Positions 1-64,000 of a stretch of 64,000 nucleotides of DNA are shown one piece after another. Within the stretch, counting starts at the first letter, position 1, and every line of letters begins with the position of its first letter. This DNA is from Hyunsoonleella flava (GTDB lineage: Bacteria; Bacteroidota; Bacteroidia; Flavobacteriales; Flavobacteriaceae): NCBI RefSeq assembly GCF_004310325.1, contig NZ_SIRT01000005.1, positions 62,001 to 126,000 on the forward strand, in the 5' to 3' direction. Made by a program: the position numbers and the translations under genes. A model generated the notes under the pieces. That model was not told where the DNA came from, did not search any database, and worked only from the letters and a program-made list of their open reading frames with translations.

Positions 1-365
1 GGTGTTGGGTTCAACGGGCAGAAATAAACATACTCGCCTTTTGTTAATGTAGTGGCTTGAGATGTCTCCACTTCGCCATCTTTCACTACACTTGTTACAT
101 AAGCCGTTGCAATATGGTTTTCAGGCTTGCTGGCATCTTTCCCTTTTGGCACCAATACCAACCCTACGTCTTTCCCTACATGGTTATTCGACACCGAAAA
201 GATGTATGTCCCTTCCGAAACAGTTACCGATTTCTGCGTAAATTCTCCAGCAGTTTGTTCTAATGCAATGGTTTTCACCACATCGTTTTTCATCATCTTG
301 TCTTGTGCATTCCCGTTTATAGTAAAACCTAATGCTACTACTAAAATTGCTATTACTTTTTTCAT
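1..365 (-). CDS. Secreted cupredoxin-like protein (3' end off the window)
   Basis: Read on the minus strand from an ATG at 365, the frame stays open to the window edge (about 121 codons) and its C-terminus is missing. Residues 1-20 form a signal peptide (MKKVIAILVVALGFTINGNA, cleaved before QD). The rest looks like a small beta-sandwich: an EFTQKSVTVSEGTYIFSVSN segment followed by KGEYVYFCPLNPT, which resembles the Cys-containing strand end of cupredoxin-like proteins. I cannot see the His/Met copper ligands because the end is cut off, so copper binding is unproven. Proteins of this type are periplasmic or secreted in flavobacteria and mostly uncharacterised. Confidence 0.7.
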   Translation of the reverse strand, partial: MKKVIAILVVALGFTINGNAQDKMMKNDVVKTIALEQTAGEFTQKSVTVSEGTYIFSVSNNHVGKDVGLVLVPKGKDASKPENHIATAYVTSVVKDGEVETSQATTLTKGEYVYFCPLNPT

Positions 366-403
366 TTTTTCTATGATTTATGGTTTATTAATTATTCTTA
401 TTT

Positions 404-524
404 GGGCGTTCCCCTCGATTTCTAATTCGTCAGTCAAAAGAAACATTCGTGCTCGGGTCAGGCTTTCGGGAGTCGCTCCCTCCTGCGTCGGGGAGCTTCA
501 ACAAATCCCTCAATCCTTAACGCA
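404..524 (+). repeat. Dispersed intergenic repeat, copy A
   Basis: About 121 bp beginning GGGCGTTCCC and ending CAATCCTTAACGC, with GGGTCAGGCTTTC in the middle. The same landmarks recur in opposite orientation at 10076-10198 and, partly, at 15298-15394. It lies between the start of the cupredoxin-like gene and the end of the CMD-family gene and encodes nothing convincing. Confidence 0.6.
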
Positions 525-550
525 ACATGCACCTGCCCCTTCCCAGCGTT

Positions 551-1099
551 TTATGCCAATTGGGCTTCCAAAGGTTGTGCTATTGGAAAATCAACCGGAA
601 CTTGAGTAGTGCTGTGTATATAATTTGAAATGGTTTTATCACCAACCAAAGAAATCACATCAATTAAGTTGCCTTTAGAGTAGCCAGCGTTAAAAAAGTT
701 CTCCAAAACATCAGCATCAGTTCTACCTCTATTCTCAGTTACGTTTTTAGCTAATCTTGCCAAAGCATCCAGCTTTGCATTGAATGAAGCACCTCCAGCT
801 CTTAATTCCAAAATTTGTTCATCTGTAAAACCATTCATTTTACCTATAGCTGTGTGTGCCGATAAACAATAAATACAGTTATTTACTTCGCTTACTGCAA
901 GGTTTACTACCTCTTTTTCTTTAGCAGATAATGATGTTTTGGCATTTGCAAAATTCAAGTAATTCTCTAAAGCCGTATCGCTATGCGCATAGGTGGCATA
1001 TAAATTTGGAACAAACCCTAAGGCTTTATTTAAATTGTCAAAAATCGCTTTATTGTTTTCACTTACGTCTTCTCTGGTTGGTACATTAAATGTGCTCAT
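551..1099 (-). CDS. Carboxymuconolactone decarboxylase / AhpD-like family protein
   Basis: This 182-residue protein belongs to the CMD/AhpD-like all-alpha superfamily. The redox motif CIYCLSAH gives Cys75, Cys78 and His82, with Glu71 just before it, matching the CxxC-x3-H active site of peroxidase-coupled AhpD-like proteins. A role as a thiol peroxidase partner in the cytoplasm is inferred; the substrate is unknown. I chose the ATG at 1099 (MSTFNVPTRE), because the 24 residues available upstream are Asn-rich, unlike the family, and lie in the promoter region. It follows the AraC regulator and a small Cys/His gene on the same strand. An operator shared with that small gene sits about 106 nt upstream, so AraC control is likely. 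Confidence 0.85.
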   Translation of the reverse strand: MSTFNVPTREDVSENNKAIFDNLNKALGFVPNLYATYAHSDTALENYLNFANAKTSLSAKEKEVVNLAVSEVNNCIYCLSAHTAIGKMNGFTDEQILELRAGGASFNAKLDALARLAKNVTENRGRTDADVLENFFNAGYSKGNLIDVISLVGDKTISNYIHSTTQVPVDFPIAQPLEAQLA

Positions 1100-1153
1100 A
1101 ATTTTAATTTTTAAATTGTTGTTATTGTTAAATTCTTGTGTTTTATTTTGTTG

Positions 1154-1223
1154 GTACAAAGGTGCAACCACTTTAAAGGTTTTACCATGACTGCATTTCC
1201 TTATTGCATGTCAATTTTTCCCT
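1154..1223 (-). promoter_or_regulatory. Promoter/operator module B (upstream of the CMD-family gene)
   Basis: The minus strand carries AGGGAAAAATTGACATGC (1206-1223), then a TAAGG-AAT-like segment, then CTTTGTAC (1154-1161), whose TTTG fits the Bacteroidota -7 core. The 18-bp box recurs exactly at 1475-1492, and in both copies the left edges of the box and of CTTTGTAC lie 52 bp apart. Identical spacing in two promoters argues for an activator site, most simply for the adjacent AraC-family protein. Confidence 0.6.
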
Positions 1224-1399
1224 TATATGTTTTGTGCTATCGATTTAGCTTCAACATGTGGGTTCTCGGCATCACAATAGTAATCGTGAATATGTTTTTG
1301 CTCACAATGCGTTTTAGGAGAAATAGTATTCAATACTTTATTTCTTTTCCCTCTGAAGATTTCAATTAAATTGAAAATAGATATGTGTTTTAAATTCAT
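1223..1399 (-). CDS. Small Cys/His-containing protein (58 aa), uncharacterised
   Basis: An ATG at 1399 opens a 58-codon frame ending in TAA at 1223-1225, between the AraC gene and the CMD-family gene on the same strand. It begins MNLKHISIFNLIEIF and has a compact HCEQKHIHDYYC stretch (residues 31-42) with two Cys and three His, which could bind a metal or be redox active. There is no signal peptide or membrane segment. The case that it is real is contextual: the 18-bp operator and CTTTGTAC core that precede the CMD gene also precede this frame at identical internal spacing. I do not recognise the family. It may be co-regulated with and work alongside the AhpD-like protein. Confidence 0.55.
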   Translation of the reverse strand: MNLKHISIFNLIEIFRGKRNKVLNTISPKTHCEQKHIHDYYCDAENPHVEAKSIAQNI

Positions 1400-1422
1400 G
1401 ACTTTGTTGTTTTATAATTACA

Positions 1423-1492
1423 GTACAAAGATGAATTAAAAGGTGGTGCAATAAAATGCTAGTATTGCCTTAGAGCATGTCAATTTTTCCCT
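1423..1492 (-). promoter_or_regulatory. Promoter/operator module A (upstream of the 58-aa gene)
   Basis: AGGGAAAAATTGACATGC on the minus strand (1475-1492) with CTTTGTAC at 1423-1430 repeats the architecture of module B. The box overlaps the last two bases of the AraC stop codon, so the regulator's 3' end abuts its presumed target site. The small gene's ATG lies 24 nt beyond the CTTTGTAC core. Confidence 0.6.
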
Positions 1493-2333
1493 AAGAAGCG
1501 TTTTTAAGCTGTTTTTTAAACTCTGAAGGCGATAGTGATGTGTGTTTTTTGAATAATCTACTTAAATGAGAGGCGTCTTCAAAACCTACATCATAGGCAA
1601 TTTCCTTGGCCGTTTTATCGGTATAGATTAATAAACGTTTTGCTTCAAGAATAATGCGTTCGTGTATAATTTGTAGCGGACTTGTATTTAATTTAGCGAA
1701 ATTATTTGACAGTGTTTTTGGAGATTTAAATAATTTATCGGCATAAAATGATACGCTATGCTGCGTTTTAAAATGAGACTCTACCAGCATATTGAATTCA
1801 CGTAGCAAGTCAATCTTTGTGTTACTTGCTATTTCTACAAATCCTTCCTTTGCTTTTAGTAATCGCGTACTGATGATTATAAAACGTGCCATCAACATAC
1901 GCAGCATTTCTGCTTGTATGGTATCCTTGGTTTCCAGTTCATCCAAAAACACCTCGTGCAAAATATTTAGTTTTCTGCTTTCTTTGTCGTTTAATCCAAT
2001 AATAGGGATATGCACGTTTCCAAAAAACAACAATCCCGCACAACTCACTTCTTGATCGTGATCCTTAATACAATAAAATTCGCGGTTAAACTGATATACC
2101 ACCAAATTTTTACCTTCTATGAACTGCACGTATTGCACTGTGGTCAAAGCCAAAATACTATTGGCTTCAATAGTATATGGAATACTATCTACTATAATTT
2201 CAGCTTTAGAATCGGTGGTTCTAATAAATGTGTACAGTTCAGGCTGTTTTGAGTTTTTGAAAGATTCTAGGAGTGCTTCGTCTCCTATTTTTAAAATGGC
2301 ATTAGTAGAAAACTCTGTGAATGTGTTTTGCAT
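1491..2333 (-). CDS. AraC-family transcriptional regulator
   Basis: A 280-residue regulator with a C-terminal double helix-turn-helix of AraC type (about residues 180-278). The pattern FYADKLFKSPKTLSNNF, then AKEIAYDVGFEDASHLSRLF and KHTSLSPSEFKKQ, is diagnostic. The N-terminal 160 residues look like a cupin-type sensing domain with an unknown ligand. Two copies of an 18-bp box lie just downstream, in front of the next two genes on the same strand. The inferred role is an activator of those genes. Confidence 0.9.
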   Translation of the reverse strand: MQNTFTEFSTNAILKIGDEALLESFKNSKQPELYTFIRTTDSKAEIIVDSIPYTIEANSILALTTVQYVQFIEGKNLVVYQFNREFYCIKDHDQEVSCAGLLFFGNVHIPIIGLNDKESRKLNILHEVFLDELETKDTIQAEMLRMLMARFIIISTRLLKAKEGFVEIASNTKIDLLREFNMLVESHFKTQHSVSFYADKLFKSPKTLSNNFAKLNTSPLQIIHERIILEAKRLLIYTDKTAKEIAYDVGFEDASHLSRLFKKHTSLSPSEFKKQLKNAS

Positions 2334-2383
2334 TCACTATGAGTCGGAATAAATACAAAAAATTACATCAGACTATTTTAATT

Positions 2384-4474
2384 TTAACTTATCTGCAACC
2401 CATTCCCAACCTCAGTATCACCTGTACTGAGCGCAGTCGAAGTATCAGGATTTACAAATACTAGCTTGCCTTCGGGAGTTTCTGTCATTAAAATCATACC
2501 TTGGCTTTCCACACCTCGTAACGCTCTTGGAGCAAGATTAACCAAAACTGTAACACGTTTCCCAATAATTTCTTCAGCAGAAAAACTTTCGGCAATACCA
2601 GAAACGATCGTTCTTGTATCAATACCAGTATCCACCTTAAGTTTTAATAATTTTTTAGTTTTAGGCATTTTTTCGGCTTCTAAAATAGTGCCAACGCGCA
2701 TATCCAGCTTAGTGAAATCCTCAAAGGTAATGGTGTCTTTTTGTGGCTCTACAGTTTTGTTTGCTGCTTCATTAGCTTTTTTACTGGCTTCTAATTTATC
2801 CAATTGCGTCTGTATCGTTTTATCCTCTATTTTAGAAAACAATAATTCTGCTTTTCCGATTTGGTGGTTGGCTGGCAACAGAACTTCATTAGTTTTTATG
2901 TCATTCCATTGAGATTCTGAATCAAGTTCAGAATGACAGAGGATACGTTTTAGTTTCTCTGAAGTAAATGGTAAAAAAGGCTCACTTAACGTGGCCAAAG
3001 CAGAAGCTATCTGAAGCGCCACGTACATTATAGTTTTTGTACGAGCTTCATCTTCCTTAATCACTTTCCATGGTTCAGCATCGGCTAGATATTTATTACC
3101 AAGGCGTGCTAAATTCATCAATTCCTGACCTGCTTCTCTAAAACGATAACGCTCAATAGAACTTGCTATGACATCTGGATATGCCTTTACCGCAGCTAAA
3201 GTTTCTTCATCTACTGTTTCAAAATCAGAAGGCTCTGGAACAATACCGTTATAGTATTTGTTGGTTAATACTACCACACGATTAATGAAATTCCCGAAAA
3301 TAGCGACTAACTCGTTATTATTCCTTGCTTGAAAATCTTTCCAAGTAAAGTCGTTGTCCTTAGTTTCTGGTGCATTTGCATTTAATGCATAACGCAATAC
3401 ATCTTGCTGTCCTGGAAAGTCCTCTAAATATTCATGCAACCACACCGCCCAGTTTTTAGAGGTAGATAGTTTATTGCCTTCTAAATTTAAAAACTCATTT
3501 GCTGGCACATTATCGGGCAAAATATAGCTACCCTCTGCTTTTAGCATTGCTGGGAAAATAATACAGTGAAACACGATATTGTCTTTACCAATAAAATGTA
3601 CCAATTTGGTGTCTTCGTCCTTCCAATAGGGCTCCCAATTTTTACCTTCTCTTGCTGCCCATTCTTTTGTTGAAGAAATATACCCAATTGGCGCATCAAA
3701 CCACACATACAATACTTTACCTTCGCCGCCCTCTGCTGGCACAGGAATACCCCAATCTAAGTCGCGTGTTACAGCTCTTGGGCGTAAACCATCATCAATC
3801 CAAGATTTACATTGTCCGTAAACATTGGGTTTCCAATCTTTTTTATGACCTTCTAAAATCCATTCTTTTAAAAAAGCTTCGTGTTTATCTAAAGGTAAAA
3901 ACCAATGTTTGGTTTTCTTTAAAGTAGGCACGTTTCCTGTAATTGCTGATTTTGGGTTTATCAAATCAGTAGCATTCAAGCTAGTACCGCAATTTTCACA
4001 CTGGTCGCCATAAGCCTCTTCATTACCACATTTCGGGCATGTGCCAATTACAAATCGATCTGCTAAAAACTGGTTTGCTTCTTCATCGTAAAGTTGTTCG
4101 GTGGTTTCTTCCATGAACTCGTCTTTTTCATCCAGGGTCTTAAAAAACTCCGAAGCGGTTTCATGATGAATTGGTGCTGATGTTCGCGAATAATTATCAT
4201 AGGTAATCCCAAAATCCTCAAACGATTTTTTAATAATCGCATGATATTTATCAACGATATCCTGAGGAGATACACCTTCATTTTTTGCCTTTATAGTAAT
4301 AGGCACACCATGTTCATCACTTCCACCAATAAATGCCACATCGTTTCCCGTTAAGCGCAAATAACGTGCATAAATATCCGCAGGTACATACACACCAGCT
4401 AAGTGACCAATATGAATTGGGCCGTTAGTGTAAGGTAAGGCAGTCGTAATGGTATATCGTTTCGGTTTGTTCAT
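2384..4474 (-). CDS. metG: Methionyl-tRNA synthetase, with two in-frame repeat insertions
   Basis: Charges tRNA-Met with methionine in the cytoplasm. It has the class I HIGH motif (PIHIGHLAG, about residues 19-27), a Cys4 zinc knuckle (CPKCG...CENCG, about 145-163) and the KMSKS-type loop NKLSTSKNW. The C-terminal tRNA-binding (OB-fold) domain begins with [10 protein letters not shown]. Length (696 aa) matches the long dimeric bacterial form. Two segments look foreign. [13 protein letters not shown] (about 513-525) follows the anticodon-binding domain, and PDTSTALST (about 676-684) sits a few residues before the end. Both are translations of dispersed palindromic repeats found elsewhere in flavobacterial intergenic DNA, and both keep frame. 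Confidence 0.97.
2421..2449. repeat. Repeat with CGACTGCGCTC core inside metG
   Basis: The segment containing TTCGACTGCGCTCAG (read on the metG strand) lies about 12 codons before the metG stop. The same core forms the inverted repeat at 4495-4555 and recurs at about 15358-15373. It encodes residues that do not resemble the metG family's usual C-terminal tail. Confidence 0.6.
2899..2938. repeat. Palindromic repeat inside metG
   Basis: A 40-bp element with matching outer arms TGTCATTC (2899-2906) and GAATGACA (2931-2938) and an inner perfect 8-bp hairpin ATTCTGAA/TTCAGAAT (2914-2934, 5-nt loop). It is translated in the metG frame as [13 protein letters not shown]. The TGACA/GGAATGAC ends are shared with the hairpin at 9132-9151. 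Confidence 0.65.
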
Positions 4475-4494
4475 TTTAAAACTTTTATGTCAGG

Positions 4495-4555
4495 TCGAGC
4501 GCAGTCGAGACCCTTTATTTTACTTCCGTACTCAAAACCTCTCGACTGCGCTCGA
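4495..4555. repeat. 16-bp inverted repeat upstream of metG
   Basis: TCGAGCGCAGTCGAGA (4495-4510) and its exact complement (4540-4555) flank a 29-nt spacer about 20 bp before the metG start. The core matches the repeats at 2421-2449 and 15358-15373. In the metG transcript it would form a stable 5'-leader hairpin, whether or not it has a function. Confidence 0.7.
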
Positions 4556-4751
4556 GGGGACATGCATTTGAAAGTAATTTTGAAGCCGTAAAAGTACACA
4601 TTTTAAGGGCTTATTGGAAAAAAATTGTTGCAACTTCAAAACACCTTTAAAATGGGATCCCGCTTTTCAATGGGATGAGTTCAACCAACAATACTTAGTG
4701 CGCCTTAGCTTCTAAGTATTGGGTTTCACTAAAAAAATGTACATTTACATT

Positions 4752-5765
4752 ATGCAGAAAAACCTACTGATATTACCCCTGTTTTACGCTTTTTTTTTCT
4801 TCGGAATAAATCAGCTTTTATCGCAAAACATAATAACAGATAAACCAAGTATCACTTTGAAACAACCACCATATTTAAAAGTCGGAGATACGGTTGCTAT
4901 TGTAGCTCCTGCAGGAATTTTAAAAAACCGAGAAGGAGAAATTAATAAGGCCAAAATGCTACTTAAAAGTTGGGGACTACATGCTGTAATTGGTAAACAC
5001 GTGTTTAATCAAGGGCGGCATTTTGCTGGTACGGATGATGAGCGTTGCGAGGATTTTCAAAACGCTTTAGACGATGCGTCAATTAGTGCTATATGGTGCG
5101 CTCGCGGTGGATATGGCAGTGTAAGAATATTGGATAAATTGGATTGGACGACATTTAAAAACAATCCTAAATGGATTATTGGATACTCTGATATTACTGC
5201 TTTTCATAACGAAGTACATAATTTGGGGGTTCAGTCCCTACACGCTATGTTGTGCACAAGCTTACAAGATGATGCTGAAACTATAAAAGAAACCATCGCA
5301 ACATTTAAAAAGGCGATTTTCGGAAATGCTTTGGGTTACTCTTTAGAAGGCTCCAAATACAATCAACCTGGAACAGTCTCTGCGCCATTGATTGGAGGAA
5401 ACTTAACCATTCTCCATACCATGTTAGGATCAAAAACCAGTATTGACACCTCAGGGAAAATATTATTTATTGAAGAAATAGGCGAATATAAGTATCATAT
5501 TGATCGTATGCTACAAAGTTTAAAACGTGCTGGTTATTTTGATAACTGCAAAGGTGTTATTGTTGGGGATATGACCAAAATAAAACGTAATACAACCCCA
5601 TGGGGCTCTTCTATTGAGCAATTGATTTTAGATGTACTTTCGGAATATGAATTCCCGATAGCTTTCAACATGAAAGCAGGTCATGAAAAGGATAACCGCG
5701 CTTTAATTTTAGGAAAAACTATTACCCTAGAAGTTAGTAAAGCATCTAGTGAAATTTCATTTTAA
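4752..5765 (+). CDS. LD-carboxypeptidase (peptidase S66), exported
   Basis: Serine peptidase of the LdcA family, which removes the terminal D-alanine from tetrapeptide stems during peptidoglycan recycling. The nucleophile Ser is in GYSDITAF (about residue 146), with the catalytic Glu in LFIEEIGEYKYH and the His in AGHEKDNRA near the end. I chose the ATG at 4752 rather than one 33 nt earlier, because MQKNLLILPLFYAFFFFG gives a normal signal peptide. A signal peptide implies a periplasmic rather than cytoplasmic enzyme. It is transcribed divergently from metG. Confidence 0.88.
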   Translation: MQKNLLILPLFYAFFFFGINQLLSQNIITDKPSITLKQPPYLKVGDTVAIVAPAGILKNREGEINKAKMLLKSWGLHAVIGKHVFNQGRHFAGTDDERCEDFQNALDDASISAIWCARGGYGSVRILDKLDWTTFKNNPKWIIGYSDITAFHNEVHNLGVQSLHAMLCTSLQDDAETIKETIATFKKAIFGNALGYSLEGSKYNQPGTVSAPLIGGNLTILHTMLGSKTSIDTSGKILFIEEIGEYKYHIDRMLQSLKRAGYFDNCKGVIVGDMTKIKRNTTPWGSSIEQLILDVLSEYEFPIAFNMKAGHEKDNRALILGKTITLEVSKASSEISF

Positions 5766-6035
5766 GCCATTTGATATTTCTCAAAAGTTAAGCACTTCTT
5801 CCCGTAAAAACTAGGTGTAATATTATTCTTATTTTATTGTTTATTACATACGCTTAAACTGCTTATACCCGTAAAACTATACATTTTTACAATGTTTTTT
5901 ATCGAATAAAAATGTTTTTCATGGAATGCGCGGGTAGTTGAACGTTTAATACTATGAAGTCAACTATTAATTTTAAGATTTAGTAATATCTACTGTAAAC
6001 TTGTATGAAAATATTAACCCTAAAAGGTCCCAATT

Positions 6036-6269
6036 ATGAAAAAAGTATTACTCGCAAGTGCAATGATTTTATTGTCTATCAGTGTAAACGCTGAAGATAT
6101 TATAAACAACGATTTAAACCTTAACAACCCAGATGTTAGAAAATGCTTACTGGAAGCTTCTAAACAAGACGGTTGGGAATTAAAATCAGTTTACATGAAT
6201 GCCAATGATAAACTGGTAATGATTTTTGATAAAGGTGATACAACTAAAATCTACAACAGTAACAACTAA
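6036..6269 (+). CDS. Small exported protein, unknown function
   Basis: A 77-residue protein with a clear signal peptide (MKKVLLASAMILLSISVNA, cleaved before ED). The mature part is about 58 residues, with one Cys (KCLLEASKQDGW) and a short beta-rich tail ending DTTKIYNSNN. I do not recognise the family. It is followed directly by a strong rho-independent terminator, so it is probably a single-gene transcript. The 270-bp upstream gap holds two near-copies of CCCGTAAAACTA. Confidence 0.65.
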   Translation: MKKVLLASAMILLSISVNAEDIINNDLNLNNPDVRKCLLEASKQDGWELKSVYMNANDKLVMIFDKGDTTKIYNSNN

Positions 6270-6293
6270 CAATTATCAACAACAATCCCTCAC

Positions 6294-6326
6294 AACCAAC
6301 TAAACTCTCATTTAGTTGGTTTTTTT
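6294..6326 (+). terminator. Rho-independent terminator
   Basis: An 11-bp perfect stem AACCAACTAAA/TTTAGTTGGTT with a 6-nt loop and T-run ends the small secreted gene. It touches the stop codon of the converging DUF1569 gene. Confidence 0.9.
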
Positions 6327-6777
6327 ATACCCCAAACTGACTTAAATGATGGTCTAAATGTTTGTAAAACATATTGTTCCATTCTTGTTTGGTCAATTTT
6401 CCAAAGGAATGCGACTCCCTACCGTCAAAATAGCTCTCGCCTAAATTTTGGGTTTTCTCTAAATAGGCGATTAATCGTTTCTTTTCTTCCTCAAAATTTT
6501 TAGTATCCGTAATTAAAAACTGTGGAGCAGTCCTTCCGTTTCTTTTGTAGGGCGTATCATTTACAACGGTATTTTTCACAAACAGTTTCAGCATCCATTT
6601 TGTAAACCCATTCGGTTTTTTGTGCTTATCCTCAAAAGCCATTTCGTAAGTAACATTGCAATGCGCCAACATTTGGTCTACACTCATTTTTCCCCAGTTA
6701 GGTTGGGCTGAAGGCTTTAATTTATTGATTCTTTCAATTACTTCTTTAGTTACCGTGGCGTCGAATATGTTTTTCAT
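6325..6777 (-). CDS. DUF1569 / DinB-like protein
   Basis: A 150-residue cytoplasmic protein of the DUF1569 family, a four-helix DinB-like fold. Supporting motifs are PNWGKMSVDQMLAHCNVTYEMAF near the N-terminus and the C-terminal HLDHHLSQFGV, where His residues would form a metal site as in DinB-like thiol-dependent enzymes. The enzyme activity is unknown. I chose the ATG at 6777 (MKNIFDATV); the nine extra residues upstream look like leader sequence. Confidence 0.8.
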   Translation of the reverse strand: MKNIFDATVTKEVIERINKLKPSAQPNWGKMSVDQMLAHCNVTYEMAFEDKHKKPNGFTKWMLKLFVKNTVVNDTPYKRNGRTAPQFLITDTKNFEEEKKRLIAYLEKTQNLGESYFDGRESHSFGKLTKQEWNNMFYKHLDHHLSQFGV

Positions 6778-6974
6778 GATGTTTTGATTGATGGATTTGT
6801 ACATTCCGAAAGTTAATTATTTATTCTTGTTTTGAAGGTTATTTACAGGACTTTAAGGTTTAAGCAAAGAAAAGCGATAAGACTTGGTTGCTAAAATTAA
6901 TAAAGATGTTTGCTTTGATGACAAAACGGGAGGTTATTGGTTGTATTGATGAAAGTTACTCACCCAAATTCTGA

Positions 6975-8504
6975 TTACTCAATTGTTAAAACTGATTTTA
7001 TTTGAGTCTCTTTAATCTCTCTATATTTTATTTGAAAACTTTCACTTTTGCTGAATCGTACTGCTTTTTTAAACCCAAAAATAGTTTTGCCCTTTTGGGC
7101 TATTCCAATCAAGTAGAAACTTCTGTTTACTGGTAAATCAAGGGTGTTTTCATAAACATTTAAAATAGTGTTGTTGCTTTGATCTACAAGATACAATTGT
7201 TCATAATCTGCATTGATGTTAGCGTTTAATGCGATGTTCACTTTTACCTCATTGCTCGCAAATTTATCTATGTTTATCCAGCCTAGTTTTGATAGTTTAA
7301 TAGATTCATAAATTTCCTCATTTACATGCTTAAATACTCTATTTACTTCAAGACTATTTTCTTGATCAATTTTCAGTTGATCAAAATCTTCTTTTGATAT
7401 TTGCCTATAAACGTCAGCGAAAGCAGTATAACCCTCTCCAAACGTCATATCATCCAAATCAACGAGTACAGAATCAACTACAATTTCTTTTTGACCATCT
7501 AACATTGATAACGAATCAATTTCAAACACCTCATAATATTCATCAGAATAACTTTCTCCATTTTGCACTAATTCAACTTCAGTTTTATAAACTCTTAAAG
7601 TATCTACATTTTTGTCATAATAATTCAGCTTGGGAAAGCGTTCGTTTAATTCTCTCGAATTTATGTTGCCGATTGTATCTACCGTGAATAGATTTCTAAA
7701 AGTCACTACACCTCCATAACGTCTGGTAAGCTCTTCATCAATAATTGTTGTGTCCTTTATAAAAATGGTGTAATATTCTTTCTCCCTTAAGCTTGTGCGA
7801 GATTTAGCCCAATTCATATTCCCAATTGCATCCCGTTTTCCATAAAACAATTTCATATCACTTTCATTGGTGTTTTTAGGAAGAGTTACATCAATCGTTT
7901 TTCCTTCTTTTAAAACCAAAGTATTACTGCCTTGACTGATATCAATTTTAAACGCCCCGCCCGATATCAACCATTTACCATTAGAGACGGTTTGCGCCTT
8001 CGCTAAAAGCAAATCTTGTTTTGTGCTAAGCTCAATTAATTCAACCGTGAGGCTATCGCTTGAAAGTTGTGCACCAGACTTTGTTTCCAAGTCATCAGGG
8101 TTAAACCGCAAAACAGTGCCTTTTTCACCTTTTACTTCTATAATTGAATCCAAGGCTATTTTAAATTCCTGTTTAAAATCAGACTCAAAATTTAGTTTAT
8201 TATAAAAATCGTTTTTTTCGGAATTAAAGAGATTGAAACTTATAACAGTTAAAACGATTATAGCACTGCCAAAACCAAGATACCTCAACCATTTACCTCT
8301 TAAATATCTTTGTTTCCCTGCCTTAATATCGGATTTAATCTTCTGTCGTTTTATCCCTTCTAAAAGAATTAAATGTTCATCATATAATAATTTAAATCCT
8401 TCATCAGTTTTTAATCTATTTTCAAAGTCTTCCATTGCTTTTCCTGAAAGGCTTTTGTTCAAATAGCTATTTATTAACTCTATATTTTTTATTTGATTTT
8501 CCAT
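6975..8504 (-). CDS. Membrane protein paired with ECF sigma factor (putative anti-sigma)
   Basis: 509 residues. The N-terminal 60 residues form a helical, charged segment (INSYLNKSLSGKAMEDFENR, then LYDEHLILLEGIKR) like the start of flavobacterial anti-sigma proteins. A single membrane helix follows at about 75-93, then a large extracytoplasmic region of about 410 residues. That part contains an electron-poor beta-rich stretch with GGVVTFRNLFTVDTIG and NFDQLK-type helices; no catalytic motif is visible. It starts 11 bp after the sigma-factor stop on the same strand, so the two are co-transcribed. The anti-sigma role is inferred from order and topology only, and there is no FecR or zinc-binding anti-sigma motif. 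Confidence 0.6.
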   Translation of the reverse strand: MENQIKNIELINSYLNKSLSGKAMEDFENRLKTDEGFKLLYDEHLILLEGIKRQKIKSDIKAGKQRYLRGKWLRYLGFGSAIIVLTVISFNLFNSEKNDFYNKLNFESDFKQEFKIALDSIIEVKGEKGTVLRFNPDDLETKSGAQLSSDSLTVELIELSTKQDLLLAKAQTVSNGKWLISGGAFKIDISQGSNTLVLKEGKTIDVTLPKNTNESDMKLFYGKRDAIGNMNWAKSRTSLREKEYYTIFIKDTTIIDEELTRRYGGVVTFRNLFTVDTIGNINSRELNERFPKLNYYDKNVDTLRVYKTEVELVQNGESYSDEYYEVFEIDSLSMLDGQKEIVVDSVLVDLDDMTFGEGYTAFADVYRQISKEDFDQLKIDQENSLEVNRVFKHVNEEIYESIKLSKLGWINIDKFASNEVKVNIALNANINADYEQLYLVDQSNNTILNVYENTLDLPVNRSFYLIGIAQKGKTIFGFKKAVRFSKSESFQIKYREIKETQIKSVLTIE

Positions 8505-8515
8505 GACTTCAAGAA

Positions 8516-9055
8516 TTAAGATTGAACTGTTTTACGAGATTGATAGATGTCCTTTGCTTTTGACAAACATTTATACTTCTGGTTTTTTGCAATCTTTTCA
8601 GATTTAAATTGCATTTTAATTGCAATCTCTTTGAAAGACATTGCCTTTACGTAAAACAGTTGTAAAAGTTCTTGACATCGTTTTCCTAATTCGAGAAATG
8701 CATGTTCTGCTTGCTGGTACTTCTTTTCTTCTAAAACGTTATGGAAGTGTTCAACCTTAACAGTGTTTAAGTCGTGAAGTTCTTGTTTTGAAAATTTCTT
8801 TTGGGTATCCTTCCAAATAAATCGGGATACCGAATATAAATAGGTATAAAATGATGATGTAAGTTTAAAATCTGATTTTTCCAGATTTCTATTCAGGATA
8901 ATTAAAGCTTCCTGAAACACATCTGAAGCATCCTGTTTCTGCCCTCCTTTTGAAAGGATTAGAGTTTCAATCTTTGGATACAAACTATATAACTTACTGA
9001 AAGCTTTTTCGCGTTGACCTTCTTTAAAAAGTTCTAAGATTTTTTGATCATTCAT
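8516..9055 (-). CDS. ECF-type RNA polymerase sigma factor
   Basis: A 179-residue sigma-70-family protein. Region 2 is at about 12-85 (FSKLYSLYPKIETLILSKGG, then ASDVFQEALIILNRNL) and region 4 at about 115-170 (CQELLQLFYVKAMSFKEIAI). It directs RNA polymerase to a specific regulon. It is the first gene of a pair with the single-pass membrane protein at 6975-8504. Confidence 0.85.
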   Translation of the reverse strand: MNDQKILELFKEGQREKAFSKLYSLYPKIETLILSKGGQKQDASDVFQEALIILNRNLEKSDFKLTSSFYTYLYSVSRFIWKDTQKKFSKQELHDLNTVKVEHFHNVLEEKKYQQAEHAFLELGKRCQELLQLFYVKAMSFKEIAIKMQFKSEKIAKNQKYKCLSKAKDIYQSRKTVQS

Positions 9056-9131
9056 AAAACTGGTTTATTACTTAATGGTCAAAATGCTAAAAGGTCTCCC
9101 AAAAAAACTAAAATAATTTATGCATATATAG

Positions 9132-9151
9132 ATTCCCGCCTTCGCGGGAAT
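9132..9151. repeat. Short palindromic repeat
   Basis: ATTCCCGC-CTTC-GCGGGAAT, a perfect 8-bp hairpin followed by GACA. It lies 10 bp beyond the stop of the DnaJ-like gene, in the sigma-gene promoter region. Its GGAATGACA flank matches the palindrome inside metG. Confidence 0.65.
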
Positions 9152-9160
9152 GACAAAAAC

Positions 9161-9931
9161 CTAAAACCGCAACTCTTTCTGCAACTGCTCATAAGCTTCT
9201 TGTACCTGTCTAAACTTTTCCTCAGCCCCTTCTTGATGTTCCTTTCCTAAATGAATCACACGATCTGGATGGTATTTTTTTGCCATTTTACGGTATGCTT
9301 TTTTAATTTCATCTACTGATGCATCTTTTTCAATCTCCAAAATCTTATAAGCATTATCCTTGCTATTATAAAACATGGCTTTGATGCTCTGGTAATCTTT
9401 AGAGCTGATACCCAAATAACCTGCTATGGTATAAATTTGGCGTTCTTCGTCTTTGGTAACCGTTCCATCGGCTTTTGCTATTCCAAATAAAAAATGGATG
9501 AGTTGTAAACGCGACGGATGATCCATCATAGACTTAATTTGCAAACACACGGGCCTAACTGAAACATTCTGCTTGCTAATCCCCTTAAATAATTTAAATG
9601 CATGATTTGCACGTTGCTTCCCATACATGTTTACAAACTGCTGGCGCACGTAATCCAACTCTCGCTGGTCTTGTTTGCCATCTGCCTTAATAACAACGGA
9701 AGCCAGCACCAACAAACTCACTTCAAAATCTCCTGATTGCGTTTGCGGACGTTGCCTTGGTTGTGTTCTATATGTTCTTCTTCCTCTAGTGGATTGCCGT
9801 TCTCCTAGCAATGGCTGACCGTTATCCGCCAATGAATCAATAACGCTACCAATTGCCAACCCAATTATGGCACCTATAGGGCCGCCAAAAGACCATCCCA
9901 AAGCACCTCCTATCCATTTTGAAAAACTCAT
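9161..9931 (-). CDS. TerB-DnaJ domain protein (DjlA-like)
   Basis: A 256-residue co-chaperone-like protein. A Gly-rich hydrophobic N-terminus ([20 protein letters not shown], about residues 8-27) likely inserts in the membrane. A TerB/tellurite-resistance-like helical domain occupies about 68-175 ([20 protein letters not shown] and a second [11 protein letters not shown] repeat). A J domain at about 188-255 has the HPD signature (KKYHPDRV). J domains stimulate Hsp70/DnaK. This order is that of DjlA, so a membrane-tethered DnaK partner is the best reading. Confidence 0.85.
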
Positions 9932-10075
9932 TTATATTTCTAAATTTTATTTTCAATCAAATATACTATTGTTAGTTGAAAAATTTCGCGTTTTGTTACG
10001 CAAGCCGAAATTATTTGAGATTATAATTTCTTTCACAAATTTTCTTTTACTATCTAAATAACCAAATCTTACCCC

Positions 10076-10198
10076 GCGTTAAGAATAGAAGCGGCATCCT
10101 TTTTGGTATGGAGGCTGAGGTTCTCGAAGCCTCCATACCAAAAAGATATAGCGGATAGCCTGACCTTATAACGCCATAAGCGTTTTAAGGGAACGCCC
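10076..10198 (-). repeat. Dispersed intergenic repeat, copy B, with strong hairpin
   Basis: Same family as 404-524 but in reverse orientation: on the minus strand it begins GGGCGTTCCC, contains GGTCAGGCTATCC and ends CTTAACGC. In its centre a 17-bp perfect inverted repeat (TTTTTGGTATGGAGGCT at 10100-10116 and its complement at 10128-10144) surrounds an 11-nt loop. Confidence 0.7.
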
Positions 10199-10223
10199 TA
10201 ATAAATTTTGCCTGTTTTTTAAT

Positions 10224-10231
10224 TAACTTTG
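10224..10231 (+). promoter_or_regulatory. Promoter -7 element (TAACTTTG)
   Basis: Matches the Bacteroidota TANNTTTG core, 33 nt before the bacilliredoxin start. A TTTG lies only 13 nt further upstream, closer than the usual -33 spacing, so the upstream element is uncertain. Confidence 0.45.
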
Positions 10232-10264
10232 TAGCGTATAAATTTTAATATAAAAGATAAAAAT

Positions 10265-10675
10265 ATGTATCCAGCAGAATTAGTAAAACCAATGCGCGAG
10301 GATTTAACCAATGTTGGTTTTGAAGAATTACAAACGGCAGAGGCTGTTGATGCTGCACTTGCAAAAGAAGGGACAACTCTAGTTGTTGTGAACTCGGTTT
10401 GTGGATGTGCCGCTGCCAATGCAAGACCAGGGGCTAGAATGAGTTTACAAAATGCGAAACGACCAGATAATATTGCTACAGTTTTTGCAGGAGTAGACCG
10501 TGAAGCTGTTGAAAAAGCAAGAGAATATATGATTCCGTTTCCACCAAGCTCACCTAGTATGGCTTTATTCAAAAACGGCGAATTGGTACACATGTTAGAG
10601 CGTCATCATATTGAAGGAAGACCTGCAGAGTTAATTGCAGAAAACCTAATGGATGCTTACAACGAGCACTGTTAA
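10265..10675 (+). CDS. BrxA/BrxB family bacilliredoxin
   Basis: A 136-residue cytoplasmic protein of the YphP/YqiW (DUF1094) family. The CGC redox motif is at about residues 47-49 (VNSVCGCAAANARPG), and the C-terminal HMLERHHIEGR motif and final Cys are typical. Bacillus homologues remove bacillithiol from oxidised proteins; in flavobacteria the low-molecular-weight thiol is less certain. Length and start match the family. It has its own -7 element and terminator, so it is monocistronic. Confidence 0.9.
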   Translation: MYPAELVKPMREDLTNVGFEELQTAEAVDAALAKEGTTLVVVNSVCGCAAANARPGARMSLQNAKRPDNIATVFAGVDREAVEKAREYMIPFPPSSPSMALFKNGELVHMLERHHIEGRPAELIAENLMDAYNEHC

Positions 10676-10702
10676 TTTAAGACAGAATTAAAGTTATAAA
10701 AG

Positions 10703-10727
10703 ACCGCGATATTATCGTGGTTTTTTT
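10703..10727 (+). terminator. Rho-independent terminator
   Basis: ACCGCGAT-ATT-ATCGTGGT (one G-T pair) followed by seven Ts, 27 nt after the bacilliredoxin stop. Confidence 0.8.
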
Positions 10728-10761
10728 ATGTCCTTATGCCATATTACATTAATTTTGGTGC

Positions 10762-11499
10762 ATGCAGAAATTGCTTTCATATCCCATATCGGTAATTTAC
10801 TACCTGTTTTTTGGATTAACATTGGTTGTTTTTCATCCCATACAGTGGGTTTGCTTTAATCTTTTTGGTTATCAAGCCCATAAATTAAGTGTAGATGCAC
10901 TTCAATTTTGTTTAATGCGATGCGCTAATATTTTAGGTACACGTTTTTCATTTAAAAACCCCCATAGTATACCTACCGATAAGCCTTTAATTATTATTGC
11001 AAACCACCAAAGTCTATATGATATCTCGCCCATTATGTGGTTTATGCGCAAGCACCACACAAAGTTTATTAGTAAAATTGAATTAGGTAAGGGCATCCCC
11101 AGTGTGTCTTACAATTTACGCCATGGTGGCTCTGTATTAATCGATAGGAAAAACCCAAGACAGTCTCTACCAGCTATTACCAAGTTTGGGGAGTATATTG
11201 AAAATACAAAAAGGGCCGCAGTAATCTTTCCTGAAGGCACCAGAAGTAAAGATGGTACGCCAAAACCTTTTCAAACTAAGGGGCTGCAAATGCTGTTTAA
11301 AAAAATTCCATCTGCTGTAATCGTACCAATAAGCATTAATAACTCATGGAAAATGCAGCGTTACGGTATGTTCCCCATGGGGTTGGGTACTCATATTAAA
11401 TTTACAGTACATAAGCCTTTGGAATTGGCTACCTTTGCTGATATGCAAGAGCTCATAAAACATGTTGAAAGCACAATTAAAGCCCATATTCACCCTTAA
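10762..11499 (+). CDS. 1-acyl-sn-glycerol-3-phosphate acyltransferase
   Basis: PlsC-type enzyme that acylates lysophosphatidate to phosphatidate at the inner membrane. The HX4D catalytic motif is NHQSLYD (about residues 81-87) and the FPEGTRSKDG motif follows near 153. Two N-terminal hydrophobic segments (SVIYYLFFGLTLVVF) anchor it. 245 residues is normal. It leads a compact group with the desaturase 12 bp downstream. A TAATTTTG element ends 4 nt before the ATG (10750-10757), so if used the transcript would be nearly leaderless. Confidence 0.9.
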   Translation: MQKLLSYPISVIYYLFFGLTLVVFHPIQWVCFNLFGYQAHKLSVDALQFCLMRCANILGTRFSFKNPHSIPTDKPLIIIANHQSLYDISPIMWFMRKHHTKFISKIELGKGIPSVSYNLRHGGSVLIDRKNPRQSLPAITKFGEYIENTKRAAVIFPEGTRSKDGTPKPFQTKGLQMLFKKIPSAVIVPISINNSWKMQRYGMFPMGLGTHIKFTVHKPLELATFADMQELIKHVESTIKAHIHP

Positions 11500-11511
11500 A
11501 TATATAGATTA

Positions 11512-12507
11512 ATGTCGTTGAAAAATGTAAGATTAGAGGTTATGCAATTCATAGAAAAAGATGTTGCTAGCCTCATGGAAAAATATTTAATTCCTATTGA
11601 AAAGATATGGCAACCTACAGACTTTTTACCCAATTCTGAGTCAGATACGTTTTTCGAGGAAATTCAAGAAATTCAAGAGCTAGCAAAAGAATTACCTTAT
11701 GATTTTTGGGTGGTTTTAGTTGGAGATATGATTACCGAAGAAGCACTACCAACTTACGAATCTTGGTTGATGGATGTTGAAGGCGTAAACCAAGTTGAAA
11801 ACGGTGGCAATGGTTGGAGCAAATGGGTAAAGCATTGGACTGGTGAGGAAAACAGACATGGCGATGTGCTGAATAAATATCTGTATTTATCTGGACGCGT
11901 AAATATGAAGGAAATTGAAAAAACTACACAATATTTAATTGCTGATGGTTTTGATATTGGTACAGACAGAGATCCCTATAAAAACTTTGTGTACACAAGT
12001 TTTCAAGAGTTAGCCACATATGTGTCTCATAACCGAGTAGCAAAAATTGCTAAGAAAAAAGGCAACAAACGTTTGGCAAAAATGTGCCAGATCATTTCGG
12101 GAGATGAAATGCGTCATCACCATGCATATTCTGAATTTGTTGAGCGTATTTTTAAGGTAGACCCTAGCCAAATGATGATGGCTTTTCATTATATGATGAA
12201 GCAAAAAATTACCATGCCAGCTCATTTTTTAAGAGAATCTGGAGGAAAGATCAGTACCGCTTTCGAAGAATTTTCAAATACGGCACAACGCATAGGCGTT
12301 TACACATCAAAAGATTATGTAGACATTTTACAAAAACTCATTGATCGTTGGCAGATTGATAAAATTACCAACCTCACTCAAGAGGCCGAAAAAGCACGCG
12401 ATTACTTAATGAAATTGCCCTCTAGGATGTACCGATTGTCTGAGCGCATGAAGATTCCTGAAAACTCTTATGAGTTTAAGTGGGTAACACCAGCTGTAGT
12501 TAAATAA
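11512..12507 (+). CDS. Acyl-ACP desaturase
   Basis: Soluble di-iron desaturase (stearoyl-ACP desaturase type) that introduces a cis double bond into acyl-ACP chains. Iron ligands are visible in GEENRHGD (Glu112/113 and His116) and in SGDEMRHHHAY (near 200), with a further Glu in VGDMITEEALPTYE (near 76-84). 331 residues is typical of the bacterial form. It sits between plsC-like and HD genes with small gaps, implying co-expression in membrane-lipid synthesis. Confidence 0.9.
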   Translation: MSLKNVRLEVMQFIEKDVASLMEKYLIPIEKIWQPTDFLPNSESDTFFEEIQEIQELAKELPYDFWVVLVGDMITEEALPTYESWLMDVEGVNQVENGGNGWSKWVKHWTGEENRHGDVLNKYLYLSGRVNMKEIEKTTQYLIADGFDIGTDRDPYKNFVYTSFQELATYVSHNRVAKIAKKKGNKRLAKMCQIISGDEMRHHHAYSEFVERIFKVDPSQMMMAFHYMMKQKITMPAHFLRESGGKISTAFEEFSNTAQRIGVYTSKDYVDILQKLIDRWQIDKITNLTQEAEKARDYLMKLPSRMYRLSERMKIPENSYEFKWVTPAVVK

Positions 12508-12513
12508 TTCGGA

Positions 12514-13170
12514 ATGACACCAGAAACAATCATAAGCGAAACGATAATTTTTGTTAAAAAAACCCTGCAGGATGCTGAAGGCGGACACGATTGGTTTCAT
12601 GTAGAACGGGTTTATAAAAACAGTTTGTTAATTGCAAAACATGAACCTGTGGATACTTTTGTTGTGTCTTTGGGCGCATTACTCCACGACATTGCTGATA
12701 GTAAATTCCATAATGGTGATGAGACTATCGGGCCCAAAATAGCACGGGAGTTTTTATTTAAAATGAATGTAGACTCAACTGCGATTGAACATATAATTGC
12801 AATTATTGAAAATATTTCATTTAAGTCAAGTCTAGATGATAACCAGAAGTTTTGGTCTAAAGAACTGGACGTGGTACAAGATGCGGACAGGTTAGATGCC
12901 ATAGGCGCAATAGGTATTGCAAGAGCCTTTAATTACGGTGGTTTTAAAAACCGAGCACTTTATAATCCGGAAATAAAACCAGATTTAAATATGACCAAAG
13001 AAGCCTACAAAGCTTCTAAGGCACCAACCATAAATCATTTTTACGAAAAGCTATTACTTCTAAAAAATAAAATGAATACCAAAACAGGAAAAGAACTAGC
13101 GGGAAAGCGCCATAAATTTATGGAACTGTACCTTCAACAGTTTTATAAAGAATGGTCTTCAGAATTATGA
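12514..13170 (+). CDS. HD-domain metal-dependent phosphohydrolase
   Basis: A 218-residue YedJ/YpgQ-like HD protein. Metal ligands are GGHDWFHVERV (about 24-34), ALLHDIADSKF (HD pair, near 57) and VVQDADRLDAIGAIGI (near 124). Relatives hydrolyse nucleotides. It starts 6 bp after the desaturase stop, so it is co-transcribed; the functional link to lipids is unknown. Confidence 0.85.
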   Translation: MTPETIISETIIFVKKTLQDAEGGHDWFHVERVYKNSLLIAKHEPVDTFVVSLGALLHDIADSKFHNGDETIGPKIAREFLFKMNVDSTAIEHIIAIIENISFKSSLDDNQKFWSKELDVVQDADRLDAIGAIGIARAFNYGGFKNRALYNPEIKPDLNMTKEAYKASKAPTINHFYEKLLLLKNKMNTKTGKELAGKRHKFMELYLQQFYKEWSSEL

Positions 13171-13335
13171 TATTCTAATTTAACGCATTGATATACAATT
13201 ATTTATTTTATTATTTTTCATCATTTTTTTATCAAAATAGTACAATAACTTGTTAAAAATGATGTTTTAGTCAATATTCCTATTTCCTAATTTTGTTTTG
13301 CACTAATTATTATAAATCATTTAATAAGGAAAACA

Positions 13336-13446
13336 ATGATTAAAAATAACAGAGGTAGGCTAAATCGTTTTATATACATAAGCTTTTTAATATTAATATT
13401 ACCTGTAATAGTGGGTCTTTTATTATTAGGATTTAAGTTGTTTTAG
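13336..13446 (+). CDS. Putative 36-aa single-pass membrane protein
   Basis: An ATG at 13336, preceded by an AAGGAAA ribosome-site-like stretch, opens a 36-codon frame. A basic N-terminus (MIKNNRGRLNRF) is followed by a 20-residue hydrophobic helix (residues 12-32, FLILILPVIVGLLLLGF). A TAATTTTG element (13288-13295) lies 41 nt upstream. The layout is that of a real small inner-membrane protein, but I know no family. The rest of the 13171-13662 gap is AT-rich without further signals. Confidence 0.4.
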   Translation: MIKNNRGRLNRFIYISFLILILPVIVGLLLLGFKLF

Positions 13447-13662
13447 TTATTTAGTAGTCTGTACTTTATAGAGTACATCTTTCAAATTTTAGCTAGGTCT
13501 TTATATATATCATTCGTAACTGAATAATGAGTATCACCGTGCTCTTAGATTTACTTTTATTAAATCTTTTTGATTTAAGAATTAGCTATATGATTAACGT
13601 ATGTTAATTTTTAATCTTTTTTTACTTAAATTAGCAATTCACTAACTAGAAATTTATAAAAT

Positions 13663-14064
13663 ATGTTAAAAGAATTCAAAGAATTTGCAATGAAGGGCAA
13701 CCTTGTAGACATTGCAGTAGGTTTTGTAATGGGTGCTGCTTTTAATAAAGTAGTTGCATCATTTACTGGAGGTATTGTCTCACCTCTTGTTGGTCTATTA
13801 TTCGATACAGACTTTAAGGATTTAAAGTATAAATTAACAGAAGGTACACTAAACGACGCAGGGGAAATGGTAGGAGAAGTTTATTTAGAGCATGGACAAT
13901 TCATCACTAATGTTCTTGACTTTATTATCGTAGCATTTGTAATGTTTATGGTAGTTAAAGGTGTTAATAAAATGAAAAAGAAAGAGGAGCCTGCTCCAGA
14001 AGAACCAGCAGGACCATCTCAAGAAGATTTACTTGCTGAAATAAGAGATTTGCTTAAAAAATAA
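13663..14064 (+). CDS. mscL: Large-conductance mechanosensitive channel
   Basis: Inner-membrane channel that opens under hypo-osmotic stress. It begins MLKEFKEFAMKGNLVDIAVGFVMG, the conserved amphipathic helix plus first membrane helix. The second helix is at about 88-107 (VLDFIIVAFVMFMVVKG), followed by the charged C-terminal bundle (EEPAPEEPAGPSQEDLLAEI). 133 residues is the usual length. It is monocistronic, with a terminator directly after it. Confidence 0.96.
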   Translation: MLKEFKEFAMKGNLVDIAVGFVMGAAFNKVVASFTGGIVSPLVGLLFDTDFKDLKYKLTEGTLNDAGEMVGEVYLEHGQFITNVLDFIIVAFVMFMVVKGVNKMKKKEEPAPEEPAGPSQEDLLAEIRDLLKK

Positions 14065-14102
14065 CAACTTGTTAAATAAATAACAACCTGTTATTTGTTG
14101 TT

Positions 14103-14139
14103 AAAAAGCCCTTGTTTTCTGAAAATGAGGGCTTTTTTT
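14103..14139 (+). terminator. Rho-independent terminator of mscL
   Basis: AAAAAGCCCT (14103-14112) pairs with AGGGCTTTTT (14128-14137); the T-run continues to 14139. Confidence 0.85.
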
Positions 14140-14171
14140 GTATCTAGAATTGTAATTAATACTTAGTTTTG
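14138..14171 (+). promoter_or_regulatory. Promoter of asd (TTG-N23-TAGTTTTG)
   Basis: A TTG at 14138-14140 and TAGTTTTG at 14164-14171 are 23 nt apart, within the flavobacterial -33/-7 spacing, and 31 nt before the asd start. The -33 element overlaps the preceding terminator's T-run. Confidence 0.6.
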
Positions 14172-14202
14172 TCCTCTCAAAACAATAAAAAGAAAAGAAA
14201 AA

Positions 14203-15192
14203 ATGAAAGTAGCTGTTGTTGGTGCCACTGGTATGGTTGGCGAAGTGATGTTAAAAGTACTTGCAGAACGTAATTTTCCTGTAACGGAATTAATTCCTGT
14301 TGCTTCAGAACGCTCTGTTGGTAAAACATTAACCTACAAGGGTAATGATTATAAAGTAGTTGGTTTGGAAACTGCTGTTTCTATGAAGCCAGATATCGCC
14401 TTATTCTCAGCAGGCGGAGGAACATCCATTGAATGGGCTCCTAAATTTGCTGAAGCTGGTACTACAGTTGTAGATAACTCCTCTGCTTGGAGAATGGATC
14501 CTACAAAAAAATTAGTGGTTCCTGAGATTAATGCGAGCGAATTAACTAAAGATGATAAGATTATTGCAAACCCTAATTGTTCTACAATTCAATTAGTAAT
14601 GGCTTTAAATCCGCTTCACAAAAAATATAAAATGAAACGTGTAGTGGTGTCTACATATCAATCTGTTTCTGGTACTGGAGTAAAAGCCGTACGTCAGTTA
14701 GAAAACGAGATTGCAGGTGTTGAAGGTGAAATGGCATATCCTTATCCTATAGGAAGAAATGCATTACCACATTGTGATGTATTTGAGGATAACGGATACA
14801 CCAAAGAGGAAATGAAATTAGCTAGAGAGCCACAGAAAATTATGAACGACAGAACATTTTCCGTATCTGCCACAGCAGTAAGAATACCAACCGCTGGAGG
14901 GCATTCTGAATCTGTTAACGTGGAGTTTGAAAATGATTTTGATTTGGCCGATATCCGTAAGCTTTTACATGAAACACCTGGTGTAGTTGTGCAAGACAAC
15001 ACAGATACCAATACTTACCCAATGCCTATTTTCGCTCATGAAAAAGACGAGGTGTTTGTTGGACGTATTCGTCGCGATGAAACACAACCCAACACATTAA
15101 ACATGTGGATTGTTGCAGATAATTTGCGTAAAGGAGCGGCTACCAATACCGTACAAATTGCAGAGTATTTAGTTGATAATAATTTAGTGTAA
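14203..15192 (+). CDS. asd: Aspartate-semialdehyde dehydrogenase
   Basis: Reduces aspartyl phosphate to aspartate semialdehyde for Lys/DAP, Thr and Met synthesis, using NADPH. The N-terminal Rossmann motif is GATGMVGEVM (residues 7-16). The catalytic Cys lies in NPNCSTIQ (about 126) and the active-site His in TAGGHSESVN (near 230). 329 residues and the start match the family. It is flanked by its own promoter and terminator. Confidence 0.96.
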   Translation: MKVAVVGATGMVGEVMLKVLAERNFPVTELIPVASERSVGKTLTYKGNDYKVVGLETAVSMKPDIALFSAGGGTSIEWAPKFAEAGTTVVDNSSAWRMDPTKKLVVPEINASELTKDDKIIANPNCSTIQLVMALNPLHKKYKMKRVVVSTYQSVSGTGVKAVRQLENEIAGVEGEMAYPYPIGRNALPHCDVFEDNGYTKEEMKLAREPQKIMNDRTFSVSATAVRIPTAGGHSESVNVEFENDFDLADIRKLLHETPGVVVQDNTDTNTYPMPIFAHEKDEVFVGRIRRDETQPNTLNMWIVADNLRKGAATNTVQIAEYLVDNNLV

Positions 15193-15212
15193 ATATGACC
15201 TCTTTGGGTTTT

Positions 15213-15240
15213 AAAGGCTTCTATTTATAGGAGCCTTTTT
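15213..15240 (+). terminator. Rho-independent terminator of asd
   Basis: AAAGGCTTCTA-TTTA-TAGGAGCCTTTTT forms a near-perfect stem with a T-tail 20 nt after the stop. Confidence 0.85.
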
Positions 15241-15297
15241 GCTTTGTAAATGACACTTAATGCTTTGAGTGATGCACTGCTTTCGGCAAATAAGCCT

Positions 15298-15426
15298 GCG
15301 TTAGGGATTGCAGCGGTAGCTTTTGCCGAGGTGCGCGTCGAGGCAAAACTTTTAACCCTTCGACTGCGCTCAGGATAAACTCCAAGCCCGACCCCTTGTG
15401 GGTAACCTGCCTGCCAGTAGGCAGGC
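15298..15426 (-). repeat. Composite of dispersed repeats (copy C plus two palindromes)
   Basis: On the minus strand GGGTCGGGCTTGG (15384-15394 region) and GCTGCAATCCCTAACGC (ending at 15298) mark a third, partial copy of the 404-524 family. Inside it lies TTCGACTGCGCTCAGG, the core also found inside and upstream of metG. Beside it is the palindrome CCTGCCTGCC-AGTA-GGCAGG (15407-15426). The 309-bp gap between asd and the peptidase otherwise holds only the asd terminator. Confidence 0.6.
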
Positions 15427-15501
15427 GCGTAAAAACATTAACAATACCTAAACAGTTTAAAATTCCTAAATCAGCTATTTTTGATGAAATTATAGCAAAA
15501 G

Positions 15502-17664
15502 ATGAAAAAACTAATATTAACTGCACTCGTTATTTCTGTATTAATGGGGTGTAAAGAAACCAAAGACAAAAATACTATTGTTGTGGATTACCCGAAAACT
15601 AAAACTGTTGACACCGTGGATACTTATTTTGGTATTGCAGTAAAAGACCCTTACCGATGGCTAGAGGATGATAGAAGTGAAGAAACTGAAGCATGGGTGA
15701 AGACGCAAAATAAAACCACGTTTGGCTACTTGGATAATATTCCGTTTCGGGAAGATTTAAAAGAACGTTTGTCCAAACTTTGGAATTACCAGAAAGTTGG
15801 AGCACCATTTATTGAAGGTGATTACACGTATTTTTATAAAAATGACGGATTGCAAAACCAATATGTGATTTACCGACATAAAACTGGAGAAGACCCAAGT
15901 ACCGCATCTGTATTTTTAGACCCAAATACATTTTCTGAAGATGGTACGGTATCGTTAGGCAATGTAAGTTTTTCTAAAAACGGGAAAATTTTAGCCTATT
16001 CTATTTCTGAAGGAGGTAGTGATTGGAGAAAAATTCTAATAATGGATACCGAAAATAGAGAAATCCTTGAGGATACTTTAGTGGATGTAAAGTTTAGCGG
16101 TATCTCTTGGTACAAAAATGAAGGATTTTACTATTCAAGTTACAACAAACCCAAGGGCAGTGAACTATCTGCTAAAACAGATCAGCACAAAGTATATTAT
16201 CACAAGTTGGGTACATCACAAAAAAATGATACTTTGATTTTTGGTGGCATTCCTGAGGAAAAGCACCGTTACATATACGGGACAGTTACTGAAGATGATA
16301 AATACCTAATCCTTTCTCCTAAAATTTCAACTTCAGGTAATAAGCTTTTAATCAAAGACTTAACAAAACCAAATAGTAAGTTAATTACTGTTTTAGATCA
16401 TACGGATAGTGATACGTACGTAATTGATAACGTGGGTAGCAAGCTGTTTTTAGTTACTAACTTGAATGCGCCCAACAAAAAAATTGTTTCAGTTGATGCT
16501 TCTAATCCTGCACCAAATAACTGGGTAGATGTGATTCCTGAAACAGAGCACGTATTATCTCCTTCAACTGGCGGTGGTTATTTTATTACCGAATATATGG
16601 TTGATGCCATTTCTAAAGTTTTACAATATGATTATGATGGAAAATTAGTGAGGGAAATCGAACTACCTGGTGTTGGTAACGCTAATGGTTTTGGTGCAAA
16701 AAAAGAAGAGCAAGTAGATTATTATTCATTTACAAACTATAATACGCCATCTAGTATTTATAAATACGATTTAAAAACAGGTGAATCAAAGTTGTATTGG
16801 AAACCTTCTATTGCCTTTAATAGTGAAGATTATGAAAGCAATCAGGTGTTTTACAGTTCTAAAGATGGCACTAAAGTCCCAATGATAATAACACATAAAA
16901 AAGGATTGGAGCTTAATGGAAAAAACCCAACTATTCTCTATGGTTACGGCGGTTTTAACATTAGTTTAAATCCGTCTTTTAGCATTACAAATGCTGTTTG
17001 GATGGAACAAGGCGGCATTTTAGCAGTGCCTAATTTAAGAGGTGGTGGCGAGTACGGTAAAAAATGGCATATAGCAGGAACAAAATTGCAAAAACAAAAC
17101 GTATTTGACGACTTTATAGCTGGTGGAGAATACTTAATTGAAAACAACTATACCTCATCAGATTATCTGGCTATTAGAGGTGGCTCAAATGGCGGCTTAC
17201 TAGTTGGTGCTGTAATGACTCAGCGTCCAGATTTAGCCAAAGTAGCACTACCTGCAGTTGGTGTTTTAGACATGTTGCGTTACCACACATTTACGGCTGG
17301 CGCAGGATGGGCTTATGATTATGGTACGGCCAATGATAATAAGGAAATGTTTGAATATCTTAAAGGCTATTCGCCTGTGCATAATGTAAAAGAAGGTGTA
17401 GCATATCCAGCAACTTTAGTAACCACGGGCGATCATGACGACCGTGTTGTACCAGCACACAGTTTTAAATTTGCTGCAGAATTACAAAGCAAGCAAACTG
17501 GCGATAACCCAACACTCATTAGAATTGAAACCGATGCGGGTCACGGCGCTGGAACGCCAGTAAGTAAAACTATAGAGCAATATGCTGATATTTTTGGGTT
17601 TACACTTTACAATATGGGTTTTGAAACCTTACCAAATAAGGCAAATGCGACATTAAAAGATTAA
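15502..17664 (+). CDS. Prolyl oligopeptidase (S9A), lipoprotein
   Basis: Cleaves short peptides after proline. The lipoprotein signal LVISVLMGC puts acylated Cys at residue 17 and the enzyme in the periplasm. A seven-bladed propeller (about 70-420) gates the C-terminal alpha/beta hydrolase. The catalytic triad is Ser in [11 protein letters not shown] (about 560), Asp in GDHDDRVVP (about 645) and His in DAGHGAG (about 680). 720 residues is the family length. Confidence 0.95.
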
Positions 17665-17686
17665 TTTCAAAAAGCATTATTTATGG

Positions 17687-17716
17687 CACGCTTCCTCATC
17701 AGAAGCGTGTTTTTTT
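17687..17716 (+). terminator. Rho-independent terminator of the prolyl oligopeptidase
   Basis: CACGCTTC-CTCATCA-GAAGCGTG with seven Ts. It lies inside a possible upstream extension of the next gene, which argues that the ABC gene starts later, at 17731 or 17737. Confidence 0.88.
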
Positions 17717-17730
17717 ATAGTACTTTTGCC

Positions 17731-18648
17731 ATGGCTATGTTAAAAGTACAAAACCTTTCATTTAAATACGAAAAAGATGCAGTTTTAGAGCATATTTCTT
17801 TTGAAGCAAAACAAGGGGAACATGTTGCTATCATTGGCGAAAGTGGATCAGGAAAAAGTACACTTTTAAAGCTGCTTTATGGCGAATATGATCTAGATGA
17901 AGGTCGAATTTTTTGGAAAGACCAAGAGATTTTAGGGCCAAAATTTAATTTGGTTGTTGGCTATGATTTTATGAAGTACGTAGCTCAGGAGTTCGATTTG
18001 ATGCCTTATACTTCTGTTGAAGAGAATATTTCAAAACACTTATCCAGATTTTTTCCTAAGGAAGCGCAACAGCGTGTAAACGACCTTATACAGGTGGTAG
18101 AGCTTGAAGCCTTTGCTCAAACAAAAGTTAAGAAACTAAGTGGCGGACAAAAACAACGTGTTGCCTTAGCTAGAGCTTTAGCTAAACAACCAGAAATACT
18201 GTTATTGGATGAACCTTTTAGTCATATCGATAATTTTAAAAAGCAAAGTTTAAGACGTAAGGTTTTCAGGTATTTAAAAGAACATAATATCACCTGTATT
18301 GTTGCAACCCATTCAAAAGAAGATGTGCTTGGGTTTGCTGATAGGATGTTAGTATTGCATAACCATACCATTTTAGCTAACAAGCCTCCTAAGGATCTGT
18401 TTGAAACTCCTGAATCCCATCTAATCGCTGCTTTTTTCGGGGAGTTCAACATCATTGATAATAATATTGTCTATGCGCACCAACTTAAAGTTGTAGCTGA
18501 ATCCAAAATACAAGCAACTGTTAAAGCTTCCTATTATAAATGCAGATTTTATTTGATTGAAGCCATTTTAAATGGAGAGTCTGTTTTTTTTGAACATAAC
18601 ACATCGTTAAAAAAAGAAGCGACTATCTACCTTGAAGTTGAAAAATAA
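17731..18648 (+). CDS. ABC transporter ATP-binding protein
   Basis: Nucleotide-binding subunit. Walker A is GESGSGKST (about residues 36-44), the signature LSGGQKQRVALARAL and Walker B EILLLDEPFSHID, followed by the H-loop VATHSKED. After the ATPase core (about 1-220) a C-terminal regulatory-like beta domain of 85 residues follows (KVVAESKIQATVKASYYKCR), as in MalK/PotA-type importers. I chose the ATG at 17731 (a second is at 17737), because the upstream extension would be read through the previous terminator. TACTTTTG (17721-17728) ends 2 nt before it. No permease is adjacent, so the substrate is unknown. Confidence 0.85.
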   Translation: MAMLKVQNLSFKYEKDAVLEHISFEAKQGEHVAIIGESGSGKSTLLKLLYGEYDLDEGRIFWKDQEILGPKFNLVVGYDFMKYVAQEFDLMPYTSVEENISKHLSRFFPKEAQQRVNDLIQVVELEAFAQTKVKKLSGGQKQRVALARALAKQPEILLLDEPFSHIDNFKKQSLRRKVFRYLKEHNITCIVATHSKEDVLGFADRMLVLHNHTILANKPPKDLFETPESHLIAAFFGEFNIIDNNIVYAHQLKVVAESKIQATVKASYYKCRFYLIEAILNGESVFFEHNTSLKKEATIYLEVEK

Positions 18649-18649
18649 T

Positions 18650-20902
18650 TTATCTGTCAAATTTCTTTAACAGGGCTGGCAAATAAAAAATATCAGTAAT
18701 TAACGCAATAGCGACCGTAATGGCGCACAAAGCTCCAAAATCCCTAACCGATGGTGTGGCACTTGACGCTATAATTAAAAACCCACCAACCAAGGCTATT
18801 GTGGTTGATAACAGTGCGCTACCTGTATAGTGCATCGCATTATTCATACGTTCTTCGGCTGTACCTTGTACTCTTTTACTTTTTCGGTATTTATGTACCA
18901 AATGGATGGTATCATCCATAGCGATTCCCAACATTATGGGCGTAATCATAGCCGTAGAAACATCCAAAGGAATATCTAATAAACTCATAAAAATAGCAAG
19001 AATTGCCAATGGCAAAACATTAGGAATCAACACCAAAATAGTCGTTCTTAAACTTTTAATAAAAAACCAAAGACACAAAAAGGCAACAAAAAATGCTGCG
19101 AAAAAAGACTTGAATTGCGTTTCCAAAATAAAGCTATTCAATTGAGCAAAAACCACAGCAAATCCATTGATTTGCAAATTATAATCTTCGATTTTAAATG
19201 AACTTCTAAAGTCATTCTCTATATCGACCAATAGTTTTTCTAATTGCGATGTTTTTACATCTCTAAGGCTAATTGTAATTCCTGCTGAACTTAAATCATC
19301 AGCAAATAACTTAAAGAAACTGTTGTCGGCATTCTCAACAGAGGCCAATGTACTTCTTACTTTTTCTTCTGAAATGTTTGGTTGGAATAATACTGGTGAA
19401 CGCTTTTCTAAAAATTTCTTAACATCAACCACAGATACTGGTGCGGTAATCAACGGGTTTTTCTCTAATTTATTTTGAAAAACTTCCAATCGTTCCATGG
19501 CTTCTTTGTTAAGAATACTTGTGCCATCTGCCATAGAAATATCTAGTTGCAACCTAGAGCTACCATCAAGTTGAGCCTCAACAATTCGTAAGTCTTGTTT
19601 TGCCTTTCCTTCTGCTAAAAGATCTAAAGAATCCGTGTCGGTTTTTACAAGAAAAACAGAATACAAACCATACAATAAAACAACGGTGAATCCAGCAATA
19701 ATTGCTGTCTTATATTGTGATGTTATACGGTTTATCCAATTAATAAATCTTGTCTGACTGAATGTTTTTAAGGATAAAATGGGTTTAGTAGTTTCAAAAC
19801 TTAAGTTCATAAAACTAAACCCGATAACCGTTATGACATAAACCAACAGAAAGCTTAGCACCAAACCAATACAAGTAAAAATACCCATATTTTTAAATGC
19901 GGGCAGTGGTGATAAGTACAGCGCAAAATAACCCACAAAAGTGGTAAGCGTTGTGTAAAAGCAAGGTGTGATGCTTTTGCGAACCGCTAATGCCAAAAGC
20001 TCTACTTTACTCAAGGTTGTATTTAGAAGTCCTTCTTTGTGATAGATATTTATAATATGTACTGCATCGCTTACGCTATACACCATTAAAATGGTAGGAA
20101 TCAGCATTGATATCATATTTAATGCATAACCTAAAGATGTAATAATACCAAATAATAGGGATACTGGAACAGCAACCGAGAGTAACGCTATAATTAAATA
20201 ACGCTTGCTGGGAAGCAAAAACAATAGCATTAAGGTAATGACTAAAACCGTAAGCACACCAAAGAGTAAACTCTCCTTGTATATCCCTTTACTGTAAGCT
20301 TCATTTAACACTGGTGGTCCTGTTAAAAAATAATCAGAATAATATTCTTCAATAGTGCTTCTTATGGTGGCCGCAATGATTTCCCGTTTTTCTTCGATCT
20401 GAGGTGTAGGGTTTAATTGAATGTAGAAAAACTGATGCTTAAAATCCTTTGAGAGCAGTTGAGAGGTGATGTTCGGTAGCTTAGACAATAAGTTTTTTAA
20501 TCCTTTTTCACTACGCTGTGTATTGTATAAGTCGTCAAAAACGATTTTTCCGTTATTGTAAATAGGGTATTTTGCTTTTGCTAAACTAAATGATGTCTTT
20601 ACAAAAGAAAGTCCTTCTATACTTTCATGAAGTTGTAGCAGTGTTTTTCTTTCAGTTTCTCCAATAGCATTTTCTACTGGGAACATAGTAATAAAAATTT
20701 CATCAGAGCCAAACTCCTCCTGAAAGTCTATATAGGCTTTGTAGCTGGGGTCGTCTTCCAAAAACCAGATGGTAAGAGAGTTGTCTATACTTAACTTATT
20801 TACGGTTTGGTAACCCGCAATCCCCATTAATATGGCCAATGCTACTATAATCGGAAGTCTAAACTTTATAATAGATTTTATGATACCTTCTAACCGCTTC
20901 AC
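18650..20902 (-). CDS. RND/MMPL-family exporter
   Basis: A 750-residue inner-membrane transporter with about 12 membrane segments in two similar halves. Each half is one helix, a large periplasmic loop, then five or six helices. The proton-relay Asp residues typical of RND proteins are in VYSVSDAVHIINIYH and LGIAMDDTIHLVHKYRKSKR. It resembles the stand-alone MMPL/SSD group that moves lipids or hopanoid-like molecules; the substrate is unknown. It converges with the ABC gene, the two stops being 1 bp apart. Confidence 0.88.
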   Translation of the reverse strand: MKRLEGIIKSIIKFRLPIIVALAILMGIAGYQTVNKLSIDNSLTIWFLEDDPSYKAYIDFQEEFGSDEIFITMFPVENAIGETERKTLLQLHESIEGLSFVKTSFSLAKAKYPIYNNGKIVFDDLYNTQRSEKGLKNLLSKLPNITSQLLSKDFKHQFFYIQLNPTPQIEEKREIIAATIRSTIEEYYSDYFLTGPPVLNEAYSKGIYKESLLFGVLTVLVITLMLLFLLPSKRYLIIALLSVAVPVSLLFGIITSLGYALNMISMLIPTILMVYSVSDAVHIINIYHKEGLLNTTLSKVELLALAVRKSITPCFYTTLTTFVGYFALYLSPLPAFKNMGIFTCIGLVLSFLLVYVITVIGFSFMNLSFETTKPILSLKTFSQTRFINWINRITSQYKTAIIAGFTVVLLYGLYSVFLVKTDTDSLDLLAEGKAKQDLRIVEAQLDGSSRLQLDISMADGTSILNKEAMERLEVFQNKLEKNPLITAPVSVVDVKKFLEKRSPVLFQPNISEEKVRSTLASVENADNSFFKLFADDLSSAGITISLRDVKTSQLEKLLVDIENDFRSSFKIEDYNLQINGFAVVFAQLNSFILETQFKSFFAAFFVAFLCLWFFIKSLRTTILVLIPNVLPLAILAIFMSLLDIPLDVSTAMITPIMLGIAMDDTIHLVHKYRKSKRVQGTAEERMNNAMHYTGSALLSTTIALVGGFLIIASSATPSVRDFGALCAITVAIALITDIFYLPALLKKFDR

Positions 20903-20934
20903 TTTTGTAATGGCATAAAATTTCTAAGCATGTA

Positions 20935-21384
20935 TCATTCTATTTTAAGAACTGCAAAGGTAAGGCTTCTAAACGTTATTTGGTCTCCAACCTTCTTAGA
21001 CAACAATAATTTTGCTATTGGTGTAGACGGAGAAATAGCATAAAACTTAACATTGCCCAATTCTATTTCTCCAGCACTAATAGCGATAAAATAATTAAGC
21101 TTTGAAGTATAAACTATACTACCTAAACCTACTGTATTTGAAGTTTTTTCAATATTAATTTTTGAGAGTGAGGCCTTTACCTTTTGAATTTCAGATAGTT
21201 GCTTTCCTGCCTTTTCACGTTCTAACTGCAACATAGCCCTCCCTGTTTCATGCTTATCTCCAGCTGAACTTTTGGTTTCAGAAAGTAAGGATTTCTGAAT
21301 ATCCTGAATGGTAGTTTGAATGGTTTGAAGGCGATTTTCAATAAATTCAAAACATTGGTTGTATAGGTCTTGTTTTACTTTCAT
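20935..21384 (-). CDS. GreA/GreB-like C-terminal domain protein with coiled coil
   Basis: 149 residues. The N-terminal half is a coiled coil (about 15-75: RLQTIQTTIQDIQKSLLSET, then LQLEREKAGKQLSEIQ). The C-terminal half resembles the GreA C-terminal domain (ISPSTPIAKLLLSKKVGDQI, near 118-137). Relatives have often been misnamed 3-oxoacyl-ACP synthase, for which there is no motif here. The role could be RNA-polymerase secondary-channel binding; this is inference. Its start overlaps the oxidoreductase stop by 4 bp, so translation is coupled. Confidence 0.7.
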   Translation of the reverse strand: MKVKQDLYNQCFEFIENRLQTIQTTIQDIQKSLLSETKSSAGDKHETGRAMLQLEREKAGKQLSEIQKVKASLSKINIEKTSNTVGLGSIVYTSKLNYFIAISAGEIELGNVKFYAISPSTPIAKLLLSKKVGDQITFRSLTFAVLKIE

Positions 21385-22496
21385 CCCGTTACATCAGCTA
21401 ATTCCTTCCCAACTAAACTGCCGATGGCTACTCCCATACCGCCTAGGCGTACGCCACAATACACATGGTTTGACAACTGTTTAACGATGGCTTCCTTTTT
21501 ATGGCCAACACCCATAATACCGCTCCAACGGTAATCCACCTCAAAAGTATCATTCGGCAAAATAATTGTTTTTAAAAGTGCATCTAATTGATTTTGAATA
21601 ATTTTGTTTTGTGCGAAATCTGTAGTTTCCTCTGCTTCAAAATCTAAATGTCTGCCACCTCCCAGTAAGATGCGGTTATCAATATTCCTAAAATAATAAT
21701 AGCCTTTGTCTAAATGAAATGTACCTTTAATGTGGAGGTTTTTAATAGGTGTTGTAATCAGTACCTGTGCTCTTGCAGGTTTTACATTTTCATTTAACAA
21801 TTGAGATGCAAATCCGTTTGTGGCGATGAATAATTTTGATGCTGAAAATTCAAATTGATTGGTTTTTATTTTTACCGAAAAGTTGTCTTCTGAAAACTCT
21901 TCAACCGTCACAGTGCTCAAAATTTTAATGCCTTTTGATTGTGCTAGTTCAAGAAGTGCCTCCATCATACTTCCAGTATCTATTTGTCCCTCAAATTGAT
22001 TGAAAATATAATCTTCATTTATGTCTTTAAAATTGAAAATATTGTCTTTAAAGCTGAAAACCTCATCCTTAAAAATAGGCTTTAGTAGCGCATTTATATA
22101 CTCTTTTTGCTCTACACACGAATCTAACAATTCTTTATCTGCTTCCAAAAACAATTCGTAACCGCCTAACTGTTGAAAATTGAGTAGTTTATCGCCAATG
22201 GTGGTTCTTAATAATTTTAAACCTTCCACGCGCCTTTTTATGAGGTTAAAAACCTCTTCCTCGGTGTGGGCATTCAAATCATCTAAGATTTCACTTAAAC
22301 TTCCAAAACAAGCAAATCCGGCATTTTTAGTGCTTGCACCTTGTGGTAACATGCCTTTTTCTAAGATGACGATTTTGGATTTTGGATAAAGTTCTCTTAA
22401 TTGTAGTGCACAATTAAGCCCCACAATACCACTTCCAACGATACAAAAATCGATGTTAGTGAGCCATGACTTTATTTCCCAATAGGACAATTGCAT
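21381..22496 (-). CDS. FAD-dependent oxidoreductase (DAO family)
   Basis: A 371-residue flavoprotein of the D-amino-acid/glycine oxidase fold. The dinucleotide motif FCIVGSGIVGLNCAL is at about 17-31, and the C-terminal FAD-contacting YCGVRLGGMGVAIGSLVG is near 345. Mid-chain PARAQVLIT and YRWSGIMGVG match amine-oxidising members. The substrate is not predictable. It heads an overlapping pair with the GreA-like gene. Confidence 0.85.
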   Translation of the reverse strand: MQLSYWEIKSWLTNIDFCIVGSGIVGLNCALQLRELYPKSKIVILEKGMLPQGASTKNAGFACFGSLSEILDDLNAHTEEEVFNLIKRRVEGLKLLRTTIGDKLLNFQQLGGYELFLEADKELLDSCVEQKEYINALLKPIFKDEVFSFKDNIFNFKDINEDYIFNQFEGQIDTGSMMEALLELAQSKGIKILSTVTVEEFSEDNFSVKIKTNQFEFSASKLFIATNGFASQLLNENVKPARAQVLITTPIKNLHIKGTFHLDKGYYYFRNIDNRILLGGGRHLDFEAEETTDFAQNKIIQNQLDALLKTIILPNDTFEVDYRWSGIMGVGHKKEAIVKQLSNHVYCGVRLGGMGVAIGSLVGKELADVTG

Positions 22497-22580
22497 GGTG
22501 CTAATTTAGGGTTTTAAATTAAAGTTGGGAATCGTGTTAGGGACTCAGTGGTGAAAGCCGGCAGATAGACAAATGCCATA

Positions 22581-22610
22581 AAAAACTCCGAAAGTAATTT
22601 CGGAGTTTTT
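22581..22610 (-). terminator. Rho-independent terminator of the acc cluster
   Basis: A 13-bp perfect stem AAAAACTCCGAAA-GTAA-TTTCGGAGTTTTT lies 6 bp past the accC stop; both strands have T/A tails. Confidence 0.9.
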
Positions 22611-22615
22611 TATGT

Positions 22616-23968
22616 TTAGTCTGATACAGGTTCTGGCATTTCAAAATCTTCCATAAACTTGGTGGTGTAATTCCCTGCCAAATAATCAGGATGATCCATA
22701 AGCGCCCTGTGGAATGGTATCGTAGTTTTTATACCTTCAATCACAAACTCGTCTAGCGCTCGCTTCATTTTATTGATAGCTTCTTCTCTAGTTTGTGCCG
22801 TGGTAATTAGTTTCGCAATCATCGAATCATAATTAGGCGGAATAGTATAGCCAGCATATACATGAGTATCCAAACGTACACCATGACCTCCTGGAGCGTG
22901 TAACGTTGTGATTTTTCCTGGAGACGGTCTAAACCCATTGTAAGGGTCTTCAGCATTGATACGGCATTCTATAGAATGTAACTTTGGATCGTAATTTTTG
23001 CCTGAAATTGGTACGCCAGCAGCCACTAAAATTTGCTCTCTAATTAAATCAAAATCAATTACTTGCTCTGTAATAGGATGCTCCACTTGAATACGGGTAT
23101 TCATTTCCATAAAGTAGAAATTACGGTGTTTATCTACCAAAAACTCTACTGTTCCTGCGCCTTCATAATTGATATATTCTGCAGCTTTTACAGCAGCAGC
23201 TCCCATTTTTTTACGTAATTGTGGCGTCATGAATGGTGAAGGCACCTCCTCAGTTAATTTTTGATGGCGACGCTGTACAGAACAATCCCTTTCGGATAGA
23301 TGGCATGCCTTTCCACGAGAATCTCCTACAACTTGAATTTCTATATGCCGAGGCTCTTCAATAAGCTTTTCCATATACATGTCGTCATTGCCAAAGGCCG
23401 CTTTGCTTTCTTGCCGCGCAGAATCCCATGCATCTTTAAGGTCTTCTTCTTTCCAAACACCACGCATACCTTTTCCTCCTCCACCAGCACTCGCTTTAAG
23501 CATAACTGGGTAACCTGCTTTTTTCGCTAGTTTTTTACACTCCGCAAAGGTCTCTATTACACCGTCACTCCCAGGAACACAAGGTACGCCTGCAGCTTTC
23601 ATTGTAGCTTTAGCGTTGGCTTTGTCTCCCATGCGCTCAATCATTTCTGCAGAAGCCCCTATGAATTTTATACCGTGCTCTTCACATATTTCTGAAAACT
23701 TAGCATTTTCAGATAAGAAACCATATCCTGGATGGATGGCGTCTGCGTTTGTGATTTCTGCTGCAGATATTACGTTTGACATTTTAAGGTATGACTCACT
23801 ACTTGATGGTGGACCAATGCAAACGGCTTCATCTGCAAACTTAACGTGCAAACTTTCGGCATCAGCAGTAGAATATACTGCAACCGTTTTTATTCCCATT
23901 TCCTTGCAGGTTCTAATTACGCGAAGCGCAATTTCCCCTCTATTGGCAATCAATATTTTTTTAAACAT
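22616..23968 (-). CDS. accC: Biotin carboxylase subunit of acetyl-CoA carboxylase
   Basis: Carboxylates the biotin on AccB using ATP and bicarbonate, the first step of fatty-acid synthesis. The N-terminus is [16 protein letters not shown], the ATP-grasp loop [13 protein letters not shown] and the catalytic region [15 protein letters not shown] chose the ATG at 23968; the longer frame adds 15 unlike residues. That gives 450 residues, the standard length. It is last in the fabH-accB-accC group. Confidence 0.97.
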
Positions 23969-23990
23969 AACGTCTTGAATTAAAAATTTC

Positions 23991-24046
23991 AAATTCCAAT
24001 CGCCAAATTCCAAATATTGGATTTTGAGATTTGCATATTGGAATTT
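23991..24046. repeat. Inverted repeat between accB and accC
   Basis: AAATTCCAAT (23991-24000) and its complement ATTGGAATTT (24037-24046) enclose further CCAAAT/ATTGG segments. It fills most of the short gap and could form an mRNA hairpin within the operon. Confidence 0.5.
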
Positions 24047-24054
24047 TTAATAGG

Positions 24055-24552
24055 TTATGATGGATCTACTAAAAATAATGGTTGATCGAATTCTACTGGA
24101 GAAGCATCGTCAACTAAAACCTTGACTATTTTTCCAGAAACTTCAGATTCTATCTCATTGAAAAGCTTCATGGCCTCAATTACACATAGCACATCGCCTT
24201 CGGTAATAGTTTGGCCAACCTCAACAAATAGAGGTTTATCTGGAGATGGTTTTCTGTAAAACGTTCCTATAATTGGGGATTTTATGGTAATATATTTTGA
24301 TGTATCATCAGCTGCCGCAGCTGGTGTTTCAGTTTTAGACGGTTCTGAAGCTGCTGGAGCAGGTGCTTCTGCGGCAGGTGCTGGTGCTTGTGCTATTTGC
24401 GGTGCAGCAACCGGTGTGTACTGAACAGCTGGTGCATCACTATCTGACCCTGTTCTAATGGTGATTTTCACATCATCCATTTCTAATTTAACCTCGCTTG
24501 CTCCAGATTTAGCAACAAACTTGATTAAGTTTTGAATCTCTTTTAAATCCAT
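24055..24552 (-). CDS. accB: Biotin carboxyl carrier protein of acetyl-CoA carboxylase
   Basis: A 165-residue carrier. The biotinylated Lys is in [12 protein letters not shown] (about residue 131). The N-terminal part is helical, then comes an Ala/Pro-rich flexible linker (about 45-80), then the biotinyl domain. It accepts carboxyl from AccC for transfer to acetyl-CoA. Confidence 0.97.
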
Positions 24553-24576
24553 AATTCAGCTATTGGTTTTTAATAG

Positions 24577-25578
24577 TTAGTCTTTTGAGTTATAGGCCCA
24601 TTTTAAATAAATAGCGCCCCAGTTAAATCCGCCGCCAAAGGCAGCAAATATTATATTATCGCCCTTTTTGAGCTGTGACTCATAATCATTTAGCAATAAT
24701 GGCAATGTAGCAGATGTTGTATTTCCATATTTGTGGATATTCATCATTACTTTTTCTTCTGCTAAGTCTATACGTTGTGCCGTAGCATCAATTATTCTTT
24801 TGTTCGCCTGATGTGCCGCTAACCAATCTACAGAATCCTTGTCAAGATTATTACGCTCCAAAACTTTCACGGTAGCATCAGCCATATTAAACACAGCATT
24901 TTTAAACACGGTTCTTCCTTCTTGGAAAGCATAATGGCCCCCATTATCCAAAGCCTCATGGGTTAACGGATGTACGGAACCGCCATAAGTGGCTTGTAAA
25001 AACTCGCGTCCTGTGCCATCACTTCTTAAATATTCATCTTTAAGACCAACATCTTCTGTAGTAGGCTCAAACAACACAGCTCCTGCGCCGTCTCCAAAAA
25101 TGATACAAGTAGCTCTGTCTTTGTAGTTTATTAGAGATGACATTTTATCGGCACCAATCAACAATACATTTTTATATCGTCCTGATTCTATAAATGACGA
25201 AGCGACAGACATACCATAAAGAAAACTAGAGCATGCCGCATCCATATCAAAAGAAAATGCATTTGTAGCACCAATCTTAGCTGCAGTATAAGCTGCTGTA
25301 GAAGCTGCTTTCATATCTGGAGTAGCAGTGGCAACTATTACTAATTCTATGTCTTTGGGATCAATATCTTTTTTTGCAATAAGGTCTTCTGCTGCTTTTA
25401 TAGCGAGGTAAGACGTTCCTTCCCCTTCCTTCTTTAGGATACGACGTTCTTTAATTCCAGTACGGGTCGTTATCCATTCATCATTAGTATCAACCATGGT
25501 TTCAAGAATTTGATTGGTTAACACATACTCTGGAACATAAGCTCCAACCGCGGTGATTGCTGCTGAGATTTTACTCAT
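24577..25578 (-). CDS. fabH: 3-oxoacyl-ACP synthase III
   Basis: Condenses a CoA-linked primer with malonyl-ACP to initiate fatty-acid synthesis. The catalytic triad is Cys116 (DMDAACSSF), His in WLAAHQANKRI and Asn in YGNTTSATLPL. 333 residues and N-terminus ISAAITAVGAYVPE are typical. Flavobacterial FabH usually takes branched primers; this is family knowledge, not shown here. Confidence 0.96.
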   Translation of the reverse strand: MSKISAAITAVGAYVPEYVLTNQILETMVDTNDEWITTRTGIKERRILKKEGEGTSYLAIKAAEDLIAKKDIDPKDIELVIVATATPDMKAASTAAYTAAKIGATNAFSFDMDAACSSFLYGMSVASSFIESGRYKNVLLIGADKMSSLINYKDRATCIIFGDGAGAVLFEPTTEDVGLKDEYLRSDGTGREFLQATYGGSVHPLTHEALDNGGHYAFQEGRTVFKNAVFNMADATVKVLERNNLDKDSVDWLAAHQANKRIIDATAQRIDLAEEKVMMNIHKYGNTTSATLPLLLNDYESQLKKGDNIIFAAFGGGFNWGAIYLKWAYNSKD

Positions 25579-25710
25579 ACTTAGTTATAAATTTGAACGA
25601 AAATCGCTCTAAAAGCATCAAAATTTGCCAATTTATGGTGAAAAATAGCAAATTTCGAAGAATTATAATGCAAATTAAGGCTTTTTTACCTTTTATAAAT
25701 ACATATCATA

Positions 25711-25740
25711 AAAAAAACGCCCACAAGTGAGCGTTTTAAT
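25711..25740 (-). terminator. Rho-independent terminator of rpmF
   Basis: On the minus strand AAAACGCTCAC-TTG-TGGGCG (one G-T pair) is followed by eight Ts, 20 nt after rpmF. It may separate yceD-rpmF from fabH-accBC. Confidence 0.75.
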
Positions 25741-25757
25741 ATATGCGTGCATAGTAC

Positions 25758-25958
25758 TTATGCTACGTTTTCTTCTTCTGTATTGTCTATAAGCACCTGA
25801 CCTCTGTAGTATAATTTCCCTTCATGCCAATGTGCTCTATGGTATAAATGAGCCTCTCCTGTTGTTGGACATGTAGCAATCTGTGGCGCAGTTGCTTTAT
25901 AATGTGTTCTTCTTTTATCTCTTCTTGTTTTAGAGATTTTTCTTTTAGGATGTGCCAT
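25758..25958 (-). CDS. rpmF: 50S ribosomal protein L32
   Basis: 66 residues with the basic N-terminus [20 protein letters not shown]. It has a single Cys rather than a CxxC pair, so it is the zinc-free form. It lies 8 bp after yceD, the usual coupling in bacteria. Confidence 0.97.
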
Positions 25959-25966
25959 TTTTTATG

Positions 25967-26503
25967 TTATTTATCCGTTAATAGTTTTTTTAATGTATTC
26001 CAACGCGGATCAATATCCTTGTCTTCCTTTTCTTTTTCTTCTTTTGGACTTAACTCTTCGAGTTTATCAAGTATTTCTGAATTTAATGTGCCATTTTCAA
26101 CTCCTGGATGTATGCGCTTTACCGGCACTGCTAGTACAATAAGCTCATAAATATATTGTTGCACATTTATTTCATGCTCTCCATGTGGTAAAATAAGAAT
26201 ATCAATGTTTTCATCATTATATTCCTGACCAAACTTTACTACCAAATCAAAATTATTTTCGATGTTTTGGTTGTAAGGTTCGTTAGTTACATCACAATTT
26301 ATATTTACGTATCCAGAAATTTCAAAATGTAATTCAAGTAAAGTGGACTTTTTGTTTAACGTAATATCAACTTTAACTTTTACATCATTGAAATCTTCAT
26401 ACTCAAAATAATCAAAGAACGTCTGGTCAATGTTATACTCAAAATCGTGATTTCCAACCTTTAACCCCACAAATGGGATAGCATATTCTTTCATTGGCTT
26501 CAT
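25967..26503 (-). CDS. YceD/DUF177 family protein
   Basis: An acidic 178-residue protein linked to 23S rRNA accumulation in bacteria and nearly always next to rpmF. Features are YEYEDFNDVKVKVDITLNKK and the acidic end SPKEEKEKEDKDIDPRW that typifies DUF177. Start choice is uncertain: a GTG at 26509, an ATG at 26503 or one at 26494; I use 26503. Confidence 0.88.
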   Translation of the reverse strand: MKPMKEYAIPFVGLKVGNHDFEYNIDQTFFDYFEYEDFNDVKVKVDITLNKKSTLLELHFEISGYVNINCDVTNEPYNQNIENNFDLVVKFGQEYNDENIDILILPHGEHEINVQQYIYELIVLAVPVKRIHPGVENGTLNSEILDKLEELSPKEEKEKEDKDIDPRWNTLKKLLTDK

Positions 26504-26566
26504 TATCACATCTATTTTGAGCCTGCAAATATATAAATTTTTTGGCTTAAGCCAACTTGGAAAATA

Positions 26567-27625
26567 TTATTTTTTTACGCCAACTTTTCTGGGTTGTCTT
26601 TTTAAAGGGTTTGCTGTAAGTTCCTCAAAATCACGTCTGTTCCTAAAAATTTTAATTGCAGTGAACAACGCCTCTTTAAACGATCCCTCATCCGCTACAC
26701 CTTTTCCGGCAATTTCATAGGCGGTGCCATGATCTGGCGAGGTTCTTACACGTGTTAAGCCTGCTGTAAAATTAACACCTTGTCCAAATGATAAGGTTTT
26801 AAAAGGTATCAGCCCCTGATCATGATAGGAAGCAATTATCGCATCAAAATTCTTGTAGTTATTTGATCCAAAAAAACTGTCAGCAGCATAAGGGCCATAG
26901 ACTAATTTTCCACTTTCTTTGATTTTTTTCAAAGTAGGGCGCATCACATCGTCATCTTCATTGCCGATAACACCATTATCGCCAGTATGTGGATTAATAC
27001 CCAAAACCGCAATCTTAGGCTTCACTATATTAAAGTCTTTTCTTAAAGTGTCATAAACCGTATCAATCTTATCCGTAATTAATTCTTCTGAAATATGTTC
27101 AGATACGTCTTTAACAGGTACATGGTCGGTAAGCAGTCCCACTTTCAATGTATCGGTAACCATAAACATCAGGCTTTTACCTCCTAATTCTTTCGCCAAA
27201 TAATCGGTATGTCCCGGAAATGTAAAAGCTTCAGATTGTATATTGTGTTTATTTATTGGTGCAGTTACCAGAACATCTATTTGCTCTTCTTTTAGAGCTT
27301 TGGTTGCGCTTTCGAGAGACTTCAACGCATACTCTCCAATTTTAATTTCTTCCTGCCCAAAATTAATACTTACTGGCTCTTTCCAGCAGTTCAATACGTT
27401 TACTTTTCCATGATTTATGTTCTGAATGTCATGAACACTATTAAAATCTACCGCTGAATTAAAGTGTTTCTTAAAAAAGTTCATCACTTTAACCGATGCA
27501 AAAATTACGGGTGTACATAGTTCAAGAATTCTTGAGTCCTCAAAGGTTTTCAAAATAATTTCACCACTGATTCCATTTAAATCTCCAACCGAAATCCCTA
27601 CTACAATATTTTCTTCGTTCTTCAT
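26567..27625 (-). CDS. pdxA: 4-hydroxythreonine-4-phosphate dehydrogenase
   Basis: NAD-dependent enzyme of the DXP-dependent pyridoxal-phosphate pathway. Metal-binding His residues are in FPGHTDYLA, GINPHTGDNG and ASYHDQGLIPFK. I chose the ATG at 27625 (MKNEENIVVGISVGD), since the longer frame runs 40 residues into the divergent ribE promoter. That gives 352 residues, normal for the family. Confidence 0.95.
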   Translation of the reverse strand: MKNEENIVVGISVGDLNGISGEIILKTFEDSRILELCTPVIFASVKVMNFFKKHFNSAVDFNSVHDIQNINHGKVNVLNCWKEPVSINFGQEEIKIGEYALKSLESATKALKEEQIDVLVTAPINKHNIQSEAFTFPGHTDYLAKELGGKSLMFMVTDTLKVGLLTDHVPVKDVSEHISEELITDKIDTVYDTLRKDFNIVKPKIAVLGINPHTGDNGVIGNEDDDVMRPTLKKIKESGKLVYGPYAADSFFGSNNYKNFDAIIASYHDQGLIPFKTLSFGQGVNFTAGLTRVRTSPDHGTAYEIAGKGVADEGSFKEALFTAIKIFRNRRDFEELTANPLKRQPRKVGVKK

Positions 27626-27647
27626 TAAGAATGCTAACTTTTGTTCG

Positions 27648-27668
27648 TAATTTTGAGCTACAAATTTA
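27648..27668. promoter_or_regulatory. Face-to-face promoter elements for pdxA and ribE
   Basis: TAATTTTG on the plus strand (27648-27655) lies 35 nt before ribE. TAAATTTG on the minus strand (27661-27668) lies 36 nt before pdxA. Both match TANNTTTG; no clear -33 element is seen for either. If both are used the transcripts begin almost back-to-front over one another. Confidence 0.45.
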
Positions 27669-27689
27669 ACCAAATAAACACATAATACT

Positions 27690-28277
27690 ATGTTTACAGG
27701 AATTATTGAATCTCTTGGTAGTGTTACCAAATTAGAAAAGGACAAAGAGAACCTTCATATTTCTATAAAAAGCAATATTACTGATGAGTTGAAAATTGAT
27801 CAAAGTGTGGCGCATAACGGTGTGTGTTTAACAGTGGTTAAAATTGATGATGATGAATATACCGTAACAGCAATACAGGAAACACTTGATAAAACTAACT
27901 TACACTTACTTAAAGTTGGGGATACTGTTAATTTAGAGCGTGCTATGAAATTGGGCGACCGACTTGATGGTCATATTGTACAAGGGCATGTAGACCAAAC
28001 TGCTATTTGTACAAATATTGAAAATGCCGACGGTAGCTGGTATTTTTCTTTTGAATATGATGCAGCCCAAAATAATATTACCATTGAAAAAGGCTCAATT
28101 ACCATTAACGGTACTAGCTTAACCGTTGTGAATTCAGGAAATAATACATTTAGCGTAGCAATAATACCTTATACTTACGAAAATACTAACTTCAAAACCT
28201 TTGAAAAAGGTACAGAAGTAAATTTAGAATTTGATGTTGTGGGTAAATATGTGGCTAAACTGATGGGAAATCAATAG
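27690..28277 (+). CDS. ribE: Riboflavin synthase, alpha subunit
   Basis: Converts two lumazine molecules to riboflavin. Two lumazine-binding repeats are visible, the first from MFTGIIESLGSV with HNGVCLTVV and the second from GHIVQGHVDQTA with INGTSLTVV. 195 residues matches the family. Confidence 0.95.
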   Translation: MFTGIIESLGSVTKLEKDKENLHISIKSNITDELKIDQSVAHNGVCLTVVKIDDDEYTVTAIQETLDKTNLHLLKVGDTVNLERAMKLGDRLDGHIVQGHVDQTAICTNIENADGSWYFSFEYDAAQNNITIEKGSITINGTSLTVVNSGNNTFSVAIIPYTYENTNFKTFEKGTEVNLEFDVVGKYVAKLMGNQ

Positions 28278-28285
28278 GTAAAAAA

Positions 28286-28486
28286 TTATCTTTTCAATAA
28301 CTTCTTCCCTCCGTAAAACAAAGCAACTAAAACGCCTACAAAAATACCACCGTCAATTGGAAGACCTACAGGTGGTGGTGGTTGAGGAGGAGGAGGCAAA
28401 GGGTTACCACCGCCTTGAGCAACACATACAAAACTTATTAATACAAATAAGATTGAGGCTAATATTCTTTTAGTTTGTATCATCAT
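28286..28486 (-). CDS. Small Pro-rich protein with PID-CTERM-like sorting tail
   Basis: 66 residues: a signal peptide (to about residue 24, FVLISFVCVAQ), a Gly/Pro-rich mature stub (GGGNPLPPPPQPPPPVG), then LPIDGGIF (PID at 43-45), one hydrophobic helix and the basic end GKKLLKR. The order short motif, membrane helix, basic tail is that of exosortase/sortase-like sorting signals, and small flavobacterial proteins with PID-CTERM tails are known. No transpeptidase gene is nearby. The mature peptide would be only about 20 residues. Confidence 0.65.
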   Translation of the reverse strand: MMIQTKRILASILFVLISFVCVAQGGGNPLPPPPQPPPPVGLPIDGGIFVGVLVALFYGGKKLLKR

Positions 28487-28893
28487 TGGGACGCAAATGT
28501 ATAAAAAAAAGGGAGCCGATAAAAGGTTTTTATCAAAAAATCATCTATGAAAAGTAAAAAATCATCGATGAAATGCACTATTCTTTAACGAACTTTCCGC
28601 TTTTTTAACGTAAAAACAATTCTAAAAGTATAATTAAATATAAATTAATCCCTTTATTTTTACATAATTACAGCACAAATATATAAAAGTTTTAATGACC
28701 TAAATTCTAACAGGGCTAATTTATTAACAAATGTGTAAACATAACTTTACCAATTTTAGGAGAATTACTATCTCACTACCCTTCCAGAAGCTGAACCGCC
28801 CATAAGGGCTTGTACTTCTTTTCTTGTAGAAAAATTAAATGGTTCTCTTTAAACACATCGTAAAAGATCATCCTACTGTAAATCTATATTATC
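28487..28893. other. 407-bp intergenic region
   Basis: AT-rich, with a short imperfect repeat AAAAATCATC-ATGAAA near 28537-28572 and a possible gene remnant at 28768-28848. No convincing RNA gene or terminator is visible. Confidence 0.5.
28768..28848 (-). pseudogene. Possible remnant of a helix-turn-helix protein C-terminus
   Basis: A 26-codon minus-strand stretch read as REPFNFSTRKEVQALMGG followed by SASGRVVR and a stop. TRKEVQxLMG..SxxxGR resembles the wing-helix ends of some ATP-binding or Fic-linked HTH proteins. It is cut off upstream by a stop and has no start codon. It could be chance. Confidence 0.25.
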
Positions 28894-30291
28894 TTATCGT
28901 TTCTTAATATTTGGTACAGTAACCTTCCCATTAATCCAACAATCAATTTTGATGATTTTACCAAAACAAGCACATTTAAAAATATCTTCCCTTGATGGTG
29001 CTAAGGCCTCATAACGTTTTATATTTTGAGTAGCTGCCTTTTCTAGAGTAGGGTCTACTCTCAACGCTTTTCTTGCTTCTATAGCCGCAAGCCAATACAC
29101 CGCTCTTTTATTAAAATTTGTATCTCCACAGTTTTTTGCACTTTCCGCATACATCGCGGCAATTGCTAAATGTGGTCTGCCATTTGAAGGGTTTAATTTA
29201 AGGGCATTCCTAAAATAACTTCTTGCACGAGCGTAACTTCCCTTTTTCTTTAGAATCAAACCTATTTTATACGCAATTTTCGATTTCTTATAAGCATCGG
29301 TCTCCAGTTTATAGGCTTCATCTAAATATCTATTTATTTCTGCGGGATTACCACCCTTTTTAATAAGAATAGTTACAATGTATATTTTAGTTTCTGCAGA
29401 TGGAGCTACATCATCATAGGCCTTAACTAATTTTTCATAAAGGGCATCCTCTGTACATTCTTTATTATACATTCTGCTAACAGCCCGTTTTAACCAAATA
29501 GCATCATCTTTATTTGCTTCAAAATTTTTATTGTATAACGGAATTAAATTTTCACAATCGGCTATAACCCCTAATTTAACATCAATACTTTTGGAAATTA
29601 AATCGTAATTTTTGAGATAATCCTGATACACATTTTTACGCTGTACTTCCTTTTTAGTCAATTTTGTGCCACCGTCTTCTTTTTGAATTAGTTTGTTTAG
29701 CTTTTCAGAATAGTTTTTTATTTCCTCCTCAATCTTTTCCAAGATATCGTCATATTTATCAAACACATCTTCAATTGGTCTTTCCCCATTATGATACAAG
29801 TCTACAATTAATGAAAAATAGGTATAAAGGCTCTTCGGGTGGGTAAACGTGCTCTTGTCTTCAATATAAGCTGCATCAAAACAATCATACAAATCTTTTA
29901 TGTCCTTTTGAAGTATATCCCTATTGTCAAATCTTAATTGGCATATCTTCGCTAAATATTTTCCTTTGTGCGTTTTATTCTCAAAGTATTTAAGACGTTT
30001 TTGCAATACTTCAATTAACTCCTCAATAAATTTTCGTTTCTCATTGCCTTTGGCGTTTTCAATTTTATTTTTCAAAATCTTTTCTCCATCAATATAAATG
30101 GCAATGCTTAAATCGGGACAATTGTTTTTTACAAAAGCCCAAGGTTCATAAGCAGCGTCATAGTTTTTTGCTTTGACATATTCATGAAAAATAGAAAGTT
30201 TAGTTTGGCAATCATCAATATTGCCTTGTGCGAATGACGTTCTACACAAGATTATTAAAAAACTGAAAAGCAACAGCGGTAGTGATTTCAT
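28894..30291 (-). CDS. Exported TPR-repeat protein
   Basis: 465 residues with a signal peptide (MKSLPLLLFSFLIILCRTSFA, cleaved before QG). Most of the chain is helical. TPR-like units are clearest near the end (KIGLILKKKGSYARARSYF, then ALKLNPSNGRPHLAIAAMYA), with a Lys/Glu-rich coiled stretch around residue 185-225. The C-terminus CFGKIIKIDCWINGKV carries two Cys. Similar proteins in flavobacteria act as periplasmic scaffolds, but no partner is identifiable. Confidence 0.75.
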   Translation of the reverse strand: MKSLPLLLFSFLIILCRTSFAQGNIDDCQTKLSIFHEYVKAKNYDAAYEPWAFVKNNCPDLSIAIYIDGEKILKNKIENAKGNEKRKFIEELIEVLQKRLKYFENKTHKGKYLAKICQLRFDNRDILQKDIKDLYDCFDAAYIEDKSTFTHPKSLYTYFSLIVDLYHNGERPIEDVFDKYDDILEKIEEEIKNYSEKLNKLIQKEDGGTKLTKKEVQRKNVYQDYLKNYDLISKSIDVKLGVIADCENLIPLYNKNFEANKDDAIWLKRAVSRMYNKECTEDALYEKLVKAYDDVAPSAETKIYIVTILIKKGGNPAEINRYLDEAYKLETDAYKKSKIAYKIGLILKKKGSYARARSYFRNALKLNPSNGRPHLAIAAMYAESAKNCGDTNFNKRAVYWLAAIEARKALRVDPTLEKAATQNIKRYEALAPSREDIFKCACFGKIIKIDCWINGKVTVPNIKKR

Positions 30292-30403
30292 GTGGATTGG
30301 TTTAAGAATTAATGCTTTAGCTAATTCTTAAAATGCCACAAAATATGTACCAGAAGTCTTTAAATTATTTTTTCTAACTTAAAATTTAGCTTTTACAAAA
30401 AAG

Positions 30404-30437
30404 AAAAAAGCCTAAACTAAAAAATAGTTTAGGCTTT
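30404..30437 (-). terminator. Rho-independent terminator beside the tRNA fragment
   Basis: A 13-bp perfect stem AAAGCCTAAACTA (30407-30419)/TAGTTTAGGCTTT (30425-30437) with a T-rich tail on the minus strand. It ends the SusCD transcript and occupies the same relative position as the terminator after the intact tRNA (38031-38058). Confidence 0.88.
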
Positions 30438-30441
30438 AAAG

Positions 30442-30482
30442 TGATCCCACCTGAGCTCGAACCAGGGATTTTCTGATTATGA
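30442..30482 (-). pseudogene. Degenerate 3' half of tRNA-Met(CAT)
   Basis: 41 nt match 38070-38110 of the intact tRNA at 38 positions, all three differences being transitions. The copy covers the anticodon, variable region, T arm and 3' acceptor strand but lacks the D arm and the 5' acceptor strand. The encoded CCA is also lost. It has the same orientation as the intact gene, 7.6 kb away. Confidence 0.8.
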
Positions 30483-30589
30483 TTTAGTAAATAAAACATG
30501 TGGTCAATAATGGCAGCTTCAAGCATCTTATTTTCATAAAAACACTTGAAACCACCTTGCTAAATAAACTAAAACTAACTAACTAACTT

Positions 30590-32383
30590 TTATTGACTAT
30601 CATCTATTACCGTTAACGGTGGTATGTTTTGCTCTGCACCTGGAAACCCTATATTTTGGTTTATAACTCCTTGTGAGTTGTTCGTTATCGTAGCAGCAGG
30701 AATTGGCCATAAAACAAAGCGTGGTTCAATGGTCGCCTGAACCCCTCTAATAGTACTACCTACCTGATAAAATATGTTTTTATCGATAACGTGGTCGAAA
30801 TAAAAACTTTTCTCTGATAAATTATCTATAGAATACCCATTGAGATTATTATCGGCCATAATCAAGGCAATACGTGTTAGTTCTACTTTTCTAGGTTCTT
30901 CTAAATACAGTTCTTTTGCACGTTCTTCTAAAATCTTCTCTATAGTTACATCGCCACCACTTATATCGCTTGCATTCGCTCTACTCCTAACTTCATTGAT
31001 ATCATCTGCGGCTGCACCTGTATTCCCTAACCAGTAATTAGCTTCTGCGCGAAGTAAATAGGTTCCCGCCAAACGGTAAATATAACCATTACCAAACCCG
31101 CCATCGGGTCTTGAATCATCTGATTCGTCATGAGCAATAAATGTTTTATAATGCGGGAAAGCATAGTAAAATTGCAAAGAGTCTTGGGCTGGATCTCCAA
31201 AATTATTTGGATTAACCGGCTGTAAGTGATCTGCCGAACTTGGATTGTTATAAACTAACTCATCCTTATCCACCCAGTTGCCATCACTACGTCTTAAATC
31301 ATTAGCATCATCCCACATTTCATAAATGTAATAAGGTGTCGCTCTTGACCATGCATTACCTCTTCCAATAGTATCGATCATTGTTGTCCATACACCCCTT
31401 ATTCTGTCAATACTACCTCTTGCGCCATTGCTATCTCTAACGCCACCGTTCCACCATGCAGGTACAAAATCTCTGTGGGTGGCACGACCTGAACCGCCAC
31501 TATTCGCACTTTGTGGCGCATCAAATCGATCTACAAAGCCCAATATTGTTTCGGTGTTTGCACCATTAAACACGTTCTCTGGTCTTGCCAAATCCCATAT
31601 GTAATCTCTATCAGGATTATTAGCATCTACGCCAAATCTATTCTCTACCAAGCTAAAAGGACCGTCAATAATTTCTGTTGCCGATTGTACTGCCTCAGTA
31701 AAATGACTGTTGGCTAATTGAATTTTGGTAAGTAAATGATAACCCGCCCATTTGGTTTCTCCGCCTGCAACATTCGATTCCGGAAGCCATTGTACAGCAA
31801 ACTCCATATCGCTTTCTATTTTATCCAAAATCGTTTTTCTGGCATGAGTAAAATAATCTAACTTGGGTCCTGTAATTACTTGTCCAACAAACGGTACATC
31901 GCCATAAAGATGCACCAATTGGTAATACCAGTAAGATCTATGGAAATAAGCAGCTGCTGTAATACTATTTCTCTCGTCTTCCGAATCTAAACCTGCTCTA
32001 TCTGCATAGAAAAGAAGTAAATTGGCAGTACTTATAGGCCTTGAGTAGGCTCTGTTAAAATAGTCTAACATCTTGTAGCCTCCATCACTATTAGGTGTAA
32101 ACTGTAATGGCAGGTTACGAGGCACACGGTTGTTTCTTGCTGGCGCAAAACCTATATCTGTGGTGATTGACTGTGAGCAAATGCCACTACGTTCGCCATC
32201 ATATTGCCACCTTAATTCTTTTCTCAAAGTAATTAATAATGCATCAAAACCTGTTGCATCAACTAGCGTATTATCTGGTGATAAGAACGATAACGGTTCG
32301 GGCTCTAAAAATTCTTCATCACAAGAGACGGTCACTGTCAGGGTTAAAATTAATATTATAAAATATTTAAACTTACTTTTCAT
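30590..32383 (-). CDS. SusD-like outer-membrane lipoprotein
   Basis: A 597-residue glycan-binding lid for the partner SusC channel. I chose the ATG at 32383 (MKSKFKYFIILILTLTVTVSC), giving a lipoprotein signal with acylated Cys at about 21, followed by DEEFLEPEP. Helical TPR-like SusD signatures are YFHRSYWYYQLVHLYGDVPF and the C-terminal FVLWPIPAATITNN. It lies 19 bp after susC. No polysaccharidase is nearby, so the ligand is unknown. Confidence 0.93.
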   Translation of the reverse strand: MKSKFKYFIILILTLTVTVSCDEEFLEPEPLSFLSPDNTLVDATGFDALLITLRKELRWQYDGERSGICSQSITTDIGFAPARNNRVPRNLPLQFTPNSDGGYKMLDYFNRAYSRPISTANLLLFYADRAGLDSEDERNSITAAAYFHRSYWYYQLVHLYGDVPFVGQVITGPKLDYFTHARKTILDKIESDMEFAVQWLPESNVAGGETKWAGYHLLTKIQLANSHFTEAVQSATEIIDGPFSLVENRFGVDANNPDRDYIWDLARPENVFNGANTETILGFVDRFDAPQSANSGGSGRATHRDFVPAWWNGGVRDSNGARGSIDRIRGVWTTMIDTIGRGNAWSRATPYYIYEMWDDANDLRRSDGNWVDKDELVYNNPSSADHLQPVNPNNFGDPAQDSLQFYYAFPHYKTFIAHDESDDSRPDGGFGNGYIYRLAGTYLLRAEANYWLGNTGAAADDINEVRSRANASDISGGDVTIEKILEERAKELYLEEPRKVELTRIALIMADNNLNGYSIDNLSEKSFYFDHVIDKNIFYQVGSTIRGVQATIEPRFVLWPIPAATITNNSQGVINQNIGFPGAEQNIPPLTVIDDSQ

Positions 32384-32402
32384 AATTTCATGTGTTTTTT
32401 TA

Positions 32403-35400
32403 TTAAAGGCTAAATCTAAATCCAAGGGAAAAAATACGTGGTAAAGGCGAGTTATTTGACTCAGGGTCTAATCCTTCCCAGTTGGTAAACGTGTATAAGT
32501 TTCTTACTGAGGCATACATGCTTGCACTATCGAATTTAATTTTATCTAATACTGTTTTTGGAAGGTTATAAGACAGGGTAACATCCTGTATTCTTAAATA
32601 AGAGCGGTCTCTAAAAACATCAAGACCCGTTTCAAAAGCTTGATCATTTTGTAATAAGCTACCGTACTCGTTAGATGGATTTTCCGCAGTCCAATACGGT
32701 ATGTTATAAGTGTTAATACGATCGTAAAGATTAGTTTGAGGGTGTGTTAGTTGGTTTAAATTACCCTTATGCCCAAACTCTCCTCTTAAAAATGTAGATA
32801 GCGTGAAATTTTTCAGGAATGTGAAATCGTTTCTTAAACCTAATCTCCAACGTGGCGTGGTATACCCAATAAACTGTTTATCCTCAAGTTGTGTAAATTG
32901 GTCGTCTCCATTAAGATCCTCTGCTTTGTAATCTCCTGGAACTTGTCCAAATACGGCTGCCTCTGCTTCTTCTCCTTGCTGCCATACCCCTGTAATATTA
33001 TACTCCCAAATCACATCGATATCTTGACCAACAAACCAACCATTTTGAACATCATTTACAGGTCGGGTAACTTCTTCACCATTTATAGTAACTGTTTCTG
33101 TGTCATTAAAAAGATCAACAATTTCGTTGCGATTTAAAGAGAATATTACACCTGAACTCCACCTAAAATCAGGTTTGTTTACATTAATAGAATTTATGGT
33201 TACCTCAATTCCTTTGTTTTGCACCTCACCAATGTTAGTATTTACATCTGTAAAGCCAGAAATTGCTGGCAGACCTCTATTTACCAAAAGGTCTTTAGTA
33301 TTCGCTTTATATACTTCTACTGTACCATTAATCCTGTTACTTAATAAGCCAAAATCAAGCCCAAGGTTAAAAGCTTCGGTCTGCTCCCAGCGTAAATTAG
33401 GATTAGCCAAAGTGCCACCAAAAATAACCCCTTGTGCCACACCATCTTCAGTTAAATATTGGTTGCTGTTAAGACGTGCTAGAGCAGCATAAGTACCTAT
33501 GGACCTGTTACCGTTTTTACCCCATGAAAACCTAAGTTTAAGATTGTTTACAAAATCTCCTTTAGGAAAAAAAGATTCTTTAGAGATTACCCAACCTAAT
33601 GCTGCTGCTGGGAATGTGGCTCTTGGGTTTCTTTCACCAAAAGCAGAAAATCCATCTCGCCTAACTGATGCAGTTAACAAATACTTATCCTTAAACCTAT
33701 AATTTACCCTTGCCATAAGAGCATCTCCTCGTCTTGTTGTATCATTGTTATTGATAACAAAAAATTCAGGGTTTCCTAATTGAAGTGCATTAAACCCTAA
33801 GTTTTCATTAGGTGCAAAATCTGAAGCTTGCTGGAAAGATCTTCTATTTGATAACTCTTCGACATTCCATAAGAAAGTAGCGTCAAAAGCATGATTACCA
33901 AACTCTTTTTTCCAACTTAAAATATTGTCTACCATCCACTCATGCTGATGGAAGTCTGCTCTACTACCAAGACCTATGCCCTGAGTTCTAGTACTTGATG
34001 GGAAAAACTGATAGTTTCTATCAAAATCAAAACGGTTTTGATAAGATACTCTAAGATTAAACCCGTATGGAAGTTTAATATTTGCGTAAAGCACTCCAAA
34101 CAGTCCATTTCTTATATCTTCTTCCTGTTTAGCATAGTGGTTAGCTAATGGATTTTGAGCAGGTTGATAGTCATGAGGTATAAGTACAAAGTCTCCATTC
34201 TCATCAATATCAGTCCCGTATGGGCTTTGTCTAAATACGCTTCTACTGCGGTTAAGAAAATCGAAACCGGCAGGAACAGCGCTAAAATCTTGGCTAGAAA
34301 ATTGTGTGTTTACACCAAAGCTAAACCAGTCGTTTATTTCTGTTTCAATGTTTACACGCGTACGGTATGCTCTAAATTCATCCCCTACTATTACACCCTC
34401 ATTGTCTGTATATCCAAATGATAAGAAAAAAGAAGTTTTATTCTTTTTTCCTGATACATTGATATCTGCTGATTGACGAATACCGCTTTGAGTTACTTTA
34501 TCGTACCAGTTGGTCGTTCTACCGTTTACGAAGTTTTCAATTTCAGTATCGAAGAAATTTAATCTGTTCAACCATTCAAGCGTGTCGTCAGCATTTGAAT
34601 TATTGTTATAATCCCTCCATTGGTCAATAGTTACCCCAGCTGGTAAATCATTTGGATTATCATAAAAGCCCTCTCCTGCTCCTGGGTCTACAAGAACAGA
34701 GTGATCTCTTCTAAAATCTAAGTATCCCTCCGCATCAAAAGGTCTAACATGGTTCGCTATTGTAGACACCCCAGTTTCTAAAGCAAAGTTAACTTTAATT
34801 TTATCGGTACCTTTCTTAGTGGTTAATATTACAACACCATTCGCACCTTGCGCCCCATAAACAGCAACAGAACTCGCATCTTTTAATACATCTACAGATG
34901 CTAAATCGTTAGGGTTTATGTCAGATAATGCGCCTCGATAAATCACGCCATCTAAAACAATTAAAGGCGTTGTAGTTGCCGTTAAAGAATTGGTGCCTCG
35001 TATTTCCAAAGAACCTCCACCAGCAGCAGTTGTACCTTGTGTTGAATTAAAACCTGCCACTGTACCATTAAGAAGCTCTACAACGTTGGTAGCTGATTGG
35101 CTTTCATATTTGGTAGCGTCTAATCGTGTCACCGCTCCAGTTAAATCACTTTTTTTAGCAGTACCGTATCCAATAACGATAACTTCATCTAATTTTGCAG
35201 TATCTTCCTGTAAAATTACCGTGATTCTATTTTGTGAATTTACTTGAATTTCTTGAGTTAAAAACCCAAGATAGGAAACTACTAAAACGACATTTTTGTT
35301 GTTAACTTCTAATGTAAAATTTCCATCAAAGTCAGTTTGCGCACCATTTGAAGTTCCTTTTTCTAATATATTAGCTCCAGGTAAGGGTTGACCATTTTCA

Positions 35401-35834
35401 TCGCTTACCGCACCAGACACCTCAAACTTTTGCTGCTTTACAGGTTTTGGCGCCTTCGACTCTGGACTATTGGATGGACTTATAATAATTGATTTGTTCT
35501 CCGAAAGTTTAAAATCAACATTACTGCCAGAAAGGATATTATCCAACAGTGTTTCTATTTCGATAATTCCTTTTTTAAGTTCTACTTTAGGGGCATTTTT
35601 AAATAATCCATCTGGATAGATGAAACTGAATCCAGACTCTTTTGTAATAGTCTTAAAGGCTTGATATACAGTCACCTTCTTATCTTTCTTAATTTCTATC
35701 CGCTCTTGCGAAAAACCGTTCGAGGTGTTAAAGCCAAATACGGCTACACTCAAAAGAAAGATAAATGTTTTCATAAAAATAATTAGTAATCGTTTTCGCA
35801 ACTGAAAACGACAATGAATAAATTTAATTTCCAT
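32403..35834 (-). CDS. SusC-like TonB-dependent transporter with STN domain
   Basis: 1143 residues. The signal peptide lies within residues 1-42, with an alternative start at 35774 (MKTFIFLLSVAVFGF). An STN secretin/TonB signalling domain is at about 45-115 (VTVYQAFKTITKESGFSFIY). A carboxypeptidase-like repeat is at about 133-215 (VSGAVSDENGQPLPGANILE). The plug follows (DEVIVIGYGTAKKSDLTGAV, near 217) and then the beta-barrel to the C-terminal FSLGFRFSL. The STN domain implies that substrate binding signals to the FecR/sigma pair encoded just upstream. Confidence 0.95.
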   Translation of the reverse strand: MEIKFIHCRFQLRKRLLIIFMKTFIFLLSVAVFGFNTSNGFSQERIEIKKDKKVTVYQAFKTITKESGFSFIYPDGLFKNAPKVELKKGIIEIETLLDNILSGSNVDFKLSENKSIIISPSNSPESKAPKPVKQQKFEVSGAVSDENGQPLPGANILEKGTSNGAQTDFDGNFTLEVNNKNVVLVVSYLGFLTQEIQVNSQNRITVILQEDTAKLDEVIVIGYGTAKKSDLTGAVTRLDATKYESQSATNVVELLNGTVAGFNSTQGTTAAGGGSLEIRGTNSLTATTTPLIVLDGVIYRGALSDINPNDLASVDVLKDASSVAVYGAQGANGVVILTTKKGTDKIKVNFALETGVSTIANHVRPFDAEGYLDFRRDHSVLVDPGAGEGFYDNPNDLPAGVTIDQWRDYNNNSNADDTLEWLNRLNFFDTEIENFVNGRTTNWYDKVTQSGIRQSADINVSGKKNKTSFFLSFGYTDNEGVIVGDEFRAYRTRVNIETEINDWFSFGVNTQFSSQDFSAVPAGFDFLNRSRSVFRQSPYGTDIDENGDFVLIPHDYQPAQNPLANHYAKQEEDIRNGLFGVLYANIKLPYGFNLRVSYQNRFDFDRNYQFFPSSTRTQGIGLGSRADFHQHEWMVDNILSWKKEFGNHAFDATFLWNVEELSNRRSFQQASDFAPNENLGFNALQLGNPEFFVINNNDTTRRGDALMARVNYRFKDKYLLTASVRRDGFSAFGERNPRATFPAAALGWVISKESFFPKGDFVNNLKLRFSWGKNGNRSIGTYAALARLNSNQYLTEDGVAQGVIFGGTLANPNLRWEQTEAFNLGLDFGLLSNRINGTVEVYKANTKDLLVNRGLPAISGFTDVNTNIGEVQNKGIEVTINSINVNKPDFRWSSGVIFSLNRNEIVDLFNDTETVTINGEEVTRPVNDVQNGWFVGQDIDVIWEYNITGVWQQGEEAEAAVFGQVPGDYKAEDLNGDDQFTQLEDKQFIGYTTPRWRLGLRNDFTFLKNFTLSTFLRGEFGHKGNLNQLTHPQTNLYDRINTYNIPYWTAENPSNEYGSLLQNDQAFETGLDVFRDRSYLRIQDVTLSYNLPKTVLDKIKFDSASMYASVRNLYTFTNWEGLDPESNNSPLPRIFSLGFRFSL

Positions 35835-35931
35835 AAATTTGATTGTGTTAGTTTAGTTAAACATTAAATTAATACTAATAGTAAATTGGGATAAAGTGAA
35901 ACCGCCAAATTTCGTATACTTTATCCCTTTT

Positions 35932-37089
35932 CTATTTTATGATAATGGTTCTATCATCTATTTTATAATCTTTTATTTTATTAAAATTCTTAATAGCATC
36001 TAATATTTCTTCTATTTTTAAGTTGCGCTTCAAAGAACCATTAAACTTATTTTCTTTGATTGCTTCACTTTCAAAAACAAAATCAATATCATACCATCGA
36101 GATAATACTTTAACGATATCGCTCAATGGCATCTTTTCAAAAGTAAATATGCCTTCTTTCCATGATATTTCATTATAAACATCTACTAACTTAACATCGA
36201 TATCACTGGTTTTAATATCTAGTATTGATTGTTCAGATGGTTTTAAAATTTGATTTTTTTTCTCTGTATTTACAGTAACTTTACCCTCTACCAAAGTGGT
36301 GAATACCACCGCCTCGTCTCTATAAGCTTTTATATTAAATTCAGTACCTAAAACTTCAATATGTTGTGATGTATTTATAACTTTAAACGTATCGCCATCA
36401 TGATTTGAACTAGGAGAAATATCAAAATAGGCTTCTCCATATACAAGCTCTACTTCACGTGTTTTGCCTTTAATAAAGTTTTTTGGGTATTTTAATTGTG
36501 TCTTAGAGTTTAACCACACTTGTGTGCCGTCGGAAAGTAACACACGGAACTGCCCGCCTCTTGGAATAGTTAAATAATTATACGCTAATTTGGTTTTATT
36601 TTCATCAATAGAATCATATATGATTTCTTCACCATTACTATTCACGTCTTTAGTTTTGAACTCCTCTCCTTTAGTCAATTTTACTTCAGACCCATCCTCT
36701 AATGTTAGTATAGCCTTATCAGTGCCGTGGTTGATTTTTGAATCTACTATTACTGGTGTAATCTCTTGTGGTTTGTCTTGCGCATGTCTGTCAATAAAAA
36801 AGTATGCTATTGAAACGAAAAGTATAGCTACCGCAGCATATTTCATTAAGCTAAGCCTTAACGATAATTGTTTGTCCTTCTTAATCTTTAGCAAAAGATT
36901 GTTTTTGGTGCGTTCGGTATTAAATTCTTTCATAAACTCATCAACTAGATAGTTAATTTCTATGTAATCATGCAGCAATTGATTATTCTCACTTTTCTCG
37001 TACCATAAATTCAACTCATTCCATTCTTGGTTATTAATAGATTTGTTTAAAAACTTTATGATAAGTTCCTCAATGTTTTTTGGCATCAT
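35932..37089 (-). CDS. FecR-family anti-sigma factor
   Basis: 385 residues. A cytoplasmic helical N-terminus (about 1-80) would hold the sigma factor, and a membrane helix is at 82-100 (KYAAVAILFVSIAYFF). The FecR domain contains IPRGGQFRVLLSDGTQVWLN. The C-terminal DUF4974 (MPLSDIVKVLSRWYDIDF) would meet the STN domain of the SusC protein. It is divergent from the sigma factor and upstream of susC. Confidence 0.93.
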   Translation of the reverse strand: MMPKNIEELIIKFLNKSINNQEWNELNLWYEKSENNQLLHDYIEINYLVDEFMKEFNTERTKNNLLLKIKKDKQLSLRLSLMKYAAVAILFVSIAYFFIDRHAQDKPQEITPVIVDSKINHGTDKAILTLEDGSEVKLTKGEEFKTKDVNSNGEEIIYDSIDENKTKLAYNYLTIPRGGQFRVLLSDGTQVWLNSKTQLKYPKNFIKGKTREVELVYGEAYFDISPSSNHDGDTFKVINTSQHIEVLGTEFNIKAYRDEAVVFTTLVEGKVTVNTEKKNQILKPSEQSILDIKTSDIDVKLVDVYNEISWKEGIFTFEKMPLSDIVKVLSRWYDIDFVFESEAIKENKFNGSLKRNLKIEEILDAIKNFNKIKDYKIDDRTIIIK

Positions 37090-37244
37090 TTTTAAAGTTT
37101 TACATATATTACAAAGTCATTTTATGAGACCCCCAATATTTTATAAATTTTTTTGATTTTTTATTAAAATATTTGACATATTTAAGGCATATTAATAATT
37201 TTAGGGAAAATCATTAGTGTTTGACTATTGATACATAATCTTTT

Positions 37245-37856
37245 ATGGGACTAATATTTGACGACAACGCAGCATTTGTTTCTAAACTAAAACGTGGAGA
37301 TGAGAAGGCTTTTGCAAACCTTGTAGACAAATACAATAGTAAATTATGCCTTTATGCTAATAGCTTACTTAACGATATCCCGCTCTCTGAAGATATAGTT
37401 CAAAATTTATTTATTAAAATTTGGGAAAAGAGAGATGGTCTCAGAGAAGATTTACCACTTAAAAACTACTTATACAAATCTGTATACAACGCCTGCATTA
37501 ATCAATATAAAAAAAACCAAGCATTAACAGCTCTAGAAAAGAAATATGTTGAAGGCTTAAACCGAATTGTCGAAAAAGAAGATAAAGATACTCTAGACAA
37601 ATTAAAACTAAAAGTTAAACAAGCAATTGAAAACCTACCGCCAAAGTGTAAAGAAGTTTTCATTCTTAGTAAAAAAGATGGACTAACGAATATAGAGATT
37701 TCTGAATACCTTAATATTTCAGTTAGCACAATAGAGAGACATATAACCATCGCTTTTACTAAGATTAGAGATGAAGTAGGGAGTAAAACAGAGTTTATAT
37801 TATCCTTATTATTTGTTAAAAAAAAGTTTATTGAACCCCTGAAAGCTTTTGATTAG
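37245..37856 (+). CDS. ECF sigma factor (FecI-like)
   Basis: 203 residues with region 2 at about 15-80 (AFANLVDKYNSKLCLYANSL, then SEDIVQNLFIKIWEKR) and region 4 at about 120-170 (LPPKCKEVFILSKKDGLTNI). It presumably activates the SusCD operon when released by the FecR protein on the opposite strand. Confidence 0.92.
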   Translation: MGLIFDDNAAFVSKLKRGDEKAFANLVDKYNSKLCLYANSLLNDIPLSEDIVQNLFIKIWEKRDGLREDLPLKNYLYKSVYNACINQYKKNQALTALEKKYVEGLNRIVEKEDKDTLDKLKLKVKQAIENLPPKCKEVFILSKKDGLTNIEISEYLNISVSTIERHITIAFTKIRDEVGSKTEFILSLLFVKKKFIEPLKAFD

Positions 37857-38030
37857 TTTTTAAGTCAAATTTCTTTTGGTTACTCGAGTTTTTTTAATTC
37901 AATATTATTATCAAATAAATATCAAACGTAAAAAAGAGAATTTGAGGACTTTATAAAAATGATTTTTTGGAAATCGTAGTATACATGTATAGCCTGAAAT
38001 TATTAAACCCGTGTCTAAATCTTGGAGCAT

Positions 38031-38058
38031 AAAAAAGCCTTAGCTGATGCTAAGGCTT
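38031..38058 (-). terminator. Rho-independent terminator after tRNA-Met
   Basis: A 10-bp perfect stem AAGCCTTAGC-TGAT-GCTAAGGCTT with a T-run on the minus strand, 8 nt past the tRNA CCA end. Confidence 0.88.
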
Positions 38059-38066
38059 AATTGAAG

Positions 38067-38143
38067 TGGTGGTCCCACCTGGGCTCGAACCAGGGACTTT
38101 CTGATTATGAGTCAGATACTCTAACCAACTGAGTTATAGGACC
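38067..38143 (-). tRNA. tRNA-Met (anticodon CAT)
   Basis: 77 nt on the minus strand including an encoded CCA. The acceptor GGTCCTA pairs with TGGGACC, the D stem ACTC/GAGT, the anticodon stem TCTGA/TCAGA around CTCATAA, and the T stem CCTGG/CCAGG with TTCGAGC. G1-C72 pairing excludes initiator tRNA. A lysidine-type Ile2 tRNA also reads CAT and cannot be excluded by eye. Its 3' half is duplicated in degenerate form at 30442-30482. Confidence 0.93.
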
Positions 38144-38272
38144 CCTTGCAATAACATTGCAATGCTCTTTAAATAAGAGTGTGCAATATTACTATATATT
38201 TTAAAATCCTACAAGATATTTTAGTTTAAAAGAACACTCTAAGGTGCTATGCGCCTTAGTTTCTTTAAATTG

Positions 38273-38692
38273 TTACTCTCGCAAAGGCGGAAGCCCAATC
38301 TCTTGACACAATTCTATTAACACACCATTGGAAGATTTTGGATGTAGAAACGCTACCAGCTTATTGTCGGCACCTTTTTTTGGGGTTTCGTTTAATACCT
38401 TAAATCCCTCATCTTGTAACCGTATTATTTCTGCTTCAATATCATCCACATCAAACGCTATATGATGAATACCTTCACCTTTCTTCTCAATAAATTTAGC
38501 AATAGGGCTATCTTCTTTTGTTGCTTCTAATAGTTCAATTTTGTTCTCACCCACTTTAAAAAAGGAGGTGCTCACGCCTTCACTTTTCACTTCTTCAACC
38601 TTATAATTTGGGATACCAAACAGCTTTTCAAATAGTGTATTGGAGTCCTTTAAACTCTTTACCGCTATTCCTATATGTTCTATTTTATTCAT
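38273..38692 (-). CDS. mce: Methylmalonyl-CoA epimerase
   Basis: 139-residue vicinal-oxygen-chelate enzyme interconverting (R)- and (S)-methylmalonyl-CoA in propionate/succinyl-CoA metabolism. Metal ligands are in IEHIGIAVKSL (His at residue 6), GEGIHHIAFDVDD and the Glu in NGVLIELCQE. Size and start fit. Confidence 0.92.
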   Translation of the reverse strand: MNKIEHIGIAVKSLKDSNTLFEKLFGIPNYKVEEVKSEGVSTSFFKVGENKIELLEATKEDSPIAKFIEKKGEGIHHIAFDVDDIEAEIIRLQDEGFKVLNETPKKGADNKLVAFLHPKSSNGVLIELCQEIGLPPLRE

Positions 38693-38729
38693 TAGGTATT
38701 ACTTTTACAGAAAGATACAAAATATCCCT

Positions 38730-38737
38730 TATTTTTG
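38730..38737 (+). promoter_or_regulatory. Promoter -7 element (TATTTTTG) for rbfA
   Basis: Matches TANNTTTG 33 nt before the rbfA ATG; no -33 element recognised. Confidence 0.4.
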
Positions 38738-38770
38738 CATCGTGACAAAATTAATGTTACATTAATTTTT

Positions 38771-39166
38771 ATGGAAGAAAGTCAAAGACAAAAAAAAATA
38801 GGAGGTGTTTTACAACGTGATTTAGCAGATGTATTACAAAGCGCAGCTACCCAAGGCGGGATGCAGGGTGTTATTATATCGGTTTCAAAAGTAAAGGTTA
38901 CTGTAGATTTATCGGTGGCAAAAGTATATTTAAGTATTTTCCCAAATGATAAAGGCAAAACACTTATCGAGGGCATAAGAAGCAACACCCCTTTAATTCG
39001 GCATGAATTGGCACAACGTACCAAAAACCAGTTGCGCCGTATGCCTCATTTAGAATTTTTTATTGACGATTCTTTGGAGTATATCGATAAAATAGAACAG
39101 TCTCTCAAAGGGAAAGATAACCCGCTTGAAAACCCGGACTTATTGGATAAAAGAAAAAAATCGTAG
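38771..39166 (+). CDS. rbfA: 30S ribosome-binding factor A
   Basis: 131-residue KH-fold factor for 16S rRNA 5'-end maturation and cold adaptation. I chose the ATG at 38771 (MEESQRQKKIGGVLQRDLAD); the 12 upstream residues lie in the promoter. The conserved end RRMPHLEFFIDDSLEY is present. The stop abuts the TTG start of the next gene. Confidence 0.93.
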   Translation: MEESQRQKKIGGVLQRDLADVLQSAATQGGMQGVIISVSKVKVTVDLSVAKVYLSIFPNDKGKTLIEGIRSNTPLIRHELAQRTKNQLRRMPHLEFFIDDSLEYIDKIEQSLKGKDNPLENPDLLDKRKKS

Positions 39167-40372
39167 TTGAGTTTTTCCTTATACATTGCTAAACGTTATT
39201 TACGCTCTAAAAGCAGCAACAATGCCATTAATTTTATTACCATAATTGCGCTTCTGGGCGTGGTTATTGGTGCGGCTTCATTATTTATTGTCCTATCTGG
39301 ATTTGCTGGATTAAAAGATTTTACATTACAGTTTTCCACATTTGTAGACCCTGACTTAAAGGTTGAAACTGTCATTGGCAAATCTTTTGTTTTATCAGAA
39401 GAACAACGTCAACAATTAAACAATATTGAAGACATTGCACTGTATTCCGAAATTATAGAAGAACACGTTATCGTATATTCAGAAGGGAAAAACTACTTGG
39501 CACGCATTAAGGGTGTAGATGAAAATTTTAATAAAGTAAGTAGTATCGATTCTGTAGTTCGCTACGGTAATTGGCTCGAGCAAAAAACCAATCAAGTGGT
39601 GGCTGGTTGGGGTGTGTCTCAAAATCTGTCTTTTGGTGTTTTAGATTACACAAAAGGCATCAACATATATGTACCAAAACCTGGAAAAGGACAAGTAACT
39701 TCTACCAAAAACGCCTTTAATACCGTAAGAGCCGTTAATGTTGGTATTTTTGATATTAACGAAAAGCTAAATGACACCTATGTGTACGCCTCTATAAGTT
39801 TAGCCAGAAGACTTCTAAACTACAAACCCAACCAAATTTCAGCTATAGAGTTTAAACTTAAAGAAGGTGCTGAAGAAGCAGCCGTAAAGTCCCAATTACA
39901 AAACATCCTGGGCGATACAGTAGCCATAAAAAACCGCGTACAGCTTAACGATGCCCTCTACAAAATGCTCAATAGCGAAAACCTGCTCATTTATCTGCTG
40001 CTTACCCTTGTTTCGGCACTTCTCATATTCAACGTTATTGGCTCTATTATCATGATGATTTTAGAAAAAAAACAATCGCTAAATACCCTTTACAATTTAG
40101 GCGTTACTATAAAAAACATGAGGAAAATCTTTTTCATTCAAGGATCTGCCATTACACTTATTGGGTGTGTTGTTGGCCTGTTTTTAGGCCTGCTCATCGT
40201 GCTTCTACAACAAACCTTCGGACTTGTTCCCATCACACCAACACTGGCTTATCCAGTAAGTATTAAGCTCGAAAACTTCATCATTGTTTTCCTAACCATT
40301 TCGGTTTTAGGTATTGCATCCTCCAAGATAAGTGCCACTAGAGTTACAGAGAAATTAGTAACAGGATATTAA
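39167..40372 (+). CDS. FtsX/LolE-type ABC transporter permease
   Basis: 401 residues of the MacB/LolE permease architecture. One N-terminal membrane helix (about 22-46, FITIIALLGVVIGAASLF) precedes a large periplasmic domain and three C-terminal helices (about 272-395). The start is TTG, immediately after the rbfA stop, with N-terminus SFSLYIAKRYLRSKSSNNA typical of the family. Coupling to rbfA is common in flavobacteria. It likely extracts lipoproteins or exports molecules with a separately encoded ATPase. Confidence 0.88.
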   Translation: MSFSLYIAKRYLRSKSSNNAINFITIIALLGVVIGAASLFIVLSGFAGLKDFTLQFSTFVDPDLKVETVIGKSFVLSEEQRQQLNNIEDIALYSEIIEEHVIVYSEGKNYLARIKGVDENFNKVSSIDSVVRYGNWLEQKTNQVVAGWGVSQNLSFGVLDYTKGINIYVPKPGKGQVTSTKNAFNTVRAVNVGIFDINEKLNDTYVYASISLARRLLNYKPNQISAIEFKLKEGAEEAAVKSQLQNILGDTVAIKNRVQLNDALYKMLNSENLLIYLLLTLVSALLIFNVIGSIIMMILEKKQSLNTLYNLGVTIKNMRKIFFIQGSAITLIGCVVGLFLGLLIVLLQQTFGLVPITPTLAYPVSIKLENFIIVFLTISVLGIASSKISATRVTEKLVTGY

Positions 40373-40382
40373 TTATTCGCAT

Positions 40383-41146
40383 ATGAATTGCAAAAACTGT
40401 GGAAAACAAATAGGCGGAAACTTTTGTAGCCATTGTGGGCAAAAATCCAACATAAAAAAATAAGCCTATCGTCTTTTTTGGAAGAACTATCAGAAAGTGT
40501 TTTTCAAGTAGACAAAGGTTTTTTCTACACGATTAAAATGCTATTTCTAAATCCTGGAAACAGCATAAAAGCATTTTTAAACGGGAAAAGAAAACCACAC
40601 TTCAAACCCATTGCTTATGCGTTAACGCTATCTACTGTTTATTATATGTTATCGATATTGTTAGACGGTAAAACTTGGATGAATAATTTTATTGAAGGTT
40701 TTACCAATGGGGCACAATCATCAAGTGTAGATAATGAAGCAATCTATCTCTTCACTTGGCTTTCAAACAACTTTGCATACGCTACATTAATTTCTATTCC
40801 CTTTTTTTCTTTAGCATCATATCTTTTGTTCATTAAGTACAAATATAACTACTTAGAACATATTGTAATAAATGCTTATATCATTGGTCAGCAAGCCATA
40901 TTGTATAGCCTATTTATAGTTATAACTCTTTTTATTAATAATCCATTTTTAGAGTCGCTACCATTCTTTATCTCTGTAGGTTATAATTTTTGGGTGTATT
41001 GGCAAATATTTAATCAGGGCAACCGCTTATTAAATGTTTTACGCACTACCATGGTATATTGCGTTAATTTTATTTTGTTCATGATAATATCATTTATTAT
41101 CGCTTTTGCAGTAATTGTTTTTATTAAAACAACAAAAACAGGATAG
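40383..41146 (+). pseudogene. DUF3667 membrane protein, frameshifted at an A7 tract
   Basis: A first frame from ATG 40383 encodes a zinc-ribbon start (MNCKNCGKQIGGNF, then CSHCGQKSNIKK) and ends at a TAA at 40461. The next frame continues directly as KKISLSSFLEELSESVFQVD, then about five membrane helices to 41146, which is the rest of a DUF3667 protein. One extra A in the seven-A run (40454-40460) would join them. The tract is also a classic A-AAA-AAA slippery site, so -1 ribosomal or transcriptional slippage could make the full 254-residue protein. A sequencing error is the third possibility. The function of DUF3667 is unknown. Confidence 0.8.
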
Positions 41147-41273
41147 TGAAAACCTCAACAAACACAAGCAAAAGTAGTGCAAATTATTAGCTTTTGGCGA
41201 AACGAACATCGAGCCAAAACTAGTAACAGATTAGGCGACAGTTTACCTGCCATTTGCCGAAATAATTAAAATT

Positions 41274-42398
41274 CTACCAGCCCAACTTTTTTGCCAAAGC
41301 CTTGGCAACAGCATCCTTATGCACCGTAATACTAATAGCCTTTAAACGCATATAGCTTTCACTGAAATACACATAGCCCCCATTGGCATTTCTAGAGGCA
41401 TCTGTACCCCAACTGTTTTTTACCTTGTAATATTTAGTGCCATTTTGGTCTTTTAAAATGCCCGTAATATGCATTAAATGGTCATCGGTTGTGGTATAGT
41501 TTTCAAACTCATCCTGTCTGTATTGTTGGGTAATTTGCTTTTCAGGATAAATAGCTTCTAAAGCCTTTTTGTAGTTTTCATCAGACTCTGGAATTACGGC
41601 AACACCGTTTTTGGATGAAAATGTACGCTCACTCACATCGCAATCTAGCTCTACTGTAAATCCGTTTTCCAAGGCATTGTCTATAGTTGATATCATCTCG
41701 TCCAAAGGCACGTTATAAAAACTCCCGTAGCTCCAATTATCAGGAATGTTTAAAATGAACTTCTCGTAAAATGGCGAATGTGCAAATGAGGTGATGTTTA
41801 CATAATCCGAGGGGTTGATTTTCGTTAATTCCAAAAACGATTGCGGCGTATAGGTTTTCCCTTCATATTCAAAAGATTTAGGGTTTTCCCCCATGTAAAC
41901 CGTTAGTACAGCCTCTACTGCATCTTTCCATTTCTTGCTTAGTTTTTTACCTGGGTTGTCTACATAAGTTTCCACCATACTTCTTAAAACAGCCACCAAT
42001 TCAGCATGATTATGATAGGTTTCGCCTTGTAATAAACCACTAAAAGCTGTATTAGGTACCAAGCCATATTCCGCCACAGAATTCATGACATCATGCGCTA
42101 AACCGCCCTCACTAAATTGTGCTTTGCCTTGGCGCATTACAAAATTATCTGCCTTTTTAGGATAGGTATTGCGTACCGTATACATTTCGGATAAATCAAT
42201 TTGTTTTCCTGTAAGCCTAATAATTTCAGATTCTAAAAAGGATGTGCTGGAAAAGCTCCAACAGGTGCCTGTGCGTCCTTGACTAATAACTGGTGTCGCT
42301 TCCAGATCGATTACTTCAGTAAATTGATACGGTTCTTGGGCACTGACAATGGTTAACGAGCATAAAAGCCCAAGAGTAATAAGCACATTTTTAAACAT
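41274..42398 (-). CDS. Papain-like (C1B) aminopeptidase/bleomycin hydrolase family, exported
   Basis: 374 residues with a signal peptide (MFKNVLITLGLLCSLTIVSA, then QEP). Catalytic residues are Gln40 and Cys46 in SQGRTGTCWSFSS, His in DDHLMHITGIL and Asn in KVKNSWGTDA. C1B peptidases are usually cytoplasmic hexamers; the signal peptide makes this one periplasmic. Confidence 0.88.
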   Translation of the reverse strand: MFKNVLITLGLLCSLTIVSAQEPYQFTEVIDLEATPVISQGRTGTCWSFSSTSFLESEIIRLTGKQIDLSEMYTVRNTYPKKADNFVMRQGKAQFSEGGLAHDVMNSVAEYGLVPNTAFSGLLQGETYHNHAELVAVLRSMVETYVDNPGKKLSKKWKDAVEAVLTVYMGENPKSFEYEGKTYTPQSFLELTKINPSDYVNITSFAHSPFYEKFILNIPDNWSYGSFYNVPLDEMISTIDNALENGFTVELDCDVSERTFSSKNGVAVIPESDENYKKALEAIYPEKQITQQYRQDEFENYTTTDDHLMHITGILKDQNGTKYYKVKNSWGTDASRNANGGYVYFSESYMRLKAISITVHKDAVAKALAKKLGW

Positions 42399-42500
42399 AA
42401 CGGATATCTTAAAATTATCGCTAGCTAAGTTATAAAAAAGAAGAGAGTTAAAATAACTACAGATATCTAAGTCTCTCGGTGTTAGAAGTGAGTATATAGT

Positions 42501-42781
42501 TTATTTTTTCCTATCAATATGTCCTAAATTTTTATCGGGGGCAATCACATCTCTTACTAGCTTTTTTAGTGTGGTAATCTCTGGGAAACCATTCATATTC
42601 TTACGCCACCATACTTTTTTCTGCATTGGCATACACTTCAAAAATACCACCAGTTCCTGGTACTAAAATGAGTTCGTCAATCTCCTCGTTAAAAGTCGTG
42701 AGTAATTCTTGTGACATCCACGTAGCGCGAAGTAACCATCGGCATTGGGTGCAGTAGATAATTTTTGATGTGATTTTTCAT
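42501..42781 (-). pseudogene. SelW/Rdx-family thioredoxin-like gene with two homopolymer frameshifts
   Basis: Minus-strand reading from ATG 42781 gives the Rdx family if one A is dropped from the A5 run (42774-42778). The continuation is KIIYCTQCRWLLRATWMSQ, with a CxxC where selenoprotein W has CxxU, then LVPGTGGIFEVYANAEK. A second one-base excess in the A6 run (42615-42620) cuts it at 42601. Without it the frame runs on as VWWRKNMNGFPEITTLKKLV to a TAA at 42501. Both faults are +1 in A runs, so decay or sequencing error is possible. It would be a small cytoplasmic redox protein of about 92 residues. The rest of the 42399-42798 gap holds nothing else evident. Confidence 0.75.
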
Positions 42782-42798
42782 AAACAAACTATGAAAAT

Positions 42799-43794
42799 TT
42801 ACGCTGTAAACTCATACCCCGCAAATTCCTCCAGAACCTCGTCAAAGGTTGCGAATACATCTTCGGAATGGTCGCTAGTTACCATTTTCATACGGTATTC
42901 TTTAAAATGTGGAATCCCTTTAAAGTAGTTGGTGTAGTGACGACGGGTTTCAAAAACACCTAAAACCTCTCCTTTCCAATCTATGGACATTTGTAAATGA
43001 CGACGAGCCGCTTCCACACGTTCTTCTAGAGAAATTGGCGCTAAATGTTCGCCTGTTTTAAAAAAGTGCTTGACTTGCTTAAAAAACCAAGGATTACCAA
43101 TACTAGCGCGACCAATCATAGCGCCATCCAGTCCATAACTGTCTCGCATTTCTGCTGCTTTTTCTGGTGTATCCACATCGCCATTTCCAAACACAGGAAT
43201 ATGCATTCTTGGGTTATTTTTTACGGCGGCAATCGGTTTCCAATCGGCATCACCTTTATACATCTGCGCTCGTGTGCGCCCGTGGATTGCAATAGATTTT
43301 ATTCCAACATCTTGTAAGCGTTCGGCGACCTCAACTATTTTTATAGAATCATGGTCCCAACCTAAACGTGTTTTTACAGTTACTGGTATATTGGTGCGCT
43401 TAACCATTTCAGCAGTGAGTTTTTCCATCAGGCACACATCTTTTAAAATACCTGCGCCTGCACCTTTGCTCACTACTTTTTTTACTGGGCACCCAAAATT
43501 AATATCGATAATATCTGGTTTGGAACGCTCAACAATATCAATGGTTTGCAGCATACTATCCAGATTAGCCCCAAAAATTTGAATGCCAACAGGACGCTCT
43601 TTTTCGTAAATATCCAACTTCATCACGCTTTTGGCTGCGTTTCTAATCAAGCCTTCACTAGACACAAACTCGGTGTACACCACATCGGCACCTTGCTCTT
43701 TGCACAAGGCACGAAATGGCGGATCGCTTACATCTTCCATTGGTGCTAAAAGCAATGGGAATTCACCAAGTTCTATGTTGTCTATTTTTACCAA
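42799..43794 (-). CDS. dusB: tRNA-dihydrouridine synthase (DusB type)
   Basis: 331-residue FMN enzyme reducing uridines in tRNA D-loops. N-terminal LLLAPMEDVSDPPFRAL, catalytic Cys in DINFGCPVKKV, and FMN-phosphate site PVFGNGDVDTPE with MIGRASIGNPWFF. Length fits DusB. It is divergent from the Lgt-like operon. Confidence 0.92.
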   Translation of the reverse strand: MVKIDNIELGEFPLLLAPMEDVSDPPFRALCKEQGADVVYTEFVSSEGLIRNAAKSVMKLDIYEKERPVGIQIFGANLDSMLQTIDIVERSKPDIIDINFGCPVKKVVSKGAGAGILKDVCLMEKLTAEMVKRTNIPVTVKTRLGWDHDSIKIVEVAERLQDVGIKSIAIHGRTRAQMYKGDADWKPIAAVKNNPRMHIPVFGNGDVDTPEKAAEMRDSYGLDGAMIGRASIGNPWFFKQVKHFFKTGEHLAPISLEERVEAARRHLQMSIDWKGEVLGVFETRRHYTNYFKGIPHFKEYRMKMVTSDHSEDVFATFDEVLEEFAGYEFTA

Positions 43795-43852
43795 GAGTTC
43801 AATTTTTCAGCAAAACTACTGCTTTTCTCTATATTTATAAAAAATTCAACTG

Positions 43853-44596
43853 TTGCAAATCCCTTTTGAACCACAATTATTCGGTTATAACATAAACATT
43901 CACTTGGTTTTAGAGTATTTGGCGTTCTTTTTGGCGTTTAGATATTATGTTATTCTACGGCGAAAATCGAAAGACCATATTTCGTCAAACAATCGTTTAT
44001 CCATCATTCTGGGGGCAGCTTTAGGCGCTTTAATTGGTTCTCGCGTAGTTGGTATTTTGGAAAACCCTGTGTTTGAGTGGTCGCAACAAAACATCGTTCA
44101 ACTGCTAAACGCCAAAACCATTATGGGTGGTTTGTTTGGTGGACTTTTAGGTGTTGAGCTTGCTAAAAAATATATTGGCGAAACCCAATCATCAGGAGAT
44201 TTGTTTGTGTTTCCTATTATTTTGGGCATTTTTATTGGCCGTATTGGATGCTTTTTATCTGGCATTAATGAATTTACCTATGGTAAGGAAACCGCTTTTT
44301 TTACAGGAATGGATTTGGGCGATGGTGTATTACGGCACCCAACATCTTTATATGAATTGGTGTTTTTAGTTTTACTCTTCTTTGGTTTGAAACGACTACA
44401 AAACAGCCCCAGCTTAATAAATGGCGACCTCTTTAAATGGTTTATGATTTTGTACTTTGGGTTTCGCTTTTGTATTGAATTTTTAAAACCAAATGTATTT
44501 TATGCATTTGGGTTGAGTACAATCCAAATTTTATGTATAATTTGTGTGTTCTATTACAATAAATTCATCTTTCAAAAACTAAAACATGCCCGTTAG
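43853..44596 (+). CDS. Lgt-like diacylglyceryl transferase paralogue lacking the usual His
   Basis: A 247-residue protein with about seven membrane helices and the Lgt layout. It has FLAFRYYVILRR, the membrane motif TIMGGLFGGLLGVELA, GRIGCFLSGINEFTYG, RHPTSLYELVF and FGFRFCIEFLKP. In true Lgt the third region reads roughly FHGGLLG with an essential His, and the fourth GRxGNFING. Here the His is Phe and both Asn are replaced (Cys, Ser), so it is probably not the cell's main prolipoprotein Lgt. The start is TTG at 43853 (QIPFEPQLFGYNINIH); no upstream ATG is in frame. It overlaps the radical SAM gene by 11 bp. Confidence 0.8.
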   Translation: MQIPFEPQLFGYNINIHLVLEYLAFFLAFRYYVILRRKSKDHISSNNRLSIILGAALGALIGSRVVGILENPVFEWSQQNIVQLLNAKTIMGGLFGGLLGVELAKKYIGETQSSGDLFVFPIILGIFIGRIGCFLSGINEFTYGKETAFFTGMDLGDGVLRHPTSLYELVFLVLLFFGLKRLQNSPSLINGDLFKWFMILYFGFRFCIEFLKPNVFYAFGLSTIQILCIICVFYYNKFIFQKLKHAR

Positions 44597-45980
44597 AAAA
44601 TACACCTATTACGATTTTACTCTAAGCCTCTGCCCTGAGTGTTTAAAACGTGTAGACGCAAAAATTGTGTTTGAAAATGGTAATGTGTATATGCTGAAAC
44701 GCTGCAATGAGCATGGAAATTCTAAAGTTTTGATTGCGGACGATATTGAGTACTACAAAAACATTAGAAACTACAATAAACCGAGCGAAACACCATATAA
44801 ATTTAACACACAAACGCACTATGGTTGCCCCTATGATTGTGGCTTGTGCCCCGACCATGAGCAGCACTCGTGCTTGACGGTTGTAGAGGTTACAGACCGC
44901 TGTAATTTAACGTGCCCGACGTGTTATGCGGGATCGTCGCCAACTTATGGGAGGCATCGCACTTTGGATGAAGTGAAAGCGATGTTGGATACTATTGTAC
45001 GGAACGAAAAGGAACCTGATGTGGTGCAAATTTCGGGCGGTGAACCCACGATTCATCCACAGTTTTGGGAGATTATGGATTATGCGAAATCCTTACCGAT
45101 TAGGCATTTGATGTTGAATACCAACGGGATAAAAATTGCTAGGGATTTTGCTTTTGCGCAACGCTTAAAAAGTTATGCTCCCGATTTTGAAATCTACTTA
45201 CAGTTTGATTCGTTTGAGAATAGTGTGTTGCAAGAATTGCGTGGAGCGGATTTGTGGGATATTCGAGTACAGGCGTTGGATAATTTGAATGCCTTGAACT
45301 TATCGACCACCTTGGTAGTCACGCTTCAAAAAGGATTGAATGACCATGAGATTGGAAAAATTATTGACTATGCTTTGCAACAAAAGTGTGTGCGTGGAGT
45401 GACGTTTCAGCCCACACAAATTGCTGGCCGTTTAGATAATTTTAATCCTGAAACGGATAGGATGACCTTAACGGAAGTACGACGCAAGATTATGGAACAA
45501 ACGGATATTTTTACGGGTGACGATTTATTGCCCGTACCTTGTAATCCTGATGCTTTGGTGATGGGTTATGCCTTAAAATTGGATGGCGAGGTGTTTCCGT
45601 TAACGCGCTATATTAACCCAAATGATTTGCTAGACAACAGTAAAAACACCATTATTTATGAGCAGGATGAACAGCTGCATGGTAAAATGATTGAGCTGTT
45701 TAGCACCGGAAATTCAGTGGAAGTTGCTGAGGAAAATCTAAAAAGTATTATGTGCTGCTTACCAAATATTGATGCGCCAAATCTGGGTTACGATAATTTA
45801 TTTCGTATTATTATCATGCAATTTATTGATGCTTATAACTTTGATGTGCGTGCCATAAAAAAATCCTGCGTGCATATTGTGGATAAGGATAACAAAATTA
45901 TTCCGTTTGAAACCATGAATTTATTGTATCGGGATGATAAGCGGGCGCGATTGGAGGAATTGAAAAATGGGGTTTTATGA
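44586..45980 (+). CDS. Radical SAM enzyme with extra Cys clusters (MJ0619/Tes-like)
   Basis: 464 residues. The SAM-cluster motif is RCNLTCPTCYAG (Cys106, 110, 113), with ISGGEPTIHP after it. Before it lie CPEC (16-19), Cys40 and GCPYDCGLCPD (Cys81, 85, 88), a second CX3CX2C, then Cys96; later Cys include LPVPCNPD and IMCCLPN. This N-terminal arrangement is that of the MJ0619 family, whose archaeal members (tetraether synthase) and bacterial relatives join lipid alkyl chains. A lipid or lipoprotein substrate is inferred from that and from the overlapping Lgt-like gene. It overlaps the next gene by 4 bp. Confidence 0.85.
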   Translation: MPVRKYTYYDFTLSLCPECLKRVDAKIVFENGNVYMLKRCNEHGNSKVLIADDIEYYKNIRNYNKPSETPYKFNTQTHYGCPYDCGLCPDHEQHSCLTVVEVTDRCNLTCPTCYAGSSPTYGRHRTLDEVKAMLDTIVRNEKEPDVVQISGGEPTIHPQFWEIMDYAKSLPIRHLMLNTNGIKIARDFAFAQRLKSYAPDFEIYLQFDSFENSVLQELRGADLWDIRVQALDNLNALNLSTTLVVTLQKGLNDHEIGKIIDYALQQKCVRGVTFQPTQIAGRLDNFNPETDRMTLTEVRRKIMEQTDIFTGDDLLPVPCNPDALVMGYALKLDGEVFPLTRYINPNDLLDNSKNTIIYEQDEQLHGKMIELFSTGNSVEVAEENLKSIMCCLPNIDAPNLGYDNLFRIIIMQFIDAYNFDVRAIKKSCVHIVDKDNKIIPFETMNLLYRDDKRARLEELKNGVL

Positions 45981-46186
45981 AAAGCTTAAATGATGATACT
46001 TTCCCACTAATATTGATGGGGTTATTCATTTTACTTATTGCATTAACTCCAGCAATTATCATTTCTCTAATAGGTTCTCGCATTAAAATGAGAAGGCCTA
46101 AAACAGCAAAAATCCTTCAAATCATCGCTATTGTTTACACAATAATTGGTTTTGGAACCTGTGGCGTAATTTTAACAAAAATGTAA
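45977..46186 (+). CDS. Small two-helix membrane protein (paralogue 1)
   Basis: 69 residues: helix at about 10-31 (LILMGLFILLIALTPAIIISL), a basic loop (GSRIKMRRPKTAKIL) and a second helix at about 46-67 ending FGTCGVILTKM. It overlaps the radical SAM stop by 4 bp and resembles the next gene, so the two arose by duplication. Function unknown; possibly subunits or regulators of the lipid-modifying operon. Confidence 0.7.
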   Translation: MKSLNDDTFPLILMGLFILLIALTPAIIISLIGSRIKMRRPKTAKILQIIAIVYTIIGFGTCGVILTKM

Positions 46187-46188
46187 TT

Positions 46189-46398
46189 ATGATATACTTA
46201 TTAAGCCCAAATATGGATTTTACCGGTTTGTTCATTATCATTTTACTGATAATGTTTGGACCATCAGTAATATTAGCCATCATTGGATTTAGCTTACTTG
46301 GTAAAAATAAAAAAGCAGCAAAAGTATTGTTTATTATTGCTACTGTGTACCTCATTATTAGCTTAGGTATTTGTGGTGCCCTAATTGCGGGTTTTTAA
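46189..46398 (+). CDS. Small two-helix membrane protein (paralogue 2)
   Basis: 69 residues laid out like its neighbour: hydrophobic helix (FIIILLIMFGPSVILAIIGF), basic loop LLGKNKKAAKVL, second helix ending ISLGICGALIAGF. The shared core is ..P-I-ILAIIG...KxAKxLxIIAxVYxIIxxGxCG. It starts 2 bp after paralogue 1 and ends the operon. Confidence 0.7.
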   Translation: MIYLLSPNMDFTGLFIIILLIMFGPSVILAIIGFSLLGKNKKAAKVLFIIATVYLIISLGICGALIAGF

Positions 46399-46401
46399 AT
46401 A

Positions 46402-46995
46402 TTATTCCAGCTCCACAATTACCTCGTTTTTTCTTTTGATAATTTCAAAAGGCGCGTTATATCCAAAAAAGTAAAAGTTATTGGTGTGCTTTATATTGCT
46501 AGCTTTTAGCGCAGCTACTAATTTTTCCTTATACTCATTTATTTTTTCATCATTTGCCCATCCGCCAAATGTAATGGCGGCTACCTTTTTTGCGGGCATT
46601 TCCTTGAATGTAATAGCGTTATTCGTTGGCTCGGGTAAATCTTCTTTATTAAACTTTCCAGGTACCATAAACATCATGGTACTATTATCTTCAATAGTCA
46701 TTGCTACAGGAGACGTCATTGCTATTTTTTCGTTTTTTTTATTGTCTCCAAAGATATAACCTGCCAAAACTGAAAACCCTTTGCTGGAGGTTTCTTTGTA
46801 ATTCCCTTCGTTAAGTTTTACAGATGTAAACAGTGATGCCTCGTAGTTTCTTATTTCAAAAGTGTCGTAATCCTTAACAACCTCGTAGGGATAGGTTTCT
46901 ATATTACTCTGTATTTTGTAATAATATATAACCTGAACAATTACAAAGATTAATCCTAAAGCACCTAAAATTATTAGTATTGTTTTCATTTTCAT
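46402..46995 (-). CDS. SOUL heme-binding family protein
   Basis: 197 residues: an N-terminal membrane anchor (about 4-26, ILIILGALGLIFVIVQVIYY), then the SOUL beta-barrel with YEVVKDYDTFEIRNYEAS, KIAMTSPVAMT and FFGYNAPFE. A second ATG two codons in (46989) is equally possible. SOUL proteins bind heme or related hydrophobic ligands; the ligand is not shown here. It converges with the small membrane genes, the stops being 3 bp apart. Confidence 0.9.
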   Translation of the reverse strand: MKMKTILIILGALGLIFVIVQVIYYYKIQSNIETYPYEVVKDYDTFEIRNYEASLFTSVKLNEGNYKETSSKGFSVLAGYIFGDNKKNEKIAMTSPVAMTIEDNSTMMFMVPGKFNKEDLPEPTNNAITFKEMPAKKVAAITFGGWANDEKINEYKEKLVAALKASNIKHTNNFYFFGYNAPFEIIKRKNEVIVELE

Positions 46996-47022
46996 AGCTC
47001 ACAACTTTTCTCTAAGATACGA

Positions 47023-47406
47023 CTATTTTAAACGGCTTAATATCACGATTCCGTAAATCCCTAGAACCAATTCTCCTACGGTTCCAAAAATATAGGCAAA
47101 TGTTGGTGTGCCGTCTAAGGCTAAACTTAATAACCTGCCTAAGCCCAACCCCAACATAAAAATCATATTGGTTACTAAAGCTAGTTTTAGATACTTATTT
47201 TGCAAAATTCCTAAAACCCAAAGTGTTGAAAAGCCTAAATATAAACCCATAATAGCTTTAAAAGCGTTCAATTCATCAATGGTATCTAAATGAATATCAA
47301 ATTCTAAACTTGGATTGAAACCATACAAAAGCGCTACAGGAACAACAATAATCAACGAAATTATCAGGTGGATTTTATTTAAAAAGTCCTGTTTGGTTTT
47401 TAGCAT
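47023..47406 (-). CDS. DUF4345 membrane protein
   Basis: 127 residues with four membrane helices. FKAIMGLYLGFSTLWVLGIL and GLGLGRLLSLALDGTP are the DUF4345 signature. Function unknown. It lies 9 bp after the M28 peptidase gene, so it is co-transcribed. Confidence 0.85.
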   Translation of the reverse strand: MLKTKQDFLNKIHLIISLIIVVPVALLYGFNPSLEFDIHLDTIDELNAFKAIMGLYLGFSTLWVLGILQNKYLKLALVTNMIFMLGLGLGRLLSLALDGTPTFAYIFGTVGELVLGIYGIVILSRLK

Positions 47407-47415
47407 TTGCTGATT

Positions 47416-48639
47416 TTAAAATTCAATTTTAGCTTCTACCTGTTCACCTTCTCTATCAACTACTACTTTGGTGGTATCTCCTTTTTTAAAAGTTGCCAAG
47501 GCTTTCATATAGCTCATCATATCCACTACCGCGCTATCACCTAATTTCACAACAATATCGCCTTTTTGCAACCCCGCCTTTTGTGCTGGCTTGTCTTCAC
47601 TGATACCGTCAATGCGCATGCCTTTACCATCATATAAATAATCAGGAATCACACCCAGACCAACTTTAAACCTCGGCGTTTCTTCACTTTCATTTTTTGT
47701 TTTTCTAAAGGGTAATTTTCCATTATCGTCTAAATCTGAAATCACTTCAAAAATATAGTTTGATATGGTTTGCATGCCTTTGTAATTCAACTTATCAAAA
47801 TCATCTGTTGGTTTGTGATAATCTTCATGTTGCCCAGTAAAAAAATGCAATACAGGAATATCAGCATTATAAAAAGACGTATGATCACTCGGGCCAATAC
47901 CAGATTCTTTTTGAATCAATTTAAAACTTTCGTTATGTGCCTTTAGTGTTTGTTTTAAAATGGGAGATGTGCCAACACCATAAACCGCCAATGTACTATC
48001 GGCTTTTAAGCGTCCTACCATATCCATATTAATCATATAATTCACTTTTTTGGTGTCGATTGTTGGGTTTTTTACAAAATAATTAGAGCCCAATAAACCC
48101 ATTTCCTCACCAGAAAACGCCATGAAAAGATAGTTGTTATTTGTGTTTTTACCTTTAAGTTTTTCTGCTAAATTTAGCATAACGGCAATACCACTGGCGT
48201 TATCATCAGCACCGTTGTGGATTGCTTTTTCACCGCGATGTAATGAGCCTTCAGCACCATAACCCAAATGGTCGTAGTGTGCTCCAATAACAATCGTGTT
48301 TTCAGCATTGTTATTTAAAAAGCCGATGACGTTAGTTCCTGTAATGGTGCTATCGCCATCCTTTACCGTATAGTTTACCTGTTGGTGCGGATTTGTTTTT
48401 GGTTTAAATGAAAATTCTTGAAAGTAGCCATCTGTTCCTTTACCATCTATACCTAAGTTTTCAAAACGGTTTGATATGTATTTGGCGGCCAATATTTCAC
48501 CCTCTGTTCCTGTTTGTCGCCCTTCAAGCGAATCGGCCGACAAAAAAACAACATCGTCTTGAATGCTAACGGGTTTTGACTTTTCAGTTTTGCACGAACT
48601 TAATATTCCCAAAAAAAGAAGTATGACGATGTATTTCAT
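47416..48639 (-). CDS. M28 zinc aminopeptidase with PDZ domain, lipoprotein
   Basis: 407 residues; the lipoprotein signal ILSSC gives Cys at about 16. The zinc ligands are in VIGAHYDHLGYG, GADDNASGIA, FSGEEMGLLG and NMDMVGR, and a late His is in GPSDHTSFY. A PDZ domain occupies about 325-407 (GLGVIPDYLYDGKGMRIDGI, then AGLQKGDIVVKLG). A periplasmic aminopeptidase of BSAP type is the best reading. Confidence 0.93.
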   Translation of the reverse strand: MKYIVILLFLGILSSCKTEKSKPVSIQDDVVFLSADSLEGRQTGTEGEILAAKYISNRFENLGIDGKGTDGYFQEFSFKPKTNPHQQVNYTVKDGDSTITGTNVIGFLNNNAENTIVIGAHYDHLGYGAEGSLHRGEKAIHNGADDNASGIAVMLNLAEKLKGKNTNNNYLFMAFSGEEMGLLGSNYFVKNPTIDTKKVNYMINMDMVGRLKADSTLAVYGVGTSPILKQTLKAHNESFKLIQKESGIGPSDHTSFYNADIPVLHFFTGQHEDYHKPTDDFDKLNYKGMQTISNYIFEVISDLDDNGKLPFRKTKNESEETPRFKVGLGVIPDYLYDGKGMRIDGISEDKPAQKAGLQKGDIVVKLGDSAVVDMMSYMKALATFKKGDTTKVVVDREGEQVEAKIEF

Positions 48640-48693
48640 GGTTTTAAGTATTAATTTTGTTCAAATTTAATCAATAGCTATAACTTTTCAAGA

Positions 48694-49791
48694 ATGAAAT
48701 CTATATACCTTATTGTTTTTGTTGCTCTTGTTTTTAGTTGCAAAAACGAAACTAAAAAAGCTGCTGAATCCTCTAAAGAAACTGTTGAAGTTAAGGACTC
48801 CTTAATCTATCCGGGTGAAAAACATTTTAAGTCTATAAAACAAATCACCTTTGGCGGGGATAATGCTGAAGCCTATTGGAGTTTTGACGACAAGCAAATT
48901 GTGTTTCAATCCAATAATAAGAATTGGAACGTTGGGTGCGACCAAATGTTTTTAATGAATGTTGGTGAAACTTTTGAAGATAAAACACCGCCTATGATTT
49001 CAACGGGAAAGGGCAGAACTACTTGCTCTTATTTTCTACCCGACAACAAACACATTATATATGCGTCGACACATTTAGGTGACGAAAAATGTCCAGACAC
49101 ACCATTGCGTAAAAATGGAAAATATATTTGGCCTGTTTATGATACCTATGATATTTTTATGGCAGATTTAGAAGGTAATATCGTAAAGCAATTGACCAAC
49201 GAAAAAGGGTATGATGCTGAACCAACCGTATCTCCAAAAGGTGATAAAATTGTATTTACCTCAACCCGTAGTGGCGATTTAGAATTGTATACCATGAACC
49301 TTGATGGTAGCAGTGTAACCCAAATTACAGATGAATTGGGTTATGATGGTGGAGCGTTCTTCTCGCCAGATGGTACTAAAATAATCTTCCGCTCTTCACG
49401 CCCAAAAACCGAACAAGAAATTAAAGAATACAAGGAGCTTTTAGCTGAAGGCTTGGTTGAACCTACAGAAATGGAGCTTTACATATGTAATGCTGATGGC
49501 AGTGATTTAAAACAGTTAACCGATTTAGGAAATGCCAATTGGAGTCCGTTTTTTCATCCTTCAGGAAAGAAAATATTGTTCTCCTCAAATTTTGAAGCAG
49601 AACGTGGTTTCCCCTTCAACTTATATTTAATTGATATCGATGGGAAAAACTTGGAACGTGTTACTCATAGCGACACCTTTGATGCATTCCCAGTATTTTC
49701 AAATGATGGGAAGTATTTAGCTTTTTCATCAAATAGAAATAATGGAGGTGGTAGGGATACCAACCTTTTTATTGCAGAATGGCAAGACTAA
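48694..49791 (+). CDS. TolB-like beta-propeller (PD40) lipoprotein
   Basis: 365 residues with lipobox VALVFSC (Cys16). At least five PD40/TolB-type repeats follow, for example AEPTVSPKGDKIVFTSTRSG, FFSPDGTKIIFRSSRP and AFPVFSNDGKYLAFSSNRNN. A periplasm-facing protein, probably for binding; no catalytic domain is seen. Confidence 0.88.
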   Translation: MKSIYLIVFVALVFSCKNETKKAAESSKETVEVKDSLIYPGEKHFKSIKQITFGGDNAEAYWSFDDKQIVFQSNNKNWNVGCDQMFLMNVGETFEDKTPPMISTGKGRTTCSYFLPDNKHIIYASTHLGDEKCPDTPLRKNGKYIWPVYDTYDIFMADLEGNIVKQLTNEKGYDAEPTVSPKGDKIVFTSTRSGDLELYTMNLDGSSVTQITDELGYDGGAFFSPDGTKIIFRSSRPKTEQEIKEYKELLAEGLVEPTEMELYICNADGSDLKQLTDLGNANWSPFFHPSGKKILFSSNFEAERGFPFNLYLIDIDGKNLERVTHSDTFDAFPVFSNDGKYLAFSSNRNNGGGRDTNLFIAEWQD

Positions 49792-49822
49792 TTTTAAAAT
49801 ATATTTAGCATAATAATTACCT

Positions 49823-49830
49823 TATCTTTG
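49823..49830 (+). promoter_or_regulatory. Promoter -7 element (TATCTTTG) for lepA
   Basis: Matches TANNTTTG 30 nt before the lepA start; -33 not clear. Confidence 0.4.
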
Positions 49831-49860
49831 CTGCATCTTTTTTAAGACGAGACTTGATTT

Positions 49861-51657
49861 ATGAAGAACATCAGAAACTTTTGCATTATTGCACATATTG
49901 ATCACGGAAAAAGTACACTTGCAGATCGCTTGCTAGACTATACAGGTTCTGTAACCGCACGAGAAAAGCAAGATCAACTTTTGGACAATATGGATTTGGA
50001 ACGAGAGCGTGGAATTACTATTAAAAGTCACGCTATCCAAATGGATTATGAATATGAAGGACAGAAATATATTTTAAACTTAATTGACACTCCTGGGCAC
50101 GTCGATTTTTCTTATGAAGTATCGCGTTCTATCGCTGCTTGTGAAGGTGCGCTGTTAATCGTTGATGCTGCACAAAGCATACAGGCACAAACCATTTCTA
50201 ACCTATATCTGGCTTTAGAAAATGACTTGGAGATTATTCCTGTTTTGAATAAGGTAGATTTACCAAGTGCAAATCCTGAAGAAGTTACAGATGACATTGT
50301 AGATTTATTAGGTTGCGACCCCGAAGAGGTAATTCACGCCAGTGGAAAAACAGGTTTTGGAGTCGATAATATTTTGGCGGCCATCATAGAACGTATTCCT
50401 GCTCCTGAAGGCGACCCAAATGCGCCATTACAAGCTCTAATTTTTGATTCTGTTTATAATACTTTTAGAGGTATTGAAACCTATTTTCGAGTATTTAATG
50501 GTGAAATTAAAAAAGGCCAACATATAAAGTTTGTAGCGACTGATAAGGATTATTATGCGGATGAAATTGGAACACTTAAGCTAAACCAAGTTGCAAAACA
50601 AACCGTAAAAACGGGCGATGTTGGTTATCTAATTACAGGGATTAAAACTGCCAAAGAGGTTAAAGTGGGTGATACCATTACCGATTTTGCTAAACCAACA
50701 ACCAATATTGTAGAAGGTTTTGAGGACGTAAAACCTATGGTATTCGCAGGCATTTACCCTGTTGATACTGAAGATTACGAGGATTTAAGGGCTTCCATGG
50801 AGAAACTGCAGCTTAACGATGCGTCTTTGGTGTTTCAACCTGAAAGTTCTGCGGCATTAGGTTTTGGGTTTCGCTGTGGATTCCTAGGGATGCTTCATAT
50901 GGAAATTATCCAAGAGCGTCTGGAGCGTGAGTTTGACATGACGGTGATTACAACCGTACCCAATGTATCCTATCATGCTTACACAAATAAAGTTCCTAAC
51001 GAGGCAATAATAGTAAACAACCCTTCTGATTTACCTGAACCTTCCACATTAAACCGTGTTGAGGAGCCTTATATTAAAGCTACAATTATCACAAAATCAG
51101 ATTTTGTGGGTAACGTGATGTCGTTGTGTATTGAAAAACGTGGTATCATCACCAACCAAACCTATTTAACGACTGAGCGTGTTGAATTAATTTTTGAAAT
51201 GCCTTTAGCTGAAATTGTATTTGATTTTTACGATAGATTAAAAACTGTATCAAAAGGCTACGCATCTTTTGATTACCATCCAATTGGCATGAAGCCTTCA
51301 AAATTAGTACGATTAGATATCTTACTGAATGCACAACCCGTTGATGCCCTTTCAGCCTTAATACATGCAGAAAACGCCCAGACCATTGGCAAAAAGATGT
51401 GTGAGAAATTAAAAGAACTTATCCCGCGTCAGCAATTTGATATTCCAATTCAAGCGGCTATTGGTGCTAAAATTATTTCAAGAGAAACTGTAAAAGCGTT
51501 GCGTAAAGATGTGACTGCAAAATGTTACGGTGGGGATATTTCGCGTAAGCGTAAACTTTTAGAAAAGCAGAAAAAAGGGAAGAAACGTATGCGACAAGTG
51601 GGTAATGTAGAAATCCCGCAACAAGCCTTTATGGCAGTGTTAAAGCTTAATGATTAA
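49861..51657 (+). CDS. lepA: Elongation factor 4 (back-translocase)
   Basis: 598-residue translational GTPase. G1 [16 protein letters not shown]3 [12 protein letters not shown]4 NKVDLP; domains II-IV follow and the LepA-specific C-terminus [20 protein letters not shown] is intact. Confidence 0.98.
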
Positions 51658-51692
51658 TCTTTTTTGTATCTTTCTTCATGTAGATTGCTCTC

Positions 51693-52328
51693 ATGGAGAA
51701 CCAGCCAAAAAAAATCCTCATCTGTGAAGACCATCAAATCGTTATTGATGGTTTACTATCCATATTCAAAACCCAAAACGAATATCAAGTTATTGGTTAT
51801 ATTAAAAATGGAAACAATGTTTTACCTACCATAGAAACAAACCTTCCTGATGCTATTTTACTCGATCTAAACCTCCCCGACAAAAACGGTTTGGATATTC
51901 TAAAAGATATTAAAACGTTACACTCAAAAATCAAGGTCATTATACTTACCATGTATAACAAGGAGAGTATCGTGAAAAAAGCAAAGCAATTAAAAGCTGA
52001 TGGATTTTTGCTGAAAAACTGTTCTTCTGATGACCTTTTAAATGCTCTTGACTCCGTTTTTGAAAGCAACAAATTCTATCAAGGAAAAGATGTAAAAAAT
52101 GCTGTTGCTGAAACCGATGGTTTTGTTGAAAAAATAAAAATAACCAGACGGGAAAAAGAAATTATTGAAGAGCTTCTAAAAGGCCATAACGTTCCCCAAA
52201 TTGCTGAAACCCTATTTATCAGTGCCCACACTGTTGAAACGCATAAGAAGAATATCTTTAAGAAACTGGACATCCATAATTCTATAGACTTAGTAAAACT
52301 TGTGAATGAAAAAAAGTTGCTCTCATAA
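51693..52328 (+). CDS. NarL/LuxR-type response regulator
   Basis: 211 residues. The receiver (1-120) has acidic ED12-13, phospho-acceptor Asp58 in AILLDLNLPDKNG and Lys in ADGFLLKN. The LuxR-type HTH (about 150-205) reads ITRREKEIIEELLKGHNVPQ. It overlaps the histidine kinase start by 23 bp, so the two form one unit. Confidence 0.94.
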   Translation: MENQPKKILICEDHQIVIDGLLSIFKTQNEYQVIGYIKNGNNVLPTIETNLPDAILLDLNLPDKNGLDILKDIKTLHSKIKVIILTMYNKESIVKKAKQLKADGFLLKNCSSDDLLNALDSVFESNKFYQGKDVKNAVAETDGFVEKIKITRREKEIIEELLKGHNVPQIAETLFISAHTVETHKKNIFKKLDIHNSIDLVKLVNEKKLLS

Positions 52329-54126
52329 CTGTATTACTTTTTTTCTGATTTTTAGTTTAGGCTTTTGCTTGAACTTGGATGCTAAGGTTGACACACTCAC
52401 TATAGATTCAAACTTTACATCAGTCAACCTAAAATCATTTTCAAAAGTTAATGGGCAAGCGAACCATTTAAAAGCTGATAACAAAAGTTATTTTTATTTC
52501 AGCTTTAACAACAGCTACAATAGCATTGATTTTACCATAAAAAACAAACTTGAGGCACCTCGAAAACTCATTCTGCAACTCTCTTATGTGTACATTAAGG
52601 AAATCATTTTTTGTAAATATGAAGACGGTCATCTTATCCCTTTGTCTACCACGGGTATTGAACATAAGATTTCAACAAAACCAATAGAACATAGGCTCTT
52701 TACTTTCCCTATTCATCTAAACCCAGGAGAAACAGCTTCATACCAACTTAAACTTAAAAAAGAAAAAGGGAAGCCTTTAGCAACCTCCATACTTTTAAAA
52801 AATGAAAAAACATTTACCAAACAAAACTTTATCCAACAGATAATTATTGGGTCTTACTTTGGGGTAAGCCTCTTATCTGTTGTATTTAGCCTATTTATTT
52901 TTTCATTTTTAAGAAAAAGCACCTACTTAATCTATGCAGCCTATGTTATTTTCCTAGGGCTTTTTATTAGTGCCTATATTGGTGTGTTTTCACAAATATT
53001 TTTACGTGAAAACAGTACCGTAAACAAGTATGCCCATTATGTTATTTTTAGTGAAATTTCTTTAATTCTATTTGCATTGTTCTCTCAAAAAATACTGGAG
53101 ACCAAAACTTACACGCCAAAACTGAAAAAATATATTGAGATACTCTTGGGTGTTGTTATCGTTTTAAGATTAGCATTACATTTTGTGTTTACTCATATTT
53201 TTGAAAGCGCGGTCTCTATATTCATGAAAATATGGTATGCCTTTTTTATTATTTTGATAAGTATAATTATTATACAAATAGTGATCTACTATCGCAAAAA
53301 CAACAAGCGCACTTCGCTTTTTGCTTTAGCTTATATATTTATGATTTTAGGTACAATGGCTAGCATTTTGTACCACAGTTATGGTGTAATAAACACCTAT
53401 TTTTACGATTTACCCCTTTTGTTTTATACCTCATTTTTAGAAATTTTGTTTTTGACTTTTACAGTGGTATTTATGGTGAAAGACATTTATGATGAACGTA
53501 ATGTGCTTTCTGAAAAAATAGTGATCGAAGAGAAAAAAAACCTAACCGCTTTTATAAAGGGGGAAGACCAAGAGCGCAAACGTATTGGTAAGGAGCTTCA
53601 TGATAATATTGGTAGTCAATTAAGTTATTTGAAACGATTTGTTTCAGATAAATTTAAAGATGAAAAGGTTACCAAAACTATTGATACCATCTGTAACGAT
53701 GTTAGAAATTTGTCTCATGAAATTTCTCCTTCAGATTTAAAAATTGTTGGATTTAAAGATAGTGTTGAAGATTTATCTAAAACACTATCAAATCAAACGT
53801 CTTTAGAGGTTTCTTTTAGTAATTATCAATTTCCTGAAATTATAGGTGAAGAAATGGCTACCCAATTGTATCGTGTTGTTCAAGAAGCTTTTAATAATAT
53901 TTTAAAACATGCGAATGCAAAACATGTTGATGTACAACTTATGGGACATGACGATGCATATACCATCTCAATTGAGGATGACGGTGACGGCTTTAATGTT
54001 TCAAGAGCTAAAAACGGTCTTGGTTTAAAAAACATGAAATCTAGAATTCAGCAGGTTGGAGGAACACTTTCAATAGATAGTGATGGCATCAAGGGCACTT
54101 CTATTCTTATTTCAATTCCAAAATAA
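52306..54126 (+). CDS. 7TM sensor histidine kinase (HisKA_3)
   Basis: 606 residues: signal peptide, an extracellular 7TMR-DISMED2-like beta domain (about 28-170), then seven membrane helices (about 180-400). The kinase part has phospho-His in ERKRIGKELHDNIGSQL, N box EAFNNILKHANAKHV and G boxes DDGDGFNV and GLGLKNMKSR. Partner of the preceding regulator; the extracellular ligand is unknown. Confidence 0.93.
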   Translation: MKKSCSHNCITFFLIFSLGFCLNLDAKVDTLTIDSNFTSVNLKSFSKVNGQANHLKADNKSYFYFSFNNSYNSIDFTIKNKLEAPRKLILQLSYVYIKEIIFCKYEDGHLIPLSTTGIEHKISTKPIEHRLFTFPIHLNPGETASYQLKLKKEKGKPLATSILLKNEKTFTKQNFIQQIIIGSYFGVSLLSVVFSLFIFSFLRKSTYLIYAAYVIFLGLFISAYIGVFSQIFLRENSTVNKYAHYVIFSEISLILFALFSQKILETKTYTPKLKKYIEILLGVVIVLRLALHFVFTHIFESAVSIFMKIWYAFFIILISIIIIQIVIYYRKNNKRTSLFALAYIFMILGTMASILYHSYGVINTYFYDLPLLFYTSFLEILFLTFTVVFMVKDIYDERNVLSEKIVIEEKKNLTAFIKGEDQERKRIGKELHDNIGSQLSYLKRFVSDKFKDEKVTKTIDTICNDVRNLSHEISPSDLKIVGFKDSVEDLSKTLSNQTSLEVSFSNYQFPEIIGEEMATQLYRVVQEAFNNILKHANAKHVDVQLMGHDDAYTISIEDDGDGFNVSRAKNGLGLKNMKSRIQQVGGTLSIDSDGIKGTSILISIPK

Positions 54127-54131
54127 TGTGC

Positions 54132-54155
54132 AAATCTACCTGAACTCTGGTATTG
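54132..54155 (+). promoter_or_regulatory. Direct-repeat box 1 with TACC-N8-GGTA dyad
   Basis: 24 nt repeated at 54361-54384 with one difference. The core TACCTGAACTCTGGTA has inverted ends TACC/GGTA, a plausible dimer site. It lies 6 bp past the histidine kinase stop. Confidence 0.4.
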
Positions 54156-54296
54156 TATTTCCCTATCAACTTATTATAATTTTAAGCAATCAATTTAACG
54201 TCTGATATCTCAATAATTATAATGCTATTAATCGATATTCTTATGTAACCAACCATCGAGATGTATGTTTTAAATTGATTAAACACTTATCTTGAA

Positions 54297-54332
54297 AAAA
54301 GGAGGCTTCACCCTAGGTTGGAGCCTCTTTTG
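54297..54332 (+). terminator. Probable terminator of the two-component operon
   Basis: GGAGGCTTC with a GAGCCTC arm forms a stem followed by TTTTGGTTTTTT. The rest of the 54127-54439 gap is AT-rich apart from the two boxes. Confidence 0.65.
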
Positions 54333-54360
54333 GTTTTTTATGGTGTACGCTTTCAAACCA

Positions 54361-54384
54361 AAATCTACCTGACCTCTGGTATTG
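54361..54384 (+). promoter_or_regulatory. Direct-repeat box 2 with TACC-N8-GGTA dyad
   Basis: Near-identical to 54132-54155 (core TACCTGACCTCTGGTA). It ends 55 nt before the secreted-protein gene at 54440, a fitting place for the LuxR-type regulator encoded just upstream; this is inference. Confidence 0.45.
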
Positions 54385-54439
54385 CACCGTAGTAACATCC
54401 TGATGTAGCTTTACTCAAATCAATTTAAAACCATACATT

Positions 54440-55813
54440 ATGAAAACCAATCAACTTGTATCAGGATTTTTGATGTGTTTTATCTTTTTCTCTTTAAAAG
54501 GGTATTCGCAAGACAAAAAACTCCCTTACTGTAAAAACAAAGATGCAGCCAAGGAGCTTCACGCCGCATTTAAAACCATGCATGCGCAAGCAAAAGTTGC
54601 AAACTGGAAAGATAACAAAACCTGTAAGGCTAAAGACTTAATAAGCAAAGTGGATGGCTCCATGAAATCCGTAAGTATGACTGAGGCTATATACACCATA
54701 AACAAACTTTATTATAGTTTTCAAAGCCCCACAACTAAGGATACTTTTGATAAGGGTTTTTTTACCACTATGGAAGACAAAGGTTTATACTCCTATAAGA
54801 AGAGTAAAAATTTTTCTGATTTTGTATCAGAATACACAGGGAAGAGTATTGGTGATATTCAAGGTAAGCGTACCAGTAGTAGCGGTATGGAATATAAAGA
54901 CATTGATGTTATCCGTAGGTATTACAATGGCCTGAAAAGTTTTTTTACAACACTGGACTTCAATGTAAAATATGATGAATCTGTGAGCGATAATTGCAGA
55001 AGAACGGTGTTGTCCACTATTAAGGTGGCGAAATTCAGTTACCCTAACATCACTTGGGAAATAAAAACACGTGCAAACGTTAATTGTGTATGCAATAACG
55101 GTTTGGATAAGACCGAAGTAAAAAGTGGCTCGTTTGAATATACCGCTACAACATCAGGCGTTTTAACGCATCCTAAAGTAACTTTCAGCCAACCTAAAGA
55201 TTCTAAAATAACCATCAATTCATTAGTGTGTTGTGGAGAAAAACAAAAAGACAGACCCATTTCCTCCGAACCAAAAACTGAAGACATCAATAATCTAATG
55301 CCCGATCAGTACATAGGTGGTGGCGTAGGTTTTGGAGCCACCCAAGATTTTGAGGAAATATCGTACTGTTTCTTTGCTGAATATTTGAAAAAAATAACCT
55401 ATGGTAGTGATGATTATGCTTGGTATGCAGGTATTGAGGCTGGTTATTCTGGTTGGTCGTTTAACGACTCTAATTCAAATAGAATTAAAATTGGCCCTAA
55501 GCTACAGTACCATACGGCACTAACCCCAAGCAAGCAAACCCAATTTGTAGCTGGTATCATGGGGAACTATAATTTTGGAACAACAGACAACGGATTCTCC
55601 ATAGATGATGTAACAGGAATCGTTGCGTGCGCCTACGGCGGGGTAAACATTCGCATTTGCGAAAATTGGTCGGTATTTGGTCAGTTTCCCGTTTTCATTT
55701 ATGAAAGCACCACTTTTAAATCAGAATCTGGAGGTGAGTTTAAAACAGATGGTACAAGCTTGCTCATCAACAAAGACAATCCGCTAAAATTAGGTGTAAG
55801 ATTTAATTTTTGA
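54440..55813 (+). CDS. Exported protein with C-terminal barrel-like domain, unknown
   Basis: 457 residues, signal peptide ending LKGYSQ. The N-terminal half is soluble and Cys-containing (KLPYCKNKDAAKEL; CVCNNGLD; SLVCCGEKQK). The C-terminal 170 residues look like an outer-membrane beta-barrel: GGGVGFGATQDFEEISYCFF, alternating strands and a terminal LKLGVRFNF. The last 33 residues resemble the end of the next gene's product. Family not recognised. Likely controlled by the adjacent two-component system. Confidence 0.7.
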   Translation: MKTNQLVSGFLMCFIFFSLKGYSQDKKLPYCKNKDAAKELHAAFKTMHAQAKVANWKDNKTCKAKDLISKVDGSMKSVSMTEAIYTINKLYYSFQSPTTKDTFDKGFFTTMEDKGLYSYKKSKNFSDFVSEYTGKSIGDIQGKRTSSSGMEYKDIDVIRRYYNGLKSFFTTLDFNVKYDESVSDNCRRTVLSTIKVAKFSYPNITWEIKTRANVNCVCNNGLDKTEVKSGSFEYTATTSGVLTHPKVTFSQPKDSKITINSLVCCGEKQKDRPISSEPKTEDINNLMPDQYIGGGVGFGATQDFEEISYCFFAEYLKKITYGSDDYAWYAGIEAGYSGWSFNDSNSNRIKIGPKLQYHTALTPSKQTQFVAGIMGNYNFGTTDNGFSIDDVTGIVACAYGGVNIRICENWSVFGQFPVFIYESTTFKSESGGEFKTDGTSLLINKDNPLKLGVRFNF

Positions 55814-55834
55814 GTTTAGTTTTTAGTCTTTGGC

Positions 55835-55865
55835 AAAGAGGCTTCGTTATATGTGAAGTCTCTTT
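55835..55865 (+). terminator. Possible terminator
   Basis: AAAGAGGCTTC and GAAGTCTCTTT pair over 11 positions with one G-T; the T-tail is short. Confidence 0.5.
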
Positions 55866-56043
55866 CCACTAATAGAATTTACTTTATTATAATAATTTTT
55901 TTACCTTACTCATGCGGTAAATCACTAAGAAACAGTTGTTTATTTGAAAGTTTTATCGTAACTTTTCAAAGCCTTAGTTTCTAATTATCATGTGATTCTC
56001 TCTACTGAGTTAAAAAAAGTAACTAATCAATCCACATATAATT

Positions 56044-56808
56044 ATGAAAACAAAACATCCTAACTTCGTTTGTATTTTATTGCTTTTACTTTTCACATGT
56101 AACTTGTTCGCTCAGGACAACATTTTTAAAACTATTTTAGAAACAACGCAAGACACTTTCACTATTGTATCATATGAAAGCGAAAACACTGAAATTGCTT
56201 CAAACGAACTCCTTGGAATCTCAGATGAATTTAAAGAGTCGTATACTTTGGAAGATCAAAATACCCAAGAAGTAGCTGCAGTTTTTGCAAGAACTTTATT
56301 AGCCTTAGGAGGAGGAATAGCCTTTGGTGGAGATGACACCCTATGGTGCTTACATGCCGCTTATTATTTAAGAGCAGCAGTGTTTAGTAGCACCGCTCTA
56401 TATATGTCATTAGGCATCTTATATGGTGGTATTAGTAATGATTTTTTCAAACAATCTTTATTAGAATTACAATTTAGAGCCTTAATGTTTACTCCTATAA
56501 CGCGTTACAACCAAGTAAACTTTATTTATGGGCTCATGCTAGCTTATGCCTTTGGAGCAGATAAATTTGATAGTGGAGGACAAACTGATTTTACGAGGTT
56601 AACTTTAGCTTTAGTTATTGGTTTCCAAATAATTTTAACTACCCAGCTTTCTCTGATGTTACAAACTAATGTATTAGCTCATGTTAGAAACACATTTAAA
56701 CCAGAAAGCGGTGGCGAATTTAAAGATGATAACACTTGGGGGTTCATAAATAAAAACAACCTCTTAACCTTATCTTTAGTATGGAATTTAGCTAAAGCTA
56801 GAAGATAA
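56044..56808 (+). CDS. Exported barrel-like protein, related C-terminus to 54440 gene
   Basis: 254 residues, signal peptide ending LFAQ. After an acidic segment (about 35-80) the chain is mostly amphipathic strands (AVFARTLLALGGGIAFGGDD onwards). The end FKPESGGEFKDDNTWGFIN followed by LLTLSLVWNL matches the FKSESGGEFKTDGTSLLIN end of the preceding gene. Function unknown. Confidence 0.65.
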   Translation: MKTKHPNFVCILLLLLFTCNLFAQDNIFKTILETTQDTFTIVSYESENTEIASNELLGISDEFKESYTLEDQNTQEVAAVFARTLLALGGGIAFGGDDTLWCLHAAYYLRAAVFSSTALYMSLGILYGGISNDFFKQSLLELQFRALMFTPITRYNQVNFIYGLMLAYAFGADKFDSGGQTDFTRLTLALVIGFQIILTTQLSLMLQTNVLAHVRNTFKPESGGEFKDDNTWGFINKNNLLTLSLVWNLAKARR

Positions 56809-56827
56809 TACTTCAATCACTTTTTCT

Positions 56828-56865
56828 AAAAAGCGGTTATTAAGTCAATTATAATCGCTTTTCAA
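56828..56865 (+). terminator. Rho-independent terminator
   Basis: AAAGCGGTTAT and ATAATCGCTTT form an 11-bp stem (one G-T) 20 nt after the stop, with a T-rich tail. Confidence 0.75.
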
Positions 56866-57301
56866 TTTTATTCACTAATTTGAAAAAAACCGTTAATATT
56901 CTGCAAAGGTTTTAATCTTTATCACTAAATTTTTATTAATAATCACTTGTTAACGAAAAAACACTCTTTTTTCTGTAAAAATTTTTAACCTTCAAATTGT
57001 TAATAATTTATTTTGTAAATTACATCTCTAGCGTATTGGTTTGTAGTATAAACTGCTAGAAACCCCAAAAATACTATGTTCCAATCGTTTGGCGGTATTG
57101 AGTTTCAATCCAAAAAAGCTAAAATTGTTATTAACAATTTCTTATTCTTTTAGGGTGTACTTTATTATATTTCAAACGATTACAACGTTCAATAGCATAT
57201 TTAACAATTTTTAGAAGTAATATCTTAAAAAGGATGGTGTGTTCTTTAAAAATCCTTTCTTTTGACACTATTTTTGACTAAAAACTGACCATAATTTTTA
57301 T
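56866..57301 (+). promoter_or_regulatory. Leader region of the glycogen operon
   Basis: About 435 bp of AT-rich DNA. TATTTTTG (57269-57276) matches the -7 core 25 nt before glgM. Just upstream AAAGGAT/ATCCTTT can pair over 7 bp. A 25-codon frame at 57076-57153 has no support. No RNA motif is recognised. Confidence 0.4.
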
Positions 57302-58504
57302 ATGAAAGCACTTTTTTACACTCGAGAATTTCCGCCTTACGTTTACGGTGGCGCAGGAGTACATGTTGAATATTTAGCCGATGAACTATCAAAACTCATG
57401 GAGTTGGATGTCAGGTGTTTTGGAGATCAAGATTCCAATGATGGTAATTTAAGTGTAAAAGGGTTTCCATTTGAAGATGGTGTATTTAAAAATGCTGACG
57501 ACAAATTAAAATCAGTTTTTAAAACCTTGACCACGGGACTTCACATGAATGCTGATGCTGTAGATGCTGATGTGGTACATTGCCATACTTGGTATGCGCA
57601 TTTTGCGGGTATCGTGTCAAAACTCTGTTATGGTACACCCTTAGTAATAACTACCCATTCTCTAGAACCTTTGCGCCCCTGGAAACGTGAGCAATTGGGG
57701 AGAGGCTACGATGCGTCTTCTTGGGTTGAAAAAACAGCCATAGAAATGGCAGATGCCTTAATTGCAGTTTCAGAAGAAACGAAAGAGGACGTGATTAAAC
57801 ATTTTAATGTCGACGAAAACAAGGTTAAGGTAATTTATAATGGTATTAACCTTCAGCAATATGTACAAACCTCGGAGTCTTCAACCTTAGATGAATATGG
57901 TGTAGATAAAACGAAACCTTATGTGCTTTTTGTAGGTAGAATTACGCGCCAAAAAGGTATTATACACTTGGTAAACGCCATAAAATATATCGATCCAGAA
58001 ACGCAAATAGTACTTTGCGCGGGCGCACCAGACACAAAAGAAATTGGTGTTGAGATGGAAAATGCGGTTAACGAAGTAAAGAAAACGCGAGATAACGTCA
58101 TTTGGATTGATAAAATGGTAACAAAAGAGGAGATTATCCAGCTCTATTCTCATGCTGATGTATTTTGTTGTCCGTCCATTTACGAACCTTTTGGTATTAT
58201 AAATATTGAAGCCATGGCGTGCAACACAGCCGTGGTTGCAAGTGCTGTAGGTGGCATAAAAGAGGTAGTTTTAGACGGTGAAACTGGGATTTTAGTGCCA
58301 TTAGAGCAACAAACTGAAGCACCTTTTGAGCCGATTGACCCTGATAAATTTGCAAGAGATTTGGCCAATGGTGTTAATAAAGTAATCAATGATAAAGACC
58401 TAAGGGACAGTATGGCTAAAAAAGGTAGAAAACGGGTAGAAGACTATTTTGATTGGGTGGCCATTGCCCAACAGGTAAAAGATTTGTACCAATCTTTAAT
58501 ATAA
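57302..58504 (+). CDS. glgM: GT4 glycogen/maltose-1-phosphate synthase (GlgM/GlgA type)
   Basis: 400-residue retaining GT-B glycosyltransferase. N-terminal TREFPPYVYGGAGVHVEYLA is that of the actinobacterial GlgA/GlgM group, not the classical GT5 GlgA. The donor site EPFGIINIEAMACNTAVVAS is present. In mycobacteria this enzyme uses ADP-glucose and glucose-1-phosphate to make maltose-1-phosphate, the GlgE substrate. The presence of glgE and maltokinase in the same operon makes that the more likely role; glycogen synthase is the alternative. Confidence 0.88.
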   Translation: MKALFYTREFPPYVYGGAGVHVEYLADELSKLMELDVRCFGDQDSNDGNLSVKGFPFEDGVFKNADDKLKSVFKTLTTGLHMNADAVDADVVHCHTWYAHFAGIVSKLCYGTPLVITTHSLEPLRPWKREQLGRGYDASSWVEKTAIEMADALIAVSEETKEDVIKHFNVDENKVKVIYNGINLQQYVQTSESSTLDEYGVDKTKPYVLFVGRITRQKGIIHLVNAIKYIDPETQIVLCAGAPDTKEIGVEMENAVNEVKKTRDNVIWIDKMVTKEEIIQLYSHADVFCCPSIYEPFGIINIEAMACNTAVVASAVGGIKEVVLDGETGILVPLEQQTEAPFEPIDPDKFARDLANGVNKVINDKDLRDSMAKKGRKRVEDYFDWVAIAQQVKDLYQSLI

Positions 58505-58545
58505 AAACTTTAAACAAAAACAAGAACAAACTAAAATAACTAGAT

Positions 58546-59814
58546 ATGATTAACAATAAGGTATTATCCATCATTTTAGGTGGCGGACAAGGGTCAAGGC
58601 TATATCCATTAACTAAGGACAGATCGAAACCAGCAGTTCCTATTGCCGGAAAATATCGTTTGGTGGATATTCCTATTTCAAATTGTATCAATTCGGATAT
58701 CAAGCGTATGTATGTATTAACACAGTTTAATTCTGCATCTTTAAACCGTCATATCAAAAACACGTATCACTTCAGTTTTTTTAGTAGCGCTTTTGTTGAC
58801 GTACTTGCTGCCGAACAAACACCGCAAAACAAAACATGGTTTCAAGGAACCGCTGATGCTGTTCGCCAAAGCATGCATCATTTTTTAAGACATGATTTCG
58901 AGTATTTTTTAATCCTATCTGGAGATCAATTATACCAAATGGACTACGAGAAAATGATCAATGCACATGAGGAAAGTGGCGCTGAGATTTCTATTGCTAC
59001 TATTCCGGTTAATGCGAAAGAAGCCACCGAGTTTGGTATTTTAAAGTCTGATGACCAAAATGTTATCACTTCATTTATTGAAAAACCAGATGCCAGCTTA
59101 CTGCCAGATTGGACTTCAGAAGTAAGTAAAGACATGAAAAAACAGGGGCGTAATTACTTAGCCTCCATGGGTATTTATATTTTTAACAGAAGCTTGCTTA
59201 CCAAATTAATGGAGAACCCGGACACCAATGATTTTGGTAAAGAAATTATCCCAGGTGCCATTGAAAAGCATAAAACTTTAAGCTATCAATATGAAGGCTA
59301 CTGGACAGATATTGGGAATATTGATTCTTTCTTCGAAGCAAATATTGGTTTAACTGACGATATTCCAAAATTTGATTTATACGACAAAAAGAAACGTGTT
59401 TACACTAGAGCAAGAATGTTGCCAACTACTAAAATAGCTAATACTGTAGTTGAAAAATCTGTTATTTCAGAAGGCTGTATTATCAGTGCCGCAAAAATTG
59501 AAAAATCAGTAATTGGTATTCGTTCTAGAATTGGTGATGAATCTACCGTTATTAATACTTACATGATGGGAAGTGACAAGTATGAAACGCTAGAGGAAAT
59601 TAATAATAAAAAAACAGAAATTCTAATGGGCATAGGCCAACGTTGTTTTATAAAAAATGCCATTATCGATAAAAATTGCCGTATTGGTGACGACGTAAAG
59701 ATTAATGGAGGCAAACACCTTGAAGATACCGAGACGGACACATACTTTGTAAAAGATGGTATCGTTGTAATTAAAAAAGGCGCCGTACTTCCTAAAAAAT
59801 TTACCATTCAATAG
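58546..59814 (+). CDS. glgC: Glucose-1-phosphate adenylyltransferase
   Basis: Makes ADP-glucose, the donor for the preceding enzyme. 422 residues with ILGGGQGSRLYPLTKDRSKP, the IEKP motif and C-terminal left-handed beta-helix repeats (CIISAAKIEKSVIGIRSRIG). 41 bp after glgM. Confidence 0.96.
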   Translation: MINNKVLSIILGGGQGSRLYPLTKDRSKPAVPIAGKYRLVDIPISNCINSDIKRMYVLTQFNSASLNRHIKNTYHFSFFSSAFVDVLAAEQTPQNKTWFQGTADAVRQSMHHFLRHDFEYFLILSGDQLYQMDYEKMINAHEESGAEISIATIPVNAKEATEFGILKSDDQNVITSFIEKPDASLLPDWTSEVSKDMKKQGRNYLASMGIYIFNRSLLTKLMENPDTNDFGKEIIPGAIEKHKTLSYQYEGYWTDIGNIDSFFEANIGLTDDIPKFDLYDKKKRVYTRARMLPTTKIANTVVEKSVISEGCIISAAKIEKSVIGIRSRIGDESTVINTYMMGSDKYETLEEINNKKTEILMGIGQRCFIKNAIIDKNCRIGDDVKINGGKHLEDTETDTYFVKDGIVVIKKGAVLPKKFTIQ

Positions 59815-59844
59815 AGCCAACATATTTATAACTAACCAATTAAT

Positions 59845-61785
59845 ATGCAAGACCAAAGAAGAGTTGTAATAGACTATGTTTCGCCAAGTGTAAATTGTGG
59901 CGACTTTTATATCAAACGAGTTGTTAATGAAATTGTAAATATAAGAGCCTTTATTTTGGCCGACGGACATGACGTTCTTGGAGCTTCAGTTTTATATAAG
60001 CATCAAAATGCTAAGAAATGGGTTGAAACAAGGCTGTCACTGGATTTTAATGATGAATGGCAAGGTGCTTTTACGGTTGAAAAACAGGGGTTTTACACCT
60101 ACAAAGTGGAAGCTTGGGTAGATTATGCATTAAACTGGCAACATGGTACCATAAGAAAGATTGAAGATGGACAATATGTACGCTCTGAACTTTTAGAAGG
60201 TGCCGAATACATCAACCAAATCTTAAAAAAAGTAGCTTCAAAAGAGGATAAAACCTATTTAAAACACCTTGAAAATATTTTTAAAAATGAAGATGCTTAT
60301 GGAGAGGCAATAAACGAGGCTATTTCAGATAAGTTACATGACATTTTCTACAACAACCCGGTAAAGTTTTTAGAAAACACTTCTAAAGAATATCAAGTTT
60401 ATGTGGATAGAAAAAAAGCTAGGTTTAGTACTTGGTATGAATTCTTCCCGCGTTCTGCATCAGAAAAAGAAGGTGTTCATGGTACTTTTAAGGACTGTGA
60501 AAGATTGCTCCCTAGAATTAAAAACATGGGGTTTGATGTGGTTTACCTTCCTCCTATTCATCCTATTGGCGAAGTAAATCGTAAAGGGAAAAATAATACA
60601 ACCGAAGCTAAAGAAGGCGATGTTGGTTCTACTTGGGGTGTTGGTTCTAAACATGGCGGGCATAAAGCCATTCATCCGCAATTGGGGAATCTTGATGATT
60701 TTAAGGCTTTAATTCAAAAAGCAAAAGAGCAGGATTTAGAAATTGCGATGGATTATGCATTACAAGCAGCCCCAGATCATCCCTGGGTAAAAGAACATCC
60801 AAAATGGTTTAAGTGGCGACCAGACGGTACCGTTCAATACGCTGAAAACCCACCAAAAAAATATCAAGATATTTTACCTATTTATTGGGAAAGTGAAGAC
60901 TATAAAGCACTCTGGGATGAATGTTTAGATGTTTTATTACATTGGATAGATTGTGGTATTGAAATCTTTCGAGTAGATAATCCGCATACAAAACCATTTT
61001 ATTTTTGGAACTGGATTATCACCAAAATAAAAGAAAAACACCCAAATGTTATCTTTTTAGCTGAAGCATTTACAGCACCAAAAGTAATGCAACAATTGGC
61101 AAAACAGGGGTATACACAATCGTACACTTATTTTACTTGGCGTAATAGCAAGCACGAATTGATTGAGTACGTAGAAGAATTGACCAAAACTGAATTAAAA
61201 GAGTACATGCAACCTAATTTCTGGCCAAATACACCAGATATTAATCCGTTTCCATTGCAAGGTACTGGAGAATCTAAGCACATGCAACGTTATGTTTTAG
61301 CAGCAACCTTAAGTTCTAGTATTGGTATTTACGGACCTGTTTTCGAGTATATGCTTTCTGATTCGCTTCTTGGAAAAGAAGAATATTTAAACTCAGAAAA
61401 GTTTCAAATTACGCATTACGACTGGGGTATCCAGAATAAACTTATCACGGTTATTGGTAAAATAAACTATATAAGGCATCTTAATGAAGCTTTACAGCAA
61501 ACCAATAATATAAAATTCTGTTATGTTGAAAATGACAATTTAATAGCGTTTTATAAGTGGAACGAAGCTAAAACCAATCACATTTTTGTGGTTATTAGTT
61601 TAGATGCTCATAACTCGCAACAAGGTACTATTCAAATGCCTCTGCAAGAATTAGGTGTGCATGCTGGTCATCAACTAGAAATGCATGATTTAATCACAGA
61701 TAACCGATACAATTGGCACAACGAATGGAATTTTGTAGAGTTACATCCCACATTGCCATTTCATATATTTCAAATAAATAAGTAA
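59845..61785 (+). CDS. glgE: Alpha-1,4-glucan:maltose-1-phosphate maltosyltransferase
   Basis: 646-residue GH13 enzyme that adds maltose from maltose-1-phosphate to alpha-glucan. An N-terminal immunoglobulin-like domain precedes the catalytic barrel. Nucleophile Asp is in EIFRVDNPHTKPF, the acid Glu in FLAEAFTAP, and the GlgE-type stretch MDYALQAAPDHPWVKEHP is present. Confidence 0.95.
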   Translation: MQDQRRVVIDYVSPSVNCGDFYIKRVVNEIVNIRAFILADGHDVLGASVLYKHQNAKKWVETRLSLDFNDEWQGAFTVEKQGFYTYKVEAWVDYALNWQHGTIRKIEDGQYVRSELLEGAEYINQILKKVASKEDKTYLKHLENIFKNEDAYGEAINEAISDKLHDIFYNNPVKFLENTSKEYQVYVDRKKARFSTWYEFFPRSASEKEGVHGTFKDCERLLPRIKNMGFDVVYLPPIHPIGEVNRKGKNNTTEAKEGDVGSTWGVGSKHGGHKAIHPQLGNLDDFKALIQKAKEQDLEIAMDYALQAAPDHPWVKEHPKWFKWRPDGTVQYAENPPKKYQDILPIYWESEDYKALWDECLDVLLHWIDCGIEIFRVDNPHTKPFYFWNWIITKIKEKHPNVIFLAEAFTAPKVMQQLAKQGYTQSYTYFTWRNSKHELIEYVEELTKTELKEYMQPNFWPNTPDINPFPLQGTGESKHMQRYVLAATLSSSIGIYGPVFEYMLSDSLLGKEEYLNSEKFQITHYDWGIQNKLITVIGKINYIRHLNEALQQTNNIKFCYVENDNLIAFYKWNEAKTNHIFVVISLDAHNSQQGTIQMPLQELGVHAGHQLEMHDLITDNRYNWHNEWNFVELHPTLPFHIFQINK

Positions 61786-61788
61786 TAT

Positions 61789-63408
61789 ATGCTTGAAACA
61801 CCTTCTGAAACAAATAAAAAAACAGCTTTAGCTTTTGATGTTGCCTGGGAACAACTCTTGGATGACTCAAACTTTATATCTGTGTTTTTGTCTGATGTTT
61901 TAGAAGAATATATTCAAAAACAACGTTGGTACGGCGGGAAAGCAAGCAAGTTAAAATACATAGAACTTTCTGAGTATTTTAGAATTCAGCAGAAAGAAGA
62001 AGTCTATTACGGGTTAATTCTCGAAGTAAATTTTGTTGAAGCATTCTATCAGCACTACTTTTTACCAATAGCCTTTGTTACGGATGAATCTTTTGCAGAA
62101 AAAGATAGAATTCTACCAATTTCTATCCAAGACAATTATGGATACATCATTGATGCTGTTAACTTAGAGGCCTTCAGGAAATTGGCCTTTGAGCGTATTT
62201 TAACTGCAGAACCTGTTGATCGCACAAAAGTAAGATATCATAAAAGTGCTTTACTGGAAGACACCGCTTATGAATCTTCTAGGTTTATGGGCTTAGAGCA
62301 AAGCAATACTTCTATAATTTACAACGACAGTTGTGTTTTAAAGTTTTTTAGACGAATTTATTCTGATAAAAATCCTGACTATGAAATGAGTAGGTATCTT
62401 TCTGAAAAACAAGAGTTTGAAAATACACCGCCGTACCTAGGAAGCATCAATATTGTGGACTCAGAAAAGGACATCATCACCATTGCACTAATGCAAAAAA
62501 TGATTCCTAACAAAGGTGATGCATGGGATTATATGCTGAAGGAATTTCAGAGAATATTTAAGGCATTTGATGATAAAAAACTAAATATTAAAGATATCCC
62601 GAAAACGGAGCAATTTCTTAAACTTAACATAAGCGACATTCCTCCTATTTTAATTGATTGGGTAGGTTTAGATTATTTAAAGAAGATTCAAAAACTAGCA
62701 AAACGCACTGCTGAAATGCATACAGCCCTGGGGTCTGAGTTTGAAGAAATGGCATTTGCCCCTGCGCACTATAATGGCGATTATGAGGTGTGGTTAAAAA
62801 ACAGGTTGCTTTATCAGTTTCAAAATAGATTAAACACCGTAGAAAATAACCTGCACAAACTAGATGGAATGGCACTTGAACTAGCTGAAGAGTTTTTAGA
62901 TAAAAAAAACAGCATCAGGAAACGGTTTGTCAATTTTGACTGGACGAAGCTAAAAGGACAGCGTATCAGGGTCCATGGCGATTATCATTTAGGACAGATT
63001 TTAGTAAAAGACAACGATTTCTATATTTTAGATTTTGAAGGAGAACCTGAGAGTACAATTCGAGACAGAAAGGTAAAACAACCTCCCCTAAAAGATGTGG
63101 CAGGCTTGTTTAGGAGTTTTCACTATGCCATTTATACTACTATTTTTAATCAATATAAAGACAACTCTCACGAGTTTTTTGCGGCAGCAGAGCTTTTATA
63201 TGACTATACTGTTGGAATTTTCTTAGGCACTTATATTACTAAAGTTAGGGATGCAAATTTAAATATTGGATATAACCAAGAACGCATTTTCTTATTAAAA
63301 TACGCCTTATTAGAAAAGGCCGTTTACGAATTGGGTTACGAACTTAATTCGCGCCCCAAATGGGCAATAATTCCTTTAAAAGGAATTTCAAATATTATAA
63401 ACAACTAA
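61789..63408 (+). CDS. Maltokinase
   Basis: 539 residues. An N-terminal cap (YIQKQRWYGGKASK) precedes an APH-like kinase fold with catalytic IRVHGDYHLGQIL and metal-binding YILDFEGEPE. It phosphorylates maltose to maltose-1-phosphate for GlgE. Here it stands alone rather than fused to trehalose synthase; 3 bp after glgE. Confidence 0.92.
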   Translation: MLETPSETNKKTALAFDVAWEQLLDDSNFISVFLSDVLEEYIQKQRWYGGKASKLKYIELSEYFRIQQKEEVYYGLILEVNFVEAFYQHYFLPIAFVTDESFAEKDRILPISIQDNYGYIIDAVNLEAFRKLAFERILTAEPVDRTKVRYHKSALLEDTAYESSRFMGLEQSNTSIIYNDSCVLKFFRRIYSDKNPDYEMSRYLSEKQEFENTPPYLGSINIVDSEKDIITIALMQKMIPNKGDAWDYMLKEFQRIFKAFDDKKLNIKDIPKTEQFLKLNISDIPPILIDWVGLDYLKKIQKLAKRTAEMHTALGSEFEEMAFAPAHYNGDYEVWLKNRLLYQFQNRLNTVENNLHKLDGMALELAEEFLDKKNSIRKRFVNFDWTKLKGQRIRVHGDYHLGQILVKDNDFYILDFEGEPESTIRDRKVKQPPLKDVAGLFRSFHYAIYTTIFNQYKDNSHEFFAAAELLYDYTVGIFLGTYITKVRDANLNIGYNQERIFLLKYALLEKAVYELGYELNSRPKWAIIPLKGISNIINN

Positions 63409-63417
63409 CAACAAACT

Positions 63418-64000
63418 ATGGCACACGTTAAACCGTACAGTTTATTTACAGAATTTGATATTAACTTATTTAAGGGAGGTAAGCACTTTAGGCTTTATGA
63501 GAAATTTGGATCTCACCTTGTAACCGTTGACGGAATAGAGGGCGTTTATTTCGCTGTTTGGGCACCAAGTGCCAAACAAGTATCTGTAATTGGAGATTTT
63601 AATTATTGGATGGAAGGCGAACATCAGCTTAACGTACGTTGGGACGCTAGTGGAATTTGGGAAGGCTTTATTCCAATGGTAGAGAAAGGTGCAATTTACA
63701 AGTATAAAATTCAAAGTCATCATAATGACGTAAAAACAGAAAAGGCTGATCCGTACGCAAGACGCTGTGAGCATCCGCCAAAAACAGCCTCCATTGTTTG
63801 GGATGACACTTACAAGTGGAAAGACAGCAAGTGGATGAAAAAGCGTAAAAAGAACAACGCCATTGATGCGCCTTATTCTGTTTATGAAGTCCATTTAGGA
63901 TCCTGGAAAAAAAACGTAGAGGAAAATAGGTTTATGTCCTACCACGAGTTGGCCGATGATTTGGTGAACTATGTGAAGGAGATGAATTTTACTCATGTAG
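63418..64000 (+). CDS. glgB: 1,4-alpha-glucan branching enzyme (3' end off the window)
   Basis: Starts at ATG 63418, 9 bp after the maltokinase. The visible 194 residues contain the CBM48 N-terminal domain (VYFAVWAPSAKQVSVIGDFN) and the start of the GH13 barrel (YSVYEVHLGSWKK). Introduces alpha-1,6 branches into the GlgE product. Confidence 0.95.
   Translation, partial: MAHVKPYSLFTEFDINLFKGGKHFRLYEKFGSHLVTVDGIEGVYFAVWAPSAKQVSVIGDFNYWMEGEHQLNVRWDASGIWEGFIPMVEKGAIYKYKIQSHHNDVKTEKADPYARRCEHPPKTASIVWDDTYKWKDSKWMKKRKKNNAIDAPYSVYEVHLGSWKKNVEENRFMSYHELADDLVNYVKEMNFTHV

Follow-up and report, generated by a model that had tools for sequence, protein, structure and literature searches.

Lgt, the enzyme of lipoprotein maturation, and the radical SAM enzyme Tes are the closest described relatives of the proteins considered here. 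For Escherichia coli Lgt, the relevant passages of two reports describe activity as requiring H103 and N146 (PMC4728403, PMC8689077). Tes (GDGT-MAS; MJ0619 of M. jannaschii, PDB 7tol) is described in passages of a further report as binding lipid and coupling lipid alkyl chains, with passage through a carbon-sulfur intermediate (PMC9433317). The same passages give the Tes motifs used for comparison in this work, namely CX3CX2C, CX2C-X20-CX2H, and an N-terminal CX3CX2C with an accompanying His. Bacterial homologues of tetraether synthase have been taken as hints of membrane-spanning lipids, but in the portions of two reports that treat them their function is still unconfirmed (PMC8941075, PMC11868695).

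In a window of Hyunsoonleella flava DNA (the whole 64-kb stretch that was analyzed), we identified a run of four open reading frames on the plus strand. They encode an Lgt-fold protein, a radical SAM enzyme of the Tes/TrsS family, and two 69-residue membrane paralogues. From 5' to 3', the junctions are an 11-bp overlap, a 4-bp overlap, and a 2-bp gap; ORF coordinates confirm this arrangement, which had been read from the sequence in an initial annotation. The operon suggested there is real and conserved, as the set recurs across the phylum. Searches of open-licence PMC papers gave no title, abstract opening, or passage that describes this gene set. It looks like an undescribed route by which a membrane protein acquires an unusual lipid, through a chemistry that we infer.

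The Lgt-like protein

The first gene (43853-44596, plus strand) encodes a protein of 247 amino acids, identified from its ORF, a Pfam match, alignment, and a structural model. It begins with TTG, and the resulting N-terminus, M-x-I-P-F, agrees with homologues. The protein passes the Pfam LGT cut-off (3.4e-25; 89.2 bits versus 24.9) but misses both NCBIfam lgt equivalog cut-offs (40.4 versus 118.9 and 41.8 versus 334 bits). An AF2 model (pLDDT 73) matches E. coli Lgt (PDB 5azb) in Foldseek with an E value of 4e-4. In a VIA structure comparison 5azb is again best, with Z 12.9, although helical bundles can score Z ~13 through common arrangement alone. We nevertheless accept the Lgt fold, because 5azb lies far above the next entry (Z 6.8) and the result agrees with the Pfam match.

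In E. coli numbering, the protein retains R143, G154, E202, Y235, R239, and E243. In contrast, H103 is replaced by Met, N146 by Cys, N149 by Ser, and E151 by Ile, in keeping with the initial observation that the Lgt frame is kept while the His of the HGG motif and both Asn of GNFING are lost. The equivalent positions in the H. flava protein are M91 for H103, R130 for R143, C133 for N146 (codon 44249-44251), H17 for Y26, and R205 for R239. The periplasmic head of E. coli Lgt is also replaced by a shorter stretch.

These changes characterize a distinct branch of Lgt-like proteins (99/99 support). All 23 clade members examined retain R143, R239, E202, and Y235 and have lost H103. Position 146 is Cys in every one of them, and position 26, a Tyr in E. 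coli, is His in 20; His103, Asn146, and Glu151 are all three replaced across the clade. Two further Lgt-like proteins, neither of them linked to this cassette, likewise have Cys at position 146. Since H103 and N146 are required in E. coli Lgt, the mechanism of the paralogue cannot be exactly that of Lgt. Retention of the two arginines with E202 and Y235 in all 23 sequences nonetheless suggests that lipid chemistry has been kept.

The radical SAM enzyme

The second gene (44586-45980, plus strand) encodes a radical SAM protein of 464 amino acids, which we assign to the Tes/TrsS family from NCBIfam scores, motifs, and nearest structure. Its motifs comprise a rubredoxin-like site of the form CPEC...C-x2-H (C16, C19, C40, and H43), an N-terminal auxiliary cluster motif (C81-x3-C85-x2-C88 plus H91), and the radical SAM motif itself (C106-x3-C110-x2-C113). 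Other conserved cysteines are C96, C319, C390, C391, and C428. The two CX3CX2C motifs, the CPEC motif, and the further cysteines listed in the initial annotation are all accounted for in this way. An AF2 model of the enzyme has a pLDDT of 54.8, too poor for judging clusters or a lipid pocket.

The three motifs are shared with Tes, the rubredoxin-like one at identical spacing, and 7tol is the nearest solved structure (E 1.2e-71). However, the enzyme scores well below the Tes cut-off (NCBIfam NF045702; 295.1 versus 450 bits). Tyr459, which is conserved in archaeal Tes, is replaced by Ile431, and Tes Cys470 (numbered from the alignment) by Glu442; C96 and C319 are additional, and the gene neighbours differ. 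M411 pairs with Met439, the labile residue of Tes adjoining its C-terminal cluster, in a pairwise alignment, but Tes-type enzymes from two other loci (L140 and L142) have Asp/Glu there.

The best NCBIfam score of the enzyme is to TrsS, a (seleno)protein, yet this cut-off is missed as well (NF045646; 333 versus 490 bits). H94, C96, and C319 are common to the cassette enzyme and the four methyltransferase-linked enzymes that we sampled, but the cassette itself has no methyltransferase gene. Such a neighbour is present in four plasmid loci (L158, L159, L160, and L163), where neither an annotated Lgt gene nor a small Cys protein was seen. The two of these that were scored, L158 and L159, fall below the TrsS cut-off, so that a methyltransferase neighbour may not define TrsS.

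Because it fails both cut-offs, the label 'tetraether synthase' is too narrow for this enzyme. In a tree it groups with other Lgt-associated enzymes, separate from two sampled Tes-type ones (86/81 support). The earlier placement in the MJ0619/tetraether-synthase group is supported only at the level of the broad MJ0619/Tes/TrsS family. Given these scores and the tree position, coupling of alkyl chains by the cassette enzyme would be a property transferred from its relatives.

The small membrane proteins and the distribution of the gene set

The third and fourth genes (45977-46186 and 46189-46398, plus strand) each encode a two-helix membrane protein of 69 residues. The proteins are 46% identical across 54 residues and end in IIGFGTCGVILTKM and IISLGICGALIAGF, respectively, with a Cys at position 62 of 69 (codons 46160-46162 and 46372-46374) that is preceded by Ile or Thr. 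They are the only strong copies in the genome; three weak matches (E 0.04-0.39) were not counted. No Pfam family scored above its cut-off in the 11 small proteins scanned. Although these proteins are otherwise diverse, the last helix ends in a conserved Cys in all 96 members of the main cluster. This is the single Cys in 81 of the 96, and the only other invariant positions in a small-protein alignment (A7) are M1, I49, Y54, and G63. A Cys is present in 103 of 109 small ORFs at the cassette position and absent from six; at one locus (L131) one of the two small proteins lacks it. In 28 diverse examples, chosen for having the Cys, a hydrophobic span with a median of 17.5 residues runs from the last charge to the Cys, and G, S, or A occupies position -2 in 25.

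Judged from hydropathy and charge only, the last helix would lead outward from a loop that is positively charged and presumably lies in the cytoplasm, placing the Cys near the outer face. Lipobox lipoproteins carry an N-terminal signal peptide with a lipobox and a small residue at -1. The small proteins resemble them in the cationic loop, the hydrophobic span, the mostly small residue at -2, and a Cys near the predicted outer face. However, in the small proteins the Cys sits where the last helix ends, toward the C terminus, no N-terminal signal is present, position -1 is often Ile, Thr, or Val, and cleavage is not expected. The initial annotation regarded the two proteins as partners of the enzymes. 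They do recur with the cassette, but the conserved C-terminal Cys, which had been overlooked, makes them candidate substrates rather than merely partners.

Among 392 Bacteroidota genomes searched, the radical SAM clade is present in 31, and all 31 carry the Lgt-like clade; this co-occurrence, which the initial annotation had proposed to look for, extends across the phylum and reaches Actinomycetota as well. The Lgt-like clade, searched with a profile of a 14-sequence alignment (A3), is present in 32 of the genomes and, unlike E. coli Lgt, is accompanied in all of these but one (G055) by the radical SAM gene. These counts hang on bit-score lines, with up to 4 or up to 6 first-look candidates scored per genome. 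A small Cys protein is present in 29 of the 31 radical SAM genomes. The filter asked for at least two residues after the Cys, and one example missed thereby (G302) was found separately. In the genome G072 the surroundings of the Lgt-like and radical SAM genes revealed no small Cys protein, and a search of this and four other genomes with an alignment from other genera gave nothing, a result that carries no weight by itself.

Six weaker Lgt matches scored 93-109 bits. Five of them (G206, G299, G127, G373, and G225) have no radical SAM or small-protein match in the 13 kb examined; these are housekeeping or other Lgt types and were not accepted as members. The sixth, G134, has a radical SAM gene and a small Cys protein adjacent to it and stands outside the 31 and 32 counted above.

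Three actinobacterial records, from Mycobacterium avium, M. branderi, and Nonomuraea, likewise have the parts next to one another; with the phylum-wide co-occurrence, they rule out a linkage restricted to close relatives. Species of Flavobacterium and Algibacter are among the carriers of the cassette. In the 80 close-relative loci retained by a genome scan the parts are always on one strand. The wider surroundings are largely conserved there too (Dus is near in 61, LepA in 69, and an ABC permease in 52), so that linkage in these loci adds little alone, and it is the loci across the phylum and in actinobacteria that carry the case for a cassette. Distances among Lgt-like proteins correlate with those among radical SAM proteins over 20 loci (r 0.86), a value reached by 0 of 2000 permutations. 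A Fisher comparison (17/17 versus 2/8, p 1.6e-4) is indicative only, because automatic gene picking overlooked some small ORFs. Two scans of viral contigs yielded one remote partial match.

Possible functions of the cassette

We tentatively favor a dedicated three-part lipid-modification system in which the Lgt paralogue attaches a lipid to the Cys of the small protein, while alkyl chains are altered or coupled by the radical enzyme. The substrate would be the small membrane protein, whose last-helix Cys is predicted to lie near the outer face in an orientation like that of a lipobox Cys. The paralogue would bind phospholipid through its conserved arginine pair and load the thiol with a (diacyl)glyceryl group or a similar lipid moiety. 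Without the His of TM3, catalysis may shift to His at position 26 (in TM1), to Cys at 146, or to both. The Tes-family enzyme would act on the alkyl chains by C-H activation, either ahead of attachment or following it, and tail ends might, for example, be coupled or branched to give a protein-anchored unusual lipid. A more specific version, which we consider unlikely as it stands, is a second, signal-peptide-independent lipidation in Bacteroidota and some Actinomycetota, in which the relocated catalytic residue of the paralogue serves to lipidate the last-helix Cys and the radical SAM enzyme welds tail ends, possibly into a membrane-spanning, protein-anchored product.

If the three-part model is true, Lgt has been employed beyond lipoprotein maturation. 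The cassette also cautions against assuming that all bacterial Tes homologues make tetraethers. A widespread cassette, a defined set of partners, and a one-residue prediction, that Cys62 of the 69-residue protein is lipidated, make the function of this bacterial branch of the Tes family directly testable. The model has its difficulties: the radical enzyme would be cytosolic, yet the lipid chains on which it must act would be attached near the outer face; G072 has yielded no small Cys protein; and in G055 the Lgt-like gene occurs with no radical SAM partner.

Alternatively, the product may be an unusual membrane lipid in free form, whether dimeric, bola, or branched, with chains joined or branched by the radical SAM enzyme, glyceryl or acyl groups moved by the Lgt-like protein, and the small proteins acting as a scaffold with a structural Cys. 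Such a role is possible though rather unlikely. It would fit the Tes-family relationship, the retained phospholipid-binding arginines, and the proposal, in part of one report, that bacterial Tes homologues make membrane-spanning lipids (PMC8941075). However, it leaves unexplained why diverse small proteins of two phyla have a near-C-terminal Cys in common, and the two sampled Tes-type loci of the same phylum (L140, at 493.8 bits above the Tes cut-off, and L142) have neither the Lgt-like partner nor the small protein.

It is more doubtful that the small protein itself is what the radical SAM enzyme modifies, for instance by a carbon-sulfur link at the Cys as in ribosomally made modified peptides, with the Lgt-like protein a phospholipid-binding helper or exporter devoid of transferase activity. 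A Cys predicted to lie near the outer face would be remote from a cytosolic enzyme, which argues against this, as does the retention of R143, R239, E202, and Y235. Loss of H103 in all 23 clade members is in its favor, along with the tiny dedicated protein adjoining the radical SAM gene and the carbon-sulfur intermediate described for Tes in passages of one report (PMC9433317). A redox or sensory system, in which the cysteines conserved in both the small and the Lgt-like protein would be joined as a disulfide or serve as metal ligands, is improbable in view of the Lgt fold, its retained lipid-binding residues, and the predominance of single-Cys small proteins with so few other invariant positions.

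The loss of Lgt catalytic residues might suggest a spare or decaying lgt lying by chance beside an unrelated radical SAM gene, but we give this almost no credence, since it is contradicted by the 31/31 co-occurrence and by a signature present in 23 of 23 members across two phyla. Nor is the cassette gene a spare housekeeping lgt. The H. flava genome has a separate housekeeping lgt that is a stronger match than the paralogue, as the reading in the initial annotation required. Among 12 genomes in which LGT-family matches were counted, the ten with a cassette enzyme (including the divergent form of G134) have at least two and the two with a Tes-type enzyme have one.

Gene families of the cassette

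We examined four forward-strand genes (43853–46398) whose layout matches that described in the initial annotation. The product of the first (43853..44596) is a membrane protein that belongs to the Lgt family (89.2 bits against Pfam LGT) and misses the NCBIfam lgt cut-offs by far. The second (44586..45980) encodes a radical SAM protein carrying an HMPTM zinc ribbon, with best NCBIfam scores for the related radical SAM family TrsS (333; 490 bits needed) and the tetraether lipid synthase Tes (295.1; 450 needed). The third and fourth (45977..46186 and 46189..46398) encode 69-residue, two-helix paralogues of each other, for which a Pfam scan returned no family over the cut-off. Both enzymes are within known superfamilies, yet below the membership cut-offs of known functions. 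The proposed placement of the radical SAM protein in the MJ0619 group agrees with its closest solved structure, M. jannaschii MJ0619/Tes (E 1.2e-71), and with its motifs, but its scores fall below the Tes and TrsS cut-offs. A second, stronger Lgt is encoded elsewhere in the genome (185.3 versus 89.1 bits for the cassette copy), which rules out the cassette gene as the housekeeping lgt, a possibility that the initial annotation had raised.

Passages in two papers (PMC8941075, PMC11868695) mention bacterial homologues of Tes and suggest, without proof, that they make branched tetraethers. A search of open-licence PMC papers found no description of a set combining Lgt-like, radical SAM and Cys-bearing small proteins. 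We regard the cassette as a putative, unproven Lgt-like lipidation system in which both the partner enzyme and the type of candidate acceptor are new.

Distribution of the gene set

The radical SAM gene occurs in 13 of 40 genomes, counting that of H. flava, and in 4 of 29 genera, and a scan of named genomes found at least 507 encoded relatives. Among the best 80 of these (88–97% identical, mostly Flavobacteriaceae by name), the radical SAM gene shares its strand with genes for an Lgt-like and a small membrane protein in all 80 loci; 77 of the Lgt-like ORFs encode at least 244 residues and three encode 94–185. Taken alone this linkage is weak evidence, because genes for LepA (69/80), Dus (61/80) and an ABC permease (52/80) are nearby too. 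Ten divergent loci, compared by eye, have different flanking genes. A SOUL heme-binding family gene (46402–46995, opposite strand) lies immediately downstream of the H. flava cassette; no SOUL-type family is prominent among the neighbours in the 80 loci.

Across the phylum we surveyed 392 Bacteroidota genomes, that of H. flava included, with clade lines of at least 365 bits (radical SAM) and 250 bits (Lgt-like). The radical SAM clade is present in 31 genomes, with a weaker match in three more, and the Lgt-like clade in 32, made up of all 31 radical SAM genomes and one with an orphan Lgt-like gene. Presence is patchy: genus g30 of the survey holds positive as well as negative genomes. In two of the 31 (G072 and G305) the two genes are on separate contigs. 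Twenty-nine of the 31 also encode, beside the radical SAM or Lgt-like gene, a small membrane protein with a conserved cysteine near the C terminus of its last helix (small Cys protein): it was seen in 26 of 30 short loci, in G302 on inspection, and in the longer loci of G159 and G194. Of the other two, the G249 locus is cut by a contig end, and none was found near either gene in G072. The orphan Lgt-like gene (L151:6653–7498, genome G055) has no radical SAM gene, and no small Cys protein was seen nearby.

Two of the three weaker genomes, G104 and G424, encode enzymes of the Tes type (493.8 and 432.3 bits in NCBIfam Tes, versus 450). Each has a single Lgt, on a different contig, and lacks a small Cys protein gene next to the Tes-type gene. 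The third, G134, has all three cassette parts in divergent form. In a divergent cassette, an ICMT/PEMT-type membrane methyltransferase gene (L139:4784–5377; Pfam ICMT 4.3e-13) separates the radical SAM gene from the Lgt-like gene.

A tblastn search of plasmids matched ten records, and the neighbourhoods of eight were examined. All three parts occur together in four: Persicobacter psychrovividus, itself Bacteroidota, and the Actinomycetota M. avium subsp. hominissuis pS2b, M. branderi and Nonomuraea gerenzanensis (whose 11.85-Mb record is classed as a plasmid). Co-occurrence is thus not limited to close relatives. Transposase genes near the cassette in two Mycobacterium plasmids (L161, L164) suggest that the actinobacterial form is mobile. 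In the remaining four, from M. vanbaalenii and three haloarchaea, a methyltransferase adjoins the radical SAM enzyme, with no annotated Lgt in 13–15 kb and no small Cys protein within 1.5 kb. The methyltransferase gene directly follows the Tes/TrsS-family gene in L158 (Mycolicibacterium plasmid) and in L159, L160 and L163 (haloarchaeal plasmids), and represents a second kind of partner for enzymes of this family.

The Lgt-like and radical SAM proteins

The predicted model of the Lgt-like protein has the Lgt fold (pLDDT 73). E. coli Lgt (5azb) ranks first by Foldseek (E 4e-4) and by VIA (Z 12.9, against 6.8 for the second entry; rmsd 4.5 across 215 residues). In a tree with four housekeeping and two other Lgt proteins, all 23 Lgt-like proteins, those from Actinomycetota and the orphan among them, are set apart by a branch with 99/99 support. 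R143, G154, E202, Y235 and R239 (E. coli numbering) are conserved in all 23. In place of H103 these proteins have Thr or a hydrophobic residue, and in place of N146 a Cys, which also occurs in both other Lgt proteins and so is not unique to the clade. Position 26 is His in 20, Tyr in two, and Gln in the orphan, perhaps through relaxed selection. Parts of two studies of E. coli Lgt report that variants of H103, Y26, R143 and E151 are inactive (PMC4728403) and that Asn146Ala, Arg143Ala and Arg239Ala lose or reduce activity (PMC8689077). Read with these data, the conservation pattern indicates that the paralogue retains the phospholipid-binding pair without the Lgt base. We infer either a base relocated to His at 26 or a Cys nucleophile at 146. 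Another Bacteroidota Lgt type (L153:6019–6810, L152:6061–6804) combines Cys at 146 with Tyr at 103, and its L153 gene is directly upstream of genes resembling, by eye, complex I subunits.

The rubredoxin-like, N-terminal cluster and radical SAM motifs of Tes, as given in part of PMC9433317, are all present with identical spacing in the H. flava radical SAM protein, whereas Tyr459 of Tes corresponds to Ile431. C96 and C319 are shared with four methyltransferase-linked enzymes and absent from two Tes-type enzymes. The N-terminal cluster cysteines are absent from the actinobacterial members, G134, three haloarchaeal enzymes and the Tes-type L142. A tree of the four methyltransferase-linked enzymes, the two Tes-type ones and 20 Lgt-associated ones (18 with an Lgt-like gene near, two with it elsewhere in the genome) separates the 20 by an 86/81 branch, a moderate value subject to a long-branch warning. 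Over 20 loci, the pairwise distances among Lgt-like proteins correlate with those among radical SAM proteins (r 0.86; 0 of 2000 permutations as high), as would be expected from joint inheritance.

A candidate lipid acceptor

In the main cluster of small proteins, a cysteine lies 4–10 residues from the C terminus in 96 of 96, within the motif [GS]-[LF]-[GS]-x-C; all but two have a G directly after it, and it is the sole Cys in 81. Small proteins of other genera (57–151 residues, one ORF 368; 2–4 predicted helices) are barely similar in sequence but share this ending. In 28 examples chosen for having the Cys, it lies 7–24 residues (median 17.5) beyond the last charged residue, with at most two charged residues after it; the segment preceding the hydrophobic span is net positive in 26, and 25 have G, S or A at position -2.

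Hydrophobic-tail small ORFs in the 80 loci end in such a Cys in 103 of 109 cases in cassette position versus 7 of 35 elsewhere, a descriptive comparison among related loci. Six small ORFs without the C-terminal Cys, one doubtful, occupy cassette position, and no locus among the 80 is without a Cys-bearing copy; extra paralogues without this Cys accompany such copies in L033, L041, L050, L058 and L061. One of the two small proteins of locus L131 also lacks it.

Lgt ordinarily attaches a diacylglyceryl group to a cysteine, and the Cys of the small proteins, predicted to lie close to the outward-facing end of the last helix, could be within reach of an Lgt active site. The simplest and most likely reading is a scheme of three roles. 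By conservation and analogy, the small protein would be the lipid acceptor, via its Cys, and the Lgt paralogue the transferase; as its family membership suggests, the radical SAM enzyme would modify the alkyl chains, as Tes does those of archaeal lipids. Within this scheme the radical enzyme may act first, on free phospholipids, or after lipid attachment.

The H. flava genome has two strong small-protein copies, both in the cassette. In locus L052, two more paralogues that end in the Cys (L052:13173–13574) lie some 5 kb downstream from the cassette and suggest an expansion of the small proteins.
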